Part shown: piece after piece, positions 1 through 34,551 of the stretch
Numbering within the stretch: the first letter of the stretch is position 1
Layout of the letters: each line of letters starts with the position of its first letter
Virus record (IMG/VR): IMGVR_UViG_3300034104_002007
Location: 1-34,551 of that record
DNA from: a virus
DNA: 34,551 nt
Reading direction: 5' to 3' (one strand)
Program-made: the position numbers and the translations under genes
Notes under the pieces: generated by a model
Databases searched by the model: none
What the model was told of the DNA's origin: nothing
Seen by the model: only the letters and a program-made list of their open reading frames with translations

Positions 1-1
1 G

Positions 2-793
2 GATATAGCAAACAAAGCAAAGATTAAGCAAACAATTGACGACTATATTAAAAGAAGTAAGACCAAAACAAAGGCTGGTGCTTTAATGTCAAGACAAGCA
101 CATATGGAACTTGCGATTAATGAGGGGTTAAATGTTAATCTTGGTGATGTTATTTATTATGTAAACAATGGTACTAAAGCATCACACGGAGATGTACAAA
201 AAGTTAATAGACCAAAAGCTGGATGGAATGATGAACAGATAAATCTATTTTTCTCCGATTCTACAGTATTTAAAGGTTCGTACAAAGAAAAAGAAAAATT
301 TCTACTTGAGAATGGTTGGGAAAAGTCTTGGTCAGACGATAATTGGGTGCGTAGTAATTCTAAAAATAAAGAGGCTAATACTGGTATACCAACAGATATG
401 GCATATAAACTTGCTAGTACAGATTCGGTAATTCAACTTAATTGTTATAGAATTAATCCCCAAGAATTAGAAAGTAATCCAGGTTTAACCGGTGAGTATA
501 ATATTCAAAGAGCAATTGCAACATTTAATAAAAGAGTAGAACCATTACTTGTTGTTTTTAAAGAAGAGGTTAGAGATGGATTACTTGTTAAGAATCCAGA
601 AGAAAGACCATTTTTTACAAAAGACCAGTGTGAACTAATTAATGGGGTTCCTTTTGAGGAAAAAGACCAAGACGACATTCAAAAAGACCTAATTGATATG
701 GAAAAAGGAGAAGTTGAGTTTTGGGGGAATGTGGGTATAGACCCTAATTATATATATGAATTAGCTGAAGATGGGTGGGAAGAATATATCTAA
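2..793 (+). CDS. Family B DNA polymerase, C-terminal part (truncated by window edge)
   Basis: The reading frame is open from base 2 to the TAA at 791-793, giving 263 visible residues; the first ATG (86) is internal, so the gene starts outside the window. The visible part resembles the thumb/C-terminal end of T4-type (gp43) replicative polymerases: a basic lysine-rich helix, the stretch GDVIYYVNNGTKASHGDVQ, then a segment with FNKRVEPLLVVF, an EVRDGLLVKNPEERPFF stretch, a DQDD acid cluster and an EFWG near the end. The catalytic palm motifs lie upstream and cannot be checked. In T4-like phages this enzyme copies the genome with clamp, helicase and SSB; helicase, SSB and RNase H genes lie at the far end of this window. 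Its stop codon overlaps the stop of the convergent next gene. Assignment is from family resemblance at the C-terminus only. Confidence 0.65.
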   Translation, partial: DIANKAKIKQTIDDYIKRSKTKTKAGALMSRQAHMELAINEGLNVNLGDVIYYVNNGTKASHGDVQKVNRPKAGWNDEQINLFFSDSTVFKGSYKEKEKFLLENGWEKSWSDDNWVRSNSKNKEANTGIPTDMAYKLASTDSVIQLNCYRINPQELESNPGLTGEYNIQRAIATFNKRVEPLLVVFKEEVRDGLLVKNPEERPFFTKDQCELINGVPFEEKDQDDIQKDLIDMEKGEVEFWGNVGIDPNYIYELAEDGWEEYI

Positions 794-1134
794 CCCATCT
801 TTAAGCCGTCACTTGATAAAATATACCAATGTCCTTCTATTGATAGAAACTGAACAGAAGACCCCTCTTCTAAAAGTAGTTCGTCCCATTCTTCATCAAT
901 TAAACCAACTTCTGGTTTAATAATCGTATTTGTTAGTGATTTGATATTAATTTTTTTTCCTTCTGGAAATATACGACCTAATATTATTTCACATTCCTTA
1001 ACAGCTTTAGTTAAAATAAAATCTTCGTCAACAATACTATAACCAGATGTTCTAACAATTTTATATTTAAAATTATTTTCAAGTGGTCTTTCAAAATTTG
1101 GGTTGTTTCTAACAACAATTCTTCTTGGTTGCAT
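790..1134 (-). CDS. Hypothetical protein, 114 aa, last gene of the neck-protein unit
   Basis: A 114-residue soluble protein that I do not recognise. It begins MQPRRIVVRNNPNFERP, has a basic N-terminus and an acidic middle (EEWDELLLEEG), and no membrane segment, signal peptide or cysteine cluster. Its ATG lies 3 bases after the stop of the gp13-like gene, so the two are surely cotranscribed and probably translationally coupled. This suggests a structural or assembly role in the neck, but that is inference from position only. Its TAG stop overlaps the TAA of the convergent DNA polymerase gene. Confidence 0.7.
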   Translation of the reverse strand: MQPRRIVVRNNPNFERPLENNFKYKIVRTSGYSIVDEDFILTKAVKECEIILGRIFPEGKKINIKSLTNTIIKPEVGLIDEEWDELLLEEGSSVQFLSIEGHWYILSSDGLKMG

Positions 1135-1137
1135 AAT

Positions 1138-2271
1138 TTAAATTACATAAATTTGTCTAGGCATAGCTCTAAACTTGAGTTGTTTATTAAGATTTTCAGC
1201 AATTAGGGCTTCTCTTTCCATAACTTTTTCTGGTTTTAATCTTGTAAGTCTTCCTTCAGACCCAATTAATTCATCAATTAATTTTGTTTTTTCATCTTTT
1301 GCTTCAGTACCTAAAGACTGATAATCCATAGTTAAATCACCACCATCACCAGTTTTTAAATTACCACTAAATTTTCCACGAACTCTTGATAGTGTTTCCT
1401 TACAATATGCGATAAACCATCTTCTAACCCAAACTTGGGCTGGGTTATTTAACTCGTCCCAATTCATTTTATCAAATGGTACATCAGATGGTAATGTAAT
1501 TATATCTGGGTTTTCTTTTAAACAATCGTCCTTACCACCATTAGTTGTGTCATAATACCAATACCACACTTTACCTTTAGTCATTGTTCCGTTACCAAAA
1601 TCAAACTTACCTCCAGGGGTATTCATTAAATGTATCGCTTTTTTACCACCAGGTAGTGCTGTTATTCTATATGTTAAATCACCAGCAATAATTCTTCTCT
1701 GAATATTAATTTCTTGCATTCTTAATAACATATCAAACGCTGGCATCATAAAATATGAACCAGCCATATTACCACCCATTTGTGCTAAACCACCTCCACC
1801 ACCAAGACCACCACCATATCCTAGTGAACCAAATGACCACGGATCAAACATTGTGTTATTTAGTGTTGGGGGGCTAAACCATAGTAATTCATTAATTTCT
1901 CTATTTGCTGGAATTTCATAAATTTGTTGATTGGGTACTAACTGGATATAATCTTTTTTAAGTTCCCATTCCCCACCAGCTTGTAGCCCAACAATTTTAG
2001 AATAGGCATAGGTATAACGAGTTTCGTAATCTAAACTTTTTGTAATAAATGCTTTTGCTAAAGATTGTGTTTCAATATTCAAATTATAAAGAGATGTCCA
2101 TTGTGATTCAATTAACCAATCTTGGACATACTGTGAGTATTCGTCAATTGAAAACTCAAGTAACGTATCCATTTGTTCGTCTTCCAATTCAACAGACCTA
2201 AGCGGTGCTCCTAATAGGTGACGTACTTTTGTGAACAACTTTGTTCTTTCGGGTTCAGAAATTACAGACAT
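1138..2271 (-). CDS. Neck / head-completion protein, gp13-like
   Basis: A 377-residue protein whose N-terminus (a helix, then LGAPLRSVELEDEQMDTLLE at about residues 20-39) resembles gp13-type neck proteins of T4-like phages, which begin with a similar LGxP...VEL.DEQ helix. In T4, gp13 and gp14 form the ring that closes the DNA-filled head and binds the tail. Other visible features are a glycine-rich loop at residues 148-171, a WYWYYD aromatic patch, and a C-terminus rich in charged helices ending MPRQIYVI. A gp14-like gene lies about 3.4 kb away on the other strand, instead of adjacent as in T4. A TATTTATA element lies 12 bases upstream of the ATG. The alternative is another portal-adjacent adaptor; structural function is more certain than the exact gp13 identity. 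Confidence 0.55.
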   Translation of the reverse strand: MSVISEPERTKLFTKVRHLLGAPLRSVELEDEQMDTLLEFSIDEYSQYVQDWLIESQWTSLYNLNIETQSLAKAFITKSLDYETRYTYAYSKIVGLQAGGEWELKKDYIQLVPNQQIYEIPANREINELLWFSPPTLNNTMFDPWSFGSLGYGGGLGGGGGLAQMGGNMAGSYFMMPAFDMLLRMQEINIQRRIIAGDLTYRITALPGGKKAIHLMNTPGGKFDFGNGTMTKGKVWYWYYDTTNGGKDDCLKENPDIITLPSDVPFDKMNWDELNNPAQVWVRRWFIAYCKETLSRVRGKFSGNLKTGDGGDLTMDYQSLGTEAKDEKTKLIDELIGSEGRLTRLKPEKVMEREALIAENLNKQLKFRAMPRQIYVI

Positions 2272-2282
2272 AGTTTTTTCTT

Positions 2283-2292
2283 TATAAATATC
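2283..2292 (-). promoter_or_regulatory. TATTTAT-type putative phage promoter for the gp13-like gene
   Basis: Read on the minus strand this is GATATTTATA, ending about 12 bases before the ATG at 2271. It belongs to a set of near-identical octamers in front of many genes in this window (see findings). No matching -35 hexamer is evident. The function is inferred from recurrence. Confidence 0.4.
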
Positions 2293-2295
2293 TGT

Positions 2296-3378
2296 TTATT
2301 TAGTTCTATTTAAATACAGCTCATTTACAAATTCCCAATTTACGTGATTCCAAAAATTTTTAATATATTGGTCTCTTTTGTTTTGATATTTTAAATAATA
2401 AGCGTGTTCCCAAACATCAAGACCCAAAAGTGGATAACCACCTCCTTCTACGATATTCATAAGTGGATTATCTTGGTTTGGTGTCGACATAATTTTTAAT
2501 CTGTTTGTTTTTGTTATAACTAACCAAACCCAACCAGATCCAAATCTATCTTCAGCAACAAGATTAAATTCGTCTTTCATTTTTTTTATATTACCAAATT
2601 GTTTATTTATTTTTTCTAAAATTTCACCTTTTGGTAATTGTTTGTTTGGTGATAACATTTTCCAGAATAATGCGTGGTTAAAAGCACCACCAGCATTATT
2701 TCTTATTTTTGTGTCGTATTTACTAATTGATTGTACAATTTCTTCTAGTTCAACATCTTTATACTTTTTTTTAGAAAGTGCGTCATTTAATTTTTTTACA
2801 TAACCCTTGTAATGTTTATTGTAATGAATATCCATTGTCTCTGGGTCAACAAATTGTTTTAAAGCTGAATATGAATATGGTAATTTATCAATACCAATTT
2901 TTTTCATCTCCATCAAAAATTCTTTTCTTATTGATTTTTTTTCCTCTAAAATTATTTGTTCGTTAAGTAAATTAACTTTGTTTGTTAAAGACTCGTATAT
3001 TGTTTTTTCTTTTTCTGGGTGCTTCTTTTCAAATTTTTTAATAACAGATCCGGCTTCCGCGTTTGCCTCATCTTCGTTTGGCCCACCAATGTCTGGCCCT
3101 CTTTCCATTCCTTTTGTTGAGTGTTGCCACTCGTGTACCCATTCGTGAGCTAAAGTTCTCATTATATCACGATTAAGTCTTCCTTTGGTTAAGATTTTTA
3201 ATTCATTGTTACTTGTTCTACTGCCGGTTGACATACTACCATATCTTTCACCAGTAAAAATTATATCAATTTTTGTTTTGACAGGGTATTCTTTATTTAA
3301 AAATTTAATAAATCTTTTGTAAAGATCCAAATCTTTGTCATCCAAATCACAATTTTTACATTTAACAGAAACTTCCAT
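2296..3378 (-). CDS. Fusion of a zinc metalloprotease domain and a Mn/Fe superoxide dismutase
   Basis: A 360-residue two-domain protein. Residues 1-120 carry a CxxC (7-10), the zinc-protease motif HEWVH (H78, E79, H82) extended by EWQH, and a downstream acidic NEDEANAEAG (101-110) that could give the third zinc ligand. Residues 125-160 form a charged helical linker. Residues 165-360 are an almost complete Mn/Fe superoxide dismutase with all four metal ligands: H185 (in DIHYNKHY), H235 (NNAGGAFNHALFW), D321 and H325 (GLDVWEHAYYLKYQ), plus the active-site tyrosine Y193. The second-sphere Gln (Q302 in NQDNPLM) and the GG at 230-231 are the Mn-type pattern. SODs convert superoxide to O2 and H2O2. 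There is no signal peptide. The gene lies 25 bases upstream of the gp13-like gene on the same strand, suggesting late expression and possibly a virion location. The domain calls are firm; the purpose of the fusion is unknown. Confidence 0.88.
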   Translation of the reverse strand: MEVSVKCKNCDLDDKDLDLYKRFIKFLNKEYPVKTKIDIIFTGERYGSMSTGSRTSNNELKILTKGRLNRDIMRTLAHEWVHEWQHSTKGMERGPDIGGPNEDEANAEAGSVIKKFEKKHPEKEKTIYESLTNKVNLLNEQIILEEKKSIRKEFLMEMKKIGIDKLPYSYSALKQFVDPETMDIHYNKHYKGYVKKLNDALSKKKYKDVELEEIVQSISKYDTKIRNNAGGAFNHALFWKMLSPNKQLPKGEILEKINKQFGNIKKMKDEFNLVAEDRFGSGWVWLVITKTNRLKIMSTPNQDNPLMNIVEGGGYPLLGLDVWEHAYYLKYQNKRDQYIKNFWNHVNWEFVNELYLNRTK

Positions 3379-3382
3379 ATTT

Positions 3383-3390
3383 TATAAATA
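3383..3390 (-). promoter_or_regulatory. TATTTATA element before the metalloprotease-SOD gene
   Basis: Minus-strand TATTTATA lies only 4 bases from the ATG at 3378, with TTTATAAT just upstream of it. It matches the recurrent motif, but the distance is too short for a normal -10 element with a leader, so either the TATAAT-like box upstream is the promoter or the mRNA is leaderless. Confidence 0.3.
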
Positions 3391-3401
3391 CATTATAAAA
3401 C

Positions 3402-3426
3402 AAAAAACCCCTCCGATTAGAAGGGG
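3402..3426 (-). terminator. Rho-independent terminator after the 124-aa gene
   Basis: On the minus strand CCCCT and AGGGG form a GC-rich stem around a nine-base loop, followed by a run of six T. It lies 25 bases beyond the stop of the 124-aa gene and before the metalloprotease-SOD gene, separating the helicase/124-aa unit from the SOD/neck unit. Confidence 0.75.
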
Positions 3427-3450
3427 TGGTTTAAATAATTTTAAAATATC

Positions 3451-3825
3451 TTAAAATTTAATACCGGTACCTTTTAAAATGTCTGTACCAATCTCAATTC
3501 CTTTCTGTATTGTTTTTTGAATGTCTCCAAAATCAATGTTGATTGTTGCTAAATTCATTAAACAAGTTTTTATTTTTTCTTTTTTATCTTCTGGTATTTT
3601 TTCTATTACACCTGGTAAAGCAGCAGAACAAGCCGTAATATCAAACTTTGTTTCAGTACAACTGGGTGGAATCATAGTTTGGTCAACGCCATTATCTGTA
3701 AAACATTTTAAAATATCTTCTTGAGGTCCTTCATATAACAACCCTTTAGTTTTTAAATACCGTTCTTCGGCTAACAAATTTATTTGTTGTATTTTTCTAA
3801 TTTTGGTTTGACTTCTACTATTCAT
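3451..3825 (-). CDS. Hypothetical protein, 124 aa, with helical leader
   Basis: A 124-residue protein of unknown function. The N-terminus is basic and helical (IRKIQQINLLAEERYLKTKG) and resembles the linker of the neighbouring metalloprotease-SOD protein (NKVNLLNEQIILEE), a possible shared targeting or packaging peptide. The remainder has several cysteines (in LKCFTDN, PSCTET, TACSA, KTCLMN), which could pair or bind metal, and a C-terminal amphipathic helix ending GTDILKGTGIKF. There is no clear signal peptide. A TATTTATT element lies 12 bases upstream and a good terminator follows, so it can be a single-gene unit, though the helicase gene lies just upstream on the same strand. Confidence 0.7.
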   Translation of the reverse strand: MNSRSQTKIRKIQQINLLAEERYLKTKGLLYEGPQEDILKCFTDNGVDQTMIPPSCTETKFDITACSAALPGVIEKIPEDKKEKIKTCLMNLATINIDFGDIQKTIQKGIEIGTDILKGTGIKF

Positions 3826-3837
3826 AATAATTTATTT

Positions 3838-3845
3838 AATAAATA
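3838..3845 (-). promoter_or_regulatory. TATTTATT putative promoter for the 124-aa gene
   Basis: Minus-strand TATTTATT ends 12 bases before the ATG at 3825, the same spacing as at several other genes carrying this motif. Confidence 0.4.
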
Positions 3846-3861
3846 TATCAAAAATTTAAAA

Positions 3862-5622
3862 CTACATTTTTTTATTAATTAAATTTAAAATTTCTTCAAC
3901 AACATCTCCAGATTCTTGTAACTCATCACCCATCACGGTACCAATTACCTTCTTCTTATTATTTAATATGTCGTATATAACACCTTCTATTGTATTTTCA
4001 AATATCGGATAATAAACAAGTACATTATTTTTTTGACCATATCTATATGCCCTATCTTCAGCTTGTGCGTGTTCGGCTGGTACAAAAGATAAGTCATTCA
4101 TAATTACGACTTCAGCAGCAGTTAAAGTAAGTCCAACACCGGCCGCTTTTAAGTTTCCAACAAAAACTTTAATTTTTTCATTTTCCTGGAATTGGTCAAC
4201 AGCATATTGTCTTTGCACTTTATTACAACTACCATCTAAATAAACAGATTCTTTACCAAAGTGACTATGTATTAGTTGTAATGTGTCGGTAAAGTTTGTA
4301 AAAATGATTACTTTTTTTCCCTGATCTATAATGTTCTGTACAAACTCAATAGTTTCTTTTACTTTCTCGTTTGCAATTACCTTTCTTACTTTCATCAGTT
4401 TTGAAAATTGTACTGTGAGTGATGATGATTCTTCTTTTTTATTTTCTAACCACTCATAGTATTCACCCATTAAATCTTTATATTCTTTTGATGTTGTTCT
4501 TAAATAGACTGGTGTGATTATTTTATCTGGTAAATCTAAAACATTTTCCTTCAATCTTCTTAAAATTTGTTTTGATGTTCTATCTCTTAATTCTTCTAGG
4601 TTTGACGCTCCAGTCACATTCCAAACTTTTCTATTACCAGCTCTAAACTGAAAACCTTGACAGTAACGAATAGCATAGGCCATCCAGTTTTGTGCCACAG
4701 GACTTTCAATAATATTTAATAAGTTATAGTAATTAATTGGTCTTGAAGTCATTGGTGTGCCTGTAAGTAACCAAACTCTTTTTATATTTTTTGTAAAATC
4801 ATTTATAAGTTTTGTTCTTTGAGCTTGAGCATTTGATACCATATGTGCTTCATCAAGTATTACAAGTTCAAATTTAGATTGTAGTAAAAGCGAATTTTCT
4901 TTATCTTCTTTATTATGAAAGTTTTTTAATATATCATAGTTAACAATAACAAAATCAGCTTCAGTTGAGAATTTCTTACCTTCTGCAATATAACAGGTTC
5001 TATCTGAATAATTTGCAATTTCTCTTTCCCAATTTATTTTAAGTGACGCGGGACATACAATTAATATTTTTTTAGCACCAGTCTCAAGAGCCGCAATAAT
5101 TGTGGAAGTCGTTTTTCCGAGTCCCATATCGTCAGCCAAAATAAATCTTTTTGACCCAACAAGTTTTTCAATTGCTTCTTTTTGATGAGATAGTGGTGGT
5201 CTGTGGTCATATTTAGAATAATCAATATTAACCTCATCTACTGTTTGTGATTTAATTAAGGACGACTTAGGAACCCAAAATTCAGACAAACGGTCTTTTT
5301 CAAAAAATTTACCCCAGATATGATACGACTTGTCCTTTTCAACAAGTAGTTTTTCTATATAAACCTTTTCTGGTGTTTCAAACAAGTATCGTTCTTCTGC
5401 GAACTTTTTAGCAAAGTAAGGGTCTAACTCAACCCACTTACGAGCAACTTTTGGTTTTGTATTGTAATAAGAGATTATATATTCAGCTTGAGTTCTTGTT
5501 GGGTAGAATTTTTTATTTGTTTCTTTTTTAGATTTCATATAAAGAATATGGTTATTACCCCCACTATATGAGTCTAGTAAATCAAGTGCTTTGTGTTCGA
5601 TAATTTGTTTTTGAGTTTCCAA
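3862..5622 (-). CDS. SNF2-family DEAH ATPase/helicase (SMARCAL1-like, possible UvsW substitute)
   Basis: A 586-residue superfamily 2 ATPase of SNF2 type. Motifs in order: Walker A DDMGLGKT (164-171), DEAH (257-260), TGTP (287-290), a second RecA lobe with GVGLTLTAA (495-503), and the arginine-finger motif QAEDRAYRYGQ (520-530). The spacing and the RAYRYGQ signature are SNF2-like rather than classical UvsW-like. Such proteins translocate on duplex DNA and can anneal or regress forks; in a T4-like phage this could replace UvsW in recombination-dependent replication. The first 130 residues are a family-specific N-terminus. The start is a TTG at 5620-5622 preceded by AGGA; an in-frame stop lies 12 bases upstream, so no longer ATG form exists, and the first ATG is codon 29 (5538). 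The exact biological role is inferred. Confidence 0.88.
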   Translation of the reverse strand: METQKQIIEHKALDLLDSYSGGNNHILYMKSKKETNKKFYPTRTQAEYIISYYNTKPKVARKWVELDPYFAKKFAEERYLFETPEKVYIEKLLVEKDKSYHIWGKFFEKDRLSEFWVPKSSLIKSQTVDEVNIDYSKYDHRPPLSHQKEAIEKLVGSKRFILADDMGLGKTTSTIIAALETGAKKILIVCPASLKINWEREIANYSDRTCYIAEGKKFSTEADFVIVNYDILKNFHNKEDKENSLLLQSKFELVILDEAHMVSNAQAQRTKLINDFTKNIKRVWLLTGTPMTSRPINYYNLLNIIESPVAQNWMAYAIRYCQGFQFRAGNRKVWNVTGASNLEELRDRTSKQILRRLKENVLDLPDKIITPVYLRTTSKEYKDLMGEYYEWLENKKEESSSLTVQFSKLMKVRKVIANEKVKETIEFVQNIIDQGKKVIIFTNFTDTLQLIHSHFGKESVYLDGSCNKVQRQYAVDQFQENEKIKVFVGNLKAAGVGLTLTAAEVVIMNDLSFVPAEHAQAEDRAYRYGQKNNVLVYYPIFENTIEGVIYDILNNKKKVIGTVMGDELQESGDVVEEILNLINKKM

Positions 5623-5659
5623 AATTCCTAGTTATAATTAAAAATAATAATAAAATCAA

Positions 5660-5667
5660 TATTTATC
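5660..5667 (+). promoter_or_regulatory. TATTTATC putative promoter for the gp14-like gene
   Basis: Plus-strand TATTTATC ends 12 bases before the ATG at 5680, in a 57-base divergent region shared with the helicase gene. Confidence 0.4.
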
Positions 5668-5679
5668 AAGAAAAGACTT

Positions 5680-6192
5680 ATGACAAATAAAGTTCCGATA
5701 ACAAGACTTGGTAAATTTTTTGGTGAAGACGACTTTAGATTAGAAGTTGATATGGGTCAAGAATGGTTAGTTGGTGATTTAAATTTCACTTGTGTTTTAT
5801 ATAGAATTGATAGAACAAAAATTAAAACTGACGATGTTTATGGAGAAACTTTAGAAGATGGTGTCAAGTTTTTTCCACCAATTGAGTTTAACGCTTTTGT
5901 ACAAATTGCGGCACCAGAAAATAAATTTTTGGGAACAACTAAAATTGATCAGTTTGAGCCTGGGAATATTACAATCTCTGTTTATAATAAAACTTTGGAT
6001 GATTTAAACATTGATATATCTTTCGGTGACTATATTGGGTATTACGATAGTGAGAATTTTGTAAGATATTATTCTGTTGTTAATGACGGTAGGGTTACTT
6101 CAGATTTTAAACACACATATAAAGGCTATAAACCATTCTATAGGACTATTATTGCAGCTCCAGTAGGACCAAATGAATTTAAAGGATTATAA
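5680..6192 (+). CDS. Neck protein, gp14-like
   Basis: A 170-residue, mostly beta-strand protein resembling T4-type gp14 neck proteins. It has an early VLYRIDRT...DVYGETLED segment (gp14 relatives have a similar 'FGED/YGE' stretch after a Tyr-rich strand), a central FGDYIGYYDSENFVRYYSV equivalent to the 'EGDLIYF' region, and a C-terminal YKGYKPFYRTII strand. gp14 works with gp13 to finish the head and form the tail-docking site. Its last bases overlap the track-predicted start of the next gene, but the likelier ATG of that gene lies 2 bases after this stop, so the two are tightly coupled. The first gene of the rightward structural unit. Identity rests on pattern resemblance. Confidence 0.55.
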   Translation: MTNKVPITRLGKFFGEDDFRLEVDMGQEWLVGDLNFTCVLYRIDRTKIKTDDVYGETLEDGVKFFPPIEFNAFVQIAAPENKFLGTTKIDQFEPGNITISVYNKTLDDLNIDISFGDYIGYYDSENFVRYYSVVNDGRVTSDFKHTYKGYKPFYRTIIAAPVGPNEFKGL

Positions 6193-6193
6193 A

Positions 6194-7228
6194 ATGGGTT
6201 TACCAAAAAAAATTAAAAAAGATATACCGTTAACTAGGGAAAAAACTTTATTACCTAGAAGACACGAATTGGCCGATATGATTGCCGAAGATGGTACATA
6301 TCTTCCTAAATCTATTTTACATGCCGATTTAGATAGAGGGTTTTTAGATTTTGTTCGTGATGAATTAAAAACCGTTGTTGAGGGTAAGACAATTCCTATG
6401 GTTGATATTTTGGTTACGACTCAAAACTGGTCACAGTTTTTAGAAACCTGGGACTTTCAAAATATTGATAAGAACGTTGAGCCCCCATTTATTACTGTTA
6501 TTAGAAATCCGGAGGTTAAATATGGTAACAATCCAGCCGTAATTTATAATATACCTAATAGACGTTTATATTTTTACGCTAAAGTACCAACGTGGGACGG
6601 ACAAAGACACGGTATGGATATATACAAAATACCACAACCAGTTCCCGTTGATATAAAATTTACTGTTGCAATTCTTTGTAACCGAATGAGAGAACTTAAC
6701 AAGTTCAATCAAATTGTGTTAACAAAGTTTTCATCATTACAATCTTATCAAATGATAAAAGGTCACTATATACCAATAAAATTTGATAGTAATAGTGATG
6801 AATCGGTTTTAGATTTGGAAAAAAGAAAATATTACATTCAGAAATATGAATTCACTATGATGGGGTTTTTAATTGATGAAGATGAGTTTGAGGTACAACC
6901 AGCAATCAATAGAATTTTCCAAATTTATGAAACAGATACTGCTAGTACAAAAAGAGGGAATCGTAGAAAAAATAATAAACCATCTGAATTGGTTTTTGAT
7001 TTTACGTCTACTCAAATAGAGTCTTCTATTGAAATGGAATATACTGTTGATTTGTTATTGATTAATTCTCAAAATGTTGGCGATTACTCTGTTTTTATAA
7101 ACGGTGACTTTTACGGAACAAATCTTTCTGAAATACAAATTAATACTAACGACATTTTAAAAATAGACATTGTGAAGAATGATGTAACAGAAAGTGCTAA
7201 ATTAGTATTCCAACAAAACGTAATCTAA
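6194..7228 (+). CDS. Tail completion / sheath terminator protein, gp15-like
   Basis: Open from an ATG at 6173 (overlapping gp14) but the more likely start is the ATG at 6194 (MGLPKKIKKDIP), which follows the upstream stop by one base; this gives 344 residues. A basic N-terminus is followed by a domain with FITVIRNPEVKYG, YNIPNRRLYFYAKVPTWDG and PQPVPVDIKFTVAILCNRMR, then a run ending FLIDEDEFEVQPAINRIFQI. That layout resembles tail-terminator/gp15 proteins, which cap the tube and sheath at the neck. The last 90 residues after a basic GNRRKNNKP linker look like a separate small beta domain. Its position between the gp14-like gene and the sheath agrees. Its stop overlaps the stop of the convergent 54-aa gene. 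Confidence 0.5.
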   Translation: MGLPKKIKKDIPLTREKTLLPRRHELADMIAEDGTYLPKSILHADLDRGFLDFVRDELKTVVEGKTIPMVDILVTTQNWSQFLETWDFQNIDKNVEPPFITVIRNPEVKYGNNPAVIYNIPNRRLYFYAKVPTWDGQRHGMDIYKIPQPVPVDIKFTVAILCNRMRELNKFNQIVLTKFSSLQSYQMIKGHYIPIKFDSNSDESVLDLEKRKYYIQKYEFTMMGFLIDEDEFEVQPAINRIFQIYETDTASTKRGNRRKNNKPSELVFDFTSTQIESSIEMEYTVDLLLINSQNVGDYSVFINGDFYGTNLSEIQINTNDILKIDIVKNDVTESAKLVFQQNVI

Positions 7229-7389
7229 TCTTCACCGTATATATCCCTTTTTTCCTTACATTTTTCCAAAATTAGGTTTTCAAGAAACTTATACATTTTG
7301 ATTCCTCGTTTATCGCAATACTTCTTTAAAACCCCGTGAACTTCAACGGCTATCTTCAAATTTTTTATCTTTTTAATATCATTACTCAT
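7225..7389 (-). CDS. Small ribbon-helix-helix-like DNA-binding protein, 54 aa
   Basis: A short gene on the minus strand in the gap before the sheath gene, starting ATG AGT AAT (7387-7389) and ending TAG at 7225-7227. The protein has a short strand then two helices (KIAVEVHGVLKKYCDKRG followed by MYKFLENLILEKCKEK), the layout of Arc/CopG/MetJ-type ribbon-helix-helix repressors, which act as dimers with the N-terminal strand in the DNA major groove. It is the right size for one such domain. It has its own TATTTATA element 35 bases upstream and is divergent from the sheath promoter, so it could control that region. Its stop overlaps the gp15-like stop. The fold call is from pattern only. Confidence 0.6.
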   Translation of the reverse strand: MSNDIKKIKNLKIAVEVHGVLKKYCDKRGIKMYKFLENLILEKCKEKRDIYGED

Positions 7390-7424
7390 AGGTAGAAAAA
7401 AGGTAGAATAAAATCATACCAAAA

Positions 7425-7432
7425 TATAAATA
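7425..7432 (-). promoter_or_regulatory. TATTTATA putative promoter for the 54-aa regulator
   Basis: Minus-strand TATTTATA, 35 bases upstream of the ATG at 7389 and about 36 bases from the oppositely oriented copy for the sheath gene, making a divergent promoter pair. Confidence 0.4.
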
Positions 7433-7468
7433 CTTTTTTTTAAGTAAAGTTTTTACGAAAAAACATAA

Positions 7469-7476
7469 TATTTATA
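7469..7476 (+). promoter_or_regulatory. TATTTATA putative late promoter for the sheath gene
   Basis: Plus-strand TATTTATA, 33 bases before the sheath ATG, followed by a long A-rich leader without a Shine-Dalgarno sequence. The tail tube gene has the same element at almost the same distance (32 bases). Confidence 0.5.
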
Positions 7477-7509
7477 ATAAAAAATAAAAAAATAAAACAA
7501 TAGAAAAAA

Positions 7510-10500
7510 ATGGCAACTAACAGTAAAGTATTCGTATCACCAGGTGTTTATACTTCAGAGGTAGATTTAAGCTTTGTAGCACAAAGTGTTGGCGTTACAA
7601 CTCTTGGGGTTGTTGGTGAGACTTTAAAAGGTCCAGCATTCGAACCAATTTTTGTAAGAAACTTTGATGAATTTCAAACATATTTTGGTGGTACATCCCC
7701 AACTAAATTTATTAACACACAAATACCTAAGTATGAAGCGGCATATATTGCAAAATCTTACTTACAACAATCAAATCAATTATTTGTTACTAGAATTCTA
7801 GGTTTGTCTGGTTATGACGCAGGACCTTCTTGGTCTATTAAAACAGTCGCAAATGTTGATCCGGCAACAATAGATGTTTGGTGTTTAAGCGGCGAAACAT
7901 TCCTTTGTGATTTTAATTGTACTTCAGCTTATACTTCAGATTTTGTTGTAAACTTTACTGGTTGTACTGAATCACAAGATACTATAGTTTATGAAAGTTT
8001 TTTTCCGACTGTAATTCAAAATATTATAGATGAACAAAATCAACAATTTGATGGTTCATCAGTTACATTAAATGAAGGAATTAAAGATTTAATTTTTAAC
8101 GTTATTACAGACGCTGACCCAACAATGGCCGAAGATGAATACATTTCAATTTTTGGTAGTGTTGATGGGACGGATTATTCTGGTGTAACGACATTAGGGT
8201 TTACAGCACAAACAAACTTCTTTGATGTTCCAAATGTTGTTTTTACCGCAAATACTTTAAGTAATTCAGCAAACGATCCTTGGTTTTATGCTTTATTTGA
8301 CCCAACTGGAAATGGTAATTATACTGGATACTCTTTTTGGTCTATTGTACAAGGAGTTCAGTCAATAACACCCACTAGTTTAGTTGGTCCTTTATCTAAT
8401 GTTTTAACATTAACAAGTTCACAAGCACCAGGTTCATTTCTTTTAAGTGCTAGAATTGCCCCAGGTTCAGTTGTTGTTGAGTTTTGCTTGATTGGTTTAA
8501 CTCCAGTCCCAAGTGATATTACATTAACGTTTGACGTTACTTTAGGTGTGTCTAGTGGTTTACCGATAGTGTTTAGTGACTCTGTTACAATTTTAGATGG
8601 TGCTATTTCTGGTTGTTCTTATGTAACATTACCAGATGAGGATTACGGAAGATTAAATGGTATGGCTAGCATTAGTAATTTAGTTTCAAGTGACCCTCTT
8701 ATTTTAGACCCAAATAGTATTACTTTTGAATATGATTTTATTTGTGAACCTATCGTTCCAACTCCAACAGTTACCCCTGTTCCACCAGATAATAACTTAT
8801 GTTATTCTGGAAGTGTTGTTGGTAAAATTTATTATTATACTGGAAATACGTTTACAGATTATGATGATGTTGTTGTTGCAACTTTAAGATCAAGAGGTAT
8901 TGCAACTTACGCCGATAGTAATGTACCAACATATGAGGTAACAGGTCTTACAGATGTTTCTTTAACTATGACTGGTGCTTATTCAGCCGTAACTAAAGAC
9001 CCATACGCAACATTCCTTGTAAATGCAACAAATTCAGGTGGTGTTAATTTTTCTTTTGAAACTTCTTTTAGTACTAGTGATGCTGAATATGTTTCTAAAG
9101 TATTTGGAACTTCCAACTTTGCAAAACCTAAAGCAACCGTTCCATTATTCCTAGAGGAAAGATTCCAAGCGTTTTTAAACTATGCTTACAAAAAAGGATA
9201 TATTAGAGGTTTAAGTTCAGACTTAATCGCACTTGACTCGGCACAATCTGAAAGTACAACTTCAATTGGTTGGTACTTGGATAGATACCAAACACCATCA
9301 TCTCCTTGGGTTGTTTCAGAACTTCGTGGTAATAAAGTTTTTGATTTGTTTAAATTCTATACCGTTGCCGATGGTAATTCTGCAAATACAAATGTTAAAG
9401 TTTCAATTTTTGATATTTCTTTTGCTAACGGAACTTTTAGCGTGTTGGTTAGAGATTATTTTGATTCGGACGCTAACCCTACAGTTTTAGAAAAATTCAC
9501 AAACTGTTCTATGGATCCATCACAAAACAACTTTGTTGCTAAAAAGATTGGTACTTTAGATGGTGAATATCAATTAAACTCTAAATTTATTATGGTTGAA
9601 ATGAATGAGGACGCACCAGTTGATGCACTTCCTTGTGGTTTTGATGGGTATACATTTAGAGAGTATGCTGGTGCTAAACCACCATACCCAATTTATAAAA
9701 CAAAATATAATTTCCCAGGTGAAGTTATTTGGAATCCACCGTTTGGTTTATCAACAGGTGGTGACAACACAACTTTGAGTTCTGGTGATAATGTAAGACG
9801 TACTTATTTAGGGTTTTCAAATCAATTAGGCTATGATTCTGATTTCTTTGAGTATGTTGGAAAACAAAACCCATTAACGTCTTGTGATTTAGATGGTTCT
9901 AATTGGAATTATAAAACTAGAGGTTTCCATATGGATAAGAATGCTTCTGGTATTACAATCAATGGAAACTTTGTAAGTAGTGGCGACCCTAGATTCTTTG
10001 TTGGTGACGCAACATTCTCAACTGAACCTACAAATGATACTAGTCCTTACTATAGATTGTTCTCAAGAAAATATACTTTGTTTGTTCAAGGCGGTTTTGA
10101 CGGATGGGACATTTATAGAGAATATAGAACAAATGGTGATAGATATGTACTTGGACGTACTGGATTCTTAAATGGTGCTTGTGCAACTGACAGATATCCA
10201 ACCGCAACTGGATGGGGTGCGTTTAAACAAATTTCTGTTGGCGATGGAACAAGAGACTATGGAAATACAGATTACTATGCTTATTTATTAGGTGTTAGAA
10301 CATTTGCAAACCCAGAAGCTGTTAATATCAACGTATTTGCAACTCCAGGTATAGACTATGTAAATAATAGCGATTTAGTTGAGGCTACAATTGATATGAT
10401 TGAGTACGAAAGAGCTGACTCTTTATATATCACAACTAGTCCTGATTATAACTTATTCTTACCAACAACAACTGGTACTGACGGATTAATTTACCCTCAA

Positions 10501-11157
10501 GAAGCTGTTGACAACTTGGAAGAAACAGGGATTGACTCAAACTATACCGCAACATATTACCCTTGGGTATTAACAAGAGATAGTGTAAACAATACACAAA
10601 TCTACATTCCAGCAACGGCTGAAGTTACAAGAAACTTGGCACTTACTGACAACATCGCATTCCCTTGGTTTGCGGCGGCTGGTTACACTCGTGGTTTGGT
10701 TAATGCGATTAAAGCTCGTAAGAAGTTGACACAAGAAGATAGAGATACTTTATATCAAGGAAGAATTAACCCAATTGCAACATTCTCTGATGTGGGTACT
10801 GTAATTTGGGGTAATAAGACACTTCAAATTAGAGAGTCCGCTCTTGATAGAATCAACGTAAGAAGATTGTTACTACAAGCTCGTAAATTGATTTCTGCGG
10901 TGTCTGTAAGATTGTTGTTTGATCAAAATGATGAACAAGTACGTCAAGACTTTTTAAATGCTGTAAACCCAATTTTGGATTCAATTAGAAGAGATAGAGG
11001 TTTATATGACTTTAGAGTTACTGTGTCTTCTGATACGGCTGATTTAGATAGAAACCAAATGACAGGTAAAATTTATATCAAACCAACACGTTCACTAGAA
11101 TTTATAGATATTACATTCTATATCACACCAACTGGTGCATCGTTTGAGGATATTTAA
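7510..11157 (+). CDS. gp18: Contractile tail sheath protein (gp18-like), enlarged
   Basis: A 1215-residue sheath subunit; T4 gp18 is about 660. The N-terminus VFVSPGVYTSEVDLS and the region FDEFQTYFGG are classic sheath features. The C-terminal 250 residues are the conserved core: FPWFAAAGYTRGLVNA, QGRINPIATF, WGNKTLQ, SALDRINVRRLL, then the final strands TGKIYIKPTRSLEFIDI. This protein polymerises around the tube and contracts to drive infection. The extra length lies mainly between about residues 115 and 450, a Ser/Thr/Gly-rich beta region that includes several cysteines and a Pro/Thr linker PTPTVTPVPP near residue 415. Core-like sequence resumes at VVVATLRSRG (about 455). The insertion probably decorates the sheath surface. 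A terminator follows directly. The family call is firm. Confidence 0.93.
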   Translation: MATNSKVFVSPGVYTSEVDLSFVAQSVGVTTLGVVGETLKGPAFEPIFVRNFDEFQTYFGGTSPTKFINTQIPKYEAAYIAKSYLQQSNQLFVTRILGLSGYDAGPSWSIKTVANVDPATIDVWCLSGETFLCDFNCTSAYTSDFVVNFTGCTESQDTIVYESFFPTVIQNIIDEQNQQFDGSSVTLNEGIKDLIFNVITDADPTMAEDEYISIFGSVDGTDYSGVTTLGFTAQTNFFDVPNVVFTANTLSNSANDPWFYALFDPTGNGNYTGYSFWSIVQGVQSITPTSLVGPLSNVLTLTSSQAPGSFLLSARIAPGSVVVEFCLIGLTPVPSDITLTFDVTLGVSSGLPIVFSDSVTILDGAISGCSYVTLPDEDYGRLNGMASISNLVSSDPLILDPNSITFEYDFICEPIVPTPTVTPVPPDNNLCYSGSVVGKIYYYTGNTFTDYDDVVVATLRSRGIATYADSNVPTYEVTGLTDVSLTMTGAYSAVTKDPYATFLVNATNSGGVNFSFETSFSTSDAEYVSKVFGTSNFAKPKATVPLFLEERFQAFLNYAYKKGYIRGLSSDLIALDSAQSESTTSIGWYLDRYQTPSSPWVVSELRGNKVFDLFKFYTVADGNSANTNVKVSIFDISFANGTFSVLVRDYFDSDANPTVLEKFTNCSMDPSQNNFVAKKIGTLDGEYQLNSKFIMVEMNEDAPVDALPCGFDGYTFREYAGAKPPYPIYKTKYNFPGEVIWNPPFGLSTGGDNTTLSSGDNVRRTYLGFSNQLGYDSDFFEYVGKQNPLTSCDLDGSNWNYKTRGFHMDKNASGITINGNFVSSGDPRFFVGDATFSTEPTNDTSPYYRLFSRKYTLFVQGGFDGWDIYREYRTNGDRYVLGRTGFLNGACATDRYPTATGWGAFKQISVGDGTRDYGNTDYYAYLLGVRTFANPEAVNINVFATPGIDYVNNSDLVEATIDMIEYERADSLYITTSPDYNLFLPTTTGTDGLIYPQEAVDNLEETGIDSNYTATYYPWVLTRDSVNNTQIYIPATAEVTRNLALTDNIAFPWFAAAGYTRGLVNAIKARKKLTQEDRDTLYQGRINPIATFSDVGTVIWGNKTLQIRESALDRINVRRLLLQARKLISAVSVRLLFDQNDEQVRQDFLNAVNPILDSIRRDRGLYDFRVTVSSDTADLDRNQMTGKIYIKPTRSLEFIDITFYITPTGASFEDI

Positions 11158-11183
11158 TATTAATTTTTTTTAAATGTCAATAG

Positions 11184-11212
11184 AACCCCCTAAAAAAATT
11201 GGGGGTTTTTTT
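11184..11212 (+). terminator. Rho-independent terminator after the sheath gene
   Basis: AACCCCC pairs with GGGGGTT around a ten-base A-rich loop and is followed by a T run, 27 bases past the sheath stop. It should limit readthrough of the highly expressed sheath mRNA into the next gene, which has its own promoter-like element. Confidence 0.85.
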
Positions 11213-11240
11213 GTATATCTAGAATTTATTTTTAACTTTG

Positions 11241-11248
11241 TATTTATT
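11241..11248 (+). promoter_or_regulatory. TATTTATT putative promoter for the HAD-like gene
   Basis: Plus-strand TATTTATT, 10 bases before the ATG at 11259. It overlaps an in-frame upstream TTG (11238), a further reason to prefer the ATG as start. Confidence 0.4.
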
Positions 11249-11258
11249 AAATGAAATT

Positions 11259-12170
11259 ATGTTACACAAAAAAATTGTAAAAGAAATTGTTGACGAGATG
11301 TTGATTGAACAAAAACTACGTATTCTCGTTGAAAAAAATCTTCGTGTTTATATGAAAGATTGGGATGATAATATCCTATTTATGCCAACCAAAATTAAAA
11401 TGGATTATAATGACAAGGGCAATTGGATACCAGTAGATGTATCTACAGAAGATTTTGCAAGACTTAGAACTCACCCCAATTATAGATTAAGAGATAATAA
11501 CCCAGAGGAAGCTTTCAGAGACTTCAAAGAATCCGAACCATTTTTTAGAGATATTAAATGGGCTATACAAAGAAAAAGATTTGCCCCAAGTGCTCAAAAA
11601 TTTAAAGAGGCTTTGTATTATGCCGGACCATTTGCAATAAATACTGCTCGTGGACATAAACCAAGTGATTTAAAGAAAGGTGTTATGTTGTTTATTGATA
11701 TGACATTCACCAAGAAACAAAAAAAGGAAATGATTAAAAACATTATTAATTCTTTTATAGACGAAAAAAGATTTAATAACTATTTTTTTTCAAAGCTAAA
11801 TGAATTAGATTATAACCAAATTATAGAATTATATTTAGACGAAAAAGGAGAATATTATTCAGTGTCTTCAGATGAATTTGGTAAAAAGTTTGGTTTAGAC
11901 GTAAAAGGAAGTGCCGCAAACCCAGAACACGCAAAAAAAGTTGCTATTTTAAATTTTGTTAAAACAATCTGGAGTGATATGGATTATTGGGTTAATAGTG
12001 GACACAAAACAATTTCATTTGGTTTTTCAGATGATGATACCAGAAATGTAAAAGCAGCGGTAGAGTTCATTAAAAACGAATTATCTATTCAATACCCAGA
12101 AATTCATTTTGTTGTATATGATACATCAGATAATGAAACTAAAAAAATTGTTATAAGTAAAAAGAATTAA
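11259..12170 (+). CDS. HAD-superfamily phosphatase-like protein
   Basis: A 303-residue protein starting at ATG 11259; a TTG seven codons upstream is in frame but lies over the promoter-like motif. Haloacid-dehalogenase motifs are visible in order: motif I D34-W-D36-D-N-I-L, motif II with T129 in INTARGH, a motif III lysine at K226/K227, and motif IV FGFSDDD (254-260). D34 would be the nucleophile and D36 the acid/base. The region between motifs I and II and the helical stretch at 150-200 look like a cap or insertion. The first 30 residues form a charged amphipathic helix (KIVKEIVDEMLIEQ) that could be a targeting leader. It lies between sheath and tube with its own promoter-like element and a terminator before it. 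The substrate cannot be told from the sequence; a nucleotide or protein phosphate is possible. Confidence 0.65.
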   Translation: MLHKKIVKEIVDEMLIEQKLRILVEKNLRVYMKDWDDNILFMPTKIKMDYNDKGNWIPVDVSTEDFARLRTHPNYRLRDNNPEEAFRDFKESEPFFRDIKWAIQRKRFAPSAQKFKEALYYAGPFAINTARGHKPSDLKKGVMLFIDMTFTKKQKKEMIKNIINSFIDEKRFNNYFFSKLNELDYNQIIELYLDEKGEYYSVSSDEFGKKFGLDVKGSAANPEHAKKVAILNFVKTIWSDMDYWVNSGHKTISFGFSDDDTRNVKAAVEFIKNELSIQYPEIHFVVYDTSDNETKKIVISKKN

Positions 12171-12292
12171 AAAATACTTATTAGTTATTATTAATATTAA
12201 AATAGAATTAAATATTATTAATTAAGTAACTTATATATAATATATAATTTTAAAAAAAATAAAAGTAAATAGAAAAATTTTCATTAGGTCTA

Positions 12293-12300
12293 TATTTATA
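12293..12300 (+). promoter_or_regulatory. TATTTATA putative late promoter for the tail tube gene
   Basis: Plus-strand TATTTATA, 32 bases before the tube ATG, at the end of a 162-base AT-rich gap (12171-12332) in which I see no gene or other structure. Confidence 0.5.
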
Positions 12301-12332
12301 ATTAAAATAAACAATAATTTAAAATTATAACT

Positions 12333-12821
12333 ATGGCTGATTTATTAATGAAAATGCCTATCCCGTATGAACCAAAAAGACAGAATAGGTTTATCTTACG
12401 ATTTCCATCTAGTCTAGGTATCAACGAATGGTTTGTTGAAAGCGCTTCTAGACCGTCAATTAAAATTGGTTCAACTGAAATACCCTTTTTAAATACATCA
12501 ACTTATGTTGCGGGAAGATTTAACTGGGAAGAGATTTCTGTTAAATTTAGAGACCCAATTGGACCTTCAGCTTCTCAAGCCCTTATGGAGTGGGTACGTT
12601 TGTGTGCCGAGTCTGTTACTGGTCGTATGGGTTATGCCGCAGGTTACAAAAAGAATGTAGATCTAGAGATGTTAGACCCAACTGGTGTTGTTGTAGAAAA
12701 ATGGATTTTAGAAGGATGTTTTTTAACTTCTGTAAACTTTGGTTCATTAGCTTACAATCAAGACGCTCTAGCCGACATTACAGGTTCATTAAGAATGGAT
12801 CGTTGTATCTTGGTGTACTAA
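12333..12821 (+). CDS. gp19: Tail tube protein (gp19-like)
   Basis: A 162-residue protein of the size of T4 gp19 (163). It carries the tube-family layout: an N-terminal strand PKRQNRFILRFPSSLGI, the SASRPSIKIGSTEIPFLN segment, GRFNWEEISVKFRDP, a helix with ALMEWVRLCAE, a GYAAGYKKNVDLEMLDPTG strand and a final EGCFLTSVNFG...ITGSLRMDRC region. Hexamers of this protein stack inside the sheath as the DNA channel. It has its own promoter-like element and a terminator, consistent with the high copy number needed. The call is firm. Confidence 0.92.
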   Translation: MADLLMKMPIPYEPKRQNRFILRFPSSLGINEWFVESASRPSIKIGSTEIPFLNTSTYVAGRFNWEEISVKFRDPIGPSASQALMEWVRLCAESVTGRMGYAAGYKKNVDLEMLDPTGVVVEKWILEGCFLTSVNFGSLAYNQDALADITGSLRMDRCILVY

Positions 12822-12852
12822 TTTAGAAACAAAATATTATTTTATATTCAAG

Positions 12853-12882
12853 TCCCCAAACTTTGGTATTGGGGATTTTTTT
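12853..12882 (+). terminator. Rho-independent terminator after the tail tube gene
   Basis: TCCCCAA pairs with TTGGGGA around a nine-base loop, followed by seven T. It lies about 30 bases after the tube stop. Confidence 0.85.
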
Positions 12883-12941
12883 GTGTTATAAAAAATTATT
12901 ACCGAATTTTATACAAACATTTACAAAAAACATAAGTAAAG

Positions 12942-12953
12942 TATTTTTATAAT
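12942..12953 (+). promoter_or_regulatory. Degenerate promoter-like TATTTTTATAAT before the tail assembly gene
   Basis: This resembles the recurrent TATTTATA element with two extra T, or alternatively a TATAAT -10 box; it lies about 11 bases before the ATG at 12965. Since a terminator lies just upstream, a promoter is expected here. Confidence 0.35.
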
Positions 12954-12964
12954 AAAAAGAAAAT

Positions 12965-13729
12965 ATGGATGCAAATGTAAATGAGATTGGTCAAATGAAT
13001 TTTAATTTACCACACGACGTTGTTATGTTGCCGTCAAAGGGTAAATTCTATAAATCAAAAAAGAAAAGTGTCAAAGTTGGTTATTTAACAGCTAATGACG
13101 AAAACATACTAGCTAATCTAAATTTTTCAAAATCTGTTAAGGAGTCTATTGTACTTCCTTTGCTTAGAAACAAACTATACGAACCAGATTTAAGACCAGA
13201 GGAATTACTTGATGGTGACTTGGAAGCCTTATTAATCTTTTTAAGAAACACGTCTTTTGGTCCAGAATATCTAATTGAGGTTATTGACCCAAAAACAGAA
13301 AAACCATTTTCTACAACTATATTATTAGACGAATTAAATATAGTCCAATCACCAAACGAACCAAACGAAGAAGGTTTATTTACAACGACTCTACCTAGAA
13401 GTGGTGCCGATGTTAAGTTAAAACTTCTTAACCTAAAAGAACAAATGGAACTTGATGACCTTATTGCAAATTATCCAGCAGGTAGAATGGCACCATCCGC
13501 AACATTAAGATTACAAAGAAATATTGTTGAACTAAATGGTAGTAGAGATGGTGGGGAAATAGCAAAGTTTATTGAACAAATGCCGATTATGGATTCAAAG
13601 CACATCAAAAAAGTCTTAAATGATAATGAACCTAGATTAGATTTATCTAAAAATGTAATAGCCCCGTCTGGAGAAAAAGTGAACGTAAGTATCGCTTTTG
13701 GGGTGGAATTTTTTCGGCCTTTCTTCTGA
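12965..13729 (+). CDS. Baseplate hub/tail assembly protein (gp26-like), short zero-frame product
   Basis: A 254-residue protein with the opening seen in gp26-type baseplate hub/tail assembly proteins of T4-like phages: LPSKGKFYK then VGYLTANDENIL, followed by a helix-rich part (LLDGDLEALLIFLRNTSFG) and a beta domain. It sits directly before the tape measure gene, where many tailed phages encode a tail assembly chaperone made in two lengths by ribosomal frameshifting. The zero frame stops at TGA 13727-13729, a few codons after the run TTTTTTCGG (13709-13717). A +1 shift there continues for 50 residues to 13868. The zero-frame end RPFF is unconserved-looking. The name is by resemblance; chaperone function is inferred from position and frameshift. 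Confidence 0.7.
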   Translation: MDANVNEIGQMNFNLPHDVVMLPSKGKFYKSKKKSVKVGYLTANDENILANLNFSKSVKESIVLPLLRNKLYEPDLRPEELLDGDLEALLIFLRNTSFGPEYLIEVIDPKTEKPFSTTILLDELNIVQSPNEPNEEGLFTTTLPRSGADVKLKLLNLKEQMELDDLIANYPAGRMAPSATLRLQRNIVELNGSRDGGEIAKFIEQMPIMDSKHIKKVLNDNEPRLDLSKNVIAPSGEKVNVSIAFGVEFFRPFF

Positions 13730-13868
13730 ACATAGGAAATATTTACTTGACGAATTTTATATACTAGCAAAAATCCTCCGAACACAATATAGTGAGTTCC
13801 TAACATTACCAACATATATCAGACGTTTTTTAATTGATAAGATTATTGAAGAAAATAAAAAACGATAA
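13713..13868 (+). CDS. Frameshift extension of the tail assembly protein (+1 frame)
   Basis: In the +1 frame relative to the gp26-like gene, coding sequence continues through the stop, reading FFGLSSEHRKYLLDEFYIL and then a helix-rich tail with LPTYIRRFLIDKIIEE, ending TAA at 13866-13868. It has no start codon or leader of its own and fills the otherwise empty gap to the tape measure gene. The tail resembles the C-terminal part of gp51/GT-type chaperones (LP..RR..I..II). A slip of the Phe tRNA from TTT to TTC (13712-13715), with a rare-looking CGG waiting in the A site, would give a 300-residue fusion. A sequencing indel is the main alternative. Confidence 0.65.
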   Translation, partial: FGLSSEHRKYLLDEFYILAKILRTQYSEFLTLPTYIRRFLIDKIIEENKKR

Positions 13869-13873
13869 TTTTA

Positions 13874-13881
13874 TATTTATC
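13874..13881 (+). promoter_or_regulatory. TATTTATC putative promoter for the tape measure gene
   Basis: Plus-strand TATTTATC, 17 bases before the ATG at 13899 and just past the end of the frameshift extension. Confidence 0.4.
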
Positions 13882-13898
13882 AATAAAACACATTAGGT

Positions 13899-15752
13899 AT
13901 GTTTATGGGTACAGTTGTAACGAGCTCAAAAGATGAAAAGGACGCTCAAGTTGGAATGTCGGAAGATAAGAGTCTTGATTTATCTGGAAATTTAGGTAAA
14001 ATCTTAAGCGGACAAGAAAGTATTTTAAAAGTTCTAGCTGGCGCCGCAAAAGAAAACCTTGGTGGTACCGCACTCCTTAACGCAACAAAATCACTCAATG
14101 AAGAAGCATATAGATTAGCCAGAAGTCTTGGTGTTTCTAGTCAAAGAACGCGGGAATTAACTGTTAGTGTTGCTGACGCAATACCAGAATTTGTTGCAAT
14201 AGGTTTAGAAGTTGGGGACGCCGGAAGAGCAATGTCCGGATTGTATGAAGCCTTTAATACAAATCTTTTTATTGGGAAAGACGCACTTACCGAATTTGCG
14301 GCAACAGCAAAAGTAACTGGTGTGGAACAAAAAACATTAGCCGTAAATTTTAGAGATGTTGGTGTTAGTGTTGCAGGTATTGGACCTAAAATGAGAGAAG
14401 TTACTAGAATTGCACAACAAGCTGGTGTCACAGTAAAAGCCGTTTCAGACGCCGTGGTGACCAACCTAGACAAAATGAATTTATATAATTTTGAAGGTGG
14501 CATTAAAGGTCTTGCAAAAATGGCAGCACAAGCCTCTAGACTTGGAATTTCTATGGAGGGCGTTTTTGGTGTTGTGGATAAAGTTTTTAATCCAGAAGGT
14601 GCAATAAATATGGCCGCAGCACTCCAAAGACTAGGAGTAACAACAAGTGATTTATTAGACCCTTTAAGACTAATGGATTTATCTCAAAATGACCCAACAG
14701 AATTACAAAATCAAATGGTTAATATGACAAAAGAATTTGTTAGATTTAATAAAGAAACAAAATCATTTGAAATACTACCAGGGGCAAAAAGAAGACTAAA
14801 TGAGATTGGTGCTGCTATGGGTTACAACAATGGTGAACTACAAAAAATGGCAATTAATGCCGCAAATTTTGATGCTAAACTCCAACAAATAAGAATGCCC
14901 GACATCCCAATTAATGAAGAAACCAGAAATCTTATTGCGACAATGGCTCAAATGAATGAGAATGGAATTGCCGAAGTTAGGGTTGCTCAAGTTGATGCAC
15001 AAGGAAACTTAACTGGTGAATATGATACTGTTGCGGCACAAAATTTAACACAACAACAAATTGAAAGATTACAAAAACAACAATTATCTGAAGGAGCAAC
15101 AATGTCAGACATAGCTGTTGACCAATTAGATGAATTAAGAAAATTAAACACAAAAATGAATGAGTTTATAATGGCTCAAAAATATGGTACTGCGTCTAGT
15201 AATTTCTTTTCAGGGACGTATACTAAAGGTTTAAGAGGTTTGACAAAAGTATTTGAAGAATCACCAGCTGGTTCAGAAACTGCTAACACTTCTAAAACAT
15301 ACCGAACAGGAATAGATAATTTAAATTTTAATTTTAAAGATATTATAAATAAAGGTGGGGAGGTGATAGAAAAAATATTAGCAGGCATTTATACAAAAGT
15401 GGCTAATTTTTCACCAGCAGACGTAATGAATGTTGGTAAAAATCTTGGAAATACCATTAAAAATATACCATATAAACCTGGGGATTATAATAACATTTAT
15501 TCGTATAACACCCCAAAATCAAATGTTGAACACTCTGGTACAATCAAACAAGAAATAGACATAAAAGTTGATTTTAGTGATGTCGCAATGTTAGATCCTG
15601 AAATGAAAAAGATTGCTGGAAACACATTTATGAGATTAATTGAAGAAACTGGGTTTCAAAACAAGTTTAAAGAAAATCAAAATAAAACTTTTAATAAACC
15701 GAATGAACCAACAAATATATTAACCGAATATGAAAGAGGATCTGCAACTTAA
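13899..15752 (+). CDS. Tail tape measure protein (gp29-like position)
   Basis: A 617-residue, largely helical protein rich in Ala, Gly and short hydrophobics, close to T4 gp29 (590). Residues 25-330 show the typical tape-measure pattern: repeated small-residue helices such as LAGAAKENLGG, RLARSLGVSSQRTRELT and FEGGIKGLAKMAAQASRLG. A Gln-rich stretch (LTQQQIERLQKQQ) and a more polar C-terminus with strands IKQEIDIKVDFSD follow. It lies inside the tube and sets its length before ejection. The gene follows the frameshifting assembly gene, the classic arrangement. A second ATG (13905, third codon) could be the true start. The call is by composition, size and position. Confidence 0.75.
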   Translation: MFMGTVVTSSKDEKDAQVGMSEDKSLDLSGNLGKILSGQESILKVLAGAAKENLGGTALLNATKSLNEEAYRLARSLGVSSQRTRELTVSVADAIPEFVAIGLEVGDAGRAMSGLYEAFNTNLFIGKDALTEFAATAKVTGVEQKTLAVNFRDVGVSVAGIGPKMREVTRIAQQAGVTVKAVSDAVVTNLDKMNLYNFEGGIKGLAKMAAQASRLGISMEGVFGVVDKVFNPEGAINMAAALQRLGVTTSDLLDPLRLMDLSQNDPTELQNQMVNMTKEFVRFNKETKSFEILPGAKRRLNEIGAAMGYNNGELQKMAINAANFDAKLQQIRMPDIPINEETRNLIATMAQMNENGIAEVRVAQVDAQGNLTGEYDTVAAQNLTQQQIERLQKQQLSEGATMSDIAVDQLDELRKLNTKMNEFIMAQKYGTASSNFFSGTYTKGLRGLTKVFEESPAGSETANTSKTYRTGIDNLNFNFKDIINKGGEVIEKILAGIYTKVANFSPADVMNVGKNLGNTIKNIPYKPGDYNNIYSYNTPKSNVEHSGTIKQEIDIKVDFSDVAMLDPEMKKIAGNTFMRLIEETGFQNKFKENQNKTFNKPNEPTNILTEYERGSAT

Positions 15753-15774
15753 TTAAAAAAAAACTCTTTTGAGT

Positions 15775-15782
15775 TATTTATA
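15775..15782 (+). promoter_or_regulatory. TATTTATA putative promoter for the 1657-aa baseplate gene
   Basis: Plus-strand TATTTATA, 17 bases before the ATG at 15800, directly followed by TATAAATA. Confidence 0.4.
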
Positions 15783-15799
15783 TATAAATAAAATTTTAT

Positions 15800-18700
15800 A
15801 TGTCTGAAAGTTCATTATCATTTGTTTCTACTTCATCATTTAGGAACTCTTTAATAGCTAGGAATTTAGCACCCTATAATATACCAGGGGCTTATAGTCC
15901 TCCAGCTGGAAACGTAACTTATGAAATTTCACCATTACAAGATTTAGCGGTAATTGATTCACCAAATAATTATATTAGTACAAATCAATTTGCGAATGGT
16001 TTATATCCACTTAATGAGTATGGACCAGAGGGTGGTTACATAGGAAAATATAATGTACCAGGTCAACCATTACCAGTTGATTCAAATCAAGGGCCTTATG
16101 ACCCAACAGACCCAAACTTTCAATCAATAGATTTAGTTAATGAATTTTTTATTGATGCGGCATATATTCAAAACAAATACGGACCAGAAGGTGGATTTAA
16201 TGATTTATTTACAATCACAGATATACAACTTTCTAATCAGTATTTCCAATCATATGATGAACCATTTGTTACGTCTTTATATAAACCATATCAAATATTA
16301 TCAAGTCAAAACCCAAACGGGACAAACGGAACATTATCACAAGATACTTTTTTAGCTAAAATTGCGGCGACTAGTCTAAAGTCCGCATTTGAAGAAAGAA
16401 TTGCATATGAAACAATATTTCTAAATTCCCAAGGGCCATCAATACCATTAGGTTTTGGGAATTTAAACACATTGAATAGCCCCTTTTCAAATCTGTTTAC
16501 AAACTTTAATAACCAACCTCTATCAAATAGAGACTGGAAAATTACTGTTGGTGAAGACACAAACGCAAATAATCAACAATTTACAAATAGATTACAAGAA
16601 AATTATTACCCATCATCACCAATTCCTGGTGACTATTTTGATGGGTTTGGGCCAATACAATCACCAGTTGCCGAAACGGCACTAGAAAACATTAATAATA
16701 TTACTGGAAATTTAGGTCCAGTACTTAATTTATTTAGAAACCCATCTGAATTATTTATCTCAAACACAGGGAAAGCACAACAATCCGTTTTATTTAATAG
16801 TTTAGATTACAACACATATAGACCATCATATAATAGAGGTAGTGTTAGTCAAAATTTAATAAACTCCATTAGTAATTTTTTAGACAACGACCCACAAATA
16901 ACTGGTAAGTATTATGTTGGAAGTGCGTTTTCAGAACCATCTTTTATTACTTCACCACCAAATCAAGTTGCTGTAAATAGTTTTGGTAAACAACAAAATA
17001 CAATTGTTTATGGACCATCTGAATTGGGTATTTTATATGAAGGAAACGAAGGAAAAATTAATTTTGGTTTAAAAGGAAAGTCAATTACTGACGGTGGTGG
17101 TATTATGGGTGAGTTTATTTGGACTTCACCAAAATACCAAGGAAACGCCGGGTTTAAAGTAAAACCAGGTGGAGACATCACAAAACAAGACAACGAGTTC
17201 AATGAGATTGCAAGTCAATACAGTCAAAATAGGTCAATAGATTTTAAATTAAAAAACGGATCAATACTTGACGACACACAAAGAATTATTGAAGCGGCTG
17301 ATAAAGTACAAGGTCAAGCACGATTAAAACACGTAGGAAATGCAATAAACCAAGTATCAAAAGTCTTTAATGATGGATATAAAGAATTAACAAAAGGTTC
17401 TCAAGTTGTTGCTTATTACGACTCAACCACGGATAGTCAAACAATTGGTATAGGTGGTGTTGAAGTGGGTAGAGAATATTGTAGAATCTTTCAAAAAGAC
17501 ACACCTTATTATACCTATGCCGACTTACAAAAAAAAGATGGTATAACAACATCTGGTCGTAAATTTAATAATTCGGTATTAGACAACACCTATAATTTGA
17601 ACATCGCACCAATGAGAGGTGAGGGGTCAACTAATATTAGAGACGGTAAAGTAAAAAAATATATGTTCTCATTGGAAAATCTTGCTTGGAGAACATCTGA
17701 TAAACCAGGTTTTACTGTACAAGACTTACCAGAATGTGAAAGAGGACCAAACGGTGGTAGAATTATGTGGTTTCCACCATATGATTTAACATTTAGTGAA
17801 GACACAAAAGCATCCTGGAACCCAACTAAATTCCTAGGAAGACCAGAACCTATTTACACATACCAAAATTCGTCTAGGTCCGGGTCTATTAGTTGGAGAA
17901 TTGTTGTTGACCACCCGTCAGCACTTAATACGATAATAGAAAAACAACTAGCAAATAAAAGTGACCAAGAAATAAACTCAATTGTTGATTCTTTTTTTGC
18001 TGGATGTGTTAAATATGATTTGTACGATTTGGCCGCAAAATACAATCAAATTCCAATTAGCGAACTTTATACTTATCAAGAAATATTGAATGATGCCCGT
18101 ACAACAGCTGAAGAAGCCAATCAGATTTTAAATGAAATTTCAAAACAAAAAGAAAGAAAGGATCAAAATCAAAATGGTGGCGACGGAACATTTTATGAAG
18201 ATGATTCATCAATTGAAGTTTTACAACCAGAAAGACAGTCTTTAAATATAAGATTATATTTTGAAAATACAGAACCGGATTACCAAGATTCTGATGGGTC
18301 AACAGATAGAAATACAGATATAACTGCCGATAATCCATATGATGTATATTATAAACAATTAGTTGGTGCCAAAAATAATTATAAAGCAAACGCAAAATCA
18401 TCAACAAATAATGGGATAACATACCCAAAAACTAGTGTTGAAAACTTTTTCCCAACTGAAATAGAAACAGGGTTTAATCAATTTAATGAACTACTAAAAA
18501 CTTTAGGCGAAACCTTGAGTAAAGGAGGTCAGGTTGAATTAGGGTTTATTGCAACGACTAACTCATTAGGTGGTATTGAATACAATACAGCGTTAGCCAA
18601 CAGAAGATATGATTCGGTCTTAAAGTACATTTTAAATCAACAAGTGACTGCGGAAAAAAGTTTCAAAAACTATTTTGAAGATGATAAAACTTTCAATGTT

Positions 18701-20773
18701 ACAGCTAAAGAGTTTTTACAGTTCCAAACAAATATTACTTTAGGTAATGGGAATAAAATAAATTGTAACGATAGTAGTGGTAAATACATAGTGCCTGGTA
18801 TGGCGTGTAGAAGTGTTTTAATTACTGGTGCAACAATTACTAAAAAAGAAAAACCAGCACCAAATCCAGACCCAATTATTATTGAGGAAGACGTTGTTAT
18901 TGTACAACCAAAAAAACCAACAAAAAAACCAGACCCAATTAAAAAACTTAAAGAAGGAATATCAAAAAAAATACTACGAAATTTATTTTCAGAGTGTGAT
19001 TATTTTGAGGTTATTAAAGAATCAAACCCAATGATTTACCAATCATTAAAAGATAAAATAAAATATTTTAACCCTGCATTCCACTCAACAACACCTGAAG
19101 GTTTGAACTCACGATTGACATTTTTGAATCAATGTATGAGACCGGGACAAACAATACCCGTAATTGGAAACGACAATCAGTTAAAATATAATGACGCATT
19201 AAATACATCATTTGGAACACCACCAGTATTGGTTTTAAGAATTGGTGATTTTTATCATACTAAAATTATTCCTAATAATTTACAGATTGGGTTTGACCCA
19301 CTTGTATATGATTTGAACCCAGAAGGAATTGGTGTACAACCAATGATTGCAAAAATTACATTAAGTTTTGATTTTATTGGTGGACAAGGGCTGGCCGGGC
19401 CAATAAAACAACTACAAAACGCCCTTTCATTCAATTACTACGGAAACACAGAAATTTACGATGAAAGATCAATATCTACGGATAATAAAGAAATAAGTGA
19501 TAGGGACTTACAATTAGAAAAACTTATTGTTGGTAATCAAGGACCAAACGTTACAAATAAAGACGTTTCTAATCAACAACCACAAAAAGGTCTTACACCA
19601 ATTGGTGTAATAGAAAATTCTAATTTGGATATTACAAATGGTATAGAAACTGGCGAAATTAACTATTATAATTTGATGGGTGAATTACAAGACAACTCAA
19701 AAAATTATTTTACTTCTGTTGTAAACCAATCAAAATCAATAACTCAAGTTACAAACTGGGGGATGTCACAGTTGGTATTTAATACTAGAAATTATTCTGA
19801 TGGTAATATTTTAGAAAATTCTGAAAAAATTCCAGTAAAAATATATGGAAAACCAGATGACATCGCAAAAAAAATATCAAAATTAATTAATAATACAACA
19901 AAAGACGTTAAAGACGATGCAAATCCGATTATTAAAAATATTGTAACAACACAAAAAAACACACCAGACAATGTTGTAAGAGAATTAAAAAGTACGTTTG
20001 AAAAAAACATTAAAACAAATGAAATTGAATTAAACAATCTCGTTCAACAGCAAATTAATAGTTTAGTTGAGACAGAACAAAATTTAAATTATACATTAAG
20101 AAAAATGGACGCTGTTTGTAATTCTGTTGACGGCGTTAAATTAACAACTGGTGATTTGAAAATTTTATCAATTACCGCTGACTCAACAAACAAACTTATT
20201 TTAAATATGAAGGAGACTTATAAACAAAATACAGGAACTGATTTAAGCGAGTTTTTAGATTTATTAGCAGACAAAACCAACTCCATTTTATCTATAAATT
20301 TTTATAATGACAAACTTACTGTTTATAATTCACAATTTGAAAAAGAAGAAAAAAACAAACTAGAACCACAAAGAAGGTTTTATATGAGTATGTGTAACAT
20401 TTTATTAGACGAAAATAAATACACTTTATTTGTAAACTCCCTAATAACAGATTCGGTAAAAAAAGTACCAAATTTAGAGGCAAACATACTTAAATACTGC
20501 AAAGAGTTTCAAGACAATTGTAAATTTGATCATAATTTGGAATTAGAACTTTATAGTAGTTTTGAAAAAAATGAAGAATATAAAAAATATTCTGACTACA
20601 AAATAACATTTGAACAACAAAACATAGATTATTTTAAAGATAAAAAAGTTGGATACACAACGGATAAAATTGGTAATTATACAGATAATAAAAAAATAAT
20701 AAAAAATCTTTATTCTAACCAAAATGTGAATAACGATAAAAAAACATTTAATGGTAAAGTAACATTTAATTAA
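15800..20773 (+). CDS. Giant baseplate/tail structural protein with OmpA-like domain
   Basis: A 1657-residue protein. Residues 1-140 carry two YGPEGG copies (74-79 and 127-132) in a Pro/Asn/Tyr-rich segment. The centre holds GRIMWFPPYDLTFSED and GRPEPIYTYQNSSRSGSISW (about 655-705), a module typical of phage tail hub/LysM-type baseplate proteins. Residues 880-1000 resemble an OmpA/MotB-type peptidoglycan-associated domain (VELGFIATTNSLGG then YNTALANRRYDSVLKYI). A Lys/Pro-rich linker (about 1013-1055) leads to a second tube-like beta domain (PPVLVLRIGDFYHTKIIPNN). The C-terminal 350 residues are helical and Asn/Lys-rich. It is followed after one base by the gp53-like gene, so it belongs to the baseplate operon. 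The exact T4 counterpart is unclear; structural role is firm. Confidence 0.75.
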   Translation: MSESSLSFVSTSSFRNSLIARNLAPYNIPGAYSPPAGNVTYEISPLQDLAVIDSPNNYISTNQFANGLYPLNEYGPEGGYIGKYNVPGQPLPVDSNQGPYDPTDPNFQSIDLVNEFFIDAAYIQNKYGPEGGFNDLFTITDIQLSNQYFQSYDEPFVTSLYKPYQILSSQNPNGTNGTLSQDTFLAKIAATSLKSAFEERIAYETIFLNSQGPSIPLGFGNLNTLNSPFSNLFTNFNNQPLSNRDWKITVGEDTNANNQQFTNRLQENYYPSSPIPGDYFDGFGPIQSPVAETALENINNITGNLGPVLNLFRNPSELFISNTGKAQQSVLFNSLDYNTYRPSYNRGSVSQNLINSISNFLDNDPQITGKYYVGSAFSEPSFITSPPNQVAVNSFGKQQNTIVYGPSELGILYEGNEGKINFGLKGKSITDGGGIMGEFIWTSPKYQGNAGFKVKPGGDITKQDNEFNEIASQYSQNRSIDFKLKNGSILDDTQRIIEAADKVQGQARLKHVGNAINQVSKVFNDGYKELTKGSQVVAYYDSTTDSQTIGIGGVEVGREYCRIFQKDTPYYTYADLQKKDGITTSGRKFNNSVLDNTYNLNIAPMRGEGSTNIRDGKVKKYMFSLENLAWRTSDKPGFTVQDLPECERGPNGGRIMWFPPYDLTFSEDTKASWNPTKFLGRPEPIYTYQNSSRSGSISWRIVVDHPSALNTIIEKQLANKSDQEINSIVDSFFAGCVKYDLYDLAAKYNQIPISELYTYQEILNDARTTAEEANQILNEISKQKERKDQNQNGGDGTFYEDDSSIEVLQPERQSLNIRLYFENTEPDYQDSDGSTDRNTDITADNPYDVYYKQLVGAKNNYKANAKSSTNNGITYPKTSVENFFPTEIETGFNQFNELLKTLGETLSKGGQVELGFIATTNSLGGIEYNTALANRRYDSVLKYILNQQVTAEKSFKNYFEDDKTFNVTAKEFLQFQTNITLGNGNKINCNDSSGKYIVPGMACRSVLITGATITKKEKPAPNPDPIIIEEDVVIVQPKKPTKKPDPIKKLKEGISKKILRNLFSECDYFEVIKESNPMIYQSLKDKIKYFNPAFHSTTPEGLNSRLTFLNQCMRPGQTIPVIGNDNQLKYNDALNTSFGTPPVLVLRIGDFYHTKIIPNNLQIGFDPLVYDLNPEGIGVQPMIAKITLSFDFIGGQGLAGPIKQLQNALSFNYYGNTEIYDERSISTDNKEISDRDLQLEKLIVGNQGPNVTNKDVSNQQPQKGLTPIGVIENSNLDITNGIETGEINYYNLMGELQDNSKNYFTSVVNQSKSITQVTNWGMSQLVFNTRNYSDGNILENSEKIPVKIYGKPDDIAKKISKLINNTTKDVKDDANPIIKNIVTTQKNTPDNVVRELKSTFEKNIKTNEIELNNLVQQQINSLVETEQNLNYTLRKMDAVCNSVDGVKLTTGDLKILSITADSTNKLILNMKETYKQNTGTDLSEFLDLLADKTNSILSINFYNDKLTVYNSQFEKEEKNKLEPQRRFYMSMCNILLDENKYTLFVNSLITDSVKKVPNLEANILKYCKEFQDNCKFDHNLELELYSSFEKNEEYKKYSDYKITFEQQNIDYFKDKKVGYTTDKIGNYTDNKKIIKNLYSNQNVNNDKKTFNGKVTFN

Positions 20774-20774
20774 T

Positions 20775-21098
20775 ATGGCTACACAATATTATAATAGATA
20801 TAGTAATTTTTTGGTAAACGGAGAACAAACCGTAGTACCATACTTGAACTTACAACCAAAAGGTAGTGACAAAAAATACATTTATAGAGTAGGACAATCT
20901 AGGTTAGATAAAATTTCGGAACAATATTATGGTTCTCCTTTTTTTGGTTGGTTGATATTGCAAGCTAATCCAGAGTTTTCTGGTTCGGAATTTGAAATCC
21001 CAGATGGTACAGTATTGACAATACCATATCCTTTAGTAACTTCTTTACAAGAATATAAATCAACATTAGACAATTACAGATTCTATTATGGTAAATAA
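20775..21098 (+). CDS. Baseplate wedge protein, gp53-like (LysM-like fold)
   Basis: A 107-residue protein. It opens MATQYYNRYSNFLVNGE and has YRVGQSRLDKISEQYYGSPF followed by GWLILQANPEF and EIPDGTVLTIPYP, the pattern of gp53-type baseplate wedge proteins and of LysM modules (a start strand, YG helix, N, IP-GT-L-IP end). T4 gp53 (196 aa) clips neighbouring wedges together. Here it is shorter, nearly one LysM-like module with an N-terminal arm. The ATG follows the previous stop by one base and the gene overlaps the next by 11 bases, so all three giant-baseplate-region genes are coupled. Confidence 0.75.
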   Translation: MATQYYNRYSNFLVNGEQTVVPYLNLQPKGSDKKYIYRVGQSRLDKISEQYYGSPFFGWLILQANPEFSGSEFEIPDGTVLTIPYPLVTSLQEYKSTLDNYRFYYGK

Positions 21099-24000
21099 CG
21101 GTGAAAACATATTAGTTGAATTTGACTACCAAAACATAACCGTTATAGACCCAAACAAAATAATTGATAATGACGGTAAAGTAAGCGAGAGACTTATTAA
21201 TCACGAAGATTTGGTTATTTATGCAAACCTAGAATGTAATGTAGTACCAAGAACAAAATTAGCTGTTGGCGTACCCCTAGACGAATCGCTTAAAACAATT
21301 TCGGTTGGTAAGATTAATTTTTTAAATCCAGGGTTTAAAACATTTCTAGAAGACGGATATGTTGATGAGGTTACGGGTAAAAATTCATTAGTAGGTAAAG
21401 GGGTTAATCAAGTTAATAGTAAATTTAAATACGCAAAAAATAAAAGTGATGATTTTTATGTTAACCAAACTTTAACTTCAGACGGCCAACCGGGTGCTGT
21501 TGACAATGGATTGCTCGGCATTACTGACATCACAATAACATACGGAACAGATTTTTTACCGGTTATTGATATGACACTTGAAGACGTTAAAGGAAGAGCC
21601 CTATTTGAGGGAGGAAACAACTCACCTTATGCCGCCTTTTTTCAGTTACCATACCCAATATTTTATTTAACAATTAAAGGTTATTTAGGAAAAGCTGTTA
21701 GATTACCCCTAATGTTATATACATTCAGTAGTAGTTACGACTCAAATAGTGGAAATTTTAGAGTACAATTAAAATTTTACACATACAAGTATTCAATCCT
21801 ATCATACGTACCTTGGAGCACTATGTTAGCCGTACCTTTTATGTATCGGTCAATTATTGAAACAAAAAGTGAATCAAAAACCAATCAAAATTCATCTGTA
21901 ACACTTGATAGAGGTTTTACTAGTAATGGTTACCAAAAAATGAAAGAACTTTATTCTGAATATAAAGCCAAAGGTCTTATTGATGAAAATTTTCCAGAAC
22001 TAACAATACAACAACTACAACGTAGATTGAATTTATTTTTAAAATCAATTTATGAAAGTTTTAAAAAAACAAATCTAAACATTTTAAATGATATAGATGA
22101 GTTTGAAAAAAATTTAGAACTATATAGGTCTGAAGTTGTAACATATGCCGACTCTTGGACAAACACTTACCTTGATATTAAAAACCCATTCGTTGACACA
22201 ACGGGCAATTCAAACTACATTTTCCAAAAACAAATAACAAATGTAAATGACGCTAAAACAAAACTTTATGGGTTAGTGTTAAAATATAATAAATTATTAA
22301 ACGATAATAAAACACTAGGAAAAAATACTAAAAATAAAGTACCAATAAGTATTGCTTGTTCATCAACACAGAGTAATTGTATCTTTATTAGTAGTGTTAA
22401 ATCTAGTAATGATTTAGATTTATCCAAAACCTACTTTCAAAGGTATAATAAAGAATACCCAATTGGAAACTCAACTGTCACAACAGAGTTTAAAAATCAA
22501 ATCAACAAGGAGCTACAAGGGAAAGAGGTTTTTTTCTATGAAGGAACAGACTCTTTTATTTCGGCAATAGATAAAATAAAAGAAAATTTTTTAAAACAAA
22601 AACAATCTATTGAAGAACAGTTAACAAAAGATTTGGCTAACAAAATTTCTGGAAGTATTGCCGATGGTGGTATTGGTTTTGAACCAACAATGAGAAATGT
22701 TTTAGCCGTGTTTTTTGCTCAAGGAGAAGCGTTTCTTCGTTTGATGGATGATGTACACACAAAAGCCTGGGGGGTTAGAGACGATAGATTTAGAAAAACT
22801 GCAATATTCACAAATAGCGGTGGAAGTAGTGTTGATGTTAAAGATTTACCACAAAACCAAACACCCGTTTATCCTTGGCCACAAGTTATAAACAAAAACG
22901 ACAATAAAAAAGATGGTGAAAAATTTGAATTGGTTTACCCCGGTGACGATTCTGTTGCACAGTCTTTAAACGCCTATAGCCCCGAAGTTTGGCCAGAGGT
23001 TGAATTTGTTGAAGAATTTATTAGAGGATACACACTTAGGGAGACTCAAATACCAGAACCAGAAACAATTACCAATTCACAGATTAACCCCAGAAGACTA
23101 AGCTTTAATGCGATAGAGTTTCCAATAGGAAACGAAGTGTTTACAAATTCAGAAGAGGTTAAGTTTTTTTATGAAATGTATGAAAGATTAATCATTAACT
23201 CTTTTTATGAAAAATTTAATAGAGATGGTGTTTATCAATATAACATACCATATTATGTTGCCGAAATGGAAAGGATTGATATTATTGACGCTTTAGGTGA
23301 TGACAACCCATATCTATCTTATAAACTAAAAGAATTTGATTTATCAAATTTTGTTTCTTATTTACGGGACATATCAAATCAAGGGCAAGGACCTTCTTGG
23401 CAAAACTACATAAGAGGTGAATTTAACACATCTTATATTAAAAACGATATAAAAACATCTTTTGAAATTTTAAGTTACACAGTTGTTGAAAACCCAAAAA
23501 GTCAACCAAGTGTTTCTATTGAAAACACAGATCAGATAAATAAATACATAAGTAAAAATGTCGTAATGGAAAACTATGACCTTTCTGACATATATCCACT
23601 TACATCATTAAACTGGATTAAGAAAAATATGTCTAATGGGTCGGTAATAAAAACACCAATAGATGCTTTTGTTACAGCAAATGTTTTAAATTATAATGAA
23701 ACAAATAAGGTAATCACAAATTTTGAAGAAAACTCACAAACAGAAAAAAAACCAATTACAAATTTTAACTATGAGGAAGCAACAATGTTTAGACCACTCA
23801 GCATAACAAATCTCAAAATATTCTATAACAATAGAAAATTTGAGAACCAATATGTAACTGAAGGAAATTTAAATTATGTCAACTACACAAATCAATTAAC
23901 GGCAACTCAAACAACCTCAATGTTAAACACGCCATATTTTGTAAACGCAATACAAAAAGGTGTTTTTGAGTTTAGATATAACCCATCAAACTTGTATCCC

Positions 24001-27000
24001 TATAAAGAAGCTGCGTTTTTGTTTTTAAATAGTTTACCGTTAGCAACAACAAAAGAAAGATACAAAAAATATAATAACAACAATAGTGTGACAGAGTTAG
24101 ATTATGTGTTATCAACTTTAAAAAAATATGGTGCAATTCACAAAGTCCCATACGCTTGGGTTTTGAAATACGGATCAATTTGGCATAGATATAAAACCTG
24201 GATTGAAACGGGTAAAGACATTTTAGATGATGTTTGGAAAGATTTTGATTATGTTGGAAATTTTGACCCAACAACAAGTGCAATAACAAAAACGTATAAT
24301 TTAACTATTGATGGGGCACCATATGAATTTGTTTTACAAGACGATTTAGTGGTTGGGTCATTGTCTAGAACTATAATGAATCCAGGGTTTTACCCAAAAA
24401 CAATTGACGATTTTAACGTATTTTATCAAGGAACAAGAGTATTTGACTCAACATATGAAGTTACAGGACAATGTAAAATTTCTGGAAACACTCTTGAGAT
24501 TTTATCAATAACAGCACCAGCAATAATACCTGGAAGTGTAATCGTAGGTCCAAATATACTTTTAAACACGACAGTTGTTTCTCAAATATCTGGTACAACA
24601 GGCGGAACTGGAAGTTATGTGATTTCAGAAACATACACAACAAATGTTGGACCAACAAATTTTACAATATCAAATGTTGAAAATGTTGATTACTCAAGTC
24701 AAGACATACAATTATCAATAGATGACGGGTCTTTATATCTAAACTATTCTTTAAGTAGCGTAATATCTAAATTTAACGGTTTTAATCCTTTACAACCAAA
24801 TAGATCATTAATTTTGAAACCCTGGTCTTGTTTTTCAACAACCCCTGACGGACAAGTATATCCAATGCCATCATTTGGTAGTTCGTTAAATCAAGTGAAT
24901 GACGAATGTTTTAATTTAGGTGGAACAATGACAAAAGAAGTTAAAAATAATTCTGCACTATATAATGGTTCAGTGAGGAACTTTTGGAAAGCCCCAAACT
25001 ATGGGTACTTTGATAACGATAAAGTAGAAATCCCAAAACCAGACTCATACCTTAAAGAAATATTTAATAATCTCTCAATCCAACAAAATTTCTCAATAAA
25101 TGGTTCGGACGTAAGTTACTCAAAAATAGATGATATGTTTAGTGCTTTTGACAAAAAAGCCCTTGACATACTAGAAAAAGAATTTTTGAACTTCTCAAAA
25201 TCGGTATATGACATAGAATCAAAAAACCAAGAAGAATTGGAAACAAAAAATAAGTATAAAAATTTCCAAGGACTTATGAGAACAATTATGAAAGTGGAAA
25301 AACCAATAGGGGATGTCCCAAGTGTTATAATTAGTGAAATCACTAATAAACAAATTTCACAATTTAATTATTATTTAGGGTTGTTTATGAAATATGAGAC
25401 AATAATTAAATACGGAAACCCATCTTCATTTGATAGAAGACTATTTTATACATTCTCAAATGAATTTATTCAAGACCCTTTGACATATAATTACTATAAG
25501 ACAAACTCACCAAACGCCTTACCAACACCATCGGGGACAATAACTCTTGCAAACTCAAAAGCATTATACCCCCAAACCTGGAAAGCCCTAGAAACATATG
25601 TTGGTTTTTCAGATATTACGGCTTTACAATATTCAAATTTAGGGTCTTTCATTACTGACTTTTTTATTGATATGAATGTTGAGTTTGAAGAAAACAATGT
25701 TATAAGATTCGCACCAATAATAAAAATTTATGCAACACAAAAATTGTTAGACTCATCTCTTAATAGAGAAAAGTTTTTAAATTTAATGTCTGTATACCTA
25801 ACTAAAGGTGAAAATTATATTGATACCGTGTTGAATCTGGAACTAACAACATTAAGAAAAAACATACCAAAAGTTACAATAAAAAAAGAAGCAAAAAAAG
25901 TTAAAGCTGACTTAAACGGTGAACAAACTAGATATGAATTATATGATATGTTTAAAGGCTTAAACGACACTTGGATTGCGGGTGGTGATTATAAAACTAA
26001 AACACTTTTTGAAGACGTTTTACTTTATGATAGGGCGAGTAGAGATGTTGGTCAAAAAATTTATGCTGACGTGTTTAAAGTTAAAGATACAATTGATTAT
26101 GGTTCTTATAAAAACAAAATGTTAGATATTATATCCACAATATTAACAAATAATAATTTTACATTCTTTACCTTACCGGCATATGCAAACTTTTATAATG
26201 TACAAGACGTAAGTAAAAACGCGTCTCCTTCACCAGAAGGGTCGTTAGAATTTGCAAATTCATTATTTGGAACGTTTACAAGTTTAGATTATAGAGAAAC
26301 TAGCTCAAAATTTTTATGTTTGTTTGCAAACAAACCAAGTGAACATTTGGCATTAAACGAAAATATAGATTACAGATTTAGAGATGATGCTTTTGATTTG
26401 AGAAGATCAAGTGATTGTCCTTTAGTTGAAGACCAAGACGGCAAACAAGATTGGGATAGGTCAAATAAAGTCGTTGGGTTCAATATAGATATGGGACCAC
26501 AAAATCAACAAATATTTACTAAATTTGATGTGTCGCAAGAACCAGGAGACCCAACCGCCGAATCTTTAGAGGTGTTAAATCAAATGGCAAATTTAAATAG
26601 AAACAGAGGTGGTGGAACTCAAAGTGTTTCATTGTATAATTTATATAGAAATAGAAGTTACAAATGTAGTGTTGATATGTTAGGTAATGCTATGATACAA
26701 CCAATGATGTATTTTAACTTGAGATATGTACCACTATTTAGTGGACCATATATGATTTTAAAAGTAACACATAGAATTAATGATTCTGGGTTTGAAACGT
26801 CTTTTGAAGGGCAAAGACAACCTTTTTATAGTATCCCAACACTTGATAAGTATTTACAATCATTGAATAGTAAAATATTAACATCTTTAAAACAAAAAAT
26901 ACAAGAAGAAGACAGTAGATTAAGTGAAACGCCAGACAACATATTAAAAGAACAAAACAGTTCTGTAAGTTATGCAACCGAAGGTATCGGAGATGTAACA

Positions 27001-27591
27001 ACACTAACTTGTTCAACAAACCTAATAAGGTCATATCAAAACTATACAAACGTTACGCCAACAACAACTACTAGTAATTATAAAACAATGTATAATCTTT
27101 TAATTAAAAAAATTAAAGAACTAGCATTACCGGAAAGTCAGAAAATCATATTAAGCACATTTTTATTTTCAACAATTTATATTGGAAGTGACAGCTCAGG
27201 ACAATTTAAAACACTCAATTTTAATTATTCTGCAATACCATTAAATGTTGATTGGGGTGGTGCTGCAACTTACTTTGATTTAAATTATTTTTGTGTTGAT
27301 CAAGGAAAAAATTTAAAAGTACCTATGGCAACATTTTCATCTTTAGAAAAATTTTTAGATTTTATGGTTAATAAATACTCTGGTAAAGTCGGTGGTATTG
27401 AGTCTTTAATTGATAATACTTTAACGGGTGTTGATTTAGACAATAGTATTATTGACGCTTTAACAAAATCATATGTTTTGGATTTCCCAACCAACAAATC
27501 ACCAAAAGTGTATGATGAAATGCAACCTAATGACATCAGTAAAATTAAAACAAAAATTAAAGAATCAATAAATTTATTTAAATCTTTATAA
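21088..27591 (+). CDS. Giant baseplate hub-like structural protein, 2167 aa
   Basis: The largest gene in the window. Residues 1-260 include NSPYAAFFQLPYPIFYLTI and FYTYKYSILSYVPWS, as in large phage baseplate proteins. Residues about 1127-1195 are a separate Gly/Thr-rich beta module (LEILSITAPAIIPGS, SGTTGGTGSYVIS) of a type found repeatedly in phage tail proteins. Residues about 1850-1910 resemble the gp27/gpD-type hub fold: YKCSVDMLGNAMIQP, YVPLFSGPYMILKVTHRI, GFETSFEGQRQPF. The final 250 residues, after a helical linker, could be an additional domain that I cannot name. It probably combines hub and wedge functions that smaller phages split between genes. Start at ATG 21088 overlaps the gp53-like gene. 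Confidence 0.7.
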   Translation: MVNNGENILVEFDYQNITVIDPNKIIDNDGKVSERLINHEDLVIYANLECNVVPRTKLAVGVPLDESLKTISVGKINFLNPGFKTFLEDGYVDEVTGKNSLVGKGVNQVNSKFKYAKNKSDDFYVNQTLTSDGQPGAVDNGLLGITDITITYGTDFLPVIDMTLEDVKGRALFEGGNNSPYAAFFQLPYPIFYLTIKGYLGKAVRLPLMLYTFSSSYDSNSGNFRVQLKFYTYKYSILSYVPWSTMLAVPFMYRSIIETKSESKTNQNSSVTLDRGFTSNGYQKMKELYSEYKAKGLIDENFPELTIQQLQRRLNLFLKSIYESFKKTNLNILNDIDEFEKNLELYRSEVVTYADSWTNTYLDIKNPFVDTTGNSNYIFQKQITNVNDAKTKLYGLVLKYNKLLNDNKTLGKNTKNKVPISIACSSTQSNCIFISSVKSSNDLDLSKTYFQRYNKEYPIGNSTVTTEFKNQINKELQGKEVFFYEGTDSFISAIDKIKENFLKQKQSIEEQLTKDLANKISGSIADGGIGFEPTMRNVLAVFFAQGEAFLRLMDDVHTKAWGVRDDRFRKTAIFTNSGGSSVDVKDLPQNQTPVYPWPQVINKNDNKKDGEKFELVYPGDDSVAQSLNAYSPEVWPEVEFVEEFIRGYTLRETQIPEPETITNSQINPRRLSFNAIEFPIGNEVFTNSEEVKFFYEMYERLIINSFYEKFNRDGVYQYNIPYYVAEMERIDIIDALGDDNPYLSYKLKEFDLSNFVSYLRDISNQGQGPSWQNYIRGEFNTSYIKNDIKTSFEILSYTVVENPKSQPSVSIENTDQINKYISKNVVMENYDLSDIYPLTSLNWIKKNMSNGSVIKTPIDAFVTANVLNYNETNKVITNFEENSQTEKKPITNFNYEEATMFRPLSITNLKIFYNNRKFENQYVTEGNLNYVNYTNQLTATQTTSMLNTPYFVNAIQKGVFEFRYNPSNLYPYKEAAFLFLNSLPLATTKERYKKYNNNNSVTELDYVLSTLKKYGAIHKVPYAWVLKYGSIWHRYKTWIETGKDILDDVWKDFDYVGNFDPTTSAITKTYNLTIDGAPYEFVLQDDLVVGSLSRTIMNPGFYPKTIDDFNVFYQGTRVFDSTYEVTGQCKISGNTLEILSITAPAIIPGSVIVGPNILLNTTVVSQISGTTGGTGSYVISETYTTNVGPTNFTISNVENVDYSSQDIQLSIDDGSLYLNYSLSSVISKFNGFNPLQPNRSLILKPWSCFSTTPDGQVYPMPSFGSSLNQVNDECFNLGGTMTKEVKNNSALYNGSVRNFWKAPNYGYFDNDKVEIPKPDSYLKEIFNNLSIQQNFSINGSDVSYSKIDDMFSAFDKKALDILEKEFLNFSKSVYDIESKNQEELETKNKYKNFQGLMRTIMKVEKPIGDVPSVIISEITNKQISQFNYYLGLFMKYETIIKYGNPSSFDRRLFYTFSNEFIQDPLTYNYYKTNSPNALPTPSGTITLANSKALYPQTWKALETYVGFSDITALQYSNLGSFITDFFIDMNVEFEENNVIRFAPIIKIYATQKLLDSSLNREKFLNLMSVYLTKGENYIDTVLNLELTTLRKNIPKVTIKKEAKKVKADLNGEQTRYELYDMFKGLNDTWIAGGDYKTKTLFEDVLLYDRASRDVGQKIYADVFKVKDTIDYGSYKNKMLDIISTILTNNNFTFFTLPAYANFYNVQDVSKNASPSPEGSLEFANSLFGTFTSLDYRETSSKFLCLFANKPSEHLALNENIDYRFRDDAFDLRRSSDCPLVEDQDGKQDWDRSNKVVGFNIDMGPQNQQIFTKFDVSQEPGDPTAESLEVLNQMANLNRNRGGGTQSVSLYNLYRNRSYKCSVDMLGNAMIQPMMYFNLRYVPLFSGPYMILKVTHRINDSGFETSFEGQRQPFYSIPTLDKYLQSLNSKILTSLKQKIQEEDSRLSETPDNILKEQNSSVSYATEGIGDVTTLTCSTNLIRSYQNYTNVTPTTTTSNYKTMYNLLIKKIKELALPESQKIILSTFLFSTIYIGSDSSGQFKTLNFNYSAIPLNVDWGGAATYFDLNYFCVDQGKNLKVPMATFSSLEKFLDFMVNKYSGKVGGIESLIDNTLTGVDLDNSIIDALTKSYVLDFPTNKSPKVYDEMQPNDISKIKTKIKESINLFKSL

Positions 27592-27608
27592 CATTTAAAT
27601 TAAACAGA

Positions 27609-27616
27609 TATTTATA
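27609..27616 (+). promoter_or_regulatory. TATTTATA putative promoter for the 75-aa gene pair
   Basis: Plus-strand TATTTATA, 12 bases before the ATG at 27629, with an A-rich leader. Confidence 0.4.
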
Positions 27617-27628
27617 AATAAAAAGAAT

Positions 27629-27856
27629 ATGAGTAGTACTAAACTAATATTGGACAATTATCTTGGTAAGAATACAAGAATGTCAGAAAAAGATATGGGT
27701 GACGGAACAAAACAAGTATGTGATTTAGATACTGGAGATTGTTATACCGTTAGAATGAAAGATGGTCTTATTGAAAGAGTAGACAACACTATGAAACAAT
27801 TTAAAAAAATTCACGTTGAGACCAAATCTGGTATAAAAACTTTATTAAATGGTTAA
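27629..27856 (+). CDS. Hypothetical protein, 75 aa
   Basis: A small protein of unknown function. It has two cysteines in a CDLDTGDC arrangement within a beta-like segment (KQVCDLDTGDCYTVRMKDG) and a basic C-terminus. No signal peptide or membrane segment is present. It follows a promoter-like element and overlaps the next gene by 8 bases (ATGGTTAA), so both are cotranscribed and coupled. Placed at the end of the structural module, it may be a minor virion or assembly component, but this is only positional. Confidence 0.65.
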   Translation: MSSTKLILDNYLGKNTRMSEKDMGDGTKQVCDLDTGDCYTVRMKDGLIERVDNTMKQFKKIHVETKSGIKTLLNG

Positions 27857-28568
27857 TATGAATGTAGATAGAAAAATTCTAGAGGAAATTAGAAGATTCA
27901 ATAATATAAATAACTATATTAAAGAACAAGCAACACCAGAAGATTCTGGGATTGAAGGTTTAGATTTAGGAGCCGAAGAACCCCTTCCAGGAGCTGCAAG
28001 TCCAGCCCCAGGAACCCCACCTCCTCTAGGTGGAGATTTAGGAACACCTCCACCGCCACCGACAGGAGATTTAGGTGCAACTGGAGCAACGACTGGCACC
28101 ACAGTAGATATTGCTAATGACCCAGACGTTGAAGAAGTTGGTGGCGATGAAGAACCTACTGATGAAGAAAGTGGTGTTGAAGAATTAGATATTACAGACC
28201 TTGTTGATTCACAAAAAACAATGTCTGATAAACAAGAAGAATATTTTAGTAATTTGTTTAACCAATTACAAACGTTGGAAACAAAACTTGGTGAAATGGA
28301 CAATCTTGTAAACAAACTTAATGACCTTGAAACAAAATTTGATAAATTAAGACCAAAAACACCAGTTGAAAAACTAGAATTAAGGTCTTTAGATTCTGGA
28401 CCTTTTAATCAAAAACTTTCTGATTTTTTTGAAGACAAAAAAGAAGACTTTGAAAAAAGTGGAAAACACGAATATGTTTTAACACCAGACGAGGTTGAAA
28501 GTTTGTCAACAACAGAGGTTAAAGATAGTTTTAACCAATTTGGCGAAGACGAAAACAATTATATGTAA
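27849..28568 (+). CDS. Proline-rich, acidic, coiled-coil protein, 239 aa
   Basis: A low-complexity protein of unknown function. Residues 1-27 form a charged helix (KILEEIRRFNNINNYIKEQ), about 42-85 are a Pro/Gly/Ala-rich linker (PGTPPPLGGDLGTPPPPP), 90-118 are very acidic, and about 120-175 form a heptad-like coiled coil (NLFNQLQTLETKLGEMDNL and onward). The C-terminus is acidic. The architecture suits an oligomeric virion scaffold or a tail-associated protein; no enzymatic motif is seen. A second ATG at 27858 could be the start. A strong terminator follows, making this the last gene of the structural module. Confidence 0.7.
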   Translation: MVNMNVDRKILEEIRRFNNINNYIKEQATPEDSGIEGLDLGAEEPLPGAASPAPGTPPPLGGDLGTPPPPPTGDLGATGATTGTTVDIANDPDVEEVGGDEEPTDEESGVEELDITDLVDSQKTMSDKQEEYFSNLFNQLQTLETKLGEMDNLVNKLNDLETKFDKLRPKTPVEKLELRSLDSGPFNQKLSDFFEDKKEDFEKSGKHEYVLTPDEVESLSTTEVKDSFNQFGEDENNYM

Positions 28569-28569
28569 T

Positions 28570-28606
28570 GTTTAAGGTCGCAATTTGCGACCTTAAACTT
28601 TTTTTT
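28570..28606 (+). terminator. Strong rho-independent terminator closing the structural module
   Basis: A perfect 12-bp stem (GTTTAAGGTCGC with its complement) around AATTT, followed by eight T. It begins immediately after the stop of the coiled-coil gene and separates the structural module from the replication module. Confidence 0.92.
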
Positions 28607-28616
28607 ATTTAGCGTA

Positions 28617-28645
28617 TTGACTACTATTTTTATTTAACTTATATT
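28617..28645 (+). promoter_or_regulatory. Sigma70-like promoter for the gp32-like gene
   Basis: TTGACT (28617-28622) and TATATT (28640-28645) are separated by exactly 17 bases, close to a consensus housekeeping promoter, right after the strong terminator. It differs from the TATTTAT element of the structural genes, in line with early/middle expression by host polymerase. Confidence 0.6.
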
Positions 28646-28676
28646 TTCTATTGTAAACTTTTAATAAATAATATAT

Positions 28677-29543
28677 ATGGCGACAAACAATGTTTTAGAT
28701 GCAGTTTTGGCTCAGTATGAAAGCTCAAAACAAAGTGGTTCTTCTTCCACTTCAAAAATGTCTCAAGAAGAAAGAATGAAAAAGTATTTTGCTGCAATAC
28801 TTAAAGACAACGAAAAGCAAGCACAAAAAAGAATCCGTATTTTACCAACACCAGACGGGTCAACACCGTTTAAAGAAGTGTGGTTTCACGAAATCCTTGT
28901 GGACGGTAAATGGCAGAAATTTTATGATCCAGGAAAAAATGACAATGAGCGCTCACCATTAAGTGAGGTTTATGAAGAGTTGATGAATACTGGAAAAGAT
29001 TCTGACAAAGATTTAGCAAAACAATACAAACCTCGTAAGTTTTATATTGTTAAAGTAATTGACCGTGACAACGAACAAGATGGTCCTAAATTCTGGCGAT
29101 TTAAACACAACTACAAGCAAGAAGGAATTTTTGATAAAATCATTCCAATCTACAAAGCAAAAGGTGATGTTGCTGACGCGGACAAAGGACGAGATTTAAT
29201 TCTTGAACTAACAAAAGCAAAAACACCAAAAGGTGCGTTCTATACAGTAATCCAAACTGTTATGTATGATGACCCATCTCCAGTACACGAAGATGAAGAC
29301 ACAATGACATCTTGGATTGGAGACGAACTTACTTGGGAAGATGTTTATTCTAAAAAACCAGCAGAATACCTTGAAGCAATTGCTCGTGGTGAAACACCAA
29401 GATGGGATTCTGATGCTGGAAAATACATTTACAGTAATTCTACAGAAGGTGAAATCTCTATGGGTGGTAAAAAAACCAAAGAAGAAACAAAAGTCGTTGA
29501 TCCACAAGAAGACGATGATATTGACGAAGAGTTACCATTCTAA
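28677..29543 (+). CDS. gp32: Single-stranded DNA-binding protein (gp32-like)
   Basis: A 288-residue protein similar in size to T4 gp32 (301). It has a Ser-rich N-terminal arm, a basic entry KQAQKRIRILPTPDGSTPF into the OB-fold core, aromatic strands (EVWFHEILVDGKWQKFYDP, KPRKFYIVKVIDRD, KFWRFKHNY), and a highly acidic C-terminal tail ending DDDIDEELPF, the part that recruits partners. It coats ssDNA during replication and recombination and cooperates with UvsX, encoded next. The Cys/His zinc-binding residues of T4 gp32 are absent; a DPGKNDNERSPLSE segment occupies that place. It has its own promoter and terminator, as expected for an abundant protein. Confidence 0.85.
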   Translation: MATNNVLDAVLAQYESSKQSGSSSTSKMSQEERMKKYFAAILKDNEKQAQKRIRILPTPDGSTPFKEVWFHEILVDGKWQKFYDPGKNDNERSPLSEVYEELMNTGKDSDKDLAKQYKPRKFYIVKVIDRDNEQDGPKFWRFKHNYKQEGIFDKIIPIYKAKGDVADADKGRDLILELTKAKTPKGAFYTVIQTVMYDDPSPVHEDEDTMTSWIGDELTWEDVYSKKPAEYLEAIARGETPRWDSDAGKYIYSNSTEGEISMGGKKTKEETKVVDPQEDDDIDEELPF

Positions 29544-29555
29544 TTTTTAACAAAT

Positions 29556-29605
29556 AATATGGGTATATTAGTGGACAATGTACCCATATTTTCTTATCTT
29601 TTTAA
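29556..29605 (+). terminator. Terminator after the gp32-like gene
   Basis: A perfect 10-bp stem (AATATGGGTA, 29556-29565, with TACCCATATT, 29581-29590) around a 15-base loop, followed by a T-rich tract. It lies 12 bases after the gp32-like stop and would set a high SSB to UvsX transcript ratio. Confidence 0.7.
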
Positions 29606-29614
29606 AAAAACATT

Positions 29615-30625
29615 ATGGCAATCAAAAAAACAGACTTTAGTTCGATAAAGAAAAAATTCTCGTCGGACGCAAAATACAAACCACAAAGATACTTTGATTT
29701 AGGACCAGCATTTTTAGATGCTGTAGGACTTCCAGGTCCTGCTATGGGACACATCAATATGTTTCTTGGACATTCAGATACTGGAAAAACAACAGCTCTT
29801 GTAAAAACAGCCGTTGATGCTCAAAAAAAAGAAATACTACCGGTTTTTATTATCACAGAACAAAAATGGTCTTTTGAGCACTCAAAACTTATGGGGTTTG
29901 AATGTGAAGAAGTTGTTGATGAAGAAACTGGTGAGTTAACTTGGGATGGTTTCTTTTTATTTAATAACAATTTTAGTTATATTGAACAAATCACAGACTA
30001 TATTAATGATTTATTAGACGCACAAGAAAAAGGTGAGTTAGATTATTCATTATGTATTATGTGGGACTCTGTTGGTTCAGTTCCTTGTAAAATGACATAC
30101 GAAGGTAAAGGCGGTAAACAACACAACGCAAGTGTTTTGGCGGATAAGATTGGAATGGGAATTAACCAAAGAATTTCTGGGTCACGTAAAGCTGATTCTA
30201 AATTTGAAAACACATTAATCATTGTAAACCAACCTTGGGTAGAATTACCAGACAATCCATTTGGACAACCAAAAATTAAAGCAAAAGGTGGTGAAGCAAT
30301 TTGGTTAAACTCATCTTTAGTATTTTTATACGGAAACCAAAAAGGAGCGGGAACAACAAAGATTACAGCGACTAAAGACAAAAGAACTGTTAAATTTGCA
30401 TCAAGAACAAAAGTATCGGTTATGAAAAACCATATTAATGGACTTGGGTTTGAAGATGGTAAAATTATCGTAACACCTCACGGGTTTTTACCTGGAAAAG
30501 ACGCTACGGAAGAAAAGAAATCTATAGAAGATTACAAAAAAGATTATGCCGAATATTGGAAAAATATTATTGGTGTAGATGGTGAATTTGATTTAAAAGA
30601 AGAAAAGGTTTATGAACAAGAATAA
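29615..30625 (+). CDS. uvsX: UvsX/RecA-type strand-exchange recombinase
   Basis: A 336-residue RecA-family ATPase. Walker A is GHSDTGKT (52-59), the Walker B region is LCIMWDS (146-152), a Gln/Asn strand IIVNQPW follows, and loop regions contain KGGKQHNA and the GGEAIWLN stretch. Length and sequence match T4-type UvsX, which forms filaments on ssDNA and drives recombination-dependent replication and repair with gp32. An acidic C-terminal tail is present. The gene overlaps the methyltransferase by 14 bases and heads a tightly packed run down to the helicase. Confidence 0.92.
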   Translation: MAIKKTDFSSIKKKFSSDAKYKPQRYFDLGPAFLDAVGLPGPAMGHINMFLGHSDTGKTTALVKTAVDAQKKEILPVFIITEQKWSFEHSKLMGFECEEVVDEETGELTWDGFFLFNNNFSYIEQITDYINDLLDAQEKGELDYSLCIMWDSVGSVPCKMTYEGKGGKQHNASVLADKIGMGINQRISGSRKADSKFENTLIIVNQPWVELPDNPFGQPKIKAKGGEAIWLNSSLVFLYGNQKGAGTTKITATKDKRTVKFASRTKVSVMKNHINGLGFEDGKIIVTPHGFLPGKDATEEKKSIEDYKKDYAEYWKNIIGVDGEFDLKEEKVYEQE

Positions 30626-31634
30626 ATTAAAAGTAGTATCATTATTTTCCGGTTACGGAACACAAGAGTTAGCACTTAAATATATTGGGGTTGACTATGA
30701 AAATGTTGCAAACTGTGACAACTTCAAACAAGCAAACGAATGTTATGACGTTTTACATACAACAACAAACGGAAATCTAGGAGATATAACAAAAGTTGAC
30801 GAAAACAACTTTCCAAATTGTGATTTATTAACATATTCGTTTCCTTGTCAAGACATTTCAATATCTGGTGTACAAAGAGGAATTAAAGAAGGTACAAGAA
30901 GTGGGTTGTTATTTGATGTTGAAAGACTTTTATCTGTTAATAGACCACAATATCTATTGATGGAAAACGTTAAAAATTTAGTATCTAAAAACCACTATGA
31001 AAATTTTAAAAAACACATTTATTTTCTTCGTGGATTAGGATATACTTCGTACTGGAGAATTTTGAATGGTGCTGACTTTGGTTGTCCACAAAATAGAGAG
31101 CGAGTTTTTATGGTTTCAGTTTTAAATGGTGACAAAGATGACGTGAAACAAAAAATGATGAATGTTGATATTCACAAAAAAACTAGAATACCTATGGACA
31201 CATTTATTGAAGACACCGAAAATCAATCATTGTTTATTGATTGTCCATACACCTTACATCAACCAAAACACCACACAATTTGTAGATTAATTGCTAGAAG
31301 GGATGATATTAGTTACGACCAAGCAAGAAGAATTTATTCTATTGAAGGGTGTTCACCTTGTCTAACAACTAGTGGTTCACCACAAATTATGACAAGAGAC
31401 GGTAGAGTAAGAACAATTACCGCAAGAGAAGGGTATAGGTTTATGGGTGTTCGTGACGAAGATATTGATTTATTACTAACAACATCATTATCAACAAAAG
31501 GGCACGTATCTCTAGCCGGAAACTCAATTTGTGTACCAGTAATGGAAGCTATATTTACAGAGTTTCTCTCTGACTATATCCAGGAAAAAGAACCAGTATT
31601 GTCAAACCCAATAAACGAAACTTCTAATGACTAA
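30612..31634 (+). CDS. C5-cytosine DNA methyltransferase
   Basis: A 340-residue enzyme with the motifs in canonical order: I (VVSLFSGYGTQELAL, SAM binding), IV FPCQ (77-80, catalytic C79), VI ENV (118-120), VIII QNRERV (160-165), IX RTITAREGYRFMG (267-279) and X AGNSICVPV (302-310). The target recognition region (about 170-265) is short, so the recognised sequence cannot be told. It methylates cytosine C5 in duplex DNA, probably to protect phage DNA from host restriction. It overlaps uvsX by 14 bases and RNase H by 8, so it is part of the replication operon rather than a stand-alone cassette. No restriction enzyme gene lies next to it. The function call is firm. Confidence 0.95.
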   Translation: MNKNKLKVVSLFSGYGTQELALKYIGVDYENVANCDNFKQANECYDVLHTTTNGNLGDITKVDENNFPNCDLLTYSFPCQDISISGVQRGIKEGTRSGLLFDVERLLSVNRPQYLLMENVKNLVSKNHYENFKKHIYFLRGLGYTSYWRILNGADFGCPQNRERVFMVSVLNGDKDDVKQKMMNVDIHKKTRIPMDTFIEDTENQSLFIDCPYTLHQPKHHTICRLIARRDDISYDQARRIYSIEGCSPCLTTSGSPQIMTRDGRVRTITAREGYRFMGVRDEDIDLLLTTSLSTKGHVSLAGNSICVPVMEAIFTEFLSDYIQEKEPVLSNPINETSND

Positions 31635-32643
31635 AACTTTATTAGTTGATGGAAATAATCTATTAAAAATTGGTTTTCACGGTGTTAGAGACTTTTTTAA
31701 TAAAGGAGAACACGTTGGTGGTACTTGGCACTTTTTAAACACTTTAAGAAGATTTTTAGAGGAAACTAATTATAACAAAGTAGTTGTCTTTTGGGATAGT
31801 GAAACTGGTTCTTCACAAAGAAGAATTATCTATCCCAAATACAAACTCAATAGAAAACAAAAAAACGAAGAAGATTTTAAAGAACAATCTTTTACCACTC
31901 AAAAAAACAGAGTAAAACAATACCTAGAAGAAATGTTTGTTAGACAATTAGAGGTAGAACAATCGGAGGCTGACGATTTAATTGCTTACTATTGTCAAAT
32001 TTCTGAAGATGAAGACAAAACAATATTTTCATCCGATAGAGATTTAACACAGTTAATTTCTGAAAGAGTAACTATATATTCACCCCAACAAAAACGATAT
32101 TATAAAAATGGTGATGGTATTAAAATGGATATGTCAGAAATACCACATTATAATATCAAAACTTACAAAATATTAACTGGTGATAGTTCAGATAATATTG
32201 ATGGTATTTTTTATTTGGGTGAAAAAACATTTCTTAAATTATTTCCTGAAATACTTGATACTGAATTAAAATATACCGATATTTTAACAAAGGCAGAAAG
32301 TTTACTTTCGGAACAAAAAGGAAATGTTGCCTTACAAAATCTCCTAAGTGGGAAAACCAAAGAGGGAATATTTGGAGAGGAGTTTTTCACAATCAACGAA
32401 AAAATAGTGGATCTCGCAAACCCATTAATTTCGGAAGAAGGAAAAGAATTTGTTAGATTATATTATTCAGAGTCGTTGGATCCAGACGGAAGAGGACATA
32501 GAAATCTAATAAGAATGATGATGGACGACGGATTCTTCAAATTTCTCCCAAAGGGTGACGATGCCTGGGTAAATTTTTTAAAACCATTTTTAAAACTATC
32601 AAGAAAAGAAAAAACAAATTTTAGAAACAGAACAAAAAAGTAA
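31627..32643 (+). CDS. rnh: RNase H / 5'-3' exonuclease (FEN-1 family, T4 Rnh-like)
   Basis: A 338-residue flap-nuclease family protein. Acidic metal ligands are visible: D8 (LVDGNN), D57 (FWDSE), the EADD cluster (114-117), D137/D139 (SSDRDL) and D186/D189 (TGDSSDNIDG), followed by a helix-hairpin-helix region (GIFYLGEKTFLKLFP). In T4 this enzyme removes RNA primers and adjacent DNA from Okazaki fragments with help of gp32 and the clamp; both size and order near gp32/uvsX genes agree. Its start overlaps the methyltransferase by 8 bases. C-terminal residues are strongly basic (KKTNFRNRTKK-like), likely for DNA binding. Confidence 0.92.
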   Translation: MTKTLLVDGNNLLKIGFHGVRDFFNKGEHVGGTWHFLNTLRRFLEETNYNKVVVFWDSETGSSQRRIIYPKYKLNRKQKNEEDFKEQSFTTQKNRVKQYLEEMFVRQLEVEQSEADDLIAYYCQISEDEDKTIFSSDRDLTQLISERVTIYSPQQKRYYKNGDGIKMDMSEIPHYNIKTYKILTGDSSDNIDGIFYLGEKTFLKLFPEILDTELKYTDILTKAESLLSEQKGNVALQNLLSGKTKEGIFGEEFFTINEKIVDLANPLISEEGKEFVRLYYSESLDPDGRGHRNLIRMMMDDGFFKFLPKGDDAWVNFLKPFLKLSRKEKTNFRNRTKK

Positions 32644-32646
32644 AAA

Positions 32647-33096
32647 ATGAGAGAACAAGAAGTAACAAAAGTAGAATTTCTTTTAATGTGTAATGACAAT
32701 ATTGTTGTACAACGATATTTTAATGTCAAGGGTTTCAATAAAAACGCACACAAATCTGAAGATTTTTATGATTACATTAGATCGTTTTGTAATGAACTAC
32801 AATACGATTTAAAAATGAGATCTGTAGTTTATATGTTGGAAAACCAATATGAAATTATGGAAAACCCGGAAGTGTTAAACACATCCATAACAGAAGGTGA
32901 CGAAATTTTTAACCTATATATTAAGGTTGAGAATATGACAATTTGTCAGAGGTCATTTGATGCAAAAGTATACCCACCAAAGGTCAGATATACCGTAGAC
33001 CTACGCCCAAAGCTGAAAACCATATTGTCGGAACTTACTGACATTTTTTCAGGTAGAAAATTTAATTATTTTTATCCACAATTTATTCAAAACTAG
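32647..33096 (+). CDS. Hypothetical protein, 149 aa, in the replication operon
   Basis: An unrecognised 149-residue protein starting 3 bases after the RNase H stop. It contains an early hydrophobic strand (KVEFLLMCNDNIVVQRYFNV), a helix (DFYDYIRSFCNELQYDLKMR), and a later strand-rich part (FNLYIKVENMTICQRSFDAK) ending with aromatic FNYFYPQF. No enzymatic or nucleic-acid motif is obvious. T4 encodes helicase loader gp59, gp33 and dsbA near rnh and 32, so a loader or transcription accessory role is possible by position only. The gene is followed by a TATTTATC element before the helicase. Confidence 0.7.
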   Translation: MREQEVTKVEFLLMCNDNIVVQRYFNVKGFNKNAHKSEDFYDYIRSFCNELQYDLKMRSVVYMLENQYEIMENPEVLNTSITEGDEIFNLYIKVENMTICQRSFDAKVYPPKVRYTVDLRPKLKTILSELTDIFSGRKFNYFYPQFIQN

Positions 33097-33099
33097 TAG

Positions 33100-33107
33100 T
33101 ATTTATC
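33100..33107 (+). promoter_or_regulatory. TATTTATC element before the helicase gene
   Basis: Plus-strand TATTTATC, 22 bases before the ATG at 33130. It is the only copy in the replication module and could give the helicase an additional late transcript. Confidence 0.35.
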
Positions 33108-33129
33108 TTTACTGATAAGAAGAAAAATT

Positions 33130-34515
33130 ATGGCGACAAACAAAAACTTTGAATATCTTGGGAACAATTTTCAAATACAATTACTTAACCAAATCATTGT
33201 AGACAAAGACTTTTCACACTCAATTATTGAGGTAATTGAAAACAATTATTTTGAAAACAAGTATTTTAAAATAATCATTCAAATGATAAAAGAGTACTAT
33301 ACAAAGTATGAACATACACCATCATTTGACACCCTAGAACAAGTCGCAAAATCCGAATTACAACAAGAAACCGCCGTTAAGGTTGTACTTGATACCGTTA
33401 AGAAAATCAAGTCTGCACCTATCGACGGAGCGGATTTTGTTCAGGAAAAGGCACTTAAATTCTGTAAACAACAAGAGTTACAGAAAGTAATGAAAAAGGC
33501 TCAAAAGATTATTGACGGAGGTGAGTTTGAAAACTACGATACTCTAGAAGAATTGGTAAGAGACGCATTACTGGTTGGTTCAAAAGACACCTCAATGCTA
33601 GATGTCTTCTCAAACTTAGACCAAGTGTTAGACGATGACTACAGACACCCAATCCCAATGGGAATACCAGGGATTGATAGACTGTTGAAAGGAGGATTAG
33701 CAAAAGGGGAAATTGGTGTAATATTAGCACCAACTGGTGTAGGGAAGTCAACTGTTTTAACAAAGATTTCAAACCACGCGTTTAACCTAGGATTTAACGT
33801 TCTTCAAGTATTCTTTGAAGACAACCCAAAAGTGATACAGAGAAAACATTTTACTCTCTGGACAAAGATTCACCCTGACGAATTGTCAGAAAAAAAGGAT
33901 GAGGTGATGACTAAAGTAAAAGAAATCAAGGAGACAATGCCAAATGAGTTAATCTTGAAAAAATTACCATCTGATACCAAAACAATGCTTCAAATCAAAA
34001 ATGAGATTAGAAAGATGATTGCTGATGGTGTTAAAATAGATATGGTTGTTTTAGATTACATTGATTGTGTTGTTCCAGATAAAAACCTAGGGGACGAGTG
34101 GAAAAGTGAAGGATCTGTAATGAGAGGATTTGAAGCTATGTGTCACGAATTAAACATTGCTGGTTGGACGGCAACACAGGGAAATAGAGCTTCTATTTCA
34201 TCAGAAGTTGTAACAACAGACCAAATGGGTGGATCAATTAAGAAGGCACAAGTAGGACACGTTATTATTTCAGTAGCAAAGACATTACAACAAAAAGAAA
34301 TGAAATTAGCCACAATAGCAATTACCAAATCTCGTATTGGAGATGACGGTGTGGTGTTTGAAAATTGTAAATTTGATAATGCAATGATTGAAATAGACAC
34401 AGAATCCACAACCACATTTTTAGGTTTAGAAGAACAAAAAGAGGAAAGACAAAGGTTAAGAGTTAAAGAATTGTTGGAAAAAAGACAACAAAGAGAACAA
34501 GAAAAAAAATCATAA
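33130..34515 (+). CDS. gp41: Replicative DNA helicase (DnaB/gp41-like)
   Basis: A 461-residue RecA-fold hexameric helicase. The N-terminal helical domain (1-150) precedes the motor: the strand PIPMGIPGIDRLLKGGLAKGE leads to Walker A APTGVGKST (200-208), Walker B MVVLDYID (305-312), the sensor-like TQGNR (349-353), and the arginine-finger region ITKSRIGDDG (398-407). Its C-terminus is highly charged and helical (QKEERQRLRVKELLEKRQQR). It would unwind the fork 5'-3' ahead of the polymerase, and T4 gp41 (475 aa) is of matching length. A primase is not seen in the window. The call is firm. Confidence 0.93.
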   Translation: MATNKNFEYLGNNFQIQLLNQIIVDKDFSHSIIEVIENNYFENKYFKIIIQMIKEYYTKYEHTPSFDTLEQVAKSELQQETAVKVVLDTVKKIKSAPIDGADFVQEKALKFCKQQELQKVMKKAQKIIDGGEFENYDTLEELVRDALLVGSKDTSMLDVFSNLDQVLDDDYRHPIPMGIPGIDRLLKGGLAKGEIGVILAPTGVGKSTVLTKISNHAFNLGFNVLQVFFEDNPKVIQRKHFTLWTKIHPDELSEKKDEVMTKVKEIKETMPNELILKKLPSDTKTMLQIKNEIRKMIADGVKIDMVVLDYIDCVVPDKNLGDEWKSEGSVMRGFEAMCHELNIAGWTATQGNRASISSEVVTTDQMGGSIKKAQVGHVIISVAKTLQQKEMKLATIAITKSRIGDDGVVFENCKFDNAMIEIDTESTTTFLGLEEQKEERQRLRVKELLEKRQQREQEKKS

Positions 34516-34541
34516 AATAAAAATAATTAAATTAATAAAAA

Positions 34542-34551
34542 ATGGATATTT
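34542..34551 (+). CDS. Start of a further gene, cut by the right edge
   Basis: An ATG at 34542 (MDI...) follows an A/T-rich leader 26 bases after the helicase stop. Only three codons are visible, so nothing can be said of its product; the spacing resembles the other gene starts here. Confidence 0.35.

Follow-up and report, generated by a model that had tools for sequence, protein, structure and literature searches.

The gene and its surroundings

What would a phage do with a protein that joins a zinc-peptidase-like domain to a superoxide dismutase (SOD), encoded beside a gene for the neck of its particle, and where would such a protein act? The question is raised by one reading frame in a 34,551-nucleotide stretch of viral DNA, here called the window, which is a 34.5-kb fragment of a larger phage genome. 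The original prediction placed the frame at 2296-3378, and these coordinates and the length of 360 amino acids are exact, but the strand had to be corrected: the frame begins with an ATG on the minus strand, and the forward translation of the plus strand contains many stops. The arrangement of the 41-kDa protein itself was confirmed, a zincin-like domain with an HEWVH motif (residues 1-129) standing in front of a complete Mn-type Fe/Mn superoxide dismutase (residues 158-360). The features of the gene and its neighbours are the following.

2992..3378, minus strand: zincin-like domain, putative metallopeptidase (HEXXH and E102), residues 1-129; from the modelled fold and conserved residues
3133..3147, minus strand: HEWVH motif, residues 78-82; H78, E79, W80 and H82 invariant in 23-24 relatives
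3073..3075, minus strand: E102, probable third zinc ligand; invariant, the divergent stand-alone form L163 included
2908..2991, minus strand: linker corresponding to the leader peptide of the SOD, predicted flexible, residues 130-157; from pLDDT, motif density and spacing in the sister clade
2959..2967, minus strand: putative prohead-protease site 1, L138-N-E140; 53 of 53 non-redundant relatives
2941..2949, minus strand: putative prohead-protease site 2, L144-E-E146; L/I in 53 of 53, E in 49 of 53
2908..2916, minus strand: putative prohead-protease site 3, L155-M-E157, abutting M158 of the SOD; 53 of 53 fused and 37 of 38 zincin-less forms
2296..2907, minus strand: Mn-type Fe/Mn superoxide dismutase, residues 158-360 and stop; PF00081/PF02777, PDB match and invariant residues
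3384..3390, minus strand: TATTTAT element just 5' of the start codon, presumably promoter-like; found in most relatives printed
1138..2271, minus strand: T4-like neck / head-tail adaptor protein, downstream neighbour; PHROG 211 Ad2, E 2.6e-9
3451..3825, minus strand: upstream neighbour of 124 aa, N-terminus INLLAEERYL..LLYEG like the linker peptide; a resemblance of motif, from a motif scan of the window's ORFs
3862..5622, minus strand: SNF2-type helicase, conserved upstream neighbour; PF00176, PHROG 62

Related phages, among which the original prediction had suggested looking for the same architecture, do carry it: the fusion recurs in the same genomic setting in well over 100 contigs of IMG/VR, and the catalytic residues of both domains do not vary. 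It is present in all of the best 80 IMG/VR relatives (69-100% identical) and in 75 of the 76 loci retrieved when a divergent member's SOD served as query, some of which are the same contigs as those among the 80. With the N domain alone as query, 42 of 46 loci also show the SOD, and the remaining four are the stand-alone genes L163 and L164 and the frames L124 and L165, which are too short for an SOD. As the best 80 relatives and all but one of the 76 further loci are fused, chance and assembly error are excluded, and an assembly or frameshift artefact joining two separate genes, of which the original prediction had warned, is ruled out by a fusion that recurs at 69-100% identity in more than 100 contigs. 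The fusion is fixed in a large freshwater phage lineage and is no one-off; it does appear to be undescribed, as had been supposed, since a search of the open-access literature found no published account of a zincin-SOD fusion. The lineage is one of very large lake-water phages, probably of the T4-like jumbo type.

An SNF2-type helicase lies upstream in 73 of the 73 fused loci with room for it, and a T4-like neck gene downstream in 56 of the 75 with room. The match of this neighbour to PHROG 211 (E about 3e-9) bears out the phage structural context that had been proposed. A cultured relative was sought by means of the neck protein, and no match was found in the phage collection. Elsewhere in the window, positions 7510-11157 (plus strand) encode a sheath-like protein of 1215 aa with the N-terminus VFVSPGVYTSEVD, which is about twice the size of T4 gp18 and so probably has an inserted domain, and positions 30612-31634 (plus strand) hold a 340-aa ORF whose N-terminal part, ..VVSLFSGYGTQELAL.., resembles a C5 cytosine DNA methyltransferase motif.

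The superoxide dismutase and zincin-like domains

Residues 163-243 match Sod_Fe_N (PF00081; E 5e-23, 81.8 bits against a gathering score of 27) and residues 249-353 match Sod_Fe_C (PF02777; E 2e-40, 137.1 bits against a gathering score of 20.9) in Pfam, and the best sequence match in the PDB is the MnSOD of Sphingobacterium (E 5e-62). None of the 24 aligned relatives departs from the metal ligands H185, H235, D321 and H325, the gateway residue Y193 or Q302, so that the complete SOD read from the sequence at the outset is upheld and none of its ligands has been lost. Judged by its residues, Q302 suggests a Mn-type enzyme. The top row of a fold search against the PDB is a Plasmodium SOD (Z 24.3), but it is tied with bacterial MnSODs, and the metal cannot be read from the fold match.

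Among cellular SODs the nearest are separate proteins, mostly from Bacteroidota and at most 57% identical, and none has a zincin; freshwater members of this phylum are accordingly the probable hosts. A tree of SODs separates the phage enzymes, as a single group (100/100), from their cellular counterparts and likewise unites the zincin-fused forms (83/84); the tree was rooted by midpoint, and on it the gain or loss of the zincin is therefore undecided. A protein of an uncultured member of the Caudovirales (A0A6J5L953 in BFVD, 501 aa), annotated only as superoxide dismutase, is 70% identical over the SOD part and probably belongs to the same lineage, although the match stops short of the zincin part. 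The Fe/Mn SODs of Pseudomonas Wroclawvirus PA5oct/MIJ3 and Vibrio phage 2.275.O belong to the same family as the SOD of the fusion, but they are free-standing, 25-27% identical and located among stress or metabolic genes.

The N-terminal 129 residues contain the HEWVH motif and a conserved NEDEAN helix. H78, E79, H82 and E102 are invariant in the relatives (23-24 sequences aligned), and of E102 and E104 only the former is retained in the stand-alone form L163, which makes it the likelier third zinc ligand. A zincin-type fold is predicted for the N domain (model pLDDT 91.5), with PDB fold matches to YbeY (1oz9; Z 9.9, 2.7 Å over 108), M1 aminopeptidases (about 9) and Wss1 (9.1), rows that are tied, so that a zincin subgroup is not assigned. 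YbeY is an RNase, and since it shares the fold, peptidase rather than RNase activity is not certain. Residues 1-129 may thus be described as a putative metallopeptidase of the gluzincin type, on the strength of the HEXXH motif, the downstream Glu and the modelled zincin fold, and to that extent the zinc domain foreseen in front of the SOD has been borne out.

None of the named peptidase families was reached by this domain in Pfam, PHROG or further searches; in Pfam it scored 18.1 bits for BSP (cut-off 23.8) and 13.6 for M91 (cut-off 25), and in PHROG it matches family 16532, to which no function is attached, at E 0.001. Matches in BFVD include IrrE-like and SprT-like phage proteins. A stand-alone form of 129 aa (L163, L164) ends exactly at the domain boundary of the fusion. 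Stand-alone zincin relatives situated away from an SOD were noted in other phages, at L163:3001-3387 and L164:3001-3387 and in Synechococcus phage S-SRM01 (L166:5938-6336).

The linker and the leader peptides of T4

In phage T4 the internal head proteins IPI, IPII, IPIII and Alt have capsid targeting sequences (CTSs) and are cut by gp21, and the known CTSs of T4 are terminal. Such short leader peptides guide proteins to the interior of the T4 head and are clipped off by the prohead protease gp21, which cleaves after L/I-X-E; for IPIII a leader of 10 residues is enough for head targeting (PMC9026906). In the fused protein, residues 118-157 are the variable part, yet three Leu/Ile-x-Glu steps in it (138-140, 144-146 and 155-157) are fixed, and the invariant M158, the first residue of the SOD, comes directly after the last of them. 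At 8.8 per 100 aa, L/I-x-E is 12-16 times as dense in residues 118-157 as in the two domains (0.74 and 0.53), and the count per linker is 3.7, where shuffles of matched composition give 1.7. The full-length AlphaFold model has a pLDDT below 50 over residues 139-173, and the linker is predicted to be mainly helical. L/I-x-E is a short motif, and an amphipathic helix could conserve it instead. An internal translation start at M158 is conceivable; no conserved Shine-Dalgarno-like stretch was found in front of it, the upstream DNA being A-rich in all cases.

DISCRIMINATING evidence comes from a sister clade of about 70 loci, found with the exceptional SOD L240 as query, in which an SOD without a zincin occupies the same genomic slot. 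Genes of this clade begin with peptides of about 30 aa, such as MKHIENKIKLITEEIQNVEKQENETLFLNE/MKKIGIEK-SOD, where the slash marks the step before the SOD, and the MKHIENKIKLITEEIQNVEKQENETLFLNE peptide, read ungapped, has the same spacing as the linker of the fused form, NKINLLNEQILLTEKENIRKEFLMEMKKIGIEK. The step [L/I]-x-E/M before the SOD is kept in 37 of 38 distinct forms of the sister clade. Because the N-terminal peptide matches both in spacing and in this step, the linker is seen as the SOD's own leader, and either the zincin was joined in front of that leader or it was lost in the sister clade.

Large relatives and their leader-bearing proteins

Two large relatives, G001 (304 kb; L089-L104) and G002 (296 kb; L105-L119), were read in pieces. 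The gp21 family (PF03420) occurs in four of four relatives of about 300 kb (G001, G002 and both 322-kb relatives) and in nine of the 24 contigs searched, the rest being mostly fragments; in the window, itself a fragment, no gp21 was noticed. In the relatives' major capsid protein, SFLINE/ATSEG aligns with SFLTE/AEIGG of T4 gp23, a comparison that rests on local alignment, the MAFFT pair alignment having misplaced the N-termini; I-N-E/A of the capsid protein stands opposite L-T-E/A of T4.

Dozens of otherwise unrelated proteins of G001 and G002 start with recurrent L/I-x-E leaders, for example MKKVIRLTESDLTRIVKRVINE, MKIIITENQYKLIKEN and MNLKESIKKVLREE, and they are probably a large set of capsid-targeted cargo. 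Leader types noted in these genomes include MKKVIRLTESDL.., MKIIITENQ.., MNLKESIRKILREE.. and ..EKKRILNLYGIL.E. About 52 of 377 and 37 of 368 ORFs in the two genomes count as L/I-x-E-rich leader ORFs. Their first 30 residues hold 5.5 such motifs per 100 aa, where other ORFs have 1.4-1.6; these densities are partly built in, because the leader was defined by a regular expression made after examples had been seen. A profile built on the most frequent kind of leader, MKKVIRLTESDLTRIVKRVINE, fails to match the linker, and the likeness of the linker to the leaders is therefore one of motif and position, not of family.

The heptamer TATTTAT stands 2-9 nt before the start of 44 of 377 and 52 of 368 ORFs in the two genomes, and it is enriched before leader-bearing ORFs (Fisher p 1e-6 and 7e-8). 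The SOD fusion has it in the window and in most relatives printed, and in the sister clade it lies farther upstream (about 15-30 nt). The element looks like a late promoter, but its orientation is puzzling, as TATTTATA corresponds to the T4 late promoter TATAAATA in reverse complement.

The fused proteins are 360, about 500, about 600 or about 700 aa long, a variation owed to several unrelated C-terminal modules that follow the SOD. At the junctions between SOD and C-terminal module, L/I-x-E is present in 39 of 39 distinct cases, the sites numbering 74, where shuffling gives 34 and at most 48. At least four unrelated modules fused to the SOD in this position were noted (L008:3802-4830, L037:6057-7112, L167:4592-5716 and the C-terminus of L240), and two C-terminal modules have, by eye only, D..EXK-like motifs (GQDFDV..FVQVKP; PYDL..ISCK); searches of the modules against solved structures, Pfam and PHROG gave nothing credible. 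At 238754-242671 of G002 (locus L045), the SOD gene is surrounded by an array of five paralogous leader-tagged proteins of about 149 aa. The SOD protein of G002 carries this module at its C-terminus as well, and the neighbouring stand-alone copies have their own leader. An apparent composite occurs in G001 at 42375-43985, where the leader MKDLIRQILRED comes first and copies of the 149-aa module follow, preceded by further leader-like peptides within the protein.

A probable composite internal head protein

The explanation that we favour, with a probability of roughly two in three, is that the gene product is a composite internal head protein of the T4 style, with an SOD as cargo and a leader turned linker, cut by a gp21-type protease. 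The conserved place of the gene between the helicase and the neck gene speaks for it. We infer packaging, cleavage, injection, enzyme activity and a biological benefit, and the course of events might be as follows. A small zincin module would have been fused upstream of the SOD, leaving a leader of some 30 residues in mid-protein. The leader would draw the precursor into the prohead core, and during head maturation a gp21-type prohead protease would cut at the L/I-x-E sites to give the zincin, leader fragments and an SOD starting at M158. In its mature form the SOD would stay in the virion, possibly together with the zincin; the SOD would probably enter the host with the DNA, and it may remove superoxide early in infection or protect the packaged DNA. 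With an SOD placed behind a T4-like head-loading tag, the phage probably has an antioxidant enzyme of its own in the particle. The zincin's part would, at a natural guess, be that of a host-directed protease or RNase cargo. The original prediction had spoken of a virion-borne or late-expressed protein, and of these the former is now the best-supported reading, packaging being the presumed step.

It could be argued that the protein is a late-expressed, bifunctional enzyme of the cytosol that is never packaged, its SOD guarding the infected cell, its zincin clearing damaged proteins and its linker being a plain amphipathic or dimerising helix. Both active sites are conserved, free phage SOD genes are found outside head operons (Vibrio phage 2.275.O and Pseudomonas Wroclawvirus) and the linker is predicted to be mainly helical, all of which would suit such an enzyme. 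This scenario leaves unexplained the strict L/I-x-E at domain boundaries, its retention in zincin-less forms and the set of leader peptides in the same genomes, and we regard it as rather unlikely.

The proposal that the protease releases the SOD by cutting the linker in cis can draw on the conserved catalytic residues of the zincin and on a flexible linker. The step before the SOD is, however, kept where the zincin is absent (37 of 38 forms), which makes the zincin an unlikely reason for it; stand-alone zincins occur with no SOD adjacent (L163, S-SRM01), and the motif is that of the T4 prohead protease gp21. This part of the original prediction is not sustained, and cis cleavage appears very improbable. 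A structural use of the SOD fold, as a neck or head decoration with incidental enzyme activity, might be suggested by the adjoining neck gene in most loci, but such a use is hard to reconcile with the invariance of all metal ligands and of the second-shell Tyr and Gln, and it has only the slightest chance of being correct.

Comparison with known systems and significance

The proposed composite head protein shares with the T4 internal proteins an L/I-x-E at the edge of the cargo, a gp21 homologue (here in relatives) and a cargo that varies between relatives. It differs in having its leader within the chain, at residues 130-157 (at the N-terminus in the sister clade), in its cargo, an SOD and a zincin, and in combining several cargo modules in a single precursor. 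As the leader is not N-terminal, the fusion may be said to work like a T4 internal head protein, not to be one. The SPN3US/phiKZ-like phages likewise have a large bolus of internal (ejection) proteins processed by a prohead protease, but they belong to another phage family, their protease has A-x-E specificity, and an SOD is not mentioned in the portion of the account drawn on here (PMC10052503).

A viral SOD within a particle has a precedent in the chlorovirus PBCV-1, which packs an active Cu/Zn SOD (A245R) in its virion, with host superoxide lower than with virus lacking the gene; A245R is, like the SOD considered here, virus-encoded and late, and is proposed to act on host superoxide (PMC7019647). 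It differs in its unrelated Cu/Zn fold and in belonging to a eukaryotic virus, and neither leader cleavage nor fusion to a protease is reported for it (PMC7019647).

A wider interpretation, for and against which the odds seem to us evenly balanced, is that of modular cargo polyproteins, in which targeting peptides inside the chain would link the zincin, the SOD and, in relatives, further domains. The head would receive them as a single precursor, to be cut up by the prohead protease, and they would belong to dozens of leader-tagged proteins that are regulated together and reach the host at infection. If true, the internal-protein system of T4 would extend from single leader-tagged proteins to multi-enzyme precursors, and a virus of bacteria would be seen to pack an antioxidant enzyme, something for which the example found is an algal virus. 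L/I-x-E leaders together with TATTTAT would then provide a sequence rule that marks dozens of jumbo-phage proteins as candidate injected cargo.

Follow-up and report, generated by a model that had tools for sequence, protein, structure and literature searches.

Comparison of related sequences indicates that a tail assembly chaperone gene of the T4 gp26/gp51 family (PF12322) almost certainly uses a programmed +1 frameshift, which would take place on the ribosome. The gene lies in the window, by which we mean the whole stretch of DNA that was analysed, a 34,551-base virus contig with T4-like tail genes, and its lineage is a large T4-related group of uncultured tailed phages. A conserved stem-loop stands just upstream of the slip site in the window clade, as shown by covariation (13661-13704); it is new in this analysis, having been missed by an earlier reading of the letters alone (the sequence-only reading), and it probably acts as the stimulator of the slip.

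Pairs of short and long chaperones made by a -1 shift are classical, and what is known of bacterial +1 programmed frameshifting comes mainly from prfB (RF2), which slips at a stop codon with a Shine-Dalgarno (SD)-like tract close by. By its title, a 2022 paper by Vladimirov reportedly presents T4-like chaperones as made by a mechanism other than frameshifting. The short and long T4-like tail assembly chaperones are credited to Vladimirov, Gautam and Davidson 2022 in passages of two later papers (PMC10885494, PMC12846349), and poly-T -1 signals are mentioned for T4-like genes in a passage of one of them (PMC12846349). A search of the open-access literature found no report of a +1 shift in the PF12322 chaperone family or of a phage +1 site with a natural hairpin upstream of it.

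Results

The 0-frame gene (12965-13729, + strand, 254 aa) would encode the short form of the chaperone (T4 gp26/gp51-like, TAC-N). It matches PF12322 at 31.2 bits (E 2.2e-7; curated cut-off 24.5) and phrog_150 at E 2.3e-10, two families that T4 gp26 and gp51 each match as well. An AlphaFold model of the short form (pLDDT 86) returned 50 matches at E at most 0.001 in a BFVD fold search, to T4-type hub chaperone proteins, including SP-15 and T4-like gp26/gp51-type ones, and no match at E <= 0.001 in a PDB fold search. The gene directly follows that for the tail tube protein (gp19-like; 12333-12821, + strand; phrog_4542, E 9.6e-24), and a tail sheath gene lies at 7510-11157 (phrog_23, E 6e-55). 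The next gene downstream (13899-15752, + strand) is a possible tape measure gene by position only: it had no family match in Pfam and PHROG profile searches, its pairwise match to the immuto tape measure protein is not significant (E 0.03), and the gene after the chaperone is annotated as tape measure in immuto, SP-15 and LIS04. No tRNA genes were found in the window. Beyond the tail genes, 28677-34515 holds genes resembling those for ssDNA-binding protein, UvsX recombinase, DNA methyltransferase and DnaB helicase.

The reading frames at the end of the gene are as the sequence-only reading described them. The gp26-like frame ends at TGA 13727-13729, five codons past the slip TTT, and the +1 frame, open over 13689-13865, runs to a TAA at 13866-13868. 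If TTTC is read in one step at residue 250, a single 300-residue fusion results, with 50 residues beyond the slip; this extension (13715-13868, + strand) forms the putative TAC-C domain. The -1 frame of the window is closed 12 codons past the 0-frame stop, which does not fit a canonical -1 site (X XXY YYZ). The gene would make two proteins, short and long, both presumed to be tail assembly chaperones.

The +1 layout is kept among relatives. A protein search of IMG/VR returned 77 relatives of the window gene, one of them cut short; all 76 readable ones retain the second TTT as well as CGN and CCT TTC, and in each the 0 frame stops early and the +1 frame stays open, in one case running off the contig end. 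Searching with the Microcystis phage Mel-JY01 and Flavobacterium phage immuto genes brought in another 160 loci (for each, the best 80 of about 600 matches), and scans of viral contigs with the SP-15, L086, SagM and RM378 genes gave only 1, 3, 1 and 1 loci. Among the matches listed, window included, 242 of 246 readable copies have a +1 frame that continues open beyond the 0-frame stop (207 classed as +1 and 35 in which the -1 frame is also open for at least 30 codons), four have the -1 layout and none has a continuous frame; these 246 contain the window twice plus near-identical contigs. Five of 251 stretches were left out, namely L081, which is T4 and gave no hit, and L074, L122, L151 and L189, which are cut before a stop. 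Dereplication at 90% protein identity left 123 groups, 120 of them +1, and an in-frame UUU followed by U or C stands four to eight codons before the 0-frame stop in 120/120 dereplicated +1 loci. A DNA pattern scan found at least 120 further contigs; all 120 listed have the same layout (in six the contig ends before the +1 stop is reached), with the 0-frame stop 5 or 7 codons past the slip in every one. A pattern scan of genome contigs for a host gave 222 matches, none of them a relative. The probable +1 programmed frameshift in a two-length chaperone gene, as first read from the window, is supported by these comparisons of the junction and of both frames.

Substitutions in the +1 extension number 222, 109 and 452 at codon positions 1, 2 and 3, and its single-change codons comprise 264 synonymous against 99 non-synonymous. 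Comparison between relatives shows that selection acts on both frames.

The slip region TTT TTT CGG occupies 13709-13717 (+ strand), with a putative tRNA-Phe slip from TTT 13712-13714 to TTC 13713-13715 while CGG is in the A site. The sequence-only reading had located this site and GGG G at 13700-13703 correctly and had left both as candidates; the second is now ruled out. In three loci (L025, L055, L077), and in 12/147 distinct window-type sequences in all, a TAG stops the +1 frame after GGGG but ahead of the T-run, and the shift must therefore come after the TAG. The second TTT is present in 147/147 distinct sequences, 107 of which came from a pattern that fixes TTTTTTCG, and the first codon is TTC in 2. 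At the site TTC TTT CGC of L021 and L024, +1 re-pairing is possible for the second TTT alone, and a -2 shift cannot pair. The upstream +1 stops and the TTC TTT variants together show, by comparison within the window clade, that the predicted slip falls on the second TTT, 13712-13714, moving from TTT to TTC.

The A-site codon is CGN in all 147 distinct sequences (CGG 50, CGT 47, CGC 45, CGA 5), so that no stop codon of the prfB type stands there. That CGG is rare was borne out: among 10,918 codons of window genes it occurs 5 times, CGC 2 and CGT 37 times, vs 291 for AGA, and since these three are few, a slow A-site codon may help the slip in the window clade. CGN is no general trigger: in sister clades the place is mostly taken by TGG, a codon that is not rare in the window. 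Over the 120 dereplicated loci, sister-group sites read TTT TTT TGG in 67, TTT CTT TGG in 18 and rarer forms in others, and at TTT CTA sites the first TTT must be the slipping codon. In Listeria phage LIS04 the site is TTT TTT AGT, at which only the first TTT can slip at +1, and the extension is unannotated in the record.

The stem-loop upstream, identified with RNAalifold and pair counts on the + strand, has 13 pairs and a bulge, and six of its pairs show two-sided changes. Its outer helix joins GCCCCG (13661-13666) to TGGGGT (13699-13704), which holds an invariant GGG codon and ends 7 nt 5' of the slip codon; the GGGG itself lies within the stem, 8 nt from the slip codon. The inner helix joins AAAAGTG (13676-13682) to CGCTTTT (13692-13698), with 5 of its 7 pairs changed on both sides. 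Between the helices lies a nine-base one-sided bulge, TCTGGAGAA (13667-13675), with a nearly invariant TCNGGA. The bulge is SD-like itself, and a tertiary or rRNA contact is possible.

For 25 dereplicated window-type genes, the RNAalifold consensus is -12.9 kcal/mol vs -0.2 ± 0.7 in shuffled columns. Across 40 distinct sequences, 95.2% of cells of the whole stem-loop are paired vs 87.1 ± 0.8 after shuffling (97.9% in the outer helix), 46 cells have two-sided changes vs 16.2 ± 5.0, and slid versions of the structure reach at most 60% paired, where cells come from related sequences and are not independent events. The free energy is -15.8 vs -9.2 for synonymous recoding of the same peptides, with z below -2 in 21/25 loci and in 0/25 for a control region. 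Among the pattern-scan sequences listed, none of which was used to derive the structure, z is below -2 in 52/78 dereplicated ones. The search pattern contained the outer stem, so that the inner stem is the independent pairing test there: 77.0% of its cells are paired vs 66.6 ± 0.9, and two-sided changes number 95 vs 41 ± 7. Covariation and folding energy thus show that a conserved stem-loop exists upstream of the slip site in the window clade. One locus (L064) breaks an outer-stem pair and folds poorly, and its relatives L062 and L066 have GCTCC, giving a U-G pair in the outer stem.

Codon choice in the region is constrained as well. Across the 25 dereplicated window-type genes, synonymous constraint is greatest at the upstream GGA and GCC, at GGG and at the slip-site codons, and it is highest at the slip codons in both clades. 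GGG is kept in 25/25 dereplicated loci and in 40/40 distinct sequences found by protein, because it sits in the stem; GGA is kept in 25/25 (expected codon identity 0.36) and in 38/40 distinct sequences. Two-frame coding accounts for the constraint on CCT and TTC but not for that on GGG and GGA.

A downstream stimulator was considered and rejected: in the window clade RNAalifold gives 0.0 for +9 to +110, and single-sequence folds past the site are near the shuffled expectation (mean z -0.52). Of five sister groups at 70% identity, only the immuto group has a consensus structure clearly beyond shuffles (-6.0 vs -0.9 ± 1.2).

The alternative that survives best accepts the +1 shift and gives the stem-loop another role, in mRNA stability, pausing or transcription, with the UUU-Y motif and a rare A-site codon alone driving the slip. 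In line with this alternative, the slip motif persists in sister clades that mostly lack a common stem-loop, and CGG and CGC are among the rarest window codons. We nevertheless consider it unlikely: the stem ends a constant 7 nt before the slip codon, with the same length in all 80 hits listed from a scan that allowed 20-36 nt between the parts of the stem, and its constraint goes well beyond protein needs. A stem that covaries next to the slip site is what an upstream hairpin stimulator would look like, and stimulation of the +1 slip by the stem-loop remains the preferred reading.

Other routes to the long product are far less probable. Runs of six or seven T would permit a -2 shift, such as phage Mu uses, but this is very improbable, as the -2 codon cannot pair with tRNA-Phe in TTC TTT CGC or AAC TTT CTA. 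We give equally little weight to a separate overlapping gene with its own start. Within the stretch that begins at the upstream +1 stop and reaches 25 codons beyond the slip, the +1 ORF has at least one ATG, GTG or TTG in 105/120 dereplicated loci, but 15/120 have none of the three and 59/120 have no ATG; a separate gene would also give no reason for the conserved slip motif and the exact overlap, and related phages reach the same domain by -1. The earlier remark that the +1 frame has no start of its own fails strictly for the window, where TTG 13698 lies inside the ORF, and holds for those 15 members of the family. Transcriptional slippage on the six T in a row of the window, yielding mRNAs with one U fewer or two more, is slightly less probable again, given the same layout with only TTC TTT in L021, L024 and SagM-GXN1 and with TTT CTT/CTA at the site in 21/120 dereplicated loci. 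Assembly or sequencing error, suggested by the homopolymer at the junction, is excluded for practical purposes because the layout is conserved in hundreds of contigs and in the cultured Mel-JY01, immuto, RM378, SP-15, LIS04 and SagM-GXN1.

The direction of the shift varies across the family. The +1 layout is found in Microcystis Mel-JY01, huge phage LR756508, Flavobacterium immuto, Rhodothermus RM378, Bacillus SP-15, Streptococcus SagM-GXN1 and Listeria LIS04. Huge phage LR756511 and three contigs (L086, L248, L249, L250) have a -1 layout, their site being T TTT TTC or T TTT TTT, and by reading of frames Atu_ph07, XacN1, Vibrio 2.275, RAS14, Paride and PBECO4 would have it too. While direction differs between lineages (huge and jumbo phages -1, L380, L381 and L383-L386 among them), the Phe-Phe junction stays. 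In Alishewanella phage Slicko01 (L382) a possible C-terminal domain lies in the +1 frame, with no clear slip site visible. Profile comparisons link the window-clade +1 domain both to its sister-clade counterpart (prob 97.7, E 2.4e-12) and to the domain that LR756511 and its relatives encode in -1 (prob 96, E 4.6e-9). The match to the T4 gp51 C-terminus (hhalign prob 14-19%) is at most suggestive of homology. In the annotated records examined, the second frame is missing or entered as a separate hypothetical gene. Klebsiella phage KP17 (OR666137.1) has a gp51 match in two pieces, perhaps from a frame disruption or sequencing error.

SD-like motifs are scarce before the genes of these phages. 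A loose motif was matched before 2/23 window genes, and the counts are 0/85 in the window clade, 23/546 in the pattern-scan contigs listed and, among the matches listed, 2/72 in immuto-type and 66/113 in Mel-type contigs. No conserved SD tract of the prfB type was found at the window-type site, where the GGAG position varies (GTN GAN, GCT GAG, GTC ACA). Among the sister clades, the Mel and immuto groups have purine-rich, SD-like tracts beyond synonymous expectation, about 33 nt ahead of the first slip codon; such tracts (L087-L246) are coded by different amino acids (KE, EEG, GG, RE), and that of the immuto group can base-pair with the slip site. A clean split, with the hairpin in SD-blind phages and the SD tract in SD users, was only partly borne out, as the SD-poor immuto group carries the tract.

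Discussion

The explanation that we regard as highly probable, taken as a whole, combines two chaperones, a +1 slip at UUU and a refolding hairpin as stimulator. Most ribosomes would stop at TGA 13727 and yield the short form. In a fraction of ribosomes, tRNA-Phe on UUU 13712-13714 would re-pair with UUC 13713-13715 while the rare CGG waits in the A site, and the ribosomes so shifted would make the 300-residue form with its C-terminal domain. The stem-loop at 13661-13704, just unwound by the ribosome, would refold at the mRNA exit side and favour forward movement, doing the job of the internal Shine-Dalgarno duplex in prfB. Because these phages have almost no Shine-Dalgarno sequences, the hairpin may replace that duplex. 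The position of the stem, 7 nt behind the P-site codon, fits by analogy with exit-side duplex stimulators.

The host of the window phage is probably a member of the Bacteroidota. Bacteroidia ribosomes are described as sequestering the anti-SD (PMC9976891), and poor frameshifting at prfB is described for F. johnsoniae (PMC12421855). Tentatively, phages of hosts that do not use SD pairing could have swapped the SD duplex for an mRNA hairpin, and a shared Phe-Phe poly-U junction could have been turned to +1 or -1 within the one chaperone family, with an upstream duplex setting the direction, a scenario that is attractive and that we rate as somewhat less likely than not.

Several known systems resemble the window gene in part. 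Lambda gpG/gpGT are likewise a short and a long chaperone that ribosomal slippage produces from a single gene, next to that for the tail tube, as outlined in PMC5009743; lambda uses -1, whereas the window gene would use +1, encodes a T4 gp26/gp51 family protein and has its putative stimulator upstream of the slip site. The short gp26 and the long gp51 of T4 share the PF12322 and PHROG families of the window gene, but the two forms come from two genes in T4 and apparently from one gene and a +1 shift here. The chaperone genes of Vandenendeviridae have a poly-T slip site (GTTTTT motif) near the end of the TAC-N gene, and their shift is -1, in the opposite direction, according to a passage of PMC12846349. 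A +1 shift has been inferred in the tail assembly gene of the haloarchaeal myovirus HSTV-2, which differs in being an archaeal virus, and an upstream stem-loop goes unmentioned in the passages on it (PMC5009743, PMC8211752).

With prfB the window gene shares a +1 slip at a pyrimidine-rich codon and an upstream duplex as likely stimulator; it differs in having a sense codon next and a duplex within the mRNA. The closest mechanistic parallel is with upstream refolding hairpins, for which a stem-loop by the slip site is described as favouring +1 and hindering -1 shifting, on 70S as well as 80S ribosomes (PMC6321510, PMC3639245). In E. coli extract, as given in PMC6321510, an upstream hairpin was about 60% as active in +1 shifting as an internal SD duplex and made -1 shifting less frequent; it acted only without RF2 at a stop-codon site, unlike the sense-codon site of the window. 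In yeast, +1 shifting rose when a hairpin preceded the +1 site, as described in PMC3639245. The elements treated in those passages were designed hairpins or a coronavirus element, whereas that of the window is natural and conserved in phages.

The T4-type chaperone family, described as made without frameshifting, on our comparison uses +1, -1 or, as in T4, two genes, according to lineage. General stimulators of +1 frameshifting are poorly known, and the push from a refolding stem could be tested cleanly on a natural upstream hairpin that covaries, in a setting where SD pairing is blocked. This +1 site makes the mechanistic question of the exit-side hairpin directly testable.
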